From contig CANJRA010000014.1 of the NCBI GenBank assembly GCA_947476625.1, positions 1 to 64,000 of the forward strand: a stretch of DNA of 64,000 bases. The letters are read 5' to 3'. Both the position numbers and the translations under genes were made by a program. The notes beneath the pieces were generated by a model. The model was given only the letters and a program-made list of their open reading frames with translations, was not told the origin of the DNA and ran no database searches. Source of the DNA: Fidelibacterota bacterium (GTDB lineage Bacteria > Pseudomonadota > Alphaproteobacteria > Rhodospirillales > Rhodospirillaceae). Within the stretch, counting starts at the first letter, position 1; every line of letters begins with the position of its first letter. Of this stretch, positions 1-64,000 are shown one piece after another.

Positions 1-230
1 AGGCCGAGATTATTCTGGCGCAAGGCGGGACGACGGGGGATGCGTGCCGTCGGATCGCGGTCACCGAGCAAACGTACTATCGCTGGCGCAAGGAATATGG
101 CGGCCTGAAGACTGATCAGGCGCGTCGGATGAAGGACCTGGAGAAGGAGAACCTACGGCTTCGCCGGGCGATCTCCGACCTGACGCTCGATAAGCTGATC
201 CTTCAGGAGGCCGCCCGGGGAAACTTCTAA
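1..230 (+). CDS. IS3-family transposase OrfA (3' part)
   Basis: Partial at the left edge; reading starts in frame at base 3 and stops with TAA at 228-230. The visible 75 residues include the helix-turn-helix half with the motif TEQTYYRWRKEYGGLK, then a leucine-zipper-like stretch (KDLEKENLRLRRAISDL) typical of IS3 OrfA proteins, which bind the terminal inverted repeats and dimerise. The end of the gene overlaps the orfB frame, which is shifted by -1, and a slippery heptamer lies four codons before the stop. The full gene would normally be about 90-100 codons, so only its start is missing. Confidence 0.85.
   Translation, partial: AEIILAQGGTTGDACRRIAVTEQTYYRWRKEYGGLKTDQARRMKDLEKENLRLRRAISDLTLDKLILQEAARGNF
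218..224 (+). promoter_or_regulatory. Programmed -1 frameshift heptamer (GGGAAAC) in orfA/orfB overlap
   Basis: GGGAAAC is read in the orfA frame as G GGA AAC, exactly the X XXY YYZ phase required for a -1 slip. The -1 frame is open from 194 and runs directly into OrfB, giving the residues LSPARRRRCIDH before the GTG at 281. In IS3 elements a -1 slip makes the OrfAB transposase; that this heptamer is the site is my inference from phase and position. Confidence 0.6.
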
Positions 231-280
231 GCCCCGCGCGGCGGCGGCGCTGCATCGACCACATACGTCATGAGCTCCCG

Positions 281-1123
281 GTGTCCGAGCGACGGATCTG
301 CCGGGTACTTGGCCAGTATCGATCGACGCAGCGCAAGATACCGCGAGAGGCGAATGATGAGCAGGCGTTGACCGAGGACATCATCGCTCTGGCACGGCAA
401 TATGGTCGCTATGGCTATCGCCGGGTGACTGCGCTGCTGCGCGATGCGGGGTGGACGGTGAACCGAAAGCGGGTCGAGCGCATCTGGCGCCGCGAAGGGC
501 TGAAGGTACCGCAAAAGCAGCCCCGGCGCGGGCGGCTATGGCTGAACGACGGGTCGTGCATCCGGCTGCGGCCTGAATATCCTGGGCATGTCTGGGCTTA
601 TGACTTTGTCGAGGGCCGCACCCATGATGGGCGGAAGTTCCGGATCCTGACGATCATCGACGAGGCTAGCCGTGAATGTCTGGCGCTCGTCGTTGCGCGT
701 CGGTTCCGTCACGAGGATGTTCTGGCAGCCCTGGCGGAGTTATTTATCTCTCGCGGGCCGCCTGCCAACATTAGGTCCGACAATGGCCCGGAATTTATAG
801 CCACCGCCGTACAGAAATGGCTGGCTCAGGTCGGCGTGAAGACGCTTTACATCACCCCGGCATCGCCCTGGGAGAATGGCTACAACGAGAGCTTCAATGG
901 GTCGCTGCGCGACGAGCTGCTCGACGGCGAGATCTTCTACAGCCTCGCCGAAGCCAAGGTGCTGATCGAAGCCTGGCGACGGCACTACAACACGATCCGC
1001 CCGCACCGCAGCCTTGGCTACCGACCGCCGGCCCCGGAAACCGCGACGCCGCCATTGCCGCCTTCCGGTTCCGCTACGCTCCACCTTCAGGCGTCAATGG
1101 CGAAGGAGGCAATAATGCACTAA
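281..1123 (+). CDS. IS3-family transposase OrfB (DDE integrase)
   Basis: Retroviral-type integrase (rve) domain that carries out strand transfer as part of the OrfAB fusion. From the GTG at 281 it encodes 280 residues, but the frame is open upstream to 194 and the natural product is probably OrfAB made by the -1 slip at 218-224. An HTH_21-like N-terminal region (YGRYGYRRVTALLR) precedes the catalytic core. The DDE residues are visible in WAYDFVEG, IRSDNGPEF and ENGYNESFNG, and the C-terminal signature YNTIRPHRSLGYRPP is present. The reading frame is intact, so the element may be active if its left half is also intact. Confidence 0.9.
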   Translation: MSERRICRVLGQYRSTQRKIPREANDEQALTEDIIALARQYGRYGYRRVTALLRDAGWTVNRKRVERIWRREGLKVPQKQPRRGRLWLNDGSCIRLRPEYPGHVWAYDFVEGRTHDGRKFRILTIIDEASRECLALVVARRFRHEDVLAALAELFISRGPPANIRSDNGPEFIATAVQKWLAQVGVKTLYITPASPWENGYNESFNGSLRDELLDGEIFYSLAEAKVLIEAWRRHYNTIRPHRSLGYRPPAPETATPPLPPSGSATLHLQASMAKEAIMH

Positions 1124-1157
1124 CATTCAACTTGGACCACTCAGTGGGGGCCGATCA

Positions 1158-1471
1158 TTGACATCCTCAAAAATGATCAAGTCATAAAGAAAATCCTGTT
1201 CACTGAAGTCGCCAAGCTTGAGGTTTATAAACAAGATCAAATCACCGTCGATTTGATCTGTTGTGACATTATGTTAGGCCCGAATGACAGCGACCCCATG
1301 TGGACCGTGCATGAGGAACTGGAAGGCTTCCAAGCGTTAATGAAGAGTTTTGAGCGCCTGCCTGGCTTCAATAATCTGTGGTTCCCTGCCATCGTTAAGC
1401 CGGCCTTCGCGGAAAATCGCACGGTGATATTCGATAGGGCGTCCGGGAAAGACTTCCGGCCTATAGGATGA
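1158..1471 (+). pseudogene. 3' remnant of an unknown gene cut by the IS
   Basis: Directly after the IS end, one frame (codons counted from 1160) is open for 104 codons to TGA at 1469-1471, with no start codon near the junction. The residues include QITVDLICCDIMLGPND and a following stretch rich in acidic and aromatic residues. The base composition is AT-richer than the neighbouring genes, which suggests acquired DNA. I do not recognise the family. The first internal ATG (1253-1270 region) lacks a ribosome site, so this is most likely the distal part of a gene whose 5' part lies on the other side of the element. Confidence 0.5.
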
Positions 1472-1541
1472 AACTGGATCTTGGCTAAAATTAAGGCGCA
1501 GGTATGTTCCATTGCCGCCGCCCTGACCCTATATTGTCTCT

Positions 1542-2432
1542 ATGACCATTCCTGAAATCCTCACCGATCTTCTGGCCCGCGTGGGCATTGGCTCGCAGCG
1601 CGATCCTTTGCCGGCGGTGGTTGTCATTCGTTTGCACGGTGCTATCGGGCAGGCGGGCTTTGGCCGTCGCGGGTTGTCGCTGGCGACGTTGGAGCCGATT
1701 ATCAAGCGGGCGTTCTCGAAGCGCGTGCGCGCGGTGTGTTTGCTGATCAACTCGCCGGGCGGCTCGCCCGTGCAGTCGGCGCAGATCGCGGGGATGATCC
1801 GCCAATATTCGCAAGATAAGAGAATCCCGGTCTTTGCCTTCGCCGAGGATGTCGCGGCGTCGGGCGGCTATTGGCTGGCGCTGGCGGCGGATGAGATTTA
1901 CGCCGACCCGATGTCGGTGCTGGGGTCCATCGGCGTGATCTCGGCGAGCTTCGGGTTTCAGGAACTGATCGCCAAAATCGGCATCGAGCGCCGCGTTCAC
2001 ACGCAAGGCGAAAACAAAAGCATGCTCGATCCGTTCCGCCCGGAAGATCCGGATGACGTGCGGCGCTTGAAGGAAATTCAGTCCGACATCCATCATCAGT
2101 TTAAAAATTATGTGAAGCAGCGGCGCGGCGAACGTTTGGTGGCCAGCGACGAGACGGTTTTCACGGGCGACATCTGGGCCGGTGAGCGTGCGCTCGAAAT
2201 CGGCTTGGTCGATGGCCTGGGCGACATGCGCACCATTATCCGCCGCAAGTATGGGCCGGATGTACGCTTCTTCACCGTTGAGCGCCCCGCCGGTTGGCTG
2301 ACGCGTAATTTCGGCCGCTTTATGCCGGGCGGCGCGGGTGGCGACACCTATGCCGCCGGGCCGGGGGCGTGGGCGGGCGATGTGCTGTCGGCCGTCGAAG
2401 AGCGCGCGCTTTGGTCGCGTTTCGGTCTATAA
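1542..2432 (+). CDS. sohB: S49-family serine protease (SppA/SohB type)
   Basis: Short (296 aa) S49 peptidase, a Ser/Lys dyad enzyme of the signal-peptide-peptidase/SohB type that degrades leftover signal peptides or membrane fragments. The motif INSPGGSPVQSAQ (about residues 70-82) and the nucleophile motif VAASGGYW (Ser107) are present; Lys159 in GENKSML is in the place of the general base. The usual N-terminal transmembrane anchor is weak here: the first residues are MTIPEILTDLLARVGIG, so the protein may be peripheral. The next gene starts six bases after the stop and is probably co-transcribed. Confidence 0.85.
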   Translation: MTIPEILTDLLARVGIGSQRDPLPAVVVIRLHGAIGQAGFGRRGLSLATLEPIIKRAFSKRVRAVCLLINSPGGSPVQSAQIAGMIRQYSQDKRIPVFAFAEDVAASGGYWLALAADEIYADPMSVLGSIGVISASFGFQELIAKIGIERRVHTQGENKSMLDPFRPEDPDDVRRLKEIQSDIHHQFKNYVKQRRGERLVASDETVFTGDIWAGERALEIGLVDGLGDMRTIIRRKYGPDVRFFTVERPAGWLTRNFGRFMPGGAGGDTYAAGPGAWAGDVLSAVEERALWSRFGL

Positions 2433-2438
2433 TCCGCG

Positions 2439-2636
2439 ATGCTCAAAATCCTACTCACGGCCGGTGTCATCTACGCGGTTTGGCTGCTTTACAAGTATCG
2501 CAGCCGTATCGCGGCGGTCCATAAAACCGTGATGGAGGAAAACGCGCGCGCGCCGGTAGCGCAAGATTTGGTGCCATGCCCGAAGTGTGGCGCATATGCC
2601 GCAGCCGGCACCGTCTGTTCATGCGAAAAAGCCTGA
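2439..2636 (+). CDS. Small membrane-anchored zinc-ribbon-like protein
   Basis: 65 residues. A single N-terminal transmembrane helix (ILLTAGVIYAVWLLYKY) is followed by a charged linker and a short cysteine cluster CPKCGAYAAAGTVCSC that could bind zinc. The plan (membrane anchor plus C-terminal Cys pairs) resembles small PP0621-type proteins, but I cannot assign a function. It begins six bases after the S49 protease stop, so the two are likely one operon; a link to membrane quality control is only inferred from position. Confidence 0.65.
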   Translation: MLKILLTAGVIYAVWLLYKYRSRIAAVHKTVMEENARAPVAQDLVPCPKCGAYAAAGTVCSCEKA

Positions 2637-2731
2637 ATTTCCACTATATTTCGGGCTGAATCCCCGAGCCTTTCCTTGATTCTCCGCGCCCTGGCCGTTA
2701 GCTTCGCCGCTCATTTAACGGATGTGCAGCC

Positions 2732-3850
2732 ATGGCCCGCGCCAAGAAAAAACCTATCAAAAAGATCAAAGCTAAAGTGAAGCCGAAGGCTAAGAAGCCC
2801 GCGGTGAAAAAGGCTGCCGTGAAAAAGGTTGTGGCCAAGAAGGGCGCGATCAAGAAACCCGTTAAGAAGCCGGTCGCTAAGAAGCCAGTGGTTAAAAAGC
2901 CCGTGGCTAAAAAGAAAGTGGCGAAGAAAGTTGCGCCCGCCGCTAAACGGGCACGCGCGCCTGCAGTCAAAACCTCTACGCCGAAAAAGCCGCTCGACTT
3001 TCAATCGCTGATTCTGAAGCTGCAGAAGTTCTGGGCCGACCAAGGCTGCGTCATTCTGCAGCCCTACGATATGGAGATGGGCGCAGGCACATTTCATCCG
3101 GCGACGACATTGCGCGCGCTGGGCAAAGATTCGTGGAGCGCTGCCTATGTGCAGCCCTCGCGCCGTCCAACCGATGGCCGTTACGGCGAGAACCCGAACC
3201 GCTTGCAGCACTACTATCAGTTTCAAGTGATCATGAAGCCGTCGCCGGCGGACCCGCAGGCGCTGTATCTCGAGAGCTTGAAAGCTATCGGCATCGATGT
3301 GAACGCGCACGACATTCGCTTTGTCGAAGACGACTGGGAAAGCCCGACGCTGGGCGCCTGGGGCCTTGGCTGGGAAGTGTGGTGCGACGGCATGGAAGTC
3401 ACGCAGTTCACGTACTTCCAGCAAGTCGGTGGAATTGAATGCGATCCGGTCGCGGTAGAGTTGACCTACGGCTTGGAACGCTTGGCGATGTATGTGCAGG
3501 GCGTCGAGAACGTGTTTGATCTCGATTTCAATGGCCGCGGCGTGACGTATGGCGACGTGTTCCACCGCGCCGAGGTCGATTACTCCGCGCACAACTTCGA
3601 GCATGCCGATACCGACATTCTGTTCGAGCGTTTCAAGTCTTGCGAAAAAGAGTGCAACGCGCTTTTGGATAAAAAACTCGCGCAGCCGGCCTACGATCAG
3701 TGCATCAAGGCATCGCATACGTTTAATCTTCTCGATGCGCGCGGCGTCATCAGCGTCACCGAACGCGCGGCGTATATCGGCCGCGTGCGTGCGCTGGCCA
3801 AATTATGTTGCGAAGCCTGGCTCGCACCTACCAACGCGAAGGCGGGGTAA
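2732..3850 (+). CDS. glyQ: Glycyl-tRNA synthetase alpha subunit with basic N-terminal tail
   Basis: Class II aminoacyl-tRNA synthetase alpha chain of the bacterial alpha2beta2 GlyRS. The catalytic core starts near residue 88 ([19 protein letters not shown]) and carries the motifs [32 protein letters not shown] and TYFQQVGG. A typical GlyQ is about 290-300 residues; this frame has 372 because of an 87-residue tail made almost only of Lys, Ala, Val and Pro (repeats such as KKPVAKKPV), like histone H1 or AlgP. The ATG at 2732 is the only ATG before the core, although internal GTG codons could also start translation. glyS follows after five bases. Confidence 0.93.
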
Positions 3851-3855
3851 CAGCC

Positions 3856-5928
3856 ATGTCCGAACTTCTCCTCGAAATCTTCTCGGAAGAAATTCCCGCG
3901 CGTATGCAAAAGCAGGCGGCGGCGGATCTCGCGCGTCTGGTGGGCGATGCCCTGAAAACAGCGGGCCTTGAAACGAAATCCCTCACTGCATTCGGCGGTC
4001 CGCGCCGCCTGACGCTGGTGGCCGACGGCTTGCCCAAAGCGCAGCCCGACACCGCCGAGGAACGCAAAGGCCCGCAGGTCGGCGCGCCCGAACAAGCCGT
4101 TCAAGGTTTCTTGCGCGCGGCCGGGCTGACAAGTCTGGATCAAGCCGAACAGCGCGAGATGCCGAAGGGCATGTTCTATTTCGCGGTCACGACCAAAAAA
4201 GGCCGTCCGACCGCCGAAGTACTTAAAGACATCATTGAAACTGCGTTGGCGCAGTTGCCGTGGCCGAAGTCGATGCGTTGGGCCGATAAGCCGACGCGTT
4301 GGGTGCGCCCACTCCATAGTATTTTGTGCGTGCTCGACGGCAAGGTTGTGCCTGTGTCCTTCGGCGGACTCACGGCCGGCAATGCCACGCGCGGACATCG
4401 TTTCCTCGCGCCGGCGGTTTTCGCTGTGAAGAACTTCGCTGATTATAAAGCGCGGCTGAAGACGGCCTATGTGCTGGTTGATCCGGCCGAACGCAGCGCC
4501 ATCATCGCCGATACGCTGGTCAAGCTGGCCGCGAAAGAAAGCCTGACGGTGCAGGATGATTTAGGCCTGTTGGCCGAAGTCACCGGTCTCGCCGAATGGC
4601 CGGTGCCGTTGCTGGGCACGATCGATGCCGCTTTCATGCATGTGCCCGCCGAAGTGCTGACCTCGGCCATGCGCAAGCATCAGAAGTATTTCACGCTCAT
4701 CACCAAGCAGGGCGCTTTCTCGCCGCGTTTCGGCGTGGTCGCCAATATGGAAACGGCGGACAAGGGCAAAGCCATCATCGCCGGGAACGAGCGCGTACTG
4801 CGGGCGCGCTTGTCGGATGCGCGGTTCTTCTGGGATCAGGATAAAAAGCGCACACTCGAAAGCCGTTTGCCGAAATTGGAAGAACGCGTGTTCCAAGCCA
4901 AGCTCGGCACCATGCGTGCGAAGGTTGACCGGATTGCGGCGCTTGCGGGATATCTCGCTTCGCCCATCGGCGCCGACGCCGAACAAGCCCGCCGTGCGGC
5001 GCTGTTGTGCAAAGCCGATCTCTCGTCCGACATGGTCGGGGAGTTTCCCGACCTGCAGGGCGTCATGGGCCGCTATTACGCGCTGGCCCATAACGAGCAA
5101 GAAGATGTGGCCGACGCCATCGCCGAACATTACTCGCCGCTCGGCCCCAACGATTCATGCCCGACCGCGCCGCTGAGTGTTGTGGTTTCGCTGGCGGATA
5201 AACTCGACAGCCTCGCCGGCTTCTTCGCCATCAACGAAAAGCCGACGGGCTCGAAAGACCCTTATGCCTTGCGCCGCGCAGCACTCGGCGTGATCCGCAT
5301 AATTCTCGAAAACAAATTGCGGCTGCCGCTGCTGGCCGCGTTTGAATTCGCCATCGGCGGATACAACGGTCTGGCACAAGACAGCGCGCGTGAAAAAGTC
5401 TCCCGCGAGATTCTCGACTTCTTTGCCGACCGCTTGAAAGCGCACTTGCGCGATAAAGGCGTGCGTCATGATCTCGTGTCGGCGGTGTTTGCACTCGGCG
5501 ATGAAGACGATCTCGTGCGCCTGATCGCGCGCGTCGAAGCGTTAGCCGGCTTTGTCGCCAGCGATGATGGCGCCAATCTGCTGGTTGCTTACCGTCGTGC
5601 CGCCAACATCGTGCGCATCGAAGATAAGAAAGACAACGTCACCTATAGCGGCGACATCGCTGACGGTGATCTCGGCGCGCCGGAAGCGTCGGCGTTGTTG
5701 TCGGCGATTGGCACTGTCGAGGCCACCGTGACCCCGGCACTGGCGAAGGAAGACTTCACGGCCGCCATGGGCGCGCTCGCGAGTTTGCGTCAGCCGGTCG
5801 ATACCTTCTTCGACAAGGTGAAGGTCAACGCCGACGACCCCACGCAACGCGTGGCGCGGCTTCGGCTATTGTCCCGGATCGAGGCCGCCATGAATAAGGT
5901 CGCGGATTTCTCGAAAATTGAGGGTTAG
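3856..5928 (+). CDS. glyS: Glycyl-tRNA synthetase beta subunit
   Basis: 690-residue beta chain of GlyRS, which holds the anticodon-binding and HD-like tRNA-recognition regions. The family N-terminus [17 protein letters not shown] is present and fixes the start at 3856, five bases after the glyQ stop, although the frame is open further upstream. Characteristic stretches include TWAD-like [16 protein letters not shown] and RHQKYF-type [10 protein letters not shown], and the conserved C-terminal [14 protein letters not shown] near the end. Length is normal and the frame intact. The gene is followed by a 300-bp gap containing a large inverted repeat. Confidence 0.96.
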
Positions 5929-5953
5929 CTTCGCCCTCAGCCCAAACTACACC

Positions 5954-6075
5954 GTCATGCCCGGGCTTGACCCGGGCATCCAGGGTGGCCGGGTGCGATG
6001 TCGGTGGCGGGGCCGTTTTTTCCGCATGGATTCATGCCGCTAACCCTGGATCCTCGGGTCAAGCCCGAGGATGAC
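5954..6075 (+). repeat. Alphaproteobacterial-type palindromic intergenic repeat
   Basis: Two 33-base arms (5954-5986 and 6043-6075) are near-perfect inverted copies. Each arm is itself a hairpin: ATGCCCGGG/CCCGGGCAT with loop CTTGA, and ATCCTCGGG/CCCGAGGAT with loop TCAAG. The outer CCAGGGT/ACCCTGG pair joins them into a cruciform-like structure. Elements with this look are scattered between genes in many alphaproteobacteria. It may also end transcription from glyS, although no long T-run follows. No second copy was seen in this window. Confidence 0.75.
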
Positions 6076-6106
6076 ATGGGTGCATGAGGCTTGATGACAC
6101 CCTAAA

Positions 6107-6228
6107 TGTAAGCTCCTCTCGTAAAATTCGGCCTACTTACGCAATTTTTACGTAAGTCCGGTGTTGTAAGCTCCTCATTTTCGTCCTATTTAAGGTCACC
6201 TTACCTTACCGGGAAAGTGGAGCTTACA
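6107..6228 (+). promoter_or_regulatory. Putative operator region of the HTH-dikinase gene
   Basis: Three copies of one word surround the start: TGTAAGCTCCTC at 6107-6118, the same at 6165-6176 (58 bases apart), and the inverse GGAGCTTACA at 6219-6228, directly before the ATG at 6231. Between the first two lies a second inverted repeat, ACTTACG (6135-6141) and CGTAAGT (6151-6157), with a 9-base A/T-rich spacer. The third copy overlaps the likely Shine-Dalgarno GTGGAG, so a bound protein could block both transcription and translation. That the HTH of the downstream protein binds here is inference. Confidence 0.45.
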
Positions 6229-6230
6229 TC

Positions 6231-9128
6231 ATGCGGGACAATGCTCTCGAGCGAGCGATCACGGAATCGGGCGGCACAGCCGCTTTAGCCCGCACCATTA
6301 ATGTAACCCCCCAAGCCATCAGTCAGTGGGACCGCGTTCCCGCCGAACGGACCATCGCGGTCGAGCAGGCCACGGGCGGGAAGGTCACCCGCCACGAGTT
6401 ACGCCCCGACCTCTATCCGCCTCCGGCCGGCGCAAGTTCAACGCCGTCGTCGACGACGACCGAAACCGCTAAATGGGTCTACACCTTCGGCGCGGGTAAA
6501 GCCGAAGGTGCGGCTGTCATGAAGAACCTGCTGGGCGGCAAGGGTGCCAACCTCGCCGAGATGAGCAGCATCGGCGTTGCTGTCCCGCCGGGCTTCACGG
6601 TGACGACCGAGGTCTGCACCTACTACTACGCCCACGGCAAACAGTACCCCGGCGACCTGAAAGAACAGGTCGCGCGCGGCATTGCAGAGGTGGAAGCGCA
6701 CATCGGCTCTAAATTCGGCGATGTGAAGAATCCGCTGCTGGTCTCGGTGCGCTCCGGCGCGCGTGCGTCCATGCCCGGCATGATGGATACGATCCTCAAC
6801 CTCGGCCTCAATGACGAAACTGTCGAAGGTCTGACGTCGCAGGCGAAAGATGCGCGCTTTGCCTACGACAGCTATCGCCGCTTCATTCAGATGTATTCCA
6901 GCGTCGTGCTGGGCATGGATCATTACGACTTCGAGCAAATTCTCGATATCGCCAAGGAAGACAAAGGCATCTCGCTCGACACGCAATTGACCGCCGACGA
7001 TCTGAAGGCGCTGGTCGATGCCTATAAAAAGAAGATCGAGGAAGAAACCGGCGCGCCGTTCCCGCAGGATGTCCACGCGCAGTTGTGGGGTGCTGTCGGT
7101 GCGGTCTTCAGCAGCTGGATGAATCAGCGCGCCATCACCTATCGCAAACTCCATGACATTCCGCATGGTTGGGGTACCGCCGTCAACATCCAGGCGATGG
7201 TCTTCGGCAATATGGGCGACGATTGCGCGACGGGTGTGTGTTTCAGCCGCGATCCGTCGACCGGAGCGAATACGTTCTATGGCGAGTATCTGGTGAACGC
7301 GCAGGGCGAAGACGTTGTCGCCGGTATTCGCACGCCGCAGCAAATCACCATCGAAGGTAAGAACGCGCAGGGCTCGAATTTGCCGGCGATGGAAGAGGCG
7401 ATGCCGTCCTTGTTCCAGGAACTCATGGAAACGCGCCATCGCCTCGAGCGCCATTACACCGACATGCAGGACATGGAGTTCACCATCCAGAAGGGCAAGC
7501 TCTGGATGCTGCAGACGCGCAACGGCAAACGCACGGTGCAGGCGGGCTTCAAGATCGCGGTGGATATGGCGCGCGAGGGATTGATCTCGGAAGACGAAGC
7601 CGTCAGGCGCATCAACCCGTCGCAGCTCGACCAATTACTGCACCCGATGCTGGACCCGAAAGCGCCGCACACATTGTTGTCGCGCGGCCTGCCGGCTTCG
7701 CCTGGCGCTGCGTCTGGTAAGATTGTGTTCACCGCCGAGGATGCAGAGGATTGGGTCAAGCGCGGCGAGAAGGTGATTCTCGTGCGCCGTGAAACCAGCC
7801 CCGAGGACATCGGCGGCATGCATGTCTCGCAAGGTATTCTGACGACGCGCGGCGGTATGACCAGCCATGCGGCGGTTGTGGCGCGCGGCATGGGTACGCC
7901 CTGTATCTGCGGCGCGGGCGATATCAATGTTGATGTTCAAGCCAAAACCGCACGCGTGCGCGATAAGATCCTGCTGGAAGGCGACATCCTGACGCTCGAC
8001 GGCTCGACGGGTGAAATCTTTCTCGGCAAGGTCGCGACCGTTCAGCCGGAACTCACCGGCGACTTCGCCACGCTCATGGGCTGGGTCGATAAAATCCGCC
8101 GCTTGAAAGTGCGCGCCAACGCCGAAACCCCGCTGGATGCTGAAACCGCCCGCAAATTCGGCGCGGAAGGTATCGGCCTTTGCCGCACCGAGCATATGTT
8201 CTTCGACCCCGCGCGCATCCTCACCATGCGCCAAATGATTTTGGCCAAGGATGCCGGGGGGCGCAAAGCGTCGCTCGACCGATTGCTGCCGTTCCAGCGC
8301 GGCGATTTCATCAAGCTGTTTTCGATCATGGAAGGTCTGCCGGTCAACATCCGCTTGCTCGATCCGCCACTGCACGAATTCCTGCCGCATACCGATGTCG
8401 AAATCCGCGAAGTCGCGGCGGGGCTCGGCGTGTCGGAAGAATCGGTGCGCGAAGCCTTGGTGCGCCTGCACGAAACCAACCCCATGCTCGGCCACCGCGG
8501 CGTGCGTCTCGGCGTTTCGCATCCCGAGATTTACACCATGCAGGCGCGCGCGATTTTCGAGGCGGCGGTCGCCGTCGCGAAGCTCGGCAAGAAGGTGCTC
8601 CCGGAAATTATGATCCCGCTGGTCGGCATGCGTGCCGAACTCGACATGATGAAAACCATCGTCGATGAGACGGCGAAGGCGGTTTTTGCCAATACCGGCA
8701 CGACCGTGGAATATCTCGTGGGCACGATGATCGAATTGCCGCGCGCCGCATTGCAAGCGGGCGACATCGCCAAGACCGCCGAGTTCTTCTCGTTCGGCAC
8801 CAACGACCTCACGCAAACCACGCTGGGTTTATCGCGCGACGACTGTGCCAATCTGATCGAAATATATAAGGCGAAAGGTATCTTTGAAAAGGATCCCTTC
8901 GCCAGTCTCGATCAAGTAGGTGTCGGCGAACTGGTTGCGATGGCCGCTGAGCGCGGCCGTCTGACACGTAAAGGCATGAAGCTCGGCGTCTGCGGCGAAC
9001 ACGGCGGTGATCCGGATTCCATCGCCTTCTTCCACCGCACCGGCCTCGACTATGTTTCGTGCTCGCCTTACCGCGTGCCGGTCGCTCGCCTCGCGGCGGC
9101 GCAGGCGGTTCTGGCCGAGAGAAGTTAG
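6231..9128 (+). CDS. ppdK: Pyruvate phosphate dikinase with N-terminal YdaS/Cro-like HTH
   Basis: 965 residues in one frame. Residues 1-65 form a YdaS/Cro-type helix-turn-helix (GGTAALARTINVTPQAISQW, then GGKVTRHELRPDLYPP, the usual end of such prophage-type repressors). A Ser/Thr-rich linker (about 66-77) leads to a full PPDK of about 888 residues that interconverts pyruvate, ATP and phosphate with PEP, AMP and pyrophosphate. The nucleotide-binding part starts AKWVYTFGAGKAEG; the phosphohistidine is His546 in GGMTSHAAVVARGMG; the C-terminal PEP-binding barrel has GTNDLTQ and LGVCGEHGGDP. PPDK is normally 870-900 residues without an HTH. The stop overlaps the ygfZ stop from the other strand by four bases. 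No ATG between the HTH and the dikinase offers a clean separate start. Confidence 0.93.
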   Translation: MRDNALERAITESGGTAALARTINVTPQAISQWDRVPAERTIAVEQATGGKVTRHELRPDLYPPPAGASSTPSSTTTETAKWVYTFGAGKAEGAAVMKNLLGGKGANLAEMSSIGVAVPPGFTVTTEVCTYYYAHGKQYPGDLKEQVARGIAEVEAHIGSKFGDVKNPLLVSVRSGARASMPGMMDTILNLGLNDETVEGLTSQAKDARFAYDSYRRFIQMYSSVVLGMDHYDFEQILDIAKEDKGISLDTQLTADDLKALVDAYKKKIEEETGAPFPQDVHAQLWGAVGAVFSSWMNQRAITYRKLHDIPHGWGTAVNIQAMVFGNMGDDCATGVCFSRDPSTGANTFYGEYLVNAQGEDVVAGIRTPQQITIEGKNAQGSNLPAMEEAMPSLFQELMETRHRLERHYTDMQDMEFTIQKGKLWMLQTRNGKRTVQAGFKIAVDMAREGLISEDEAVRRINPSQLDQLLHPMLDPKAPHTLLSRGLPASPGAASGKIVFTAEDAEDWVKRGEKVILVRRETSPEDIGGMHVSQGILTTRGGMTSHAAVVARGMGTPCICGAGDINVDVQAKTARVRDKILLEGDILTLDGSTGEIFLGKVATVQPELTGDFATLMGWVDKIRRLKVRANAETPLDAETARKFGAEGIGLCRTEHMFFDPARILTMRQMILAKDAGGRKASLDRLLPFQRGDFIKLFSIMEGLPVNIRLLDPPLHEFLPHTDVEIREVAAGLGVSEESVREALVRLHETNPMLGHRGVRLGVSHPEIYTMQARAIFEAAVAVAKLGKKVLPEIMIPLVGMRAELDMMKTIVDETAKAVFANTGTTVEYLVGTMIELPRAALQAGDIAKTAEFFSFGTNDLTQTTLGLSRDDCANLIEIYKAKGIFEKDPFASLDQVGVGELVAMAAERGRLTRKGMKLGVCGEHGGDPDSIAFFHRTGLDYVSCSPYRVPVARLAAAQAVLAERS

Positions 9129-10027
9129 GTAGCCTCGGTCAGTTTTATCCAAGGCGGTGGTGCGGCTTTTACTTTTGCGGAACCTGCGTCCAGCACGCCG
9201 CCGGATTTTTTGAGCGCTTCGAGGCGCACGAGCGCGAGGCCCTTGCCGCCGCGGCTGCTCATCATCTCGCCGGCTTCCAGGCCGTCGAACGTGAGCGGTG
9301 CGCCGGGCGAGGGCAGCTCACCTTCGCTCGTCACCGGCATCAGGCGTTTTTTGATCAGCGCGCGATAGTGGGTGCGGGCGGTCAGCTCTTGGCCGATGTA
9401 GCAGCCTTTTTTGAAATCCACGCCATGCAGTTCTTCGAAACCGTTTTCGAGGAGCAAGGCTTTCTCGACTTCCAAGTCGCGGCTGCCATCGGGTAGTCCG
9501 AGATCGAAACGCAGGTCGTCATGGTCGGCGGCGGTGGCGCGCGTTAGTCCCAGTTTCTCTAAGCTCTCAATCTGCGCGGCCTCTAAAGCCCAGCGCACGC
9601 CTGCTCCGGCAAGCCGCGGGTCGGTATAAATCACGCCCGCGCCGTGGGGCGTCACGTGGCCGGGTTGATCGCTGGTCTTAAGAGCGGCGCTGGCACCTTC
9701 GCCCCAGGCGACGCCGCTCGTCAGGGTGTCGTCCGGCGCGAGTGTCACCTTGGCGCGCAATTTATAACGTGAGAGCCGCGTGATCAGGTCGTCGCGGCGC
9801 GCGCGCTCACATTCCAGCAGAACGGCATCGCCAAATGGAATAACAAAGAATTCGTGGAGGAATTTGCCCTGCGGCGTCAGAAACGCGGCCCAGATCGCCT
9901 GACCGGACTGGACGCGCAGCATGTCGTTGGACACCAAACCCTGCAGGAACCCAATGCGGTCATCGCCGCGCACGGCCACAAGGGCGCGGTGCGGCAGGGT
10001 TGTAAAATGGGCTGGGGTTGGCGCCAT
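9125..10027 (-). CDS. ygfZ: YgfZ/GcvT folate-binding protein (Fe-S cluster repair)
   Basis: 300-residue YgfZ-family protein. The diagnostic motif KGCYIGQELTARTHYRA is complete, including the conserved Cys. YgfZ proteins are tetrahydrofolate-dependent helpers of Fe-S enzymes such as MiaB. The N-terminal domain contains DRIGFLQGLVSNDML, the usual GcvT-like folate fold entry. It converges on the dikinase gene with a tail-to-tail overlap of four bases, and it is separated by about 110 bases from a divergent glycosyltransferase gene. Confidence 0.9.
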   Translation of the reverse strand: MAPTPAHFTTLPHRALVAVRGDDRIGFLQGLVSNDMLRVQSGQAIWAAFLTPQGKFLHEFFVIPFGDAVLLECERARRDDLITRLSRYKLRAKVTLAPDDTLTSGVAWGEGASAALKTSDQPGHVTPHGAGVIYTDPRLAGAGVRWALEAAQIESLEKLGLTRATAADHDDLRFDLGLPDGSRDLEVEKALLLENGFEELHGVDFKKGCYIGQELTARTHYRALIKKRLMPVTSEGELPSPGAPLTFDGLEAGEMMSSRGGKGLALVRLEALKKSGGVLDAGSAKVKAAPPPWIKLTEAT

Positions 10028-10138
10028 AAGCTGTCCTTGGGAAGCATCCGGGCTCTATTTAACACTCATTTGCGCTTGAACAAGGGGAGGCGAGATGCGG
10101 CGCTTTTTTAACGGCCGCGACATCGCTATAACTTCGCC

Positions 10139-11296
10139 ATGCGTTATGTATTCATCGATGATACTCCCCTGGCCTACGATGGCTATACCCCCATGCGCCG
10201 TGCCTTGGGTGGGGCCGAAAAGGCCGTAGGCGGGTTGGCGAGCGCCCTCAGGGAGCGCGGCCACGACGTCAATGTGATCAATAATGTCAGCTATGCGCAC
10301 ATGGCCGAAGGCGCCTATTGGACGCCGTTCGGCGACAGCATGGCGCCGAAGGCTGCCGATGTGCTGATTGCGTTGCGCAAACCCCTGCTGCTGGGTGCGC
10401 TGCGCGCTGCCACGCACCGTCTGCTGTGGGTGATGGGCGATCCGGCCTATCTCAATGCCTCGATCAATGAGCCGCTCTGGGATTCATTTCAGGCGTCTTT
10501 GCTGTTTATCGGCGAAGCGCAGCGGCGTGCATATGGCGGCAAGGTGCGCAGTGCCGTTGTCACGCCCGGCGTGCGCGCGGCGTTTTATACCCGGCCTCAG
10601 GCCGTGGTCGACGCCCCGGTGTATTCCGAGATGCCTAATGCCAATCCGGGCTTTCCCGAGATTATGCAAGAGCAAGCCGTGGCTGCGCAGCCTGTACCGG
10701 CCGAGGTTTTGCCCGTGATGCCGCCGCCGCATGCCGTCATCACCACGCACCCGTTGCAAGGCTTGGCCTGGGTCGTGGACGTGTGGACGAAACTCATTCA
10801 CCCCAAAATGCCCGAAGCCCGTTTGGCGATATATTCGGCCGTGCTGCACAAAGGTCTGCGAGGCGAGGAAATTCCCGCCAACATCATGCCCATACTTGAA
10901 GTCGTCAAAGCGGCGGCGTCGGCAAATGTTGTCGTCGTCGAACCGCGCAATGACGAGGGCATGGCCGAAGTGTACCGCGCCAGCCGCGTCCATCTGTATC
11001 CCGGCGATGCGCGCGATTATGCGTGTTGGACGCTGACGGAATCACAAGCGGCCGGCTTACCCGCGGTGGCGCGCAATCTGGGCGGCGTGGCTGAGCGCAT
11101 CGACAATGCGCAAAGCGGTTATATCGTTCCCGATGCCGCCGGGTTTGCCAACGTCACGCTGCAGATCCTGGGCAACGACGCGGTTTACCAGAACCTCAGC
11201 ACGGCTGCGGCAGATGCCGCGCGTCGCCGTGTCTGGGCCGTGGCGGCGGAAGAACTTGAAAGATTTGTTTCCACGTTGCCGGCGGCGGCCGCTTGA
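10139..11296 (+). CDS. GT4-like glycosyltransferase
   Basis: 385 residues with the GT-B plan. The N-terminal acceptor domain has GGAEKAVGGLASALRERGHD, a typical GT4 loop, and the C-terminal donor domain has YPGDARDYACWTLTESQAAG followed by RNLGGVAERI and SGYIVPDAAG. The E of TESQAAGLP is in the place of the EX7E acid. It likely adds a sugar to lipopolysaccharide or another envelope glycan in the cytoplasm. The next glycosyltransferase gene overlaps its stop by four bases (TTGA), so they are translationally coupled. Specific donor and acceptor cannot be told. Confidence 0.8.
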   Translation: MRYVFIDDTPLAYDGYTPMRRALGGAEKAVGGLASALRERGHDVNVINNVSYAHMAEGAYWTPFGDSMAPKAADVLIALRKPLLLGALRAATHRLLWVMGDPAYLNASINEPLWDSFQASLLFIGEAQRRAYGGKVRSAVVTPGVRAAFYTRPQAVVDAPVYSEMPNANPGFPEIMQEQAVAAQPVPAEVLPVMPPPHAVITTHPLQGLAWVVDVWTKLIHPKMPEARLAIYSAVLHKGLRGEEIPANIMPILEVVKAAASANVVVVEPRNDEGMAEVYRASRVHLYPGDARDYACWTLTESQAAGLPAVARNLGGVAERIDNAQSGYIVPDAAGFANVTLQILGNDAVYQNLSTAAADAARRRVWAVAAEELERFVSTLPAAAA

Positions 11297-12180
11297 GAAT
11301 TCTGTTCATAACGCACACGCGCATCGGCGATGCGATTTTATCCTCCGGCCTTTTGCATCAGCTGATTGAGCGTTATCCCGACGCGCGCTTCACCATTGCG
11401 TGCGGTCCGCTGGCGGCGCCGGTGTTTGCCGCAACGCCGCGTCTTGAGCGCATGATCGTTGTGGCGAAGCGCCCCTTCGATTTGCATTGGCTTGCGCTGT
11501 GGAAGGAACTGCGCGGAACGGTATGGGACATCGCAATCGATTTGCGCCGATCCGCCATGACCTACCTCATCCCCACACGTCGGCGTCATATCATCGGTCC
11601 GATTTCACCGGGCGTTCACCACATTGCGCACCTGAGCACTCTGATACCGGGTGCGGGCATCGCGGCGCCTTTTTTATATGTCACCGACCAGCAACGTCTG
11701 GCGGCGGCAAAATATCTTCCCGACGGCGCGCCGGTATTGGCCATCGCGCCGGTCGCAGCGACCGCCCCCAAAACGTGGGAGCCCGCGCGGTTCGCGGCAC
11801 TGATCGCGCGTCTGACGGCCGAAGATGGGCCGTGTGCCGGATGGCGGGTTGCCTTATTTGGCGGTCCCGGCGACGAGACCCGCGCCGCGCCGCTGATCGA
11901 GGCGCTGGCGGGACGATGCACCAAAATCTTCGCCGAGCCCGATCTGCTGGTGGTTCACGCGGCTTTAGCCAGGTGCGCGGCCTTTATTGGCAATGATTCA
12001 GGGCTTGGGCATTTGGCCGCCGCAGCAGGCATCCCCGCGCTGGCGTTGTTTGGGCCTACGGATCCCGCCCGATACGCGCCTTGGGGCGGCGAGACCATTC
12101 GCGCCCCGGACGGCGACTTGCACAATTTAAGCGTCGATGCCGTCGTGACGGCCTTTGGCAACCTGTTGAAATCCCGCTAA
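11293..12180 (+). CDS. Glycosyltransferase family 9 (heptosyltransferase-like)
   Basis: 295 residues; start is TTG inside the stop of the previous gene. The N-terminus MRILFITHTRIGDAILSSG is the ADP-heptose:LPS heptosyltransferase hallmark (the family's RxGD-type motif). The C-terminal NDSGLGHLAAAAGIPALALFG is the classic GT9 donor site, followed by FGPTDPARYAPWG. It probably builds lipopolysaccharide inner core or a similar glycan, working with the two flanking glycosyltransferases. The frame is intact and length is slightly short but within family range. Confidence 0.87.
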   Translation: MRILFITHTRIGDAILSSGLLHQLIERYPDARFTIACGPLAAPVFAATPRLERMIVVAKRPFDLHWLALWKELRGTVWDIAIDLRRSAMTYLIPTRRRHIIGPISPGVHHIAHLSTLIPGAGIAAPFLYVTDQQRLAAAKYLPDGAPVLAIAPVAATAPKTWEPARFAALIARLTAEDGPCAGWRVALFGGPGDETRAAPLIEALAGRCTKIFAEPDLLVVHAALARCAAFIGNDSGLGHLAAAAGIPALALFGPTDPARYAPWGGETIRAPDGDLHNLSVDAVVTAFGNLLKSR

Positions 12181-12209
12181 AGTCTCAAAGTAACAACCTA
12201 GGGTGCGGC

Positions 12210-13095
12210 GTGAAGATTTTCCATTTGATGTCCGGAATGCCCTACGGAGGGGTCGAACGCCAGGCCGAGCGGCTTGCCGGCGTGCTGCAGCGGAACGGCG
12301 TCGAGCAGCGTGCGATGTTCGTCGCCAATGCCGCGCGCGCGGCGCGGTTCAAGGCTCTGAACGTCGATCCGGTGGAAATGGAGTTTCCGAGCCGCTTTGA
12401 GTTTCTGGATCGGCGCCGCATCAATGCCGTCATTCGCCGGTTCGAGCCGGACATCGTCATCTCCTGGACGCCCGACGTGGCGGAGATGGTGCAAAAAGGC
12501 AACTTCGTTCATCTCGGACGTATGGGCACTCAGTTCAATCACGAAGCGCTGCTGAACAAATGCCACCACGTTTTCACACCCGCGCAATCGCGCGCCGACG
12601 CGGCGATGGTCGCCGGCTGGTCCGTCCAGCAGGTGCACGTTGTGCCGCACTTGCCGCTGACTGCGGAAGAGTTGGCGGCGGTCAAACCGCTTAATCGCAA
12701 AACGGTTTATACGCCGCCGACCGCAAAGTTGATTTTCACCTCCATGCGCCTGACAAAAAACGCGGGCCTTGAAACGCTGCTGGACGCGGTGGCCCGTATT
12801 TCGGGCTATTACCTTTGGATTGCCGGCGACGGCGCGGATCGTGAGGCGTTGGAACAGGCCGCGCACGAACGCGGCGTGAAGCCGCGTGTGCGGTTTTTAG
12901 GCTGGCAGGATAATCTTGGGCCCTATCTCGCGGCTTGCGACGTTTTTGTTTATCCGTCGCGTCACGATGATGTCGCAGGATATCCCGCTTGCCAAGCGCT
13001 TAAGCGAAGCCGGACGTAAAGCCTTTGATGACACATTCGCAATCGACAAGGTCGCGCCGCAGTATCTCGATTTGCTCGCGCGCATAAAAGCATGA
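12210..13095 (+). pseudogene. GT4 glycosyltransferase with internal deletion and frameshift
   Basis: From the GTG at 12210 it reads MKIFHLMSGMPYGGVERQ and continues as a good GT4 protein to DVFVYPSRHD (about residue 250). There the family should continue with the donor-site EX7E segment. Instead the frame slips: it runs out at TAA 13017-13019, while the +1 frame from about 12964 gives DIPLAKRLSEAGRKAF and ends naturally at TGA 13093-13095 with YLDLLARIKA. That piece is the normal C-terminus of such enzymes, so roughly 55-60 codons of the donor domain are missing and the rest is out of frame. The product is very unlikely to be active. Confidence 0.8.
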
Positions 13096-13102
13096 GGTAT
13101 TC

Positions 13103-14434
13103 ATGAGCGAGACGTTCGACCTTATTATCCATGGCGGCACGGTGTTTACGCCGGGCGGAGCGGTGGTAACGGATGTCGGAGTGCGCGCGGGTAAAATCGC
13201 GGCTTTCGGCGATTTGAAATCGGCGGATGCTGCCGAAAAATTTGATGCGCGTCATCTTACCGTGCTGCCGGGATGCATTGACGAGCAGGTTCATTTTCGC
13301 GAACCGGGCCCCATTCACAAGGAAGATTTGGAAAGCGGCACGCGCGGCGCGGTGCTGGGCGGCATTACGGCCGTTTTCGAAATGCCCAATACGGACCCCG
13401 CCACGACAACCGCAGACGCCATCGCCGACAAAATCCGGCGCGCGACCGGCCGCTGTTGGACGGATTTTGCCTTCTACGTCGGCGCCTCGCCGGAAAATGC
13501 CGAGGAGCTTGGCGTTCTGGAGCGATTGCCCGGTTGCTGCGGCATTAAAATGTTTATGGGCTCGTCGACGGGCTCGCTCTTGGTCGCCGACGATGCAAAC
13601 GTCGCGCGTGTTTTGCGCTCGGGCTCGCGGCGCGTTACGGTTCACAGCGAAGATGATATGCGCTTGCAGGAGCGTTTGACGTTGGTGCGCGACGGTGCGG
13701 ATGTTTCTATGCATCCCGAATGGCGCGATGTGGAAACGGCCGTGCGTTCGACGCAGCGCCTTCTGCGTCTCGCGCGCGAAAATCACCGCCGCGTTCATGT
13801 GCTGCATGTCACGACCGCCGAGGAGATGGAGTTGCTCGCACAGCATAAGGATATCGCGACGGTCGAAGTGCTGCCGCAGCACCTCACGCTCGCCGCACCC
13901 GAATGTTATCAGAAGCTCGGCACCCTTGCGCAGATGAACCCGCCGATCCGCGAAGCCCGTCACCGCGACGCCTTGTGGGCGGCCGTGAATAACGGTGTCG
14001 TGGATTGCATTGGTTCGGACCACGCGCCGCATACGCTCGAGGAAAAAGCCCGGCCCTATCCGCGCAGCCCTTCGGGTCTCACGGGTGTACAGACAACGGT
14101 TCCTTTAATGCTGGACCACGTTGCCAAAGGTCGCCTGACGTTACAGCGTTTCGTCGATCTCATGAGTGCCGGGCCGGCGCGCATTTTTGGCATTGCGGGT
14201 AAGGGACGCGTGGCTTTTGGCTACGACGCCGACTTTACAGTGGTCGATCTTGCCGCGCGGCGCACGATTACCAATGACTGGATCGCAAGCCGCACCGGCT
14301 GGACGGCTTTCGACGGCATGGAAGTCACGGGCTGGCCTAAGGCGACCATCATTCGCGGGCAGGTCGTGATGCGTGACGACGAGCTTTTGCAAAAGCCAAT
14401 CGGTGAACCCGTGAGGTTCCAAGAAACATTGTGA
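13103..14434 (+). CDS. Dihydroorotase-family amidohydrolase
   Basis: 443 residues of the class I dihydroorotase family (pyrimidine synthesis: carbamoyl-aspartate to dihydroorotate). Visible are GCIDEQVHFREPG, the carboxylated-lysine motif GIKMFMGSSTGS, the His of HVLHVTTAEE and the Asp of GSDHAPHTLEEKA. In the first metal motif the usual HxH is replaced by QxH (DEQVHF), as in one alphaproteobacterial subfamily of dihydroorotase-like proteins, so true DHOase activity is likely but not certain. It begins eight bases after the broken glycosyltransferase, and its stop overlaps the following kinase start by four bases (GTGA). Confidence 0.82.
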   Translation: MSETFDLIIHGGTVFTPGGAVVTDVGVRAGKIAAFGDLKSADAAEKFDARHLTVLPGCIDEQVHFREPGPIHKEDLESGTRGAVLGGITAVFEMPNTDPATTTADAIADKIRRATGRCWTDFAFYVGASPENAEELGVLERLPGCCGIKMFMGSSTGSLLVADDANVARVLRSGSRRVTVHSEDDMRLQERLTLVRDGADVSMHPEWRDVETAVRSTQRLLRLARENHRRVHVLHVTTAEEMELLAQHKDIATVEVLPQHLTLAAPECYQKLGTLAQMNPPIREARHRDALWAAVNNGVVDCIGSDHAPHTLEEKARPYPRSPSGLTGVQTTVPLMLDHVAKGRLTLQRFVDLMSAGPARIFGIAGKGRVAFGYDADFTVVDLAARRTITNDWIASRTGWTAFDGMEVTGWPKATIIRGQVVMRDDELLQKPIGEPVRFQETL

Positions 14435-15978
14435 ATCCTGGCGTAGCACCCCCGGAAAGCAAAACGTTAGCCGAAATCCGCGCCGATGTCGGTAATACGA
14501 CTCTGGTCTGGTTGTTAGGCGCAGGTCTTCTCGGCGTCACCGTCAGTCTGTCGCGTATTCTGGATGTTGGTTGGAAGCCGGTGATGGCTTTGCACATCGC
14601 CGTGGTGGGGGTGCTTGCGGTGCTTGTGTGGTTGCGAAAGCAACTTCCGCCGGTTGTTCGTTCCACCATCATCGTTGTCCTTATGTTTGCCATCGGCATA
14701 GGTGGAAACGTTTCCTTCGGACTGCCTGCGGGCATTCTCTTTTTTATCTCCGGCAGCATCATGGCTGCGGTTTTTTTCGGCGAACGTGTGGGGTTCGCTT
14801 GCATCGGCCTTACGATTGTCCTGCAGACAATTGTGTTTCTCGCATTCAAGGTCGGGCTGCTGATAAGGCCGGACTATGCCGCATTCGCTCTGGCGCCGAC
14901 GACCTGGATTTCTAATGCGAGTGCCGCTGTTGTCGCGGCGATTGGTCCGCTTATCGCGGTGTCGCGTTTCACCTATCACCTTGATCTCGAGCGACGCCGG
15001 GCCGAAGCGGCCAGCAGCGCCAAATCTGATTTTCTCGCTGTCATGAGCCATGAACTGCGCACGCCCCTCACGGCCATTCTTGGTTTTGCCGACTTGATGA
15101 TGGTCGACAACCTGACGCAGCAGCAGGCGGACCGCGTATCGAAGATTTCGACATCGGGGAAGTTGTTGCTCGATCTTCTGAACGACGTTCTGGATTTCTC
15201 CAAAATTGACGCTCAGCGCCTGCAGTTGGAACAGGTATCTTTTAGTCTGCGCGAAGTCATGGGCGAGGCGCACGATTTAATGCTTCCGCCGGCGCGTCAG
15301 AAGAAACTCGATTGCCGCCTCGACTACGCGCAGCGACTGCCGGATACGCTCATCGGTGATCCGGCACGTTTGCGCCAGGTGATGCTGAATCTGGTGAGCA
15401 ATGCCATTAAGTTTACGGCGCGCGGACGAGTTGCCGTGCACATATCGCAACGTGCGGAAGCGGTTGGAAAACAGGTGCTGCTGGTGCAGGTCGCCGATAC
15501 CAGCATCGGCATATCGCCGGAACAGCAGGCTAAATTGTTTCAGCCGCTTGTTCAGGTCGATCAAGGAACGGCACGCCGCTATGGCTGCACCGGATTAGGC
15601 CTCACGATCTGCCGCCGCTTAGTCGAACTTATGGGCGGCGAGATCAGCATATCATCGAAGGAAGGCGAGGGGGCGACGTTCACATTCACCATGCCGCTGT
15701 TGGAAAATCGCGCGATTGCTTTTACGAAGCTTGCCGGGCCGGTTGCCCTGCCGATCCGCACGAATGCGCGGGTCTTGGGTGCGACATTGAAGGCCGGCGA
15801 AACCATTGCGTATGCGCTCGGCGCGGCGCGTAAAGGTTACCTCGTGCCCGCCAAAGGCGCTGTCGAGATCAACGGCGTTCGCATTGATACGCGTGACGGC
15901 GCTGCGATTGATAACGAAGCAGACTTGAAGATCACAGCGCTTGAAGACGCCGAAGTTGTCATGGTTGACGCGGCGTAA
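14431..15978 (+). CDS. Membrane histidine kinase fused to a pirin-like half cupin
   Basis: 515 residues. Five or six transmembrane helices occupy about residues 20-190, followed by a HisKA dimerisation domain with the phosphoacceptor in MSHELRTPLTAILGF and an HATPase_c domain with the N box LVSNAIKFT. The G1 box reads ADTSIGIS, where DxGxG is expected, and the G2 box reads YGCTGLGL, where GGTGLGL is expected. Normal kinases end at about TFTMPL (residue 424). Here about 85 further residues match the C-terminal cupin of pirin/YhhW proteins (NARVLGATLKAGETIAYALG, then ITALEDAEVVMVD). The fusion probably arose by recombination. Start is GTG, coupled to the upstream amidohydrolase. Confidence 0.78.
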   Translation: MNPGVAPPESKTLAEIRADVGNTTLVWLLGAGLLGVTVSLSRILDVGWKPVMALHIAVVGVLAVLVWLRKQLPPVVRSTIIVVLMFAIGIGGNVSFGLPAGILFFISGSIMAAVFFGERVGFACIGLTIVLQTIVFLAFKVGLLIRPDYAAFALAPTTWISNASAAVVAAIGPLIAVSRFTYHLDLERRRAEAASSAKSDFLAVMSHELRTPLTAILGFADLMMVDNLTQQQADRVSKISTSGKLLLDLLNDVLDFSKIDAQRLQLEQVSFSLREVMGEAHDLMLPPARQKKLDCRLDYAQRLPDTLIGDPARLRQVMLNLVSNAIKFTARGRVAVHISQRAEAVGKQVLLVQVADTSIGISPEQQAKLFQPLVQVDQGTARRYGCTGLGLTICRRLVELMGGEISISSKEGEGATFTFTMPLLENRAIAFTKLAGPVALPIRTNARVLGATLKAGETIAYALGAARKGYLVPAKGAVEINGVRIDTRDGAAIDNEADLKITALEDAEVVMVDAA

Positions 15979-16553
15979 GCGGCGAGATGGAAGGAGAGCG
16001 GTGCATGCTACGTGCCGCTCTCCAACCGCGCCACAGCTCTTCCGTATAGAGCAGCGCATTGATCGGGCTCAGCAGTAGCCACGCGACCAGGTACCAAGTC
16101 GGCAGCGGGTTCTCTTTCCAGCGCAGCGAAAAAATCCGCCGTTTCCGATCCAAATCCGAAAAGTGCCGCGAACTGCGCCGGATGAATGGCACAGACCATA
16201 ATCAGGACCGCCAGCGGAATAGCAGTCAGATAATCGTGTACGCGTTGTTCCGTCGGTGAGATGTATCGTTTGGACGCGGCAAAGCTGATGTCCAGGCTCG
16301 TGGTTATTTCATGCGCCAGGAACATCGCAATCATCAGCGCTAAGATCAGCGCGTTTACCTGGAAGAACATACCCGCAAGGGCCGCTATGCCTGCCTGACC
16401 AACAAGCAACATATGCATGAATGACTCGCGCCATCCGGCCGTGTGCGCGATGTCGGCTTTCCGATGGCACGACCAGTCGGCAAAGCCCAAGACCAGCCAC
16501 AAAGGCAGTAGAAAACCTAAAAGCAGGACGTTAGCGACGGTTGTTATATCCAT
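15959..16553 (-). pseudogene. Integral membrane protein gene with a homopolymer frameshift
   Basis: From ATG 16553 the protein MDITTVANVLLLGFLLPLWL has four or so transmembrane helices and the stretch FADWSCHRKADI, which I recognise only as a conserved bacterial membrane protein of unknown role. After FGFGSETAD the frame runs into non-membrane residues. The alternative frame gives WKENPLPTWYLVAWLLLSPI and a natural end EELWRGWRAA, the expected last helix. The switch lies at a run of six A (16129-16134, plus strand), so one base was lost or gained, or this is a sequencing error. The FMN-binding gene lies just upstream on the same strand. Confidence 0.7.
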
Positions 16554-16630
16554 GCCAACTGCAACGGTTGGGCCGTTCAACAGTTCCCGGAAAACGTGAA
16601 AGCCCTAGCAGGTTGAGCTGTTTAAACAGC

Positions 16631-17152
16631 TCAATCGCTGATTTGCTTCAACATATAAGAATGTGTGAGAAGCACCTTCTTCACACCCTCGGTCAGATGA
16701 CGGGCCGACAAGGTTGATCCAGAGACATTGCTGATATCTAGCATTTCATCCCTGGCTCTGTGGCCCGTGAACTGCGCCAGCCATTCGGGCATCGTAATGG
16801 TGTCGTAATCCGAGGCGCATTCCAGAATCTCGATCTGCCGGACGACGCCGTCGTGCGTGAGGGCTATGGCATAGGTAATCCAATCGTCCTTGCCGTTGAC
16901 CTGATCGACGATAAACCAACCGCCGCTGGCGCCGGAAACGCGCCAGGCCTTGAGGCGGCGGTCGTGTACGGGTGCACCGGCCGTGCGTTCTACCGAGGCC
17001 GTCTGGGCCGGGTCCAGGGCCATAAATTTCTGTGTAAACGACGCATGCGGAAACATCAGTCGTTGGGCCTCATCGATGTTCATTAACACCTTGGCCTGGA
17101 CCGGCGCTGCGGCGATGAGAGCCGCTGGAAACAGCATGAAATGGGCACGCAT
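16631..17152 (-). CDS. Exported FMN-binding domain protein
   Basis: 173 residues with a short signal peptide (MRAHFMLFPAALIAAAPVQA). The C-terminal part contains NVSGSTLSARHLTEGVKKVL, which matches the FMN_bind domain of RnfG/NqrC and of ApbE-flavinylated proteins. The Thr in SGST is the probable site of covalent FMN attachment. Such proteins shuttle electrons on the periplasmic side of the membrane. The frameshifted membrane protein follows about 75 bases downstream and is the likely membrane partner. No ApbE gene is present in the window. Confidence 0.78.
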   Translation of the reverse strand: MRAHFMLFPAALIAAAPVQAKVLMNIDEAQRLMFPHASFTQKFMALDPAQTASVERTAGAPVHDRRLKAWRVSGASGGWFIVDQVNGKDDWITYAIALTHDGVVRQIEILECASDYDTITMPEWLAQFTGHRARDEMLDISNVSGSTLSARHLTEGVKKVLLTHSYMLKQISD

Positions 17153-17233
17153 GTGCCCTGTATAACGTCTGAAAAAGGCAGCAGTTTGGACGGTTTTTGC
17201 GCGAATCGCCGCCGGCCGGTATTCCTGGCGGGA

Positions 17234-17635
17234 CTATTTAATAAAGTAACCGCCGACCTTCGGCGTGTCCTTGTCCAGGATCATCGTCAGGGTTTCCGTG
17301 GCGGTCTTGTTCGCGAACATGGTGTGATATTCGATGATGGTAAACTCGCCGTCCGGCAGGCCAGGCAGAGTATTGGTTCTTGTGACGTTGCCAATTTTAC
17401 GGTTTATGACCTTTCCGAGACGCTCACGCATCGGCCCTACCGCATCGGCCCAGTTAGCCTGACCGATCAATTTCTGAAACTCGAAACTCGCGGCAAGCCA
17501 GCTCTCGGAATATTGCTTGGTATCCACAAGTGCGAGCCAGGATTCGCCGGCTTTCTCGGCAGGCGTGGGCGCTTCGCAGCTCATGGCCGAAAACGGCATG
17601 AGTAATGCGATCAGCGCAATCGTCATACATCTCAT
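17234..17635 (-). CDS. DUF4019 domain protein, exported
   Basis: 133 residues with a lipoprotein-like or Sec signal peptide (MRCMTIALIALLMPFSAMSC, a Cys at the end of the hydrophobic part). The mature part matches the DUF4019 pattern: ESWLALVDTKQYSESWLAAS, then a Trp-containing helix and a beta strand FTIIEYHTMFANK. Function of the family is unknown. It starts five bases after the stop of the alpha/beta-hydrolase gene on the same strand, so it is probably the last gene of that operon. Confidence 0.78.
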   Translation of the reverse strand: MRCMTIALIALLMPFSAMSCEAPTPAEKAGESWLALVDTKQYSESWLAASFEFQKLIGQANWADAVGPMRERLGKVINRKIGNVTRTNTLPGLPDGEFTIIEYHTMFANKTATETLTMILDKDTPKVGGYFIK

Positions 17636-17640
17636 CGCAT

Positions 17641-19743
17641 CTACCTCTTTAAATACGCGCAGCTTTCGTCGCCGGGTTCGCGTTTGATGATCCGGTCAAA
17701 CAGTGTGCCTGCACGTTCGATCATGGGATCGACGTCGCTGCCCAGGATGAGTTCCCGTTCAGCCAGGGCAAGCGTCGCCGCAGCATAAGCTTTTGTATAG
17801 GCGTCGCGCGTCGGATAGCGCTCGGCGATCGAGACGCGCGGATCGCTGGCCGCGAGACGTTCATTCTCATTGGGTTCAAAAGGAAGGAAGCTGCCTTCAT
17901 CGCGTGCAAGCCGTTCTGGTGCGCCGGTCGCGGCATTTTGTGGGTTCCATCCCGTGTAAGTGCCCAACGGCACACTGATCTCGGGTAAGCGGATGCCGGC
18001 TTTGTCCAGACCGTCAGCATCGGAAATCGGCAACAATGTCGTAAAGGGTTTGCCAATGCGCGGCGGCAAAATGTCGATAATGCCGTCGGTTGTCAGACGC
18101 GCGCCGAAGTCTAAACGCGGGACTTCTAAGCTGCGTGTGGGCGCGCGCAAGCCCGAGAACTTCGGGAACGTCTCTAGGTATTGGCTCAACTTTCCGAGCG
18201 TGCCGTCGGCAATCGTCGGCATGAAAGAAGGTGGGGGGTCTTTCTTCAGCATCACCCAGCTATCGAGATGCAGTAAGAGCGCGCGCAACAATGGCCGGTA
18301 ATCAAGCGGGTTACGGCAGTGCGCGAGGAGATTGTCGCGCTCGGGCGCCGGGATCAAATGACGCGCGCCGCCGGCGATAAGATAGATCCGCGCGCGCCGA
18401 TCGGGCGCGATATCGGCGCTGCCGTCGACGGCGGTGTGGGTGAGGGATGCGCCGCGCGCCCAATATTCCGTGGCGGAATTAACGTAGAACAGCTTAGGCA
18501 CGGCATTCAAACCATTGGCGCGGTCGAGCATGCTGCCGGTTTTATTGTTGACCGGATCGGTCTGCGTACTTGTGGAAAAAGGAAAACGATCAGTTGCGGA
18601 ATCCAGATCGACGTCCGGTCCAAAGGCGCGGCCTGGCTGCGCGAAGCGGTGTTTGAAGCCGCCGCGCCCGGCGCCGGGATCGCTGAGCAACGCCCCATCG
18701 AATGCCATGCGCCCGCGCCCATCGGCAGCCAATCCGGAGTAGACCATGCTTTGCAGCAGTCGTGCGCTGTGCGCCGTGCCGACCGCGATGACGGCGGTGG
18801 GAAGCGCGCCGCCGCCGGTCGTCAACGGATTGGGTGTGCCGTATCGGTCGCTGCGTTCACCGCGGAAAAACAAAAGCGTATCGTGCACGCCGGCCAGTCC
18901 GAGACCGCTCACGCGTGGTCCGCGCGCGGTGTAGGTGACGGCGTAAATCGCGCCGGGCTTGAAACCGCCTTCAAGCGTGATAATCGCGGGATCGTAAACC
19001 GCGCGTCCGTCGGCGGTGTACCCGAGAACCATTTGTTGCGCGGGATAGCTGTGCGTGCGCCAAGCGCGGTGTCGCGCACTGTCAGCATGTCGTTGGCGTC
19101 GTCGGGACCGAGCGGTTCGTAGCCGACCGAGGCAGGCGCAATATGGCGTGCGCTGTTCGTCGGCTGCGTCACGGCGATTTCGCCGCTTACGCGTCCATAG
19201 ATGGGCTTTCCGCCTTCGCTTGCGATCGGCGCGCAGGCGTGCGTCGCCCGGGGCTACATCCCAACTCCATCCTGTCGAGAGCAATGTGTATCCTTGCTCC
19301 ATCAGGAAACCATTGCCCGTATCCGCAACACTCAGCGGCAGGTTCGCGGCGCTCGCATCATTGAACCGGGATAATAGTGTCAGGTCACCGCGATGGTTTG
19401 CGTCATAGAGCAAACGCCCGTTTGCGCGCGCGGCGTCGAGCGGCTTTAAGAGTATGAAATCAGTCGCGAAGGTCACGCGGCCTTGCGCATCGCGTGGGGC
19501 AAGTCTGATGTCCGTGATCGACTGATTTTCTGCGGCACCCGCTTCGATCGCCAAATAGAGGCGTCCGCGAATGCGTTCGTAGGGACCAACATTGCCGAAG
19601 GTCTTGCCGCCGGCAAGGATGGTGCGCTCCAACACCTCGATGCGGTCGACGTCTGCCGCCGCGGGCCGCGCGCTCGCAAGCAAACCAATCAGAACCATAA
19701 ATGGTAGTGCCGCAAAACACCGCAGCATAGAAACGTGCCTCAT
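17641..19743 (-). CDS. Secreted alpha/beta-hydrolase-domain protein with scrambled segment
   Basis: 700 residues with a signal peptide (PFMVLIGLLASARPAAA). The family is the large secreted alpha/beta hydrolase domain type found in alphaproteobacteria; FGNVGPYERIRGRLY and NHRGDLTLLSRFNDA are its usual N-terminal marks. Between about 19230 and 19025 the frame encodes an Arg-rich stretch (RKRRRKAHLWTRKRR) unlike the family. In another frame the same DNA gives the expected PIASEGGKPIYGRVSG and ARHIAPASVGYEPLGPDD. Two opposite single-base indels, near 19225 and 19028, thus scramble about 65 residues but restore the frame. Activity is doubtful. A DUF4019 gene follows. Confidence 0.75.
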   Translation of the reverse strand: MRHVSMLRCFAALPFMVLIGLLASARPAAADVDRIEVLERTILAGGKTFGNVGPYERIRGRLYLAIEAGAAENQSITDIRLAPRDAQGRVTFATDFILLKPLDAARANGRLLYDANHRGDLTLLSRFNDASAANLPLSVADTGNGFLMEQGYTLLSTGWSWDVAPGDARLRADRKRRRKAHLWTRKRRNRRDAADEQRTPYCACLGRLRTARSRRRQRHADSARHRAWRTHSYPAQQMVLGYTADGRAVYDPAIITLEGGFKPGAIYAVTYTARGPRVSGLGLAGVHDTLLFFRGERSDRYGTPNPLTTGGGALPTAVIAVGTAHSARLLQSMVYSGLAADGRGRMAFDGALLSDPGAGRGGFKHRFAQPGRAFGPDVDLDSATDRFPFSTSTQTDPVNNKTGSMLDRANGLNAVPKLFYVNSATEYWARGASLTHTAVDGSADIAPDRRARIYLIAGGARHLIPAPERDNLLAHCRNPLDYRPLLRALLLHLDSWVMLKKDPPPSFMPTIADGTLGKLSQYLETFPKFSGLRAPTRSLEVPRLDFGARLTTDGIIDILPPRIGKPFTTLLPISDADGLDKAGIRLPEISVPLGTYTGWNPQNAATGAPERLARDEGSFLPFEPNENERLAASDPRVSIAERYPTRDAYTKAYAAATLALAERELILGSDVDPMIERAGTLFDRIIKREPGDESCAYLKR

Positions 19744-19896
19744 AAATCAAACCCCTTAGTATCCCCAGCGCAGTATGCCCAATCTTTGGCCATAGTCACG
19801 CTTTGGAAGGCGATAGGACGGAAAACGCCGTCCCGGAGGCCGGGAAAAAGGCGGGTTCTACCTCAACCTTGGTTTTTAGGGGGACGTGAGGCCCAT

Positions 19897-19929
19897 AAAA
19901 AAACGGCGCCGCCTTTTCGGCGACGCCGT
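19897..19929 (-). terminator. Rho-independent terminator of the DegP/Q gene
   Basis: On the minus strand an 11-bp GC stem (ACGGCGTCGCC/GGCGGCGCCGT, one mismatch) with a short AAAA-containing loop is followed by seven T. It lies about 20 bases after the end of the protease gene, which is on the same strand. Confidence 0.85.
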
Positions 19930-19951
19930 CTTGTATAAAAGCGGGCGGCTT

Positions 19952-21331
19952 TTACGGGACGATAAGCAGCAAGTCTTCGCCGTTCCGTTTAACGAAAAGC
20001 GCCGTCTGGCGATTGGAGCTGGTCATTGCGACGGTGAATTCCTCAACCGAACTCACTTCTTTGCGATTGACCGACACAATAAGGTCGCCCGGCTTCAGGA
20101 ATTGAGCGGCCTGGCTATCGCGTTCGACGTTGGTGACGCGTACGCCGCGCACTTTATCGCCCGGTTCGGTGTTGCTGAAGGTGGCGCCGGCCAAGGCCGG
20201 GCGGCCTTCGGGCCCCTTGGCCGACGCGATGACTTTCTCCTGCGCCGGTTTGCCGATAGTGATCGTGAAGTCTTTCTTCGCGCCGTTGCGCAAGACCGCA
20301 AGTTTCACCGAAGTGCCCAACGTCATCATGCCGATACGATTGCGCAAATCGGACATGGTGCGCAGCGGTTTGCCGTCCAGTTCAATGGCGACGTCGCCCG
20401 CCTTGAGGCCGGCGGCTTCGGCCGGTGAGCCTTTGACCACCGCGCCGATCAAAGCGCCTTCGGTACGATCGATGCCGAGGTTCTTGGCCAGCTCCGGCGT
20501 CATATCTTGAATTTGCACGCCGATTTGTCCGCGGCGCACTTCACCGTATTCGATCAACTGGGCCATAACCGATTTGACCATCGTCGTAGGGATCGCGAAG
20601 CCTACGCCAACGTTGCCGCCCGAAGGTCCAATGATCGCGGTATTGATGCCGATCAACTCGCCCTTGAGATTGACCAGCGCACCGCCCGAATTGCCGGGAT
20701 TAATCGAAGCGTCGGTCTGAATGAAATCTTCGTAGCCCTCGATCGACAGTTGCGAACGCCCGAGCGCCGAGACGATACCGGATGTCACTGTCTGGCCGAG
20801 GCCGAACGGATTGCCGACGGCGACGACATAATCGCCGACGCGCATGGCAGTAGCATCGCCTATGGCAAGCGCTGTCAAGTTCGGGGCTTGGATCTGCAGC
20901 AAGGCAACATCGGTTTCTTTGTCGCCGCCGATCACCTTGGCTGTGTACACGCGCTTGTCGAGCAGCGTGACCGCGATGTCGCTGGCGTCGTCGATGACGT
21001 GGTGGTTGGTGAGGATGTAGCCCTTCTTGGCGTCGATAATGACACCCGAGCCGACGGACGAGCGCTCTTGCGGCGGCAGTTTGTCGGGGAGATCGAAGAA
21101 GCGGCGGAATTTGGGATCCTTGAAAAGCGGATTTTCCTCCATATCCATCTTCGACTTGACCGCCACGTTGACAACGGCCGGCGTGACCTTATCCACCAAC
21201 GGCGCGAGCGTGGGCAGCCCGTCGCGCATGGGAATGGAGATGTCGGCGGCATATAGAGGCGCCGAAAAAGTAAGCGCGAGCGCAACAGCAGTCGCCGCCC
21301 GTGGCAAAAGGCGGGAAATCCGTCCGGTCAT
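19952..21331 (-). CDS. degQ: Periplasmic serine protease Do (DegP/DegQ)
   Basis: 459 residues: signal peptide (cleavage near APLYA-AD), trypsin-like protease and two PDZ domains. The catalytic triad is His111 (TNHHVID), Asp141 (ETDVALL) and Ser215 (GNSGGAL). The first PDZ starts near IGVQIQDMTPELA and the second near GVRVTNVERDSQAAQ. HtrA proteases degrade and refold damaged envelope proteins. The gene is divergent from the sulfate-binding protein gene, with about 420 bases between the starts. DegP and DegQ cannot be told apart from sequence alone. Confidence 0.93.
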   Translation of the reverse strand: MTGRISRLLPRAATAVALALTFSAPLYAADISIPMRDGLPTLAPLVDKVTPAVVNVAVKSKMDMEENPLFKDPKFRRFFDLPDKLPPQERSSVGSGVIIDAKKGYILTNHHVIDDASDIAVTLLDKRVYTAKVIGGDKETDVALLQIQAPNLTALAIGDATAMRVGDYVVAVGNPFGLGQTVTSGIVSALGRSQLSIEGYEDFIQTDASINPGNSGGALVNLKGELIGINTAIIGPSGGNVGVGFAIPTTMVKSVMAQLIEYGEVRRGQIGVQIQDMTPELAKNLGIDRTEGALIGAVVKGSPAEAAGLKAGDVAIELDGKPLRTMSDLRNRIGMMTLGTSVKLAVLRNGAKKDFTITIGKPAQEKVIASAKGPEGRPALAGATFSNTEPGDKVRGVRVTNVERDSQAAQFLKPGDLIVSVNRKEVSSVEEFTVAMTSSNRQTALFVKRNGEDLLLIVP

Positions 21332-21751
21332 GTGAATGTGGCCTTTCGTGCCAAAATTTTCGCACCGGGTACAAAGCGCGCTGACGCGCGTTTTCCACCG
21401 AAGCCCCCCAGTTCGAGGAATACGCTGATGTTACTCCGGCGGTGGGGCGGATCAATCGCTGATAACAGCTATTTAATGACAATATTTGCTGCGGAATGAG
21501 GGTTTTAGCCGGCATAGCCCCAGGTATTGGCCAGGCATTGAAAATGCCGTCTATCGCTGGTTTAGAATGCGTTCTGGGTTAGGTTTTCGGGGCGAAGGGA
21601 TAAAATCCCACTGGTCCCGTACGAAAAAAGAGAAAAATCTGTCAAAACTCATATCTCTATCGAAATGGTAGGGTATTGCGGCGCGACAAGCTGCCGCAGG
21701 CGCAAGATGATGCGTCATCACATTGCAACTACGCTTATGGGGATTTCCGAT
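21332..21751 (+). other. Divergent intergenic region, degQ / sulfate-binding protein
   Basis: 420 bases without a supported gene, AT-richer than its flanks. It must hold the promoters of both genes. The only structured site I see is an inverted repeat GATGA-TGCG-TCATC near 21709-21722, upstream of the binding-protein start. It is a possible but unproven operator for the Rrf2 regulator further down the cluster. Confidence 0.4.
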
Positions 21752-22795
21752 ATGCGCGCCCACCTGATCAATCCACAGCGTCTTGGCGAGAGCCTGGTTT
21801 TCGCCGCCTTCGTATTCTTGATTCTGGTACTGGTCGGTTTCGGGCGCCCCGCGCATGCGGCTGACACAACCATCCTCAATGTCTCTTACGATCCGACCCG
21901 CGAACTGTATCAAGAGTACAACGCGGCTTTCGCCAAATATTGGAAAGCCAAGACCGGCGACAACTTAACGGTCCAGCAGTCGCACGGCGGCTCGGGCAAG
22001 CAGTCGCGCTCGGTTATCGACGGCTTAAAGGCTGATGTGGTGACCCTCGCGCTGGCTTATGACATCGACGTCATCGCCGAGAAAGCCAAGGTGCTGCCGA
22101 GCGATTGGCAGAAGCGCTTGGCCAACAACAGCGCGCCCTACACCTCGACGATCGTCTTCGTCGTGAAGAAGGGCAACCCCAAGGGTATTAAAGACTGGGA
22201 CGATCTGGTGAAGCCGGGCGTCGCGGTTATCACGCCAAATCCCAAGACTTCGGGCGGCGCACGGTGGAACTATCTCGCCGCGTGGGGCTACGCGCTGCAG
22301 AAGAATGGCGGCGATGCCGCTAAAGCGCAGGAGTTTGTCGCGAAGCTTTATAAAAATGCACCGGTGCTGGACTCAGGCGCCCGCGGTTCGACCATCACAT
22401 TTGCGCAGCGCGATCTGGGCGACGTGCTCCTCGCGTGGGAAAACGAAGCTTATCTGGCGCTCAAGGAATTCGGCGCCGACAAATTCGAGATCATTGCGCC
22501 CTCAGTCAGCATTCTTGCCGAACCGCCTGTCGCCGCAATCGATAAGATCGTCGATGCGCGCGGCACCAAAGCAGTCGCCACCGAATATCTCAATTACCTT
22601 TACTCGCCCGAAGGCCAGAAGATCATTGCGAAGAACTACTATCGCCCGCGTTCGGCTGAAGCCGCCGCTGGGGCGCCTGTGAAACTCGCCGATATCAAAT
22701 TGTTCACCGTCGATGACGTCTTCGGCGGATGGAAAAAAGCCCAGAGCACGCACTTCGACGACGGCGGCGTGTTCGACAAAATCTACCAACCCTAA
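21752..22795 (+). CDS. sbp: Sulfate/thiosulfate-binding periplasmic protein
   Basis: 347 residues from ATG 21752, chosen because GGGGA lies nine bases upstream and the signal peptide ([20 protein letters not shown]) is then near the N-terminus; the frame is open to 21665. The mature part has the family marks [32 protein letters not shown] and [19 protein letters not shown], the last two lining the sulfate site. It delivers sulfate to the CysTWA transporter, which is encoded 4.3 kb downstream after a TonB receptor and a porin rather than next to it. Confidence 0.93.
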
Positions 22796-22872
22796 TTTTA
22801 TAACGTTCAGCCGCTACATCAAATTTTCGCCTAAATCTCCAGTAAATAGATATACAATAAGGAGTCTATGTT

Positions 22873-25374
22873 ATGTCCACACACTTCGCCGCCACGCGCA
22901 CTTTGCACACCAGCCTCCGTCGCCTCTCCACCAAGTAGGTGCTGTGCAGCTCCGTGGCTATGTTGGCTTTGTGGACGGTTCCGGCGTTAGCCGACGAAGC
23001 GCCCGACGCACAGCTCGCCGCCGCTGCTCCGCGCAATACAATTGAAGAAGTGACGGTCACCGCGCGCCGCCGCGAAGAAAACGTACAGGAAGTTCCGGTG
23101 GCTATTTCTGTCATCGGCGGCGAAGCGCTTGAGTCGCAGGGTGCCTACAACCTCAATCGTTTGACACAGCTTCAACCGACGCTGCAGTTCTACTCGACGA
23201 ACCCGCGTAATACGTTCGTCAACATCCGCGGCATCGGCGCGCCGTTCGGCCTGACCAACGACGGCTTCGAGCAGGGCGTCGGCATTTATGTCGACCAAGT
23301 TTATTACAACCGCATCGCCTCAGCGACGCTGGACTTCGTCGATGTCGAGCAGATTGAAACACTACGCGGCCCGCAGGGTGCGCTCTACGGCAAAAACACC
23401 ACTGCCGGCGCGATCAACATTACGACCCGCCCGCCGTCCTTCGATTTCGAAGGCAAAGCGGAAGTCTCGCTCGGCAACTACGGCTTCAAGCAGGCCAAAG
23501 CTTCGATCTCCGGCCCGTTAGCTGAAAACGTCGCAGCGCGCTTGAGTATCTCGAACACCGACCGCCACGGTACCGTTTACAACACCGCGACCAATCAGTA
23601 CCAAAACAGTCAGGACAACCTTGGTATTCGAGGTTCTATCCTTTGGCGCGCAAGCGATACGTTGAAGGTCACGATTTCGGGCGACCAAAACCTCCAGAAC
23701 CCGATTTGCTGCGTGCAGCCCTACGCGCTTGTCGGCACGACCCAGCGCGCTTTGAACCGCCAGTATGCTGCTTTGATCGCGCGTTTCCCCGGCTATGCGG
23801 TGCCCAGCACCAATCCGTTCGACCGCCTGACCAACAACGATGCGCCGATTGCCGTACGTAACGAAATCGGCGGCGCTTCGGCGGTGGTTGAGTGGGAAGT
23901 CGGCCCCGGCAAGCTGACGTCGGTCAGCTCGTGGCGTTATTGGGATTGGGGTCCGAAGAACGACCGCGACTTTACCGGCCTCCCGATTACCACCAAGTCC
24001 GAGAACCCGACCAAGCAGCAGCAGGCTGCGCAGGAGTTCCGCTACAACTACGAAGGCGAAGGCTTCAACTTCGTGGTTGGCACCTTCGGCTTCTACCAGA
24101 AAATCCGCACTAAGGATGTCCAGGATTCGGGCACGGCGGCAAGCGCCTGGTTCCTCGCTCCGTCGAGCGCGTTGTCGAATAATCCGGCGGTGCTCGCGAA
24201 TCAAACCGCCAAGAACGACATCCGCCTGGACAACAACAGCTGGGCGACGTTCAGCAAGGTGAACTGGGACGTGACCGACAAGTTTACGCTCTCGCCCGGT
24301 GTGCGCGTCAACTACGACAGCAAGAAGGGTCTCTACAACTCGGTCGTGACCGGCACCGCATCGAACGGTACGCGTCAGATTGTCAGCAGCGATCCTACCA
24401 GCCCGTCTTACAATGATCCGTGGACGGCAGCGCAGCGCGGCGTGCAGGCGTCGCAGTTCTTTAACGTCAAGTACAACGACTGGAATCTGACCTACGACAT
24501 CAACCTTGCTTACGAAGTCGCGCCGGACATCAACACTTTTGCCACCTAAGCTAAATCCTTCAAGACCGGTGGTATCAACCTCAACGGCGTGCCTGCTCAA
24601 GCCAACGGCGCTCCGCAGTTGGACGTCGCGCTTATTAAGCCGGAAAACGTCGATCACTTCGAATTAGGCGTGAAAACCCAGTTCCTCGACCACCGCGCGA
24701 CATGGAACCTGACAGCTTTCTGGACCGAGATTGGTAACTTCCAGGCAAGCGTGATCAGCAACGTCGCCGGCAGCACGACGCTGCGTGGCTACTTGGCCAA
24801 TGCCGATAAGGCGCGCGTGCGTGGTCTCGAATCTGACTTCTCGGTTCGTCCGACCGACAACTTCAGTGCTTACTTCAATACGGCCTTTACCGACCACGAG
24901 TGGGTGAGTTTCACCAACGCGCCTTGCCCGCCGGAATTGGCTGGCGGCGGTACCGGCACGCCTGCCGGCCCCGCTGCGACGCCTGGCGCTAACAGCACGG
25001 CAAACTGCAATGTCTCCGGACAATGGATGCTCGGCATCTCGAAGTGGGCTTTCTCCTGGGGCGGCGAGTACGACTTGCCGACCGAATTCCTGGGTCAAGA
25101 AGGCGCGGCTTATATCGGTTACGACGCAAACTATCGCTCGAAGTTCTCGTCTAACGCCTCGCGGTCCATCTACACGGATGTCAGCGGCTATGCGTTGCAC
25201 AACTTCCGCGTCGGGTTCCGCACCGATCAGTTCGAGATCTTCGGCTGGCTGCGTAATGCCTTTAACCAAAACTACTTCGAGTCACTGGCCGTCGGATCTA
25301 ACAGCACCGGGTTGATTTCGGCCCAGTTGGGCGATCCGCGCACGGTAGGCATCACGCTCCGCGCAAAGTTCTAA
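22873..25374 (+). pseudogene. TonB-dependent receptor with two in-frame stop codons
   Basis: One frame of 834 codons encodes a complete TonB-dependent receptor: signal peptide, TonB box region (NTIEEVTVTARRREENVQEV), plug (GPQGALYGKNTTAGAINI) and a barrel ending in GITLRAKF. The ATG at 22873 has AAGGAG ten bases upstream. It is broken twice without loss of frame: TAG at 22936-22938 inside the signal peptide, and TAA at 24547-24549 where T-Y-A-K-S-F would be expected (Tyr codon to ochre). No indel is seen. A restart after the first stop would lack most of the signal peptide, so no functional receptor is expected unless the stops are read through or are sequence errors. It sits inside the sulfate uptake cluster. 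Confidence 0.82.
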
Positions 25375-25399
25375 GCTTACGCTCTCGATCATCGTCCTG

Positions 25400-25432
25400 A
25401 AGGCCGCCGTGGCATCTGCCGCGGCGGCCTTT
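25400..25432 (+). terminator. Rho-independent terminator after the TonB receptor gene
   Basis: AAGGCCGCCG and CGGCGGCCTT form a 10-bp stem around a 13-base loop, ending in TTTATA. It lies 25 bases after the receptor stop and before the porin gene, so the porin probably has its own promoter. Confidence 0.75.
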
Positions 25433-25467
25433 ATACTGGCGGCGCCTCAATCAAAGGACGCGCCGCC

Positions 25468-26850
25468 ATGAAATCATTCAAATTGCTGCTTTTTGCTTCG
25501 GTTGCTCTCAGCCAGCCCGTTCTGGCCGCCGACGCCGACATCGAGCGCCGGTTCAAAGCGCTGGAAGATCGCATCCAGCAGCTTGAACAGGAAAATAAGA
25601 CGCTCAACGAACGTCTGAATACCGACGGCAAGAAGATTGAAGCCACCGAGAAGCGCGCGGCGGCCATCGTTAAGCCGGATATTGCCCCGACCCTTGGCGA
25701 CCCCGAGGGTAATTTCACCTTCAAGGCGCGCGGGCTGATGAACGCCGATGCGGTGATGTTCGATGAGCGAGCGGGTGGCTACAACTTCAACAACGGCACT
25801 GCCCTTCGCAACGTGCGCATCGGATTTGACGGCACGGCTTTCAAAACTTTTGCGTGGCGCGTAGAAACTGATTTGGCGGGCAACGCCGTTCAGCTCTTAG
25901 ATGCTTACATCGCCTATACCGGCGTGCCGTCATGGACCTTTACCGCCGGGCAATCGAAAGTACCGTTCGATCTGGAATCCAACACCAACACCGCGTTGTT
26001 GTCGTTCATGGAGCGCGGCATTGCCAATACCGCTATCGGCAATCTCGTTGGTGAGCGCCGATTGGGTGTTGTGGCAAATTATGCAAAAGGTCCGTTCACT
26101 TTAGGCGTGGCCCTCACGGGCGACAATGAATCCGGCGTGCGCGCCGACACGGCGCCCTATGAAAGTGTTGGGTTCACTGCGCGCGGCACTTATGCGTTTA
26201 TCGACAATCCTGCAGACCACCAGTTTCTCACCGTTGGCGCGGCTACGGCCTACCGAACCGACCTCAAACAGGCGAGCGGCACGACAACGATCAGCAATGC
26301 CATGCGTCTTTCCGATCGCCCCAATGTTCGCGTCGACAACGGCAACATCGCTGATACCGGCGTCATTCCCAATGTAAAAGATGTTTTGTATCTCGGCGCC
26401 GAGTTTGTCGGGGTTTACGAGAATCTTTCCCTGCAAGGTGAATACAATCGCTTGCATGTGTATCGTAATAGTCCCGGTCTTCCCGGGCTGGATTTCGACG
26501 GCGGCTATGTCTTTGGAAGCTGGTTCTTGACGGGCGAGTCGCGCGTTGTGCGCAATGGCCTGATCGAGCGCATGCGTCCGATCCACAACTTCAGTCCAGC
26601 AAATGGCGATTGGGGGGCTCTCGAACTCTTGTTCCGCTACGACTGGTTCGATTTCTCCGAAACACCTGTCGTGGCGCGTCTGGGAAACAAAGGTCACAGC
26701 TTCACCACCGGCCTTAACTGGCACCTCAATCCATATATGAGGTTGATGTTCAACTGGGTGCGCTTCAACGGCACAAACACCCCCTTGGACCCCGTCGGTA
26801 ACAGAACCGCTGGCGATGCTTACGGGGCCCGGGCCCATCTAGACTTCTAA
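25468..26850 (+). CDS. Phosphate-selective (OprO/OprP-type) porin
   Basis: 460 residues. Signal peptide (LLLFASVALSQPVLA), then a coiled-coil segment (IERRFKALEDRIQQLEQENK) that trimeric OprP-like porins carry, then a 16-strand-type barrel ending in Phe (AYGARAHLDF), the outer-membrane sorting signal. The pattern GTALRNVRIGFDGTAFKTF and QSKVPFDLESNTNT is typical of the porin O/P family, which passes anions such as phosphate. Its position between a TonB receptor, a sulfate-binding protein and cysTWA suggests that here it admits sulfate or sulfur oxyanions; that is inference. Confidence 0.85.
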   Translation: MKSFKLLLFASVALSQPVLAADADIERRFKALEDRIQQLEQENKTLNERLNTDGKKIEATEKRAAAIVKPDIAPTLGDPEGNFTFKARGLMNADAVMFDERAGGYNFNNGTALRNVRIGFDGTAFKTFAWRVETDLAGNAVQLLDAYIAYTGVPSWTFTAGQSKVPFDLESNTNTALLSFMERGIANTAIGNLVGERRLGVVANYAKGPFTLGVALTGDNESGVRADTAPYESVGFTARGTYAFIDNPADHQFLTVGAATAYRTDLKQASGTTTISNAMRLSDRPNVRVDNGNIADTGVIPNVKDVLYLGAEFVGVYENLSLQGEYNRLHVYRNSPGLPGLDFDGGYVFGSWFLTGESRVVRNGLIERMRPIHNFSPANGDWGALELLFRYDWFDFSETPVVARLGNKGHSFTTGLNWHLNPYMRLMFNWVRFNGTNTPLDPVGNRTAGDAYGARAHLDF

Positions 26851-26866
26851 AATCGTCATAGGATGG

Positions 26867-26927
26867 ATTTCTACAAGGGCCCAGCCTGATGGGATAAGAT
26901 TCTCCAGAAGGCCCTGGTTATAGAAAT
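26867..26927 (+). repeat. Imperfect inverted repeat between porin and cysT
   Basis: ATTTCTACAAGGGCC (26867-26881) pairs with GGCCCTGGTTATAGAAAT (26910-26927), apart from a small bulge. It lies just after the porin stop and about 170 bases before cysT. It could be a terminator-like stem, although no T-run follows, or a site for processing. The rest of the 240-base gap shows no gene. Confidence 0.45.
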
Positions 26928-27091
26928 CTTGTGAACCAGACGTCGAAGTCTAGTGAAAAGGTAGAGATAAAGACACGGCCAAACGGGGAATAGTCAGCAG
27001 GTTCAAGGGGATAAACTTTTTTCACTCAGCCCCCGTCGTAATCCGGGTATAACCCTGCCGACCATTTTCTTTAGCTTTCGACCAGGATCTG

Positions 27092-27994
27092 ATGAGTCCC
27101 TCCACAGCCAACAGTACTCTCGCGGGCTACGACGACGCCCCACCGCCGCCCCGCGCGTGGGGTGGTTCATGGCGCCAGCCCAGCGTGCTGCCCGGCTTCG
27201 GCATCACCATGGGCTTCACGTTGTTCTATCTGGGCCTGCTCGTGCTCCTGCCGCTGATGGCGCTCATTTTCAAGGCGATGGAGTTCAGCTGGGAACAGAT
27301 TTGGGCGGCGGCGACCGCGCCGCGTGCGCTCGCGGCCTACCGTCTCAGTTTCGGCGCGGCGTTCATTGCCGCGGTCATTAATCTGTTCTTCGGTGGTTTG
27401 GTTTCCTGGGTGCTGGTGCGCTACCAGTTTCCTTTCAAGCGCATCGTCGATGGTTTGGTCGATCTGCCCTTCGCGCTGCCTACCGCGGTGGCCGGTATTG
27501 CCCTCGCGACGCTGTATGCGCCGAACGGCTGGATCGGCAAACTGCTTGACCCCATCGGTATCAAAGTCGCTTACACACCGCTCGGCGTCGTCGTCGCGCT
27601 GGTGTTCATCGGGCTGCCCTTTGTCGTGCGCACGGTTCAGCCGGTGCTGCAGGATCTCAATAAGGATGTCGAAGAAGCCGCCGCCAGTCTCGGCGCCAGC
27701 CGTTGGCAGACGTTCCGCCGCGTTATAGCACCTTCGGTCATGCCGGCGGCGTTGACCGGCTTCGCGCTGGCCTTTGCGCGTGCGTTGGGCGAATACGGTT
27801 CGGTGATCTTCATCGCCGGCAATCTGCCGATGAAATCCGAAATCGCGCCGCTCCTGATTATTATAAAACTCGAGCAGTACGACTACGCTGGTGCGGCCAC
27901 CATCGGCAGCACCATGCTGATCGTGTCGTTCCTGCTGCTGCTGCCTATCAACGTCCTCCAGCGCTGGAGCCGCTTGCGCTCCGCCGAGGTGTAA
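27092..27994 (+). CDS. cysT: Sulfate ABC transporter permease CysT (CysU)
   Basis: 300-residue inner-membrane permease with six helices. The EAA loop typical of ABC importers reads [20 protein letters not shown], and the C-terminal part has [20 protein letters not shown], diagnostic of CysT. It pairs with CysW to form the sulfate/thiosulfate channel. cysW starts four bases after its stop, giving an operon cysTWA. A proline-rich cytosolic N-terminus of about 30 residues precedes the first helix. Confidence 0.95.
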
Positions 27995-27998
27995 AGCC

Positions 27999-28865
27999 AT
28001 GGCCGCTGGCAAAACTCACAAGGACCGCAAAGTGTCGCCATTAACCGAGAGCGTGGCCGTGCGGGCCTGTCTCATCGGGCTGGCGCTGCTGTTTATAGGC
28101 GCCTTTCTGGTGCTGCCTCTCGTGGCCGTATTCACTGAAGCCTTTGCTAAGGGGGTTGGCGCTTATGTCGACGCCATCAAAGACCCGATTGCTTTGGCGT
28201 CCGTGAAGCTGACGTTTATCGCCGCCGCGATTGCGGTGCCGCTCAATCTGGTTTTCGGCGTCGCTGCGTCGTGGGCGATTACTAAATTCGAGTTCCGCGG
28301 CAAAAGTCTGCTGATCACGCTGATCGATTTGCCGTTCTCGGTCTCTCCCGTTATCGCTGGATTGATCTATGTGCTGCTGTTCGGCGCCCAAGGGCTGCTG
28401 GGGCCCTGGCTGCATTCGATGGACGTGCAGATCATCTTCGCCGTGCCCGGCATCGTCCTCGCGACAATGTTTGTGACCTTCCCCTTTGTCGCACGCGAGC
28501 TGATCCCTTTGATGCAGGAGCAGGGCACCGAAGAAGAAGAGGCCGCGCGCTCGCTGGGTGCCGACGGCTGGCAGACCTTCCGCCGCGTCACTTTGCCCAA
28601 TATTAAATGGGGCCTTCTCTACGGCGTCCTGCTTTGCAACGCGCGCGCCATGGGCGAATTCGGCGCGGTGTCGGTGGTGTCAGGCCATATTCGCGGCTTG
28701 ACCAACACCATGCCGTTGCATGTTGAAATTCTTTATAACGAGTACAACTTCGCGGCATCTTTCGCCGTCGCGTCGCTGCTGGCCTCCTTGGCTGTTGTGA
28801 CGCTGCTCGCCAAAGGCGGGCTGGAGTGGCGCTACGGCCATGAGTTGGCCGGGTCACGGGGATAG
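27999..28865 (+). CDS. cysW: Sulfate ABC transporter permease CysW
   Basis: 288-residue permease partner of CysT. The EAA loop is [20 protein letters not shown], and the CysW signature [20 protein letters not shown] is present. It starts four bases after cysT and ends ten bases before the start of cysA. The frame and length are normal. Confidence 0.95.
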
Positions 28866-28875
28866 GGCGAACGCT

Positions 28876-29952
28876 ATGGTTATCGAAGTCAACCGCATCA
28901 CGAAACGCTTTGAGGCATTCACTGCCTTGAAGAATTTAGATCTCGAGGTGCGTCCTGGAGAGCTCGTCGCGTTGCTGGGGCCATCGGGCTCGGGCAAGAC
29001 GACGCTGCTGCGTATCATCGCCGGTCTCGAGTTTGCCGACGAGGGCCGCATTCTGTTCGACGGCACCAACGCCGGCGACCGCCAGGTAGGCGAGCGTCGT
29101 GTCGGTTTCGTCTTTCAGCACTATGCGCTGTTCCGCCATATGACCGTGATGGAGAATGTCGCATTCGGTCTGCGTGTCGTGCCGCGCGACAAGCGCATGG
29201 CCAACGCCGATATCGAAAAGCGTGTCATGAAGCTTTTGTCGCTGGTCCAATTGGACCGGCTGGCGGGCCGCTATCCGTCACAGCTGTCGGGTGGACAGCG
29301 CCAACGCGTTGCACTGGCGCGTGCGCTGGCAATCGAACCGCGCGTGCTGTTGCTGGACGAGCCCTTCGGCGCTCTCGATGCCAAGGTCAGAAAAGAGCTG
29401 CGCCGCTGGCTGCGCCGTCTGCACGACGAAATGAGCCTGACCAGCATCTTCGTCACGCACGATCAAGAAGAAGCGTTGGAGCTCGCCGACCGCGTGGTGG
29501 TGATGAATAACGGCGCCATCGAGCAGATTGGAACGCCGGAAGAAGTTTACAATATGCCAGCAACGCCGTTTGTTTACGAATTTCTCGGCAACATCAATCG
29601 CATCGATTGCGAAATCTCCCACGGCAAGGCGCGCCTGTGGGGCGTGGAAGTAACTGCCGAAACGCACGACGGCACGCCGGTTCCGTCCGGCACGCTGAAG
29701 GGGCATGCCTATATTCGCCCTCACGACATCACATTCATTGATCCGAGCAAGCAAGAAGGCGCGCCGGCCGTTGTGCGCCATGTGGCGGCAGCAGGCCCCA
29801 CCGCGCGGATCGAATTGGCGGTCGAAGGTATTCCTCATCTCATCGAGGCCGAACTCCCGCGCCAGCAATATCTGGAACTGGGTCTGCGCACCGGTCAGTC
29901 CGTCACCATCGCTGCCCGCGCCGCGCGCGTTTTCCCACCCGCCGCCGAATAG
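28876..29952 (+). CDS. cysA: Sulfate ABC transporter ATP-binding protein CysA
   Basis: 358 residues from ATG 28876, chosen over an upstream in-frame ATG because [15 protein letters not shown] matches the family N-terminus. Walker A ([12 protein letters not shown]), signature ([15 protein letters not shown]), Walker B ([12 protein letters not shown]) and the switch His ([10 protein letters not shown]) are all there, followed by a TOBE-like regulatory domain (from about residue 240). It powers CysTW. Confidence 0.95.
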
Positions 29953-30075
29953 AACGTCCTTAGCCGAAGCCGTTGTTTTGCTGTGACATTTTAAATCGCG
30001 TCCCGCGCGCAGAACATTCTAGTGGCTTTTGCCCGGCAGCGAGGTATATGTCGACTAAACTGATCGGGATTCAAC

Positions 30076-30495
30076 ATGTTGTCGCAACGCTCCAAGTACG
30101 CACTCCGCGCGATGACAATGCTGGCAGCCGGCAAGCCCGGTGAATTAGTCCTGGTCGCCGATATCGCCAAACATCGCAAGGTGCCGCGCAAGTTCCTCGA
30201 ATTGATTTTGCTCGATTTGAAGAAACGCGGTTTGCTTCACAGCAAACGCGGCAAGAACGGCGGTTATTGCCTCGCGCGTCCGGCCAGTAAAATCACGTTC
30301 GGCGAGATTGTCCGTATCACCGACGGCCCGCTTGCGCCGCTCGCCTGTGCCAGCCTTACGGCCTACCGTAAATGCGACGATTGCGAGGATGAAAAAACCT
30401 GCTCGATCCGTCGCGTCATGAGAAATGTCCGCGACTCCGCCGCAGCCATTCTCGACAAAGTTTCCCTCGCCGATACCGCCAGTAAAACGCGCTGA
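30076..30495 (+). CDS. Rrf2-family transcriptional regulator
   Basis: 139 residues. An N-terminal winged helix (MLSQRSKYALRAMTMLAAG, then VPRKFLELILLDLKKRGLL and SKRGKNGGYCLARP) is followed by a Cys-rich loop, ACASLTAYRKCDDCEDEKTC. The cysteines could hold an Fe-S cluster as in IscR/NsrR, or sense thiols as in CymR/CysR-type sulfur regulators. Its place at the end of the sulfate cluster favours control of sulfur uptake. This is inference; no binding site was proven. Confidence 0.85.
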   Translation: MLSQRSKYALRAMTMLAAGKPGELVLVADIAKHRKVPRKFLELILLDLKKRGLLHSKRGKNGGYCLARPASKITFGEIVRITDGPLAPLACASLTAYRKCDDCEDEKTCSIRRVMRNVRDSAAAILDKVSLADTASKTR

Positions 30496-30528
30496 TTGCT
30501 GCTTTGATATTGCGTAAAAGGAAATGCC

Positions 30529-31329
30529 GTGCCCGCAACAATCCGCGTGATGCTTCTGGCTTTAGTGGCGATGGTTGCCGGGGTGGTCTATGCGCAAGAC
30601 ACCACCGAGCCGCCGCCGCCTGTAAAATCGCCCGTGAAACCGGTCGTTGAGGAATTTCTGCCGCGCGCCGGCGGCATCATGGTGTTCGGCGGCACACAAG
30701 GCGTGGGTCTTGAGATTGTCAAAAACCTTGTCGCCCGTCACGAAGTCGTCACCGTCATGGCGCGCGGCACTTCCGATACCACCGCCCTCAAGGCTTTAGG
30801 GGTAAATATTGTCGTTGGCGATGCCCTGGATGCTGAAAGTGTAAAGCAGGCTTTCACGTCGGCGCCGTTTCGCTCGGCTATTTCCACGCTTGGCGGCCGC
30901 AAAGGCGATTACAGGGTTGATGTCGAAGGCAACAAGAATGCCGTCGATACTGCGAAAAATGCAGGGGTGTCGCGGTTCATTCTGGTGACGTCCATCGGCG
31001 CCGGGGACAGTGCCGACAAAACGCCGTGGTATGTGCGGCTGCCGATGAAGTGGTTCATGGAAGGCTATGTCGAGGCCAAAACTACGGCCGAGGATTATCT
31101 GCGCGCCAGCGATCTCGACTACACAATCGTGCGTCCCGGCGCGCTCATCGATAGCGACAAGGCAGGCGAGGCCACACTCATCGCAGGTAACGCGCCGTTC
31201 AGCTGGATAACCCGCGCCGAACTGGGCAAGCTGATCGCGCCTATGGTCGAGGACAAGGCGACATTCAAACGGGTCTTTACCGCCTACGACCCAAAGCGCG
31301 GCGACATCTGGGCCTATCTGACTTACTGA
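30529..31329 (+). CDS. Exported NAD(P)-binding Rossmann protein (SDR-like)
   Basis: 266 residues from GTG 30529, with AAAAGGA upstream. The Rossmann entry is VFGGTQGVGLEIVKNL, with later marks STLGG, VTSIGAGDS and TIVRPGALID typical of the NAD(P)H-binding (NmrA/SDR-a5) group. Unusually, the protein begins with a clear signal peptide (VMLLALVAMVAGVVYAQD) followed by a Pro-rich spacer, so it would be outside the cytoplasm, where free NAD(P)H is scarce. It may be membrane-tethered by an uncleaved signal. It converges on the thiolase gene with 11 bases between the stops. Confidence 0.75.
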   Translation: MPATIRVMLLALVAMVAGVVYAQDTTEPPPPVKSPVKPVVEEFLPRAGGIMVFGGTQGVGLEIVKNLVARHEVVTVMARGTSDTTALKALGVNIVVGDALDAESVKQAFTSAPFRSAISTLGGRKGDYRVDVEGNKNAVDTAKNAGVSRFILVTSIGAGDSADKTPWYVRLPMKWFMEGYVEAKTTAEDYLRASDLDYTIVRPGALIDSDKAGEATLIAGNAPFSWITRAELGKLIAPMVEDKATFKRVFTAYDPKRGDIWAYLTY

Positions 31330-31340
31330 GAATCTGCCGG

Positions 31341-32531
31341 CTAATTCAAATTCTCGATCATGGCGGCGATGCCCTGGCCACCGCCGATACATAGCGTGAT
31401 AAGCCCGTATTTCTTATTGATGCGCTTTAGCTCATAGAGCGCTTTCACGGTGATGATTGCGCCGCTGGCGCCCACCGGATTTCCCAAAGCAATCGCGCCG
31501 CCGTTGTGGTTGGTCTTGGCGGGATCGAAGCCCAAACTTTTGGCGACGGTCAACGCCTGCGCAGCAAAGGCTTCGTTGGATTCGATCACGTCCATATCGC
31601 CCACCTTCATCCCGATGCGCTTCATCAGGTTTTGTACGGCGGGCACCGGGCCGAATCCCATTTCGCTCGGTTCGACAGCGGCGACACCGTAGCCGACGAG
31701 CCGGGCGAGGGGCTTTAAACCCTTTTTGGCGGCAGTCGCGGCGTCCATCATGACAAGTGCTGCTGCACCGTCGTTGATGCCCGAGGCATTGCCCGGCGTC
31801 ACAGTGCCGTCTTTCTTGAAGACTGGCTTCAGGCTACGCAAGTTCTCGGCGGTTACATCGGCGCAGATATGCTCATCGCGATCAAACACGACCTTGCCCT
31901 TTTTGCCGTCGATTTCAAACGGCAGGATCTGATCCTTGAAGTATCCGGCCTCGCGCGTCCGCGCGGCCCGCAAATGACTTTCGGCCGCAAAGGCATCTTG
32001 CTCTTCGCGGCTGATCTTAAACTTCGCCGACAAATTCTCGGCCGTGATGCCCATATGTCCGTGGCTGAACGGATCGCTCAACGCGCCCACCAGCATATCG
32101 ACGACCTTGGCATCGCCCATTTTCTGGCCCCAGCGTTCGGAGGGAATGTTGTATGGCGCGCGGCTCATGCTTTCAGCGCCGCCGGCAATCGCGACATCCA
32201 CATCGCCCAGCAGAATCTGTTACGCGGCTGAAACCACAGCCTGAAGGCCAGAGCCGCAAAGGCGATTAACGGTAAGCGCGGGTGTCTCAATCGGCAAACC
32301 ACCATCGATACCGGCCACGCGCGCCATATACATATCGCGCGGTTCGGTGTTGATGATGTGCCCCATGACGATGCTGCCGACCTCGCGGCTATCGATGCCC
32401 GCGCGCTTAAAGGCTTCACGCACCACGTCTGCGCCAAGCTTGGTCGGCGGCACATCCTTCAAGCTGCCGCCGTTAGTCCCTATGGCGGTCCGCACGGCGG
32501 ATACGAAGACAACGTCGCGTGATTGAGACAT
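31341..32531 (-). pseudogene. Acetyl-CoA acetyltransferase with in-frame stop
   Basis: 397 codons in one frame on the minus strand. The thiolase I/II marks are present: active Cys in VNRLCGSGLQAVVSAA, His/Asn region NHNGGAIALGNPVGASGA and the C-terminal CIGGGQGIAAMIE. A TAA at 32220-32222 follows VVSAA, where the family has Gln (CAA to TAA). The enzyme normally joins two acetyl-CoA into acetoacetyl-CoA. Only the first 103 residues would be made, so the gene is broken unless the stop is misread or mis-sequenced. The start at 32531 has a GGAGAT ribosome site. Confidence 0.82.
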
Positions 32532-32639
32532 GGAAGATCTCCTCGTTCGCGTGATCGGCTTACAATGTAAGGCTGGCGCCAGATTTCAGCTATGCGCGGC
32601 GCTAGTATCTAACCTGCGAAAATGACTTTAGTAAAGAAG

Positions 32640-32690
32640 TGGCGCGAGCGGAGGGACTCGAAGGTGTGACCTTCGGCACGGCAGGCCTAC
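32640..32690 (-). pseudogene. Degenerate 3' half of tRNA-Asp
   Basis: The minus strand here aligns with the 3' half of the intact tRNA-Asp at 33710-33786 (37 of 47 bases identical, including GCCGAAGGTC, TTCGAGTCCC and the terminal CGCCA). The 5' half is missing. Both copies face the same way and flank about 1 kb, which is how integrated elements leave tRNA ends behind. Confidence 0.6.
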
Positions 32691-32748
32691 CGCCATGGAG
32701 AAAGCGCCGTATTGAAATTAGTGCGCCGCATATTTACTGTAGAGTCCT

Positions 32749-33645
32749 GTGATTACGCAGCATCCCGACGTGCCGTTTAATTTTTTCATCCTCGATTCTC
32801 ATAAGTCGATAGGTAATTACGCGCGGGCGTACGGCGACGAGATTGCGCGTCGTTACGAGAATTATGATGCGATTTATTTCCCGCACTTTCCCCTGAATTT
32901 CGATCTGGAATTCTTTCAAAACCTGCGCATGCCTGCAGATGTTGCGAAAATAGGCACCACAAACGGAATCGAGAACAGCCTTTACAAGCGCGGCCCCGAC
33001 AGCATTTCACACGACCCCGAGCACGTTCTTTTCAAGCTCTACGGAATGAACCCGCTGGCGGGTTACGCGCAGCACCAGATTCAGTCCGTCAACGGGCAAA
33101 TCTCAGAAGCGCTTCGCGCCTTGTTCCCCCGATATTTCTCTCTGGCACGCGCGAACATCACCTACCGTTTGACGGAGACGAAGGACGGCGGTCTTCACTT
33201 CGACGTGTTCAAGGGCGGCCGGTCGTTCGGTGACGCCAATAACATGATTCACAGGATCAAGCTTTTCATCAACGTGGACACCAAGCCAAGGCATTGGCAT
33301 ACGTCGTTCACTTTGCGAGACGCGCTTGTTAAGTAGCGCGACCGGCTTTCGTCGGAGCTGCCGCTTGATCGCAACGTCATCGCTAAGATGATGGAAGATG
33401 CCGGTGTTTTAAAAGACGCCCCGGCTCACAGTATACAGTGGCCCACGATGTCGGCGCTTCTGGTGAACGCCGAGGCCGTGGCGCACGAGGTGATCTACGG
33501 CCGTCGCATGATAGCGGCCGAATACTTATGCAGTCATACGGATATGCTCGATCCTTCGAAACTGACGCACGCGCAATTACCCAATTGGCTGGCTTCTACC
33601 GGGTTCACGGCGGTGCAACCTAGCGTCTCATCGCCGGTGGCGTAA
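32749..33645 (+). pseudogene. Kdo-hydroxylase-like Fe(II)/2-oxoglutarate enzyme with in-frame stop
   Basis: From GTG 32749 one frame runs 298 codons to TAA 33643-33645, interrupted only by TAG at 33334-33336. The first part has LFPRYFSLARANITYRL and the metal motif LHFDVF (HxD), then HRIKLFINVDTKPRHW. The part after the stop has WPTMSALLVNAEAVAHEVIY, followed by GRRMIAAE, in the place of the second metal His and the 2OG-binding Arg. The resemblance is to KdoO, which hydroxylates the Kdo of lipid A core, but the assignment is moderate. The stop cuts off the catalytic end. The gene lies between the tRNA-Asp remnant and the intact tRNA-Asp. Confidence 0.55.
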
Positions 33646-33709
33646 ACGCGCACGCCGACGGTTGCCGCGCGCGCTTGCGCGAAACCGAAGATATTTCAAA
33701 GAAAAGAAA

Positions 33710-33786
33710 TGGCGGGAGCGACGGGACTCGAACCCGCGACCTTCGGCGTGACAGGCCGACGTTCTAACCAACTGAACTACGCCCCC
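33710..33786 (-). tRNA. tRNA-Asp (GTC)
   Basis: A complete cloverleaf on the minus strand, with a genome-encoded CCA. The acceptor stem starts GGGGGCG, the D-loop has AGTTCAGTTGGTTAGA, the anticodon loop reads CTGTCAC (anticodon GTC) and the T-arm GCGGGTTCGAGTCCCGT. Confidence 0.97.
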
Positions 33787-33971
33787 GCGTGGGGATGGAA
33801 CCGCTTCGCGACGTCTCTATCTACGAGGCACAGTTCCATGTGAGGGCGGGGTTTTAACAGGTGTTCCCCCGGCACGCAAGGGTTGGCCATCGCGGAAAAT
33901 TCTTTGAAAACGCACTATTTTTGAAGGACTTGACCGAATGAAGTAGCGCTTTCTTTGAAACTAAGCACGGC

Positions 33972-33977
33972 TATAAT
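33972..33977 (+). promoter_or_regulatory. TATAAT -10-like element before the PAS kinase gene
   Basis: A perfect TATAAT ends six bases before the TTG at 33983, so transcription would start at or near the TTG. No convincing -35 is at the right distance. It suggests a leaderless or very short-leader message; weak evidence. Confidence 0.3.
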
Positions 33978-33982
33978 TAATT

Positions 33983-36031
33983 TTGACTAAAAACTATTAT
34001 GATAACATGCCGCAAAGCGCCTCTTTCGACAGCCGTTCGGAACGAGCAGCCGCGTTGAAAAGCGCGGCTGAGGGCTTCGTTAGGCCGCGGTCGCTCTTGC
34101 GCCTCGGGTCAGCAAGTGCCGAGAAGCAAGGCTTGGCGCACGCGGCCGAAAATGCCGGCTATATGGGGCACTGGCATGTCGACTTGTTGACGCATGTCGT
34201 CACATGGTCGCCGGAAACCTACCGCATTTTCGGTGTCACGCCCGACGCGTTTGCCCCCAATTGGCAAAGCATCGTCAATCTCACGCATGCCGAGGACCGC
34301 GCGCTCTTCGAGAAAAAATTCCGGGAAGTCATTGAGACCGGCAGAACGCCTTATGAATTCGACTTTCGCGTAACCCGGCCCGACGGCGCGCATCGCAACG
34401 TCATTAGTAGCGGTCAAACGGAAGTCGATAACCTTGGACGCGCCGTCGCTCTATTCGGTGTCATTACCGACGTTACGGAAGCGTTCGATACGATCCGCTC
34501 TATTCAAGATCAAAATGAAATGCTCGATCTCGCGGCGCAGTTGGCTCAGCTTGGTCACCGGGTGTGGAGTCGTGATGCGGACCGGCTGCGGTTCTGCTCC
34601 GAGGAAATGCCGCATTTGCACGAGATGCGCCCCGATGCGTTTCTGCGCCGGTTTACACATCCCAACCTCCTGGCCGCTGCGGTGGCGCTGGCGGGTGCCC
34701 GCCCCTATGAGATCGAATACTGTCTGCAGACATATTCGGTTGCGCTGAGAAACATCCACGAGATTGGACAGCCAATTCTGGACCGCGACGGGAAGCTCAC
34801 GCGCTTCATTGCCACGGTGCAAGACGTTACGATTTCCAAACGCCGCGAGAACGCGCTTGAAAAAGCGCAAAGTGAACTCGTGCGACACGCGGAAGAATTG
34901 CGCAAATCTGAAGCCAAGCTGCGTGAGATCATCGAGGGCTCACTGCAAGGCAGCATTGTCATTCGTGGCTTCAAGCCGGTTCTTGCCAATCAGGCTTTCG
35001 CGCGCATCATGGGGGTGAAAAGCCCGCAAGAGCTGCTTGACTTGGATGATATTCGCACGCCCATGCGGCCCGACCGCGCGAAATACGTCACGGATTTATG
35101 GCAAGACGTTATGGAGACTGGGCAAGCGATCGCTCCCCGATTGGTGCAAGGTTGTGCGTTTGATGGCCGTGCCATATGGACGGAATCGACGGCGCGCCGG
35201 ATCGATTGGGAGGGTGAGCCCGCATTATTGATAAACGTCATCGATGTGACGGATCGTCTTTGCGCGGAAGAGGAACTCAAGAAAAAAACCCGTGAACTCG
35301 AGTCCATCAATTTTCAGAAAGATAAATTATTCTCAATCATCGCGCATGATCTGCGCAATCCGTTTAACAGCATTATCGGTTTCGCCGACCGGCTCGTGAC
35401 CAACGCACGCAATCTGTCGCACGGCAAAACCGTCAGTTATGCCCAAATTGTCCGGGAGGCAGCCACGGGCGTGCATAACTTGCTCGACAATCTGCTGGCG
35501 TGGGCTTCGTTCCAGATGCGCGACAGCTCGCTCAACTTCTCGACATTGGATTTGGCAGCCGTGGCGGCCGCCAGCCTTGAGCCGCTGACGTATATGGCTG
35601 AAGCGAAGAGAGTCACAATCGCAAACGGCATCGGACCCGACAGTGTGAATGGCGATGAGGCTTTGGTGCGCATTCTCATTCGCAATCTCGTCTCGAATAC
35701 GATTAAGTTCTTGCGCAACGGCGGCGTCATCCAATTGACGGCGTCGCGGCTTCCGCATGGTCAGGGCTGCGCGGTCGACGCCGCCATTCAGGTGCCCATG
35801 ATCCGCGTTACCGTTCGTGATGACGGTATCGGCATGTCGGCAACTGCGATCAGCACGCTTTTTACATTGGAGCGCACTGTTTCCACCCCGGGTACGCGCG
35901 GCGAGAAGGGGCCCGGACTGGGGCTTTATCTGTGCCGCGATATTGTGGCGCGCCATAGCGGCGTCATTACCGTTGAATCCTCACCGAGTACCGGAACCGC
36001 GTTCCATTTCACGTTGCCCGCCGCGCCGTAA
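33983..36031 (+). CDS. PAS-domain sensor histidine kinase
   Basis: 682 residues. There is no transmembrane region, so it is cytosolic. Three PAS-like regions follow each other: PAS-PAC around residues 55-170 (GHWHVDLLTHVVTWSPE...), a second to about 285 (DRDGKLTRFIATVQDVT) and a third at 310-425 (EGSLQGSIVIRGFKPV). Then come HisKA with IIAHDLRNPFNSIIGF (phosphoacceptor His) and an HATPase_c with NLVSNTIKF, RDDGIGM and GPGLGLYLCRDI. The partner regulator is not in the window. The start may be TTG 33983, very close to a TATAAT, or ATG 34007; neither has a ribosome site. Confidence 0.85.
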   Translation: MTKNYYDNMPQSASFDSRSERAAALKSAAEGFVRPRSLLRLGSASAEKQGLAHAAENAGYMGHWHVDLLTHVVTWSPETYRIFGVTPDAFAPNWQSIVNLTHAEDRALFEKKFREVIETGRTPYEFDFRVTRPDGAHRNVISSGQTEVDNLGRAVALFGVITDVTEAFDTIRSIQDQNEMLDLAAQLAQLGHRVWSRDADRLRFCSEEMPHLHEMRPDAFLRRFTHPNLLAAAVALAGARPYEIEYCLQTYSVALRNIHEIGQPILDRDGKLTRFIATVQDVTISKRRENALEKAQSELVRHAEELRKSEAKLREIIEGSLQGSIVIRGFKPVLANQAFARIMGVKSPQELLDLDDIRTPMRPDRAKYVTDLWQDVMETGQAIAPRLVQGCAFDGRAIWTESTARRIDWEGEPALLINVIDVTDRLCAEEELKKKTRELESINFQKDKLFSIIAHDLRNPFNSIIGFADRLVTNARNLSHGKTVSYAQIVREAATGVHNLLDNLLAWASFQMRDSSLNFSTLDLAAVAAASLEPLTYMAEAKRVTIANGIGPDSVNGDEALVRILIRNLVSNTIKFLRNGGVIQLTASRLPHGQGCAVDAAIQVPMIRVTVRDDGIGMSATAISTLFTLERTVSTPGTRGEKGPGLGLYLCRDIVARHSGVITVESSPSTGTAFHFTLPAAP

Positions 36032-36122
36032 TTTCCTTTCGTTAATTCTCGTAAATACCGAAGCATTGGCATTGCGGGGCCGATGGCGTTAAACCTATGG
36101 CGAGAGTCATAGGGGTGAATGC

Positions 36123-36737
36123 GTGTCTAAAGACGAGGCATCGATCATGCCGCCGTCCTCCCTCATTTGGGAAGATGCGGACATATCCAATGCGCAATCA
36201 TGGTGGTTGGCACGCTCACGGTCCGAAGCCACCGACGATGCCCGCGACTTTGTCAGCGCCGAAGATCCGATCTGCAACTACCTCGTTGGCATGGTGCGAT
36301 CGGGGAGTGGCGGAACTTACCTGGTGATTGCCGCTGCACCGCTCAGCGAGGCGGTTCACCTCGGCGACGTTGTCCTCACGATCAAAGATCAAATCACCGG
36401 CTGGCTGGTAACGCCGCTTGATTCGGCGACGCGTGGTTATGTGCGCCGCTGGCGCCGCGGACGTGACTGGGTTCTCGTCCGCCGCAATTTCCCGTTGGCC
36501 ATAGCGGCGCTGCTTGTCGGCGGATTTCTGGGGTTCCTGGTGACGATGTTCGCCGTGACCTGGGGGCTGGTTGGTTGGTCCATGCTGGGCGCGGGCCTGG
36601 TGCTTAAATACATTGCCGACCGCAAGAAATCCGAGGCGCTGCTCGGTCCCTGGGAGCGCTTCGTCGTCATTACCATCGCTGCGGTCGTGGGTGTCATCGC
36701 CGCTTCAATCAGCGTGCTGACGTTGTTCTGGAACTGA
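36123..36737 (+). CDS. Unknown membrane protein
   Basis: 204 residues from GTG 36123. The first half is soluble and acidic (SSLIWEDADISNAQSWWLAR), and the second half has three transmembrane helices (FPLAIAALLVGGFLGFLVTM, WGLVGWSMLGAGLVL and FVVITIAAVVGVIAASISV). I do not recognise the family. It ends three bases before the metH stop, converging tail to tail. Composition matches its neighbours. Confidence 0.55.
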   Translation: MSKDEASIMPPSSLIWEDADISNAQSWWLARSRSEATDDARDFVSAEDPICNYLVGMVRSGSGGTYLVIAAAPLSEAVHLGDVVLTIKDQITGWLVTPLDSATRGYVRRWRRGRDWVLVRRNFPLAIAALLVGGFLGFLVTMFAVTWGLVGWSMLGAGLVLKYIADRKKSEALLGPWERFVVITIAAVVGVIAASISVLTLFWN

Positions 36738-36740
36738 TTG

Positions 36741-39445
<2,705 letters not shown>

Positions 39446-39449
<4 letters not shown>

Positions 39450-40513
39450 GATGCAAGCTGGAACTGTTCGAGGCCGGAGAGGCGCATGCTGATGGGAACC
39501 TTGGGTGGTTTACGCGGCGCGACGCCAGTCACGCTTTCGCAAATGGCTTTGATGTGATCGGGCGTTGTGCCGCAGCAGCCGCCCACAATATTGACGAGGC
39601 CGTCCTTCGCCCAGCTGCCGATGTGTCCGGCGGTGGCGTGGGGCAGTTCATCGTACTCGCCGAACTCATTCGGCAATCCGGCATTGGGATAAACACTCAC
39701 GAGGACATCGGCGATGCGCGACAGTTCGGCGACGTAGGGCCGCAATTGCGCAGCGCCTAAAGCACAGTTGAATCCGATCGATATCGGCTTCACATGGCGC
39801 AGCGAATTCCAGAATGCTTCCGGTGTCTGACCAGAAAGGATGCGCCCCGACTGATCGGTAATGGTGCCCGAGATCATCACCGGCAAACGCATGCCGCTTT
39901 CTTCGAAATATTCGTCGATGGCAAACATGCAGGCTTTGGCATTGAGAGTATCGATGATGGTCTCGACCAGCAGCAGGTCCACCCCGCCGGCGACCAGGGC
40001 TTCGGCCTGCGCGCGGAAAGCCTTTACCAACTCGTCGAAGGTGACGTTGCGGTACGCCGGGTCGTTCACATCCGGCGAAATCGACGCGGTGCGGTTGGTG
40101 GGGCCGATGGAGCCTGCCACGAAGCGCGGCTTGTCAGGTGTTTTCGCGGTGTATACGTCACAGGCCTGGCGCGCCAATTTCGCACCTTCGAAATTCAGCT
40201 CGTAGACCAGCGCTTCCATGCCGTAGTCGGCTTGCGCAATGCTGGTCGATGAAAAGGTATTGGTTTCAATGATGTCGGCTCCGGCTTCCAGATAAGCACG
40301 GTGGATATCGAGGATGATCTGCGGCTCGCTCAGGGTCAAAAGGTCGTTATTGCCCTTCACATCCTTCGGATGGGCCTTAAAGCGCGCGCCGCGGTATCCC
40401 GCTTCATTAAGCTTATGGCGCTGAATCATGGTTCCCATGGCGCCGTCCAGCACAAGAATGCGGCTCTCCAGCGCGGCACTTAGCGCCGCCAAACGATGTG
40501 TGCGGTCGGTCAT
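39446..40513 (-). CDS. metH: Methionine synthase, homocysteine-binding part
   Basis: 355 residues from ATG 40513, the start that gives the family N-terminus [13 protein letters not shown] and has GAGGA upstream; an open frame continues further upstream but is not coding. The Hcy S-methyltransferase domain shows [22 protein letters not shown] and the zinc cysteines in [11 protein letters not shown]. It takes the methyl from cobalamin bound to the second subunit. The two genes are translationally coupled. Confidence 0.93.
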
Positions 40514-40533
40514 GGGGGAACATCCTCGAAGCT

Positions 40534-40585
40534 CCGGATTGCCGGGCCTACAAGGCCCCATGCCCTGCGGTGTCCTGATATCCGG
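40534..40585 (-). promoter_or_regulatory. Structured leader of the metH operon
   Basis: On the minus strand, CCGGAT (40585-40580) pairs with ATCCGG (40539-40534) around an inner hairpin GGGCCT-TGT-AGGCCC (40558-40544). It sits 20 bases before the metH start. I compared it by eye with SAM-II, SAH and cobalamin riboswitch consensus elements and saw no match, so it is only a possible cis-regulatory RNA. Confidence 0.3.
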
Positions 40586-40620
40586 GATATAAGTAGTACT
40601 TAATGAAAAGGGGTCGCTGA

Positions 40621-40814
40621 TGCAAACGGGGTCACTTAACATGCCGTCAGTCGTCAAAAAGCATCGGCGACTCGGGGCTGCGGTGAACCTCAAAAAAAGA
40701 GAAAACTCGAGCATTAATCGGTGGTGTACGGTCGATTGGTTTCGAGCCGCCCACGCCCATGCCGCCGCCGCGAGCAAAAAACTGGCTGAAACCATCAAGA
40801 CGGTGACCGCCTAA
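40621..40814 (+). CDS. Possible small basic protein
   Basis: 64 codons (or 57 from the second ATG at 40642), Lys- and Ala-rich near the end ([17 protein letters not shown]). I do not recognise it. In favour: a rho-independent terminator lies just 28 bases after its stop on the same strand. Against: short, no clear ribosome site. It is divergent from the metH operon. Confidence 0.3.
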
Positions 40815-40841
40815 CTTCTCCACGCTTCTCTCCGACGACAG

Positions 40842-40867
40842 GCTGGAACGCGGTTCCGGCTTTTTTT
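40842..40867 (+). terminator. Rho-independent terminator
   Basis: GCTGGAAC-GCG-GTTCCGGC forms an 8-bp stem with one G-T pair, followed by seven T. It points along the plus strand and can only serve the small gene at 40621-40814 or an untranslated RNA from that place. Confidence 0.8.
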
Positions 40868-40954
40868 ATGTCTGCGCGGCTTATACCCGCCCCACTTTAT
40901 CGCCCGCATGTGGCTAACGGTTATTTTGACCGGATACGTTATCCGCGCTAAGCC

Positions 40955-42838
40955 ATGGCCATGAGGCAACTTTCCACGACTATCGAACAAGCCGACCCCG
41001 CAAAAAAGCGCAGCGATTGGCAGGTCATCAAATCTCTGCTGCCGTTTCTGTGGCCTCAGGCCAGTGTGCCGGATGCGGTTGAGATTCGCGTGCGTGTATC
41101 GCTCGCGCTGGTCTTCATTGTGCTGGCCAAGATCTCGACGGTCTTTGCCCCGATCTATCTCAAGCAAGCGGTTGATGCGCTGGCGCCGGCCGACGCTAAC
41201 GAAGCTGTTATTGCGATTCCTTTGGCGTTGATCATCGCTTATGGCGCGGCGCGCTTTTTGGGGCAGGCCTTTGCTCAGTTTCGCGATGCGATTTTCGCAA
41301 AGGTCGGTGTGCGGGCCGTGCGGCGTTCTTCGGCGATGGTGTTGGCGCACTTGCACCGTTTGTCGCTGCGCTTCCATCTTGATCGCCGTACAGGCGCGCT
41401 GTCGCGCTCCATCGAACGCGGACGTAACGCCATCGAAAGTTTGGTATCGATTTCGCTGTTCAACGTGCTGCCGACGATTCTGGAAGTCGCCTTGGTGTTC
41501 GGAGTTTTGTGGCAGGCTTTCAATATCTGGTTTGGTATCGTCGCGCTGGTCGTGGTGATTATTTATGTCATCTTCACAAGCTTCACGACCGAATGGCGAT
41601 TGAAGTTCCGCCGCGACAGCAATGCGCTCGACAACAAAGCAAACACGCGCGCCATCGACAGCCTCTTGAACTACGAAACGGTCAAAACATTCGGAAACGA
41701 AGATCTGGAAGTGCGTGAATACGACCGCGTGATGGGAGACTACGAAACTGCGTCGGTCAAAACCCAAAGCACCCTCGCGCTCCTGAACATTGGCCAAGCA
41801 TTGATTATATCGCTGGGTCTTGCGGTGCTGATGGCCATGGCGGCCTCGGGCAAGATCGCGGGCAAAATGACGGTCGGCGATTTTACGCTGGTGAATCTCT
41901 ACATGATCCAACTGGCGCAGCCGCTCAATTTCTTCGGCTTTGTCTACCGCAACATCAAGCAGGCCTTGGTCGATATCGAAAAAATGTTCGACCTCATGGA
42001 GGTTGAGCCTGAGATCACAGACAAGCCTGGTGCGAAGCCTCTGCATGTTACGGGCGGCGAGGTGCGGTTCGAAAACGTCACGTTCGCCTACGACCCGCGT
42101 CGCCCGATCCTCAAAGGCATCTCTTTCACGCTGCCACCGGGCAAATTAACCGCCTTCGTCGGCGCGACCGGCTCGGGCAAATCCACGATTGGCCGGCTGT
42201 TGTTCCGGTACTACGACGTTTCCGGCGGAAGCATTTCCATCGACGGCCAGGATATTCGCGATGTTACGCAAGCCAGTGTGCGCGCCGCGCTCGGCGTCGT
42301 GCCGCAGGATACCGTGCTGTTCAACGACACCATTCGCTATAACGTGTCCTGCGCACGGCCCGACGCAGGCGACGACGAACTTCACCGTGCCGCCAAGCTT
42401 GCCCACATTCACACGTTCATCGCAGCGCTTCCCGACGGCTATCAAACGCTTGTCGGAGAACGCGGCCTGAAACTGTCCGGCGGCGAGAAGCAGCGGGTCG
42501 CCATCGCCCGCGTCATCCTAAAAGGCGCGCCGATTTTGGTGTTCGATGAAGCGACCTCGGCGCTCGATACCCATACCGAGAAAGAAATCCAAGCCAACCT
42601 CAAGGAACTCAGCGTCGGCCGCACGACGTTGGTCATCGCGCATCGTCTCTCCACCATCGTCGATGCCGATCAAATCCTGGTTTTGGATGACGGCGCGATT
42701 ATCGAGCGCGGCACACACGACGAGCTTTTGCGGCTGGGCGGCTCCTACGCCTCGGCCTGGGCCAAGCAGCAGAAATCCATGGCTATCGCCTTGGAAATAA
42801 AGGACGATTTCTCAGCCGCCATGTCCTCCGGGGAATAG
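40955..42838 (+). CDS. Atm1-type ABC exporter
   Basis: 627 residues: a six-helix membrane domain (residues about 45-330) fused to an ATPase. Walker A (GATGSGKSTIGR), signature (LSGGEKQRVAIARV), Walker B (ILVFDEATSALD) and the H loop (IAHRLSTI) are intact. The intracellular-loop stretch NYETVKTFGNEDLE is typical of the Atm1/HMT1 group, which exports glutathione-linked sulfur or metal compounds. The ATG at 40955 or the next ATG two codons later are both possible starts. Confidence 0.9.
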   Translation: MAMRQLSTTIEQADPAKKRSDWQVIKSLLPFLWPQASVPDAVEIRVRVSLALVFIVLAKISTVFAPIYLKQAVDALAPADANEAVIAIPLALIIAYGAARFLGQAFAQFRDAIFAKVGVRAVRRSSAMVLAHLHRLSLRFHLDRRTGALSRSIERGRNAIESLVSISLFNVLPTILEVALVFGVLWQAFNIWFGIVALVVVIIYVIFTSFTTEWRLKFRRDSNALDNKANTRAIDSLLNYETVKTFGNEDLEVREYDRVMGDYETASVKTQSTLALLNIGQALIISLGLAVLMAMAASGKIAGKMTVGDFTLVNLYMIQLAQPLNFFGFVYRNIKQALVDIEKMFDLMEVEPEITDKPGAKPLHVTGGEVRFENVTFAYDPRRPILKGISFTLPPGKLTAFVGATGSGKSTIGRLLFRYYDVSGGSISIDGQDIRDVTQASVRAALGVVPQDTVLFNDTIRYNVSCARPDAGDDELHRAAKLAHIHTFIAALPDGYQTLVGERGLKLSGGEKQRVAIARVILKGAPILVFDEATSALDTHTEKEIQANLKELSVGRTTLVIAHRLSTIVDADQILVLDDGAIIERGTHDELLRLGGSYASAWAKQQKSMAIALEIKDDFSAAMSSGE

Positions 42839-42989
42839 CCACCGCGCCCTGACCCGCCCCACGTCGGAACACATTCTTAATCATCCTGCCGTAGCTTTGA
42901 AGCGGATGAGTCGGGACTCACGCTGCCTTCAGCGGAGTACCGGCCAACAAATATATGCCCAATAAACGGGACAACGGGGACGCGGGACC

Positions 42990-45985
42990 ATGTCTCAAGA
43001 GACGCATGATCAAACGCAAGACGATGGATCGGTAACGAACAGCGACGCTCTGAACGAAGCGCCCAAGATTACGCTGAAATCGGGTGCTCGCGGCGCCGCG
43101 CGCATCAAAAAGCCGCCCTTCGGCGGAGCAGCCCGCTCATTGATCCAAACCTCGCCGGACGGCACGCCTCAATTTGAAGTACCCAACGCGGGCGCGATGC
43201 TTGATGCCGATGAAACACGGTTCGAACGTTGGTGGCGGGAATCCGGTGCCGTTATGGCCGGTGGTCTGATCCTCTCCGCCGTCTGGACGCTCGGATTCAC
43301 AATTTACATCACCGCGGCGATTGGTTGGGGACAACTTTATGCCCTGCTGCCGGATCAATTCGGCAGCTTCATGGCGACCTTCATGCTGCCGTTGGCATTC
43401 TTGTGGCTGGCGATCGCCTATATTGATCGCGGCCGCGAGCTGCGCCGTGAAAGCGCGGCCTTGCGCCATCATTTGGCGCTGTTGACGTATCCTGCAAGCC
43501 ACGCCGAAGGCCAAATCGCGACGATTTCGGAATCTCTCAAGGCGCAGACGCGCATGTTGGTCGAGGCGTCTGATGCCGCCGTCAAGAACATGCAGAAACT
43601 GCAGACGGGTTTTCTGCGCGACACGGAAAAACTCGCCAGTGTTACCGGGCAGCTCGAAGCAGGCGCCGCGTCAGCCGCGGGTGCGGTGACGGATCAAGTC
43701 GCGAAGCTTCAGTCGGTGATTGATTCTGCCGCCGACGTCAATCTCAAGATTGAAGACGCACTACGCCGTCAGCACGAGTTTGTCCGCACCGCGAGCCAAA
43801 AGACCCTGAGCGAAGTCACCAATATGGGTCAGAGCCTTGCGGGTCATGTGAACACACTCTCGAGCGCCACCGAGCGCGCGCGCGGCATGAGCGCCGCAAT
43901 TGCGCAGCAGCGTGGCGAACAGGAGAAAGCATTGGCGAAGGCTGGCGAAACAGCCAAGTCCTATGCCGATGAAATGGGCAAGGCCGTTGCCGCGAATACC
44001 GAACAGGTTGAAGACGCGGTCAAGCGCGCCGAGATCACGATTTCCGACATGGCCGACAGCCTCATGGGCAAAGCCCATAATCTCGAAGCCGTGTTTGATA
44101 AGCAGCGTTCAGAACTCGCCGCCGCCGGTGACCGCATCGAAGATCAGACCACCAAGGTCACGATGCGTTTGGGTCAGCAGACCGCCAATCTCGATCAGGT
44201 CATGGAACGCGTGCTCAGCCGCGTGAAGATCGTCGAAGAAGCCTTGGCCATTCAGACCAAAGAACTTAGCGCCGCCTCCGATGGAGCCGTTGCCAAACTT
44301 CGTCTCGTCGAGAATATGGTCAAGAAACAGGCTGAAGGCGTAAGCGAAGCGGCGACGCGCGTTGAAGCCCGTCTTGCCGTTGCCGCCGACGAATTCGGTC
44401 TGCGTTCGCGCGTTGTGACCGAGAAGTTTGACCGCGCGACGGCCGATCTGGAGAAAGCCTCCAATATCGCCATCGGCCGCGCCGAAGCCATGGGCACCAT
44501 TTCCGACACCGTCATCCAGAAGATCGATACGGTCGGTGTACGTGTGCGCGAACATGCCGAGCAGCTCGCCAACTCGGCAAGCCGCGCCGCCAACCAGGCC
44601 GATACCATCCGCGACATCTTGCGCCGCCAGAACGATGAACTGGAAATGGCCGCCAATACGCTCACCACACACGTTAAGCTCAGCGAAACCGCGCTTGCCC
44701 AGCAGGCCCGTCAGATGGGCTCGACCTCCGAGCAAGTCTTGGCGCATGTGCGTTCCATGTCCGACATTCTCAGTCAGAACTCCTCGGAACTCATGCAGCT
44801 CTCTGCACGTGTGACGAAGGAATTGGAATCCATCCGCGAGTCCCTCGAAGCGACGTCACAAAAAGTCACCGACACGGTTTCCTACTCTGTCGCCAAAACC
44901 AAGGACGTCAGCCGCGAGATCGGCCAAGAAGTCTCCGCGCTCTCAAGCGTTGCTTCGCAGGTGTCGAAAGATATGCAGACGGTTCTGGGCACGCTTGACG
45001 AAAGCAAGGACGCGCTGCGTTCCGCCGCCGATGCTGCAGGCGCCAAACTTAAGGACGCGTCGGTCTCCTTCACCGATCAAGCCGCATCTATCGACAAAGC
45101 CGCCGCGCATGCCACCGATACCATGGCGGTGGTGGGCGATGGTCTGCGCCAGCGTTCAGCCGGGATCGCTACCGCCGCCGACGATGCGCAAATGCGCCTC
45201 AACGGCTTCCGCGATTCCTTGCAGAAACTCATGCTCGATTTCGAAGACTCCACCGACCGCGGCGCGGCGCAGGTCAGCGTCGCCGGCGAGAAGATGCGCC
45301 AAAGCTTGGGCGAGTTCTCCGATACGTCCGAAAAGATCGCTGGCGGCACGCGCGCCACGGGCGAAGCCTTCCGTCAGCAGTTGCTCACGCTTGGTAAGTC
45401 GGCCGACGAAGCCGTCAATCGCGTCGAAGTCTTTCTCAAGACCTTGCGTAAACATGCCGAAAGCTTGGTCGAAGCCAGCAACGGCATCACCGAGCAGACC
45501 GGCAAGGCCGGGCAGACGTTTGCCAAACAGGTCGATTACCTCATGTCCAGCGCCACCAAGGCGGCCGAGACGGCCAAACAGCTGGAAGAGGCTCACGACA
45601 AGGCCCACACTGGCAAGTTCCTGGAAAACACCACCTACGTCATCGAACATTTGCACAGTATGGCGGTGGATATCGCCCGCATCTTCCAGCCGTCGGTCGA
45701 GGAAGAGCTGTGGAAGCGTTACTACAAGGGAGAGATCAGGGCGTATTCTTGCGTCACATCACTAAGACGCTCAGCCGCCAGAAGTTCGAAGCCATTCAGC
45801 GCAAGTATCAGACCGACGAGAAGTTCCGTGGGTATGTCATGCGCTACCTGAAAGAATACTCGGCGCTCGTCAAACACGCGCGCGCCACAGATCGCTCCGA
45901 AGTCCTGACCACGACGTTCAGCACCTCCGACATGGGCAAGCTCTACATGCTGCTGTCGAAGGCCATGGAAGGCGCAGCGGAATAA
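42990..45985 (+). pseudogene. Large coiled-coil membrane protein gene, frameshifted near its end
   Basis: The first frame encodes 953 residues: a disordered N-terminus, two transmembrane helices (MAGGLILSAVWTLGFTIYI and FMATFMLPLAFLWLAIAYI) and then about 700 residues of coiled coil rich in Ala, Glu, Ser and Thr. It resembles long unnamed alphaproteobacterial proteins annotated as ATPase or apolipoprotein-like. After LWKRYYKG the frame leaves the family; the other frame continues DQGVFLRHITKTLSRQKFE to a natural end MEGAAE at 45985. A GA doubling at 45730-45736 (+2 bases) explains the shift. A terminator follows. Without the shift the product would be about 998 residues. Confidence 0.7.
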
Positions 45986-46020
45986 TCAATTCGATCCGAA
46001 GAAACGGGTCAACTGCAGAG

Positions 46021-46049
46021 AGGCGCTCAAACCATCGGGCGCCTTTTTG
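46021..46049 (+). terminator. Rho-independent terminator after the coiled-coil gene
   Basis: AGGCGC (46021-46026) pairs with GCGCCT (46039-46044), followed by TTTTTGC. It lies 36 bases after the end of the coiled-coil gene and just before the end of corA from the other strand. Confidence 0.75.
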
Positions 46050-46052
46050 CTA

Positions 46053-47018
46053 TTACAACCAGCCCGATTTCTTGAAGCGCCAATACAGAATGATGCACGC
46101 CCCGGCGATCGTGAAGAGCGCTAACGGATAACCGTAGTACCAATCCAACTCGGGCATGTATTTGAAGTTCATGCCCCAGAGACCGGCAAAGGCCGTCGGC
46201 ACGGCGAACATACCGGCCCAGGCGGCCAGGCTTTTTATGACTTCGTTGTCTTCAATCGTCACCATGGCAAGATTCACTTGCATGGCCGAACCGATGGTAT
46301 CGCGAATGGTATCGATCGAGGAATTGATGCGCGTCAGGTGATAGTAGACGTCGCGGAAATATTCCTGCGAGTTGATACAAACCTGCGGCACGCGGCCGCC
46401 GTAAAGCTTGCCGACCGCTTCCATGAGCGGAAACACGGCATGCTTCATCACCATCACCTTTTGCTTGAGGTCGTAAAGCCGCTCGGTGTTGGCGCGCGCA
46501 GATCCCTTTGTGAAAATCTGGCCCTCAATGGTTTCCAGCTCGGATTCCATTGAATCGACGATCGGGAAGTAACGGTCGACGACCGTGTCCATAAGCGCAT
46601 AAAGCACGAAACCCGCGCCCTGTTTCAGAAGGTGCGGTTCGCTCTCGCAGCGGTCGCGCACACCGACAAAGCGCTGCTGGCTGCGGCTGCGGACCGACAG
46701 CACATAATTGCGCCCGACGAATACGTCGATCTCGCCGATGTTCAATTCATTCTCGATCGCTTCGACAAGCTGAATGACCGCAAAAATAGAGTCGCCGTAT
46801 TCCTCGATCTTCGGGCGCTGATGGCCGACTTGGGCGTCTTCGACGGCCAATTCGTGCAGACTGAACTCGGCCTTCATTTCGGCGAGTTCTTCCGGTGTCG
46901 GGTCTTTCAGCGCAACCCACACAAAACAATCGGGTTTGTCGAGATAGTTACTGATTTCCAGAATAGGAATATCCGCGAGTCTTTTCCCGTCCTGGTAGGC
47001 AATGCAATTGATCAGCAT
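46053..47018 (-). CDS. corA: CorA-type magnesium/cobalt channel
   Basis: 321 residues. A soluble N-terminal domain (HELAVEDAQVGHQRPKIEEY) is followed by a long stalk helix and two C-terminal transmembrane helices. The selectivity motif GMN is present in AGLWGMNFKYMPEL. Homopentamers pass Mg2+ passively down the membrane potential. The positively charged end (YWRFKKSGWL) is typical. It is monocistronic here. Confidence 0.93.
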   Translation of the reverse strand: MLINCIAYQDGKRLADIPILEISNYLDKPDCFVWVALKDPTPEELAEMKAEFSLHELAVEDAQVGHQRPKIEEYGDSIFAVIQLVEAIENELNIGEIDVFVGRNYVLSVRSRSQQRFVGVRDRCESEPHLLKQGAGFVLYALMDTVVDRYFPIVDSMESELETIEGQIFTKGSARANTERLYDLKQKVMVMKHAVFPLMEAVGKLYGGRVPQVCINSQEYFRDVYYHLTRINSSIDTIRDTIGSAMQVNLAMVTIEDNEVIKSLAAWAGMFAVPTAFAGLWGMNFKYMPELDWYYGYPLALFTIAGACIILYWRFKKSGWL

Positions 47019-47238
47019 GAAAAAGGCTCCTGCGGCGTATCCCGATAGCCGAGAGATTACGGCGCTTTACGGCCTTTCTGCCAGCAACAAAGCGCATGAA
47101 CTCGTTATGCCTCGCGACCTGTAATGTAACGGTCATAGTCCCGTCCGTCTTGGGGTTAGGCCGCCTGGGACTGGGGCGATTTAACAGTCCGTTGATACTT
47201 CCCGGGCACTCTTCTTTCACATTTGAGGAGAGTCGCCT

Positions 47239-47848
47239 TTGAGTCTTCCTGCGTCCCGCCATCGTATTCCGCCCGAGATTACGCTCGAACTGGGTTCGAG
47301 TAAGAGCGACTTCATGCCTAAAATCAGCCAGGTCATCGGCAAGGCTGTCGCCGCCAGCGTCAACGACGACGGCGACCCGGCGGAATGGCTGAAAAACCTG
47401 CAATGGTATCTGGCTGAAGGCGATCCCATGATCGTGAATGCCCGGATGGGACGCACACTCGTGGGCTTCCTGGTCCTGGATTACTCCAACGCCGCGTCCC
47501 CCTTTTCGTGGGTCGATGAGCGCTATCGCAACAAGGGCCTCGGCCCCCGAATTCCGTTTCCCGCAGGATATGCTTGGCGAATATGGGTACGTTTTGAAGC
47601 AAACCGGCGTGACGCCGGTGCTGCAGAATGCCTTCTACGTCCTGCATGAACGGGTCGCCGACAAAGCCAATCAGAACGATCCAGAAATGGAAGCCGCGTC
47701 ATCCGCCGCGCAGGCTCGCGAAAGCGTCGAGCGCGCGGGCCCGCGCCGCCTTGTGATCGACGATGGGCAGTGGGTAGGTTTCTCCCATCACGATTCCCGC
47801 CGCCTTAAGCTGCCCGTCGGTTGCCTCCCACGGCTTGTGCAGGACTGA
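47239..47848 (+). pseudogene. GNAT-like acetyltransferase gene, frameshifted
   Basis: From TTG/ATG near 47239 the frame gives SLPASRHRIPPEITLELG and reaches FLVLDYSNAASPFSWVDERY, followed by RNKGLG (the acetyl-CoA loop region of GNAT enzymes). At about 47545 the frame leaves the fold. The other frame continues FRFPQDMLGEYGYVLKQTG and VLQNAFYVLHERVADKAN, which reads as the normal C-terminal half. One base was probably lost or gained there. The end of the second frame runs 150 bases into the photolyase gene on the opposite strand, where coding is doubtful. Substrate unknown. Confidence 0.5.
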
Positions 47849-49108
47849 ATCCGGCAAGCCTGCGATCTCCGGCACCCAGCGCCGTACATAGACGCCGTCG
47901 GCATCGAACTTCTCACCCTGCAAGACCGGATTAAAGATGCGGAAATAGGGCGCCGCGTCCGCCCCGCAGCCTGCCACCCATTGCCAGTTGGCGGCATTAT
48001 TGGCGAGATCGGCATCCACTAGCGTGTCCCAAAACCAGTCCTCGCCCGCGCGCCACGGCAGCAGAAGGTGTTTCACCAGAAATGATGCCACCACCATGCG
48101 CACGCGGTTGTGCATCCAGCCTGTGTGCCAAAGCTCGCGCATGCCGGCATCGACGATGGGGTAACCCGTCTGACCACGCTGCCAGCCTTTTAATGCCTTT
48201 GAGTCGCTGCGCCAGGGAAAAGCACTAAACTCCGCGCGCAAAGGTTCTTCGGGGATATTTGGAAAGTGGTACAAAAGTTGGGCGCAGAATTCCCGCCAGA
48301 TGATCTGACGCTTGAAGCTGTCCGCGCCTGTGCCGGGTTCGAGCTGCTGCGCAAGATGCCACAGTTGATGTGGGCTGACGTCGCCAAAGGCAAGATAGGG
48401 CGACAGGCGTGATGTGCCGGTCTCTCCGGGAATATCGCGCAGCACCTTGTACGAGGAAACGTTCTCGCGGAATTCATCCCAACAGGCCAGCGCGCCGGTT
48501 TCGCCCGGCGTCCACATCTCCCGAAATCCGCCCGCCCAATCAGGCGAGGTTGGTTGCAGTTTCCACGATGCCAGCGTGTCACTTTTAAGGCCCGTCATGC
48601 CCGTGAGCTTCTGAGGCGCCGGATACGGTGCGCGTGGCGGCCGCTGCATGGCCGCGCGCGAGAACGGCGTGAAAACTTTAAAGGGATTTCCGGTCTGCGT
48701 TTTTAGATCCCAAGGTTCATGCAAAAGCGTGGCGTTGAAGCTCTCTGCCGCAATCCCAGCTTCCTGCATATCCGCTTTGATGGTTTTGTCGCGCGCGATG
48801 GTCGCGGGCTCATAACAGCGATTCCATACGATGCTCTCACTGCCGGTCTCTTCGGCGAGCGCACGCAGAATTTCCCCGGACGCGCCGTGGCGCAATATCA
48901 ATGGCGCGCCCAAACGGCTTAGTTGCTCACTAAGCACTTTAAGGGATTCATGCAGCCACCAGCGGCTTGCGCCGCCAAGCGGCCAGGGGCCGTCATTGTC
49001 CAGGATGTAAATCGGCACAACGCCGCCGCGGGCGGCTGCGGCGTGCAGGGCAGGATTATCGGCAACGCGAAGGTCGCGGCGAAACCATACGATCGTTGAT
49101 GACGGCAA
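47699..49108 (-). CDS. phr: Deoxyribodipyrimidine photolyase
   Basis: 469 residues: N-terminal antenna-binding Rossmann domain (TIVWFRRDLRVADNPAL) and C-terminal FAD domain with GQTGYPIVDAGMRELWHTG, NRVRMVVASFLVKHLLLPW and NNAANWQWVAGCGADAAPYF, all diagnostic of class I CPD photolyases. It splits UV-made pyrimidine dimers with blue light. The frame and length are normal. Confidence 0.94.
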   Translation of the reverse strand: MPSSTIVWFRRDLRVADNPALHAAAARGGVVPIYILDNDGPWPLGGASRWWLHESLKVLSEQLSRLGAPLILRHGASGEILRALAEETGSESIVWNRCYEPATIARDKTIKADMQEAGIAAESFNATLLHEPWDLKTQTGNPFKVFTPFSRAAMQRPPRAPYPAPQKLTGMTGLKSDTLASWKLQPTSPDWAGGFREMWTPGETGALACWDEFRENVSSYKVLRDIPGETGTSRLSPYLAFGDVSPHQLWHLAQQLEPGTGADSFKRQIIWREFCAQLLYHFPNIPEEPLRAEFSAFPWRSDSKALKGWQRGQTGYPIVDAGMRELWHTGWMHNRVRMVVASFLVKHLLLPWRAGEDWFWDTLVDADLANNAANWQWVAGCGADAAPYFRIFNPVLQGEKFDADGVYVRRWVPEIAGLPDSVLHKPWEATDGQLKAAGIVMGETYPLPIVDHKAARARALDAFASLRGG

Positions 49109-49313
49109 GAACTTGAGCCCCCTCGCAGTAAGAGGGCATGATGATCTACGCCAGCTCTTCCGCCAATCCTAATAGCGGATCATTACTATTATTGGCGGTT
49201 GCCGCGTCGCTGCCCGTTTCCGGATTGGACAGATAATCCAGCAGCGTCCTGCCGCCGGGCGTGGCGCGCCGCCTACCACGTGTATTTGGAGAAATGGGGC
49301 GAATAATCCGCCG
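49109..49313 (-). other. Intergenic stretch with possible gene remnant
   Basis: Between the propeller-like gene and phr. On the minus strand a frame without start codon (TLLDYLSNPETGSDAATANN, stop TAG at 49146-49148) looks coding in composition but has no recognised family, and it directly follows the stop of the upstream gene in the same frame. It may be a decayed C-terminus or chance. Confidence 0.25.
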
Positions 49314-50420
49314 TTATTTCAACGTTTGGTATGCCAGCTTGTCGTTATTGTGCGTGCCGATCCACAGGTCGTTGCCGACCTTCCACGCGAAGGTTGCTCC
49401 GCCGTAGGCTGGCGTGCCCGGTCCGCGCGCAACTTCCGTAACCACCATGGTCTTAGGATCGATCGTCGCGGCGATGAACCCGCGCGGGCACTGCTGCCTT
49501 TCCGGCGAGCCGACCGGCGCCGTGCAGGACGCATCCGAATCGGCTGTGCCCGCGGTGATCAGTTTGTTATCGGGTGTAAAGCGCACGTTGTCGGGCGTGA
49601 AACCTTCGAGCTGCGCCTCACGCAGCGGCTTCGAGGGATCTTTGCGCGAGAAGGCCATGATCTTGCGCGGGGCGAGGGCCACGACAAAGAACTCATCATC
49701 ATTCGGCGATGTATCGATGCCGTTGTTCACAGGCAGTTCGGTTCCGGGCAGAAGTTTCAAGCCGCTCGATCCCGGCGTCCATTGGTAAACACCACCCGTA
49801 TTGCGTCCCGCGCGCCCGTCCGCGAAGGTCGTGCCGGGGGACAGCATCACAGTGACGAGAAGCGTGCCGTCCTTGAACGCCGCCAAGCTATTGCCCGGGA
49901 AGTTGCCCGGCATCATCAGGCATCCAACCCAGGCGAGCTTGGGCAAGTCACCGTCCATCGCCACGTCAAACACCTCAACCGATTCACGTGCATAAGGTAC
50001 TTGCGACGGCTCACCCGGTCCGCCGCCGCCGTGCAGCACGGCGTACAGCGTATAGTGTCCACCCGCCGCCGGACGCAGGCTCAGGCCGTGGATCACCGCA
50101 GTCGTGGGATCAGGCGCGGTGCATGAACCGTACTTGGCTTTGTCGGGGCGCATGGTGGCCTCGGCCGGGTACAAACTTTTCACAAGCTTTTTTGCGCCCG
50201 CGTCTATGAGGTTGATCCCGCCGCCCGGCACAAAGGAGCTGGTGATCAGAAGCTTCGTGCCGGGAACCTGGACGATATCTTCCGAGTGCCTGACGCCGCA
50301 GATGAAGTTGAGCCCGCCCGCCGGAGCGCAATCGCTTGTCTCCGCAGCCTGCGCATGCGCGCCGAGACCCAGCAGTACGCTCATTGCAATCGTGGCAACG
50401 ACAAACCAATGCTTGTTCAT
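49314..50420 (-). CDS. Secreted beta-propeller-like protein
   Basis: 368 residues with a signal peptide (ATIAMSVLLGLGAHAQAAE) and a strong ribosome site (GGGAGGGGG upstream of 50420). Repeated blocks such as GLNFICGVRHSEDIVQVPG, NNGIDTSPNDDEFFVVALAP and PDNVRFTPDNKLITAGTADS resemble the SMP-30/gluconolactonase and strictosidine-synthase propeller group. Three Cys pairs suggest disulfides. I cannot assign a substrate. The promoter gap upstream is AT-rich. Confidence 0.6.
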   Translation of the reverse strand: MNKHWFVVATIAMSVLLGLGAHAQAAETSDCAPAGGLNFICGVRHSEDIVQVPGTKLLITSSFVPGGGINLIDAGAKKLVKSLYPAEATMRPDKAKYGSCTAPDPTTAVIHGLSLRPAAGGHYTLYAVLHGGGGPGEPSQVPYARESVEVFDVAMDGDLPKLAWVGCLMMPGNFPGNSLAAFKDGTLLVTVMLSPGTTFADGRAGRNTGGVYQWTPGSSGLKLLPGTELPVNNGIDTSPNDDEFFVVALAPRKIMAFSRKDPSKPLREAQLEGFTPDNVRFTPDNKLITAGTADSDASCTAPVGSPERQQCPRGFIAATIDPKTMVVTEVARGPGTPAYGGATFAWKVGNDLWIGTHNNDKLAYQTLK

Positions 50421-50690
50421 GATGTTCCCCCTCCCATGGTTATGCCTCTCGGGACATCAAATCCGCTTACGGGCGAGACGTCAAATCGTGCGTGAGAGCG
50501 CAACCGTCGCCACACCGCGCGGCGGAGAAATATACGCCACCATAAGTATATGAATTAACGCGAGAAAATGGCGGATAGCCGCGCAAGCGTTACATCACAC
50601 GAACATCGACGCGCGCGAAACCGACCGTGGGGCTCCGCTGTCTGCGCGGCATCGATAAGACGGGAGAAGGCGTCATCGCCTTCAAGGTGG
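50421..50690 (-). other. Gap upstream of the propeller-like gene
   Basis: 270 bases. It holds the strong Shine-Dalgarno of the downstream gene at 50427-50437 and an AT-rich stretch with a TATACGCC-like word near 50532. No gene is supported. The right end adjoins the truncated DUF4238 gene. Confidence 0.35.
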
Positions 50691-51119
50691 CTAAGCAGAT
50701 CGGCCGTAGGCGTGCTCCATGGCTTCCATTTGCTGAATTAATTCATCAAAGAACTTTTCAAGCTGATGTTTGTGTCGGAGCGTCCGATAAAGCATGGCGG
50801 CTGCGAAGACACACAACGTAATGTGATCGTCATCGTTAAGCGGCAGATGTTTACTAATCGTGTTGCGAAAAACGCTGGCGTACCGGCCTTCAAGCGTGCT
50901 CAGCGCTTCTTCAATTGAGTAGTCCTTCTTTCCATCGATTTTTAATGTGTAAAGATCGGTTTCGGTAAAGCTATTCGAAGGGGCTCTTTTTTTGCCCTTC
51001 TTTTCGCCCTTTTTGAAAATCCATAAATAAGGATCTTGGTCAGGCGGTGTGTTTGGGTCCACCCATTCACGCAGATAGCACGCCGGAACGTAGTGCTGCT
51101 TGGTCGGACCTTTTGCCAT
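50691..51119 (-). CDS. DUF4238 protein, 3'-truncated
   Basis: About 142 residues from ATG 51119 (MAKGPTKQHYVPACYLREWV, the DUF4238 hallmark). The family is usually 250-330 residues; this frame ends after EAMEHAYGRSA, so the C-terminal half is missing. Base composition is clearly AT-richer than the flanks, and tRNA-Val lies 160 bases away, which suggests the remnant of an acquired island. DUF4238 proteins have no proven function and often lie near mobile or defence genes. Confidence 0.65.
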   Translation of the reverse strand: MAKGPTKQHYVPACYLREWVDPNTPPDQDPYLWIFKKGEKKGKKRAPSNSFTETDLYTLKIDGKKDYSIEEALSTLEGRYASVFRNTISKHLPLNDDDHITLCVFAAAMLYRTLRHKHQLEKFFDELIQQMEAMEHAYGRSA

Positions 51120-51277
51120 TCTATTTAGAGTCCCCAAGCAATAGCTTCTTGCGGCAATTTAATCATGCTGGATAATGTTTTGGGAGGCATCGGCGCCATA
51201 CTGGTTGCAATATATGCAGCCGACGGGGATAGCTGGCTTGGCTAACAGGGTAAGACGTAGGGCGGGCCTGGAGGAAA

Positions 51278-51352
51278 TGGTGGACGGTGCAGGGATTGAA
51301 CCTGCGACCTCTCCCGTGTGAAGGGAACGCACTACCGCTGTGCTAACCGTCC
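51278..51352 (-). tRNA. tRNA-Val (CAC)
   Basis: A complete cloverleaf on the minus strand. Acceptor GGACGGT/ACCGTCC, anticodon loop TTCACAC (anticodon CAC), T-arm GCAGGTTCAATCCCTGC, and encoded CCA. Confidence 0.95.
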
Positions 51353-51673
51353 ATTTATCTCAAACATCGTCCAAGCTTAATTCGGACAAGCGTAACGCGG
51401 ACCTGTCAATTCGGAGGGCCAATAGGGCGAACCGAAGGAGACTCGGTTCTTAAAGTCCGCCCCAGGGCCTGTCAACCGGGCCGGGCGGGGGGATTTCCCC
51501 GATATCCTCCGGTTTATTCCCCGTTCTTTTGATAAAAGGGCGAGACCTGTTGGAAACAGGCACGTTTTGAGGGCCTGTAACTTGGCCTTTATCCCGCCCC
51601 CTTTATCCTGATAATCGGGCGTGTCATTTTCGGCATGTCACGCCCCGCGAAAATCCTGGAAACGCCACACCTT
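51353..51673 (+). other. Gap between tRNA-Val and glmU
   Basis: About 320 bases without a supported gene. One clean 7-bp hairpin, GAACCGA-AGGAGAC-TCGGTTC (51429-51449), is present, with no T-run after it. The glmU promoter should lie in the right half. No ribozyme or riboswitch consensus was recognised. Confidence 0.35.
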
Positions 51674-53047
51674 ATGAGCCAAGCCCCCACCGTCGCCGCG
51701 GCGCCCACTGCAGCTATTGTCCTGGCCGCCGGGATCGGCAGCCGCATGAAATCGGCGCTCCCGAAAGTGATGCACCGCATTGCCGGGCGGCCCATGGTGA
51801 ACCACGTTCTCGCCACCCTGGCGTCCGAGCGCATCACGCCCGTCGTTGTCGTGGTCGGGCCGGACATGGACATCGTGACCAAGGCTGTCGAGCCGCACCA
51901 GGCCGTCATTCAAAAAGATCGTCTCGGTACGGGTCACGCGGTGCTTCAGGCCAAGAATGCGCTGGCGGCTTTTACCGGCGACATCCTGATCGTCTACGGC
52001 GACACACCTTTTGTCGCGGCGGCGACGATTGCCAAAATGCGCACCGCGCGGCTGGCCGGCGATAAGCCCTCGGTCGTTGTGCTCGGTTTCTCGCCGTCCG
52101 ATCCGGGCGCTTACGGACGCCTGATCATGAAAGGCGACAGTCTCGAACGCATTGTCGAAGCCAAGGATGCGACGCCCGAGGAATTGAAATGCGGGCTGTG
52201 TAATTCCGGCATCATACTGGCCGATGCGAACGTGCTTTGGAAACTGCTGGCCGACGTCACGCCTAACAATTCCAAGAATGAATACTACCTCACCGACATC
52301 GTCGGCCTCGCGCGCAAAGCGGGTCTGGCGTGTGGTGTTGTCGAAGGTGCCGCCGACGAGTTGATGGGCATTAACAGCCGCGTCGAACTCGCCGCAGCCG
52401 AAGCCATCTTCCAAAACAATCTCCGCCGCCGCGCGCTGGAAAACGGCGCGACCATGACTGCGCCCGAGACAGTCTATTTATCCGCCGACACTAAAATTGG
52501 CCGCGACGTCGAGATCGGCCCGTTCACTGTCTTCGGCCCCGGCGTCGTCATCGACGACAATGTTTCGATCAAGGGCTTCTGCCATTTCGAGGGCGCGCAC
52601 CTTGCCGCCGGATCTGTCGTCGGTCCCTATGCGCGGCTGCGGCCCGGCGCTGATATCGGCCCCGATGCCCATGTCGGCAATTTCGTCGAGGTCAAGAACG
52701 CGACGCTGGAATCCGGCGCCAAGGTTAATCACCTTTCATATATCGGCGATGCGCGCGTCGGCGCGAAAGCCAATGTCGGCGCGGGAACCATCACCGCTAA
52801 CTACGACGGCTTCAACAAATCTCATACCGACATCGGGGCAGGGGCTTCCATTGGCTCCAACACGGTTCTCGTCGCACCTGTGAAGGTCGGCGACGGCGCC
52901 ATGACCGGTGCAGGCTCGGTTGTGCGCAAGAACGTGCCCGCCGATGCTTTGGCGCTGAACGAAGGCCGCCAGGAAACACGCGAAGGTTTCGCCGCTAAAT
53001 ATCGCAAAACCAAACAGGCGCAAAAAGACGCCGCAAAGAAGAAGTAA
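51674..53047 (+). CDS. glmU: Bifunctional GlmU (GlcN-1-P acetyltransferase / UDP-GlcNAc pyrophosphorylase)
   Basis: 457 residues from ATG 51674, chosen because the family starts shortly before AAIVLAAGIGSRMKSALPK; an in-frame ATG 39 bases upstream is possible. The N-terminal uridyltransferase has the GxGTRMxS-like AAGIGSRMKS, and the C-terminal left-handed beta helix has the hexapeptide repeats and HLSYIGDARVGAKANVGAG with the catalytic His. It makes UDP-GlcNAc for peptidoglycan and lipid A. It directly precedes glmS, which supplies the substrate. Confidence 0.95.
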   Translation: MSQAPTVAAAPTAAIVLAAGIGSRMKSALPKVMHRIAGRPMVNHVLATLASERITPVVVVVGPDMDIVTKAVEPHQAVIQKDRLGTGHAVLQAKNALAAFTGDILIVYGDTPFVAAATIAKMRTARLAGDKPSVVVLGFSPSDPGAYGRLIMKGDSLERIVEAKDATPEELKCGLCNSGIILADANVLWKLLADVTPNNSKNEYYLTDIVGLARKAGLACGVVEGAADELMGINSRVELAAAEAIFQNNLRRRALENGATMTAPETVYLSADTKIGRDVEIGPFTVFGPGVVIDDNVSIKGFCHFEGAHLAAGSVVGPYARLRPGADIGPDAHVGNFVEVKNATLESGAKVNHLSYIGDARVGAKANVGAGTITANYDGFNKSHTDIGAGASIGSNTVLVAPVKVGDGAMTGAGSVVRKNVPADALALNEGRQETREGFAAKYRKTKQAQKDAAKKK

Positions 53048-53052
53048 AACTG

Positions 53053-54877
<1,825 letters not shown>

Positions 54878-54885
54878 ACAGTTCC

Positions 54886-56250
54886 ATGGCAAAATACGAT
54901 TACGATCTCATCACCATTGGGGCCGGTTCCGGCGGCGTGCGCGCCTCGCGGCTTTCAAGCAAATACGGTGCGAGAGTCGCCGTGATCGAGGAAAGCCGCT
55001 ACGGCGGCACCTGCGTTATGCGCGGCTGCGTGCCTAAAAAGCTTCTCGTCATGGGCTCGCATTTCGCACAGCATTTCGAGGATGCAGTCGGCTTCGGCTG
55101 GACGGTTCAGGGCGCGACCCACGACTGGGGCGCGATGATTGCCGCCAAGAACAAAGAGCTCGACCGCCTCGAAGGCGTCTATCAGCGCATGCTGCGCGAT
55201 GCCGGCACGACACTCATCGATGGTCGCGGCGTACTGGCCGATGCGCATACGGTCGAAGTGAACGGCAAACGCGTGACCGCCGATAAAATTCTCGTCGCCG
55301 TCGGCGGCTGGCCGGTGATCCCGGAATTCCCCGGCCACGAGCACGTCATCAGTTCCAACGAGGCCCTCGATCTGCCCCAGCGCCCGAAACGCGTCGTCAT
55401 CGTCGGCGGCGGCTATATCGCCGTCGAGTTCGCCGGGATCTTCAATGCGCTCGGCTCTGATGTGACCATCATCATCCGTTCTGGCCACCTTCTGCGCGGC
55501 TTCGATCATGACGTCAGCGCCACCCTGGCCGAGGAACTTGAAAAAAACGGCATCAAAATCCGCCGCGATTGTCTGCTGCGCTCCATCGAAAAACATAACG
55601 ACGGTTATTCCGTCATGTTCGATATGGGCGAGGAGGTCGTGGCCGACTGCGTCATGTACGCGACCGGCCGTGCGCCCAACACCAAGAACCTCGGCCTCAC
55701 GGAACTCGGCGTTACATTGAACAAGAAGGGCGCGGTCCAGGTCGACGAGTGGAACCGCAGCAGCGTCGAGAACATCTTCGCCATCGGCGATGTCACCGAC
55801 CGCGTCAACCTCACGCCCGTTGCCATCAACGAAGGCCGCGTCTTCGCCGAAAGCTTCTTCAATAAAAATCCGATGACGCTGGACTACACCAACATCGCCT
55901 CGGCCGTGTTCAGCCAGCCGACCGTCTCAGTCGTCGGCATGACCGAAGAAGAGGCGCGCAAGAATCATAAAGTGCGCGTGTTCATCTCGCGCTTCCGCCT
56001 CATGAAGCACACGCTCTCCGGCCGCAATGAGCGCACGATGATGAAACTGGTGGTCGACAAAGCTACCGACAAAGTCCTCGGTGTCCACATGGTCGGCGAC
56101 GACGCGCCCGAGATCATTCAGGGCTTCGCCGTCGCCCTCAAATGCGGCGCCACCAAAGCCCAGTTCGACGCCACCGTCGGCATCCACCCCACGGCCGCCG
56201 AAGAATTTGTCACCATGCGCGACCCCGTGCCGGAGAAAGTGGAGGTCTAA
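54886..56250 (+). CDS. gor: Glutathione-disulfide reductase
   Basis: 454 residues. The FAD site is ITIGAGSGGVRASRL, the redox Cys pair is GGTCVMRGCVPKK, the NADPH site is IVGGGYIAVEFAGIF with the Arg region IIRSGHLLRGFD that favours NADPH, and the C-terminal His-Glu pair lies in GIHPTAAEEFVTM. It keeps glutathione reduced in the cytoplasm. It starts nine bases after glmS and ends at a hairpin terminator. Confidence 0.95.
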   Translation: MAKYDYDLITIGAGSGGVRASRLSSKYGARVAVIEESRYGGTCVMRGCVPKKLLVMGSHFAQHFEDAVGFGWTVQGATHDWGAMIAAKNKELDRLEGVYQRMLRDAGTTLIDGRGVLADAHTVEVNGKRVTADKILVAVGGWPVIPEFPGHEHVISSNEALDLPQRPKRVVIVGGGYIAVEFAGIFNALGSDVTIIIRSGHLLRGFDHDVSATLAEELEKNGIKIRRDCLLRSIEKHNDGYSVMFDMGEEVVADCVMYATGRAPNTKNLGLTELGVTLNKKGAVQVDEWNRSSVENIFAIGDVTDRVNLTPVAINEGRVFAESFFNKNPMTLDYTNIASAVFSQPTVSVVGMTEEEARKNHKVRVFISRFRLMKHTLSGRNERTMMKLVVDKATDKVLGVHMVGDDAPEIIQGFAVALKCGATKAQFDATVGIHPTAAEEFVTMRDPVPEKVEV

Positions 56251-56272
56251 TCCGTACCAGGTACCGATTAAC

Positions 56273-56292
56273 TGGCGGTTTTCCGCCACTTT
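56273..56292 (+). terminator. Rho-independent terminator after gor
   Basis: TGGCGG-TTTT-CCGCCA, then CTTTT. It lies 22 bases after the gor stop and ends the glmU-glmS-gor run. Confidence 0.7.
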
Positions 56293-56412
56293 TGACTGGT
56301 TTCCGGCTTTTTCCCTGGAAAAGCCACCCTTGAGTTATTATAGGGTGCGTTCCTTTTTAACGATCCGGGCCCATATAAGGCCCACCATTCATTCAGACAT
56401 AAGAGACGTGCC

Positions 56413-57804
56413 ATGGCGGCGGCGAAATGGAGCAGAGAGAGCTGGCGGACCAAGCCCATCGTCCAGGTTCCGGATTATCCGGACCAGGCGGTGCTGACGT
56501 CTGTCGAAAAGCAACTCCGCAGCTATCCGCCGCTGGTGTTCGCCGGTGAGGCGCGCCGTCTCAAAGCCGCGCTCGCCAATGTGAGCGAAGGCCATGCTTT
56601 CCTGCTTCAGGGCGGCGACTGCGCCGAAAGCTTCGCCGAATTCCATCCCGATAATATCCGCGACACCTTCCGCGTCATGTTGCAGATGGCCGTGGTGCTG
56701 ACCTTCGGTGCCGCGCTGCCGATCGTTAAAGTCGGCCGCATGGCCGGTCAGTTCGCTAAGCCGCGTTCGGAGGGCAACGAGACCATCGGCGGCGTCACGC
56801 TGCCGTCTTACCGCGGCGACAATATCAACGGTTCCGCGTTCACGCCGGAAGCGCGCATTCCCGATCCGCAGCGCATGGTGCAGGCTTACAATCAGTCCGC
56901 CGCCACGCTCAATCTGCTGCGCGCTTTTGCCCAGGGTGGATACGCCGATCTGCACAAGGTTCATCAGTGGACGCTCGGCTTCATGGCCGATGCCGCCACG
57001 GCGGAAAAGTACAGCCGCTTCGCCGACCGCATCCAGGAAACGCTCGAGTTCATGGAAGCCTGTGGTCTGACCGGCGAGACCGTGCCGCAAATCCGCGAGA
57101 CCGAATTCTACACCTCGCACGAAGCGCTGCTGCTGCCCTACGAAGAAGCGCTGTGTCGTAACGATTCCACGACCGGCCAATGGTACGGCTGCTCGGCCCA
57201 CATGCTGTGGCTGGGTGAACGCACGCGTCAGCCCGATCACGCGCATGTCGAATTCATGCGCGGCATCCAAAATCCTATCGGTGTGAAGATCGGTCCTAAG
57301 ACCACGCCCGAAGATTTGCTCACGCTGTGCGATGCGCTCAATCCCCAGAACGAAGCCGGCCGTCTGACACTCATCAGCCGCATGGGCGCCGATCGCGTCA
57401 CCGAACATCTGCCGACGCTGCTGCGCGCCATCACCCGCGAAGGCCGCAAGGTCGTGTGGGTATGCGATCCGATGCACGCCAATACGGTCAAAAGCTCAAC
57501 CGGCTATAAGACGCGTCAGTTCGACCGCATCCTGGCCGAAGTGAAAGCCTTCTTCGCCGTGCACCGCGCCGAGGGGACACACCCCGGCGGCGTGCACTTC
57601 GAAATGACCGGCCAGAACGTGACGGAATGCGTCGGCGGCACGTCGGCGATTACCGAAGCCACCTTGGCCGACCGCTATCACACCCATTGTGATCCGCGCC
57701 TCAATGCATCGCAGTCTCTGGAACTCGCATTCCTGATCGCCGAAGCTTTAAAAGACGAGCGTGTGCAGCTCGGTAAGGACGCGCGCGTCGCCGTCGCGCA
57801 ATAA
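56413..57804 (+). CDS. aroG: Class II DAHP synthase
   Basis: 463 residues of the plant/Mycobacterium-type 3-deoxy-7-phosphoheptulonate synthase, the first step of aromatic amino acid synthesis from PEP and erythrose-4-phosphate. Marks are [16 protein letters not shown] (metal Cys), [20 protein letters not shown]-like [22 protein letters not shown] and [13 protein letters not shown]. The frame and length are normal. nadE starts ten bases downstream. Confidence 0.94.
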
Positions 57805-57813
57805 GCGACGGCG

Positions 57814-59487
57814 ATGACCGATAGCCTTAAAATTGCGCTAGCCCAGATCAACCCAACTGTCGGCGACGTTGCCGGCAACGTGGCGTTGATCAAGGCCGCC
57901 CACGCCGAAGCAGCCAAACAGGGCGCCGACCTCGTCGTCTTTTCGGAACTCGTTGTCAGCGGTTATCCGCCGGAAGATCTGGTGTACCGCGAAGCTTTTC
58001 TCGAAGCATGCCTCCGCGCGATAGAGAATCTGAAGACCATCACGGCCGATGGCGCGCCGGGCCTGCTGGTTGGCGCGCCCTGGGTCGAGAAGGATAACAC
58101 CACGCAAAACGCCGCATTTCTGATGGACGGCGGCAAGCTCATTGCTGTGCGGTCCAAGCATCATCTGCCCAACTATGGCGTCTTTGACGAGCAACGCATC
58201 TTTGCCGCGGGTCCTGCGCCGGGCCCCATGGTGTTTCGCGGTGTACGCCTCGGTGTGATGATCTGCGAGGACATGTGGTTCGAGGATGTCGCCGAAACGC
58301 TGGCTGAGTCCGGCGCCGAATTGCTGATCGTTCCGAACGGCTCACCCTTTGAACTCGATAAACCCGACGTGCGCATCACGCGGGCTGTTGCGCGTGTCAC
58401 TGAAAACGGTCTTCCGCTGATTTACGTCAACCAGGTCGGTGGGCAGGATGATCTGGTATTCGACGGTGGTTCCTTCGTGCTTAACCGCGACCGCTCGCTG
58501 GCGGCACAGTTGCCTTGGTGGCAATCGCGCGTAGCGCTGACGGAATGGAAACGCGAGAATAATGCCTGGACCTGCGCGCCGCAAGCGCTGACGCCGCCGC
58601 CCGCTCGCTTGGAGAATGTTTACCAAGCCATGGTCATGGGCTTGCGCGACTACGTGACCAAAAACAAATTCCCCGGCGTGGTGCTGGGCCTCTCGGGCGG
58701 GATCGATAGTGCGCTTGCCGCCGCCGTCGCGGCCGATGCGCTTGGCCCCCAAAAAGTCCACTGCGTCATGATGCCGTCGCCCTATACCTCGAACGAGAGT
58801 CTCGAGGATGCCGATGCCGTGGCGAAGTTACTAGGTGTCCGTCTCGACGACATCGACATTGGCCCCGCCATGCAGGCTTACGCCAACATGCTTATGCCGC
58901 TGTTTGTCGGCACCAAGCCGGATATCACAGAAGAAAATCTCCAGTCACGCGCGCGCGGCATGACGCTGATGGCGATCTCCAATAAGTTCGGCAAGATGGT
59001 GCTGTCCACCGGCAACAAGAGCGAGATGAGCACCGGCTACGCCACCCTCTACGGCGATATGTGCGGCGGCTACGCCGTCCTGAAGGACGTCTACAAAACC
59101 ACCGTTTTTGCCGTCTGCCGCTGGCGCAATGAACACAAGCCCGACGGCGCGCTGGGACCGACCGGCCCCGTCATGCCCGAACGCGTCATCACCAAGCCGC
59201 CGACCGCCGAGCTAAAACACGATCAAAAAGACCAGGACACGTTGCCGCCCTATGAAGTGCTGGACGGCATCCTGAAAGGCCTCATCGAAGGCGAGATGGG
59301 CGTCGAGGCCGTCGCCGCCAAAGGTTTCGACGTTGCCGTCGTGCGCCGGGTCTACCGCATGTTGAAAACGGCCGAATACAAACGCCGCCAAGCCCCGCCG
59401 GGCGTCAAAATCACCCACATCGCTTTCGGCCGCGATTATCGCTATCCCATCACCAATGGTTTTCAGGATGACGGCGGCGTGGCATAA
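57814..59487 (+). CDS. nadE: Glutamine-dependent NAD+ synthetase
   Basis: 557 residues: an N-terminal nitrilase-type glutaminase with Glu in [14 protein letters not shown], Lys in SKHHLPN and Cys in [12 protein letters not shown], then the C-terminal synthetase with the P-loop [20 protein letters not shown] and [16 protein letters not shown]. It makes NAD+ from NaAD, ATP and glutamine, with ammonia channelled between the domains. Next to DAHP synthase and glnS, it forms a housekeeping run. Confidence 0.95.
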
Positions 59488-59516
59488 GCGCATGCCCGTT
59501 TGCCTTAGGAATTCGC

Positions 59517-61184
59517 ATGTCTGACACCGCCGCGCCCGCACCTGCAGCTACCGGGAACTTTCTCTGGACCCTCATCGAGGAAGATCTGGCGTCGGGCAAA
59601 CACAAAAGCCCGGTGACGCGGTTTCCGCCGGAGCCCAACGGCTATCTGCACATCGGCCACGCGAAGGCCATCTGCATCAACTTCGGCATCGCTCAGGAAT
59701 TCGGTGGCCGCTGTCACCTGCGTTTCGATGACACCAACCCCGTCAAAGAAGAACAAGAGTTCATCGATTCCATTCAGGCCGACGTCAAATGGCTCGGTTT
59801 CAGCTGGGGTGAACACCTTTATTACGCCTCCGACTATTTCGACCAGCTCTACACTTGGGCCGAACATCTCATTCAAAACGGCAAAGCCTATATCGACGAT
59901 CAGAGCGCCGACGACATCCGCGCTAATCGCGGCACGTTGACCGAGCCCGGCAAGAACAGCCCGTTCCGCGACCGCAGCGTCGACGAAAATCTCGATCTCT
60001 TCCGCCGCATGAAGGCCGGTGAATTCCCTAACGGCACACGCGTGTTGCGCGCCAAGATCGACATGTCGGCGGGCAATATTAATCTGCGCGATCCCGTGCT
60101 GTACCGGATTCTGCACGCGCATCACCCGCGCACCGGCGATACCTGGAAAATCTATCCCAACTACGACTTCGCGCACGGCCAGTCCGACGCCATCGAACAC
60201 GTGACGCACTCGCTGTGCTCGCTTGAGTTCGAGGACCACAAGCCGCTCTACAACTGGCTGCTCGAAAATATGCCGGTGCCCTCGAAGCCCGCGCAGACCG
60301 AGTTCGCGCGCCTCAACATCACTTACATCATTCTCTCCAAGCGCCATCTCACGCAATTCGTGCGCGACGGTCATGTCACGGGTTGGGACGATCCGCGTAT
60401 GCCCACGCTGGCCGGCTTGCGTCGCCGCGGTGTGCCGCCGGAAGCGTTAAAAGATTTCGTGAAGCGGGCAGGGATCGCACGCGCCAACAGCGTCGTCGAC
60501 ATCGCCATGTTCGACGCCTGCGTGCGTGAATACCTCAACAAAGCCGCGTCGCGTTATATGGCGGTACTGCGCCCGCTCAAGGTCGTCATCGAGAATTATC
60601 CCGAGGGCCAGGCCGAGGAACTCGACGCCGTCAACAATCCGGAAGATCCCGCTGCCGGGGCGCGCAAAGTGCCGTTCGGCCGCGAGCTTTATATCGAGCA
60701 GGACGACTTCATGGAAAATCCGCCCAAGAAGTTCTTCCGTCTCACACTCGGCGCTGAAGTGCGCTTGCGCTACGCCTATTTCATCACCTGCCGCGAAGTC
60801 GTCAAAGACGCCGCCGGTAATGTCGTCGAACTCCGCTGCACGTATGATCCTGCCACCAAAGGCGGCAACGCGCCCGATGGCCGCAAAGTCAAAGCCACCA
60901 TCCACTGGGTCTCCGCGCAGCATGCCAAGACCGCGGAAGTACGCATGTACAACCCGCTGTTCAATCGCCCCGATCCCGGCGCCGACGGTGATCCGGTAAA
61001 GGATCTCAATCCCAATTCGCTCGAACTGATCACGGACGCAAAACTCGAACCGGCGCTGGCTGAGGCAAAGCAGGGCGTCACACTCCAGTTCGAACGTCTC
61101 GGTTATTTCTGCCGCGATCGCGACGCGGGGCTGGTGTTCAATCGCACCATCGGTCTGCGCGACACCTACGCCAAGGCGCAATAA
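59517..61184 (+). CDS. glnS: Glutaminyl-tRNA synthetase
   Basis: 555 residues. Class I signature [14 protein letters not shown] (HIGH) and the KMSKS-like [11 protein letters not shown]. The stretch [17 protein letters not shown] and the C-terminal anticodon-binding beta barrels ([20 protein letters not shown]...[16 protein letters not shown]) distinguish it from GluRS. It is the direct route to Gln-tRNA. It starts 29 bases after nadE. Confidence 0.96.
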
Positions 61185-61345
61185 GCCCGCCTTATTCCCG
61201 CCGAGGATGAACGCGCCAGAAACACGCGCGTGAGGTGTTGGATTTGTTCAAAAAATCCCACATTTGTCCCAACACGCCGCAACCGTCCCCCTTTTATAAT
61301 CGTTGTTATCAGGGGATAGGATTTGGGCTCTGTCAGGGAAGGGCA

Positions 61346-61690
61346 ATGACCCAGAATATACAAAAGATGCATACACAAGACACTGCAGCCGACGTCGCGC
61401 AACCAGCCGATGCCGATTCCAAGCAAGACGCTCTCTATTACAACACGCTGACGCTGTCGCGTTTCATACGCGCGAACTACGGCGATAGCGCGGTGCAGTA
61501 AGCGAAGCGGCACGTCGAGATGTATAAGCGGATCAAAGAGCCCGAGATCGCCAATATCTGGCAGCGCGTCGTCGCGCACATTACAGGTGTTGAAATCGTC
61601 GAAGATCCGCGCCGGGTGGTTAAGTCGAACACCGCGAAGGAGGAGGAGCTGGCGTCTCTGCGCTTGCTTTCGCGGCGCACTTCCCGCTAG
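61346..61690 (+). pseudogene. Small unknown protein gene with in-frame stop
   Basis: From ATG 61346 (GGGAAGGG upstream) 51 codons run to TAA 61499-61501; the same frame then stays open 62 more codons to TAG 61688-61690, with a sensible sequence (AKRHVEMYKRIKEPEIANIW, then EEELASLRLLSRR). A Tyr-to-ochre change would explain the break. A perfect TATAAT lies at 61295-61300. I do not recognise the family. The next small gene starts 33 bases downstream and is probably its operon partner. Confidence 0.45.
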
Positions 61691-61723
61691 GTCAGGACAC
61701 TCCGCTTTCAAAGAGGTCCGGCC

Positions 61724-62134
61724 ATGTCTTCGCTCTATGTCGCCTATAGCCCCGCCATGCAGGAATGGGGCTCGGATGTCGGCGTCAGCAAGCTTCTCTA
61801 TAAGGTAGGTTTCACCGACGACGATCCGGCTGCGGCCATCAAAGAGCTGACCGCCGAAGGCTACGGCGGTCAGAATGACTGGATTTTAGCGGGCGCCAAG
61901 GAGGTCGAAGGCCTCGACCAGACCGCCGCCCTGACCCGGCTGGGCGAGCGTCAAAAGGTTCTCGACCCGCTCTATTACCCCAAGATCAAAGGCGCCAAGG
62001 ACATCGTCAAACTGGACCCGCGCCGGGTCGAAGCCAGCCTGGTGATTAAGCGCACCATGGAGGGCCGGGATTCGAAGGTTCCCAAGTTGAAGCCCATCGA
62101 CATGGCCGACTACATCATAGACAGCCTGATTTAG
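61724..62134 (+). CDS. Unknown small soluble protein
   Basis: 136 residues, acidic, with no signal peptide or membrane helix (MSSLYVAYSPAMQEWGSDVG...PIDMADYIIDSLI). GAGGTCCGG lies before the ATG. I do not recognise the family. It may be co-transcribed with the broken small gene upstream; the ATP-grasp gene follows after 146 bases. Confidence 0.6.
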   Translation: MSSLYVAYSPAMQEWGSDVGVSKLLYKVGFTDDDPAAAIKELTAEGYGGQNDWILAGAKEVEGLDQTAALTRLGERQKVLDPLYYPKIKGAKDIVKLDPRRVEASLVIKRTMEGRDSKVPKLKPIDMADYIIDSLI

Positions 62135-62280
62135 CCCCATATCTGACTGAAGAATTCGCAGAACGCCCAAAAAATAGGCGTTTTCCCGGCGCAGATCTAC
62201 AAATGTGCAGAATCTATATCGCCCTAAAGTTGGCACGGGATATGCTTCTATAGCTGAGTAAGATTCACGAGAGCACGCGG

Positions 62281-63696
62281 GTGGCTTTCGATGAAATGTA
62301 CGCTGCCGATGGCAGCGTTCGCCCGCCCTACGCAGGGGTAGCAAAATGGCTGGCAGGGGTTAATCCTGAGCAGCTGGAGCTCCGGCGCTTAGAGGCCGAA
62401 CTGTTTTACCGCCGCGGCGGCATAACCTTTGCCGTCTATGGTGATACCCAGGGCGAAGAGCGGATCATTCCGTTCGACATCATTCCGCGCATCCTTTCCT
62501 CTGCCGAATGGACCAAGCTGTCCAAGGGTCTCGAGCAGCGCGTACGTGCGCTCAATCTGTATCTGGCCGACATCTACGGCAAACAGAGCATCCTCAAGGC
62601 GGGCATCGTTCCCGAGGATTTGGTCATGGGCAATCCCGCCTATCGCCCCGAGATGGCCGGCGTCGCCGTGCCGCACAATGTGTATATGCATATCGCGGGC
62701 GTCGATATCGTGCGCATTGATGCCGACGATTTTTATGTCTTGGAAGACAACGTGCGCACGCCGTCGGGTGTGTCCTACATGCTCGGCGGACGCGAGATTT
62801 GCTTCCGCCTCATGGCCGACCTCTACCGCGCCCACCGCGTCATGCCGGTCGATAACTATCCCGACGAGCTCGTCGCGACGCTGCGCTCGGTTGCGCCGTC
62901 CCATACCGATAACGATCCTACGGTCGCGTTGCTCACGCCCGGCCAGTTCAATTCCGCCTACTACGAACATTCGTTTCTGGCCGACAAGATGGGCATCGAA
63001 TTGGTGGAAGGCCGCGACCTGTTTGTCAAAGACGACTTTGTCTACAAGCGCACGACGCAAGGTCCGAAAAGAGTCGATGTGCTCTACCGCCGCATCGACG
63101 ACGAATTCATCGATCCCTTGGCCTTCCGCGGCGATTCCATGCTCGGCGTGCCTGGCCTGTTCAATGCCTACACAGCAGGCAATGTTACGCTCGCCAACGC
63201 CGTCGGCACGGGTGCGGCCGACGATAAGGCGATCTACACCTACATGCCGGAGATCGTGAAGTTCTTCCTGGACGAAGAACCGATCCTGAAGAATGTGCCG
63301 ACCTGGCGCTGCCGCGAGCCCAAAGATCTCAGTTATGTGCTCGATCACCTGGCTGAACTCGTGGTGAAGGAAGTGCACGGCTCCGGCGGTTACGGCATGT
63401 TGGTCGGCCCGCAGTCGACCAAAAGCGAAATCGAAGATTTCCGCGCGCGTCTCAAGGCCAGCCCCGAGACCTATATCGCGCAGCCGACATTGGCGTTGTC
63501 GACCTGCCAGTCCTTCGTGCAAAGCGGGGTTGCGCCGCGCCACGTCGATCTGCGGCCGTTTGTGCTGACTGGTGCGAATGGCGTGACCAAAATTGTGCCG
63601 GGCGGTCTGACCCGCGTCGCTATGCGCGAAGGTTCGCTGGTGGTGAACTCCAGTCAGGGCGGCGGCACAAAAGATACCTGGGTGGTGGAGCTTTAG
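62281..63696 (+). CDS. Circularly permuted ATP-grasp type 2 protein
   Basis: 471 residues of the DUF404/DUF407 family, a permuted ATP-grasp ligase whose peptide or amide product is unknown. Marks are QRVRALNLYLADIYGKQ, VVKEVHGSGGYGMLVGP and RHVDLRPFVLTG, the ATP-binding residues. Such genes nearly always neighbour an alpha-E gene, as here, and often a transglutaminase gene, which would lie beyond the window. Start is GTG 62281; an ATG five codons later is the alternative. Confidence 0.9.
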   Translation: MAFDEMYAADGSVRPPYAGVAKWLAGVNPEQLELRRLEAELFYRRGGITFAVYGDTQGEERIIPFDIIPRILSSAEWTKLSKGLEQRVRALNLYLADIYGKQSILKAGIVPEDLVMGNPAYRPEMAGVAVPHNVYMHIAGVDIVRIDADDFYVLEDNVRTPSGVSYMLGGREICFRLMADLYRAHRVMPVDNYPDELVATLRSVAPSHTDNDPTVALLTPGQFNSAYYEHSFLADKMGIELVEGRDLFVKDDFVYKRTTQGPKRVDVLYRRIDDEFIDPLAFRGDSMLGVPGLFNAYTAGNVTLANAVGTGAADDKAIYTYMPEIVKFFLDEEPILKNVPTWRCREPKDLSYVLDHLAELVVKEVHGSGGYGMLVGPQSTKSEIEDFRARLKASPETYIAQPTLALSTCQSFVQSGVAPRHVDLRPFVLTGANGVTKIVPGGLTRVAMREGSLVVNSSQGGGTKDTWVVEL

Positions 63697-64000
63697 ATGT
63701 TAAGCCGCACCGCAGACAATCTGTTCTGGCTGTCACGCTACGTCGAGCGCGCCGACTATCTCGCGCGCATTCTCGAAACCACATCGCGTCTGTCTGTATT
63801 GCCGGCTGCCTACACCGGCGATACCAACGAATGGACCAGCGCGCTGGCGACCGCCGGCTGTCTCAACGCGTTTCTCGCCATCTACGACAAGCCTACCGCC
63901 GAGACGGTCACTGAATTCCTGGCTTTCTCCGATCAAAACCCGTCGTCTATCCGCCGTTGCCTGGAAACCGCGCGCTTCAATGCGCGTGCTGTGCGTACGG
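63697..64000 (+). CDS. Alpha-E domain protein (5' part)
   Basis: Starts at ATG directly after the ATP-grasp stop and runs off the window. The first 101 residues include MLSRTADNLFWLSRYVERAD, the diagnostic N-terminus of the alpha-helical alpha-E (DUF403) domain that works with the ATP-grasp partner. Partial, about 200 residues missing. Confidence 0.88.
   Translation, partial: MLSRTADNLFWLSRYVERADYLARILETTSRLSVLPAAYTGDTNEWTSALATAGCLNAFLAIYDKPTAETVTEFLAFSDQNPSSIRRCLETARFNARAVRT

Follow-up and report, generated by a model that had tools for sequence, protein, structure and literature searches.

What is the DNA-binding domain of a phage repressor doing at the head of an enzyme of central metabolism? 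Pyruvate phosphate dikinase (PPDK) acts at the PEP/pyruvate node, and in the 64,000-nucleotide stretch of contig CANJRA010000014.1 analysed here (the window) its gene opens with a helix-turn-helix (HTH) of the YdaS/Cro type and is preceded by an array of short inverted repeats. An initial annotation of the sequence suggested that such an enzyme may repress its own synthesis. Self-repression would indeed be the best reading of the locus, because the architecture is conserved among relatives, the array occurs only with the HTH (33 fused and 26 unfused genes) and some phage relatives of the domain share its predicted operator.

Two domains in one reading frame

The fusion gene (6231..9128, + strand) begins with an ATG, with an AGTGGAG-like ribosome site immediately 5' of it, and continues uninterrupted for 965 amino acids; the gene upstream (3805..5928, +), recognised by eye, is presumably glyS. 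Open reading frame and profile matches bear out the initial annotation of an intact frame joining a complete prophage-type HTH to a full-length dikinase. Residues 6-63 (6246..6419, +) match Pfam YdaS_toxin (PF15943, 8e-20) over profile positions 1-62 of 65, so that the domain is complete, and residues 9-55 match P22_Cro (PF14549, 1e-12). The HTH further matches the Cro protein of PDB 3bd1 (7.5e-11) and PHROG 35, a transcriptional repressor (3.6e-20), and its likeness to the YdaS/P22 Cro repressors (also PDB 2pij) spans the whole domain. Phage and prophage relatives that were fetched are mostly free proteins of fewer than 120 aa, whereas the window domain heads a 965-aa enzyme. Because it is fused to PPDK in one frame, and does not stand alone as a phage switch protein opposite a CI-type repressor, it counts as a derived domain rather than a phage Cro. 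The toxin reading suggested by the Pfam name was rejected, YdaS having been argued to be a Cro analogue in the accessible portion of PMC8630535.

Beyond a variable linker (residues 64-80; 6420..6470, +), residues 81-960 (6471..9110, +) match the PPDK equivalog TIGR01828 over its full length at 1365.8 bits (cut-off 843.45), and share the full-length catalytic chain and motifs of ordinary PPDKs (PDB 1kbl, 2x0s). The catalytic-loop motif GGMTSHAAVVARGMG begins at residue 541, which places its phospho-carrier histidine at residue 546 (codon 7866..7868, +), as annotated. This motif, together with RTEHMFF, RLLDPPLHEF, SFGTNDLTQ and CGEHGGDP, is invariant across 25 full-length fused proteins, and GTMIELPRAAL is nearly so. 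We take these motifs to be the phospho-carrier His loop and PEP-site motifs, and the fusion protein would, judging by its sequence, be a working PPDK.

A search for the same architecture in related genomes, as the initial annotation had proposed, found it in 36 of 73 family genomes, including three in which a contig end truncates it. Relatives with a separate HTH gene and a stop before the dikinase did not emerge: of 37 HTH matches in the family, 33 lie in frames of at least 965 aa, three run off the end of a contig, and the last belongs to a free-standing gene that is unrelated. The HTH stands at the start of a full-length PPDK in 23 of 61 genomes (this one included), and in one more (G005) the two parts lie on two contigs. 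In a PPDK tree built by a quick method, a branch with support 100 separates 25 fused proteins from 33 unfused ones; the fusion thus marks a conserved clade and has a single origin in the tree. Across 99 close pairs from the 25 fused genes that remained once eight of the 33 had been left out, as having no full-length frame in the fetched stretch, dN/dS was 0.071 for the HTH, 0.136 for the enzyme and 0.78 for the linker. A translation start after residue 65 is disfavoured, because residues 2-63 are strongly constrained. The linker, annotated as Ser/Thr-rich, does join the two domains here, but its Ser/Thr richness is not conserved: it spans 11-21 residues in the 25 fused proteins, and both sequence and length drift.

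An array of boxes that accompanies the HTH

Seven GTAAG/CTTAC boxes crowd into 6108-6227 of the window, compared with two in its next densest separate 150-bp stretch. Sequence counts predict four operator half-site boxes, namely two copies of TGTAAGCTCC (6107..6116 and 6165..6174, +), an inverted ACTTACG (6135..6141, -) and CGTAAGT (6151..6157, +). On the + strand of the window each of these words occurs at those places only, and the inverse GGAGCTTACA only at 6219-6228, across the ribosome site, which confirms the annotated positions. Two predicted operator dyads follow, TTTAAG-GTCAC-CTTACC (6189..6205) and GGAAAG-TGGAG-CTTACA (6212..6228, covering the ribosome site), neither assigned to a strand; they are spaced 23 bp apart, each agrees at 10 of 12 positions with TGTAAG-N5-CTTACA, and each combines one strong half with one weak.

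The same boxes recur among relatives. Within 150 bp upstream, all 33 distinct fused genes counted carry 3-8 boxes each, a total of 173 against 13.2 in shuffles (maximum 24 in 200), and density reaches 45-48 per kb at -100..0 and falls to zero boxes at +1..+50. This set of 33 replaced a list of 45 fused upstreams that held near-copies at shifted starts. A motif filter left out three fused loci (L016, L052, L094), and the same contigs (L086, L076, L094) bear 4, 2 and 6 boxes, the two-box gene, L076, being a further fused gene outside the 33. Unfused PPDKs of the family and order begin directly with the PPDK domain, and none of the 26 examined has the array: their upstreams, which often run into the coding sequence of the preceding gene and so are not pure intergenic controls, contain three boxes in total, at most one each, and no dyad of at least 9/12.

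TGTAAG-N5-CTTACA is a preferred pairing in the fused upstreams. The relaxed pair GTAAG-N5-CTT occurs 23 times, with 0 and 3 at adjacent spacings, and AAG-N5-CTTAC 28 times, with 1 and 4. Exact GTAAG-N5-CTTAC is nevertheless rare (2), exact boxes pairing more often at N10 (10) and N28-N32 (up to 11), so that the array cannot be described as a simple succession of perfect N5 dyads. Relatives differ in how many boxes they have and in how these are ordered and oriented, one half is weak in many of the dyads, and 3 of the 33 fused upstreams hold boxes but no dyad of at least 9/12. A search for a wider regulon with a three-box pattern across 19 genomes of the genus gave two matches in this genome, both at ppdK, with little power, since a backwards control gave more matches (3 forward, 1 reverse); single-site targets elsewhere are possible.

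Similar sites precede some phage genes for this HTH class. In the order sample, the unfused HTH with the best score (E 1e-26) is encoded by a gene that diverges from one for a phage-type repressor and is followed by phage-family genes; ahead of this prophage cro lie GTAAG-CATAA-CTTAC and GTAAG-AAATA-CTT. Among 50 distinct phage loci encoding the class (six of 56 were dropped as near-copies), TGWAAG-N5-CTTWCA at 11/12 or better precedes 15, against 0.13 expected, and 35 fall below that mark. The N5 dyad also precedes an HTH fused to a different enzyme.

Autogenous repression weighed against its rivals

From these patterns we consider it quite probable that a captured phage cro gene and its operators became an autogenous repressor of PPDK, in the manner of PutA, acting through TGTAAG-N5-CTTACA sites. 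A prophage-type cro gene would have been captured, together with its operator array, ahead of ppdK in the ancestor of the clade and fused to it in frame. The N-terminal Cro domain would then bind the sites that lie within 120 bp upstream of the start codon, and the bound fusion protein would repress its own transcription from sites that extend across the ribosome site, giving negative autoregulation that depends on concentration. The paired HTHs are probably supplied by dimerisation of PPDK itself. The closest precedent is proline utilization A (PutA), described in the accessible portion of PMC5293562 as a trifunctional enzyme whose N-terminal DNA-binding domain acts on its own regulon. PutA and HTH-PPDK each unite an enzyme and an N-terminal DNA-binding domain in one chain. 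They differ in that PutA uses a ribbon-helix-helix, whereas HTH-PPDK places a phage Cro-type HTH, with matching predicted operators, on PPDK.

An unlikely but not negligible elaboration is that the enzyme binds in the same way and is also a sensor, its catalytic state, PEP, pyruvate or ATP, or phosphorylation by the PPDK regulatory protein altering affinity for DNA in such a way that occupancy of the promoter would report flux. The retained active-site motifs are compatible with this, as is the proline-driven switching of PutA reported in the same portion of PMC5293562. A homologue of the PPDK regulatory protein (PF03618) is found in 68 of 73 family genomes, this one included, but in fused and unfused relatives alike, so that it does not track the fusion; the unconserved linker, moreover, argues against a tightly coupled allosteric path. 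More doubtful is the idea that the HTH does not repress, and instead activates the gene or tethers the enzyme to DNA. A number of dyads are placed 120-150 bp upstream of the start, a position open to an activator, and a scan of 5850-6300 found no sigma-70-like promoter, nor a terminator. Against this, at least one box falls at -30..-1 in 33 of 33 fused genes, which fits blocking, and the phage relatives belong to a class of repressors (PHROG 35), YdaS of CP-933P being reported, in the portion of PMC8630535 available, as a Cro analogue that leaves a footprint on its own promoter and represses it.

We think it very improbable that the HTH is a passenger and that the boxes serve some other regulator or belong to an RNA structure in the leader. 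GTAAG-N5-CTTAC would also form a hairpin in RNA, but the variable arrays and weak dyad halves are unlike a conserved RNA fold, constraint is stronger on the HTH than on the enzyme, and the same dyad stands upstream of phage loci, of a prophage cro and of an HTH joined to an enzyme other than PPDK. An artefact of mis-assembly or of a mis-called start joining two genes is rejected as scarcely credible, for although the assemblies of the named relatives come from metagenomes or uncultured organisms, one uninterrupted frame of at least 965 aa recurs in 33 of 73 family genomes and its HTH is under purifying selection.

Other HTH-tagged enzymes and their significance

PPDK is not the only partner of this HTH class, which is found fused as well to an NAD(P)H-hydrate repair enzyme (epimerase/dehydratase), MurA, ketopantoate reductase and TorD-like chaperones. 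NCBIfam NF046037 (carph-isopro), a related small HTH at the N-terminus, is likewise fused to biosynthetic enzymes, among its partners being CarA, HisZ, ArgB, PyrB, SerA and PdhA; the window HTH scores 28.6 bits against this family, below the cut-off of 38, and belongs to the YdaS/Cro branch. From the carph-isopro search 28 loci were fetched and read, hand-chosen and not random, ten of which, judged by eye, show a different protein type without an enzyme; the PdhA place and several of those for ArgB and HisZ stay under the family's curated cut-off. The name carph-isopro was not found in the literature searched, and the accessible portions of the open-access literature yielded no description of HTH-PPDK or of N-terminal HTH-carbamoyl phosphate enzyme fusions.

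Upstream signals in these groups are mixed, and the shuffle tests are to be read with the sequences within groups being related, not independent. Perfect dyads were equalled by few of 200 shuffles for MurA (2), the NAD(P)H-hydrate enzyme (2), CarA (6) and TorD (8), by more for PyrB (19), ketopantoate reductase (20) and two HisZ groups (0 and 34), and by many for ArgB (87), PdhA (97) and SerA (200). Repeated 6-mers gave a borderline result for MurA and for ketopantoate reductase (19 of 200 shuffles reached the observed level in each) and did not exceed shuffles for ArgB (38), PyrB (60), PdhA (66), SerA (194) and the NAD(P)H-hydrate enzyme (199). On balance we lean towards the view that Alphaproteobacteria repeatedly make enzymes into self-repressors by capturing a phage-Cro-type HTH with its operators, or the related HTH in the carph-isopro fusions, so that the abundance of the protein, and perhaps its catalytic state, would set its own transcription.

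To our knowledge, enzymes that repress their own genes by means of an integral DNA-binding domain are few, PutA being the published case in the literature consulted. HTH-PPDK looks like the result of moving a complete phage switch, protein as well as sites, onto an enzyme of central metabolism, where strong selection appears to have maintained it across a whole clade. Because the sites before phage cro genes resemble those before this enzyme gene, a short DNA fragment and an 80-residue domain would allow a direct test of the idea. Should the other HTH-tagged enzymes behave alike, they would represent a general and largely unnoticed wiring of abundance or end-product control into biosynthetic genes.

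The fused gene and its distribution

The frame at 6231-9128 on the forward strand runs for 965 residues without interruption, and the initial annotation, which saw in it a complete prophage-type helix-turn-helix (HTH) joined to a full-length pyruvate phosphate dikinase (PPDK) with catalytic His546, is borne out by profile searches. Residues 6-63 are a complete YdaS/P22-Cro-type HTH by Pfam, matching a transcriptional repressor in PHROGs and, in the Protein Data Bank, the Cro protein 3bd1 (7.5e-11) and more weakly 2pij (0.0085). Residues 81-960 lie far above the curated PPDK cut-off and align with solved PPDK structures from end to end, with His546 in the phospho-carrier loop (residues 541-555). 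By eye, the neighbourhood also holds an ORF resembling glycyl-tRNA synthetase alpha, whose N-terminal extension is long, histone-like and rich in Lys/Ala/Pro (2732-3850), and, between glyS and the operator array, a large interrupted palindrome (5957-6078; CCCGGGCTTGACCCGGGCATCC ... GGATCCTCGGGTCAAGCCCGAGGATGAC) similar to a dispersed intergenic palindromic element.

The same architecture is present at full length in 23 of 61 genomes searched, its own included; in G005 the two parts lie on separate contigs, and the remaining long PPDKs start near query residue 64-80 or are fragments. Across 73 Rhodospirillaceae genomes, which as relatives are not independent samples, the HTH profile matches 37: G069 has a separate 98-aa frame, and the other 36 matches comprise 33 in frames of at least 965 aa and three cut by contig ends (G005, G088, G090). 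PPDKs from 16 of the 36 genomes without an HTH match, plus that of G069, were placed in a tree, and none of the 17 groups with the fused PPDKs. Among 20 family genomes re-examined, which cover some of those without the HTH, there is no PPDK match in G017, G021, G065 and G090, where for G090 a contig end falls within the gene; the matches in G063 and G067 are partial. In one otherwise complete genome the PPDK match is split in two and includes a TGA in frame (G080:C1:2274382-2277034).

In a 199-genome sample of Rhodospirillales the HTH matches 10 genomes, with PPDK fusions confined to Rhodospirillaceae. A pattern scan across 84,980 species, each represented by a single genome, detects only genes with the chosen peptides and returned 64 loci. 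Of these, 30 are other genes and 34 are the HTH-PPDK gene, complete with PPDK behind the HTH in 33 and truncated by a contig end in the other; the 34 come for the most part from metagenome assemblies labelled Rhodospirillaceae, other alphaproteobacterial or Marinimicrobia. A tree built by a quick method from 33 unfused and 25 fused PPDKs, one fused row of which (L095) carried a warning for its length and unusual composition, divides the sets by a single branch with support 100, so one HTH capture would be enough to explain all fused PPDKs. Pooled dN/dS over 99 close pairs among 25 full-length fused genes is 0.071 in the HTH and 0.136 in the enzyme, against 0.78 in the linker, which varies in both sequence and length; by this measure the HTH head is under selection no less strict than that on the enzyme.

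Operator-like sites and their phage counterparts

The repeats noted at the start of the gene are present there, and the 64 kb contain no other copy of TGTAAGCTCC or its inverse. The 150 bp upstream of 33 distinct fused genes contain 173 boxes, copies of GTAAG or CTTAC (3 to 8 per gene); 200 dinucleotide shuffles average 13.2 (sd 3.4) and never exceed 24. Three further fused genes dropped by a filter have 4, 2 and 6. Per kb there are 45-48 boxes in the 100 bp next to the start, about 10 between -100 and -200 and 1-2 beyond, with zero within the first 50 bp of the genes; a box lies within 30 bp of the start in 33 of 33. The 26 unfused PPDK controls, whose stretches often reach into the coding sequence of the gene upstream, hold 3 boxes in total and at most one each.

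With one weak half allowed, GTAAG-N5-CTT occurs 23 times in the fused upstreams (neighbouring spacings 0 and 3) and AAG-N5-CTTAC 28 times (neighbouring spacings 1 and 4). The N5 preference is absent from exact box pairs, where GTAAG-N5-CTTAC is found twice and the commoner spacings are N10 (10 pairs) and N28-N32 (as many as 11), both probably distances between sites. The predicted operator is TGTAAG-N5-CTTACA, in most cases a strong half paired with a weak one. At least one such dyad scoring 9/12 or better precedes 30 of 33 fused genes and none of the 26 unfused controls. The window has predicted dyads at 6189-6205 and, over the ribosome site, 6212-6228, 23 bp apart; the commonest separation of dyads scoring 9/12 or better in fused genes is 22-28 bp.

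The top-scoring unfused HTH of the order sample (G229, from another family) lies divergent from a phage-type repressor, has genes of PHROG families 204 and 210 downstream, and is preceded by GTAAG-AAATA-CTT and GTAAG-CATAA-CTTAC. Viral contigs yielded 56 loci with the same HTH class, 50 of them distinct, and 15 of the 50 have in the 130 bp before them a TGWAAG-N5-CTTWCA site that scores at least 11/12 (shuffle expectation 0.13). L245 has a perfect TGTAAG-TATGG-CTTACA, and L235, L246 and L249 have three sites each, spaced 18 and 23 bp. The association of HTH and box therefore holds independently of ppdK, and judged by their sequence the predicted operators before fused genes are those of phage relatives.

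Other enzymes behind related HTH domains

Over 385 alphaproteobacterial genomes PF15943 matches 23 places in 20 genomes, 12 of them in frames of at least 271 aa. Reading all 12 gave the PPDK of the window, one NAD(P)H-hydrate epimerase/dehydratase (L281:823-2547, G264:C86), a MurA (L283:1005-2471, G564:C2) and nine TorD/nitrate-reductase-delta-type proteins, four identified by Pfam and the rest by eye. The epimerase/dehydratase fusion has TGTAAG-CATAA-CTTACG 27 bp upstream of its start, the PPDK dyad with the G229 prophage spacer. MurA follows the same HTH class in L296 (G673:C1) as well, and a TTACTAA/TTAGTAA dyad precedes both MurA fusions, similar to repeats described in the CP-933P prophage (GTTTAGTAA; PMC8630535). 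The order sample adds a ketopantoate reductase fusion of this HTH class (L220:1900-3222, G239:C27) with CCTACAA repeats upstream. TorD-type fusions (L282, L284-L291 and, by eye, most of L098-L123) are labelled mostly Rhizobiales, several with upstream CATAG/CTATG inverted repeats. Outside Alphaproteobacteria, 39 matching genomes in a 398-genome phylum sample gave no HTH match in a frame above 215 aa.

The related NCBIfam domain carph-isopro matches 83 of the 385 genomes, often in long frames. In 18 of 28 loci read, an HTH of this type, in some cases scoring below the family's cut-off, precedes an enzyme of biosynthesis or central metabolism or the partner of such an enzyme (ten confirmed by Pfam, seven of these also by NCBIfam): CarA in 3 (L300, L301, L319), SerA in 1 (L304), ArgB in 5 (L308, L311-L313, L321), HisZ-like in 7 (L309, L310, L314-L318), PyrB in 1 (L322) and PdhA in 1 (L323). 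Upstream repeated 6-mers exceed 200 of 200 shuffles for the TorD group, two HisZ groups and the CarA fusions, whose three genes have TGGGAA 10 times; those of the ArgB, PyrB, SerA and PdhA fusions do not exceed all 200. Upstream dyads of the type TGGGAA-N5-TTCCCA are common to the CarA genes, and TTCATA-N3-TATGAA dyads stand before one HisZ group. By eye, L299, L302, L303, L305-L307, L320 and L324-L326 carry a similar N-terminal HTH, then an apparent membrane anchor and coiled coil.

A proposed model of self-repression

That the enzyme may repress its own gene, as first proposed, gains from a conserved, constrained HTH and from boxes that accompany fused genes and resemble phage operators; the repression itself is still inferred. 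Prophage YdaS has been shown to bind and repress its own promoter in Cro-like fashion, with the exact site left open (PMC8630535). The case for HTH-PPDK is drawn from sequence comparison throughout.

Most likely a cro gene was captured ahead of ppdK together with its operators. In six unfused relatives a gene resembling glyS ends no more than about 170 bp upstream of ppdK. The corresponding gap in the window measures 302 bp and contains the box array, and some fused relatives appear to have a different upstream neighbour. The paired HTHs needed by a dyad could come from PPDK dimers, and this geometry, like any metabolite link, is conjectural. Catalysis or phosphorylation may alter DNA binding; the free linker speaks against a close link of this kind, and a homologue of the PPDK regulatory protein is present in 68 of 73 family genomes, its presence not tracking the fusion. 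As it accumulated, the fusion protein would bind its sites and shut its own promoter, and the outcome would be a simple abundance thermostat, as in Cro and in PutA (PMC5293562).
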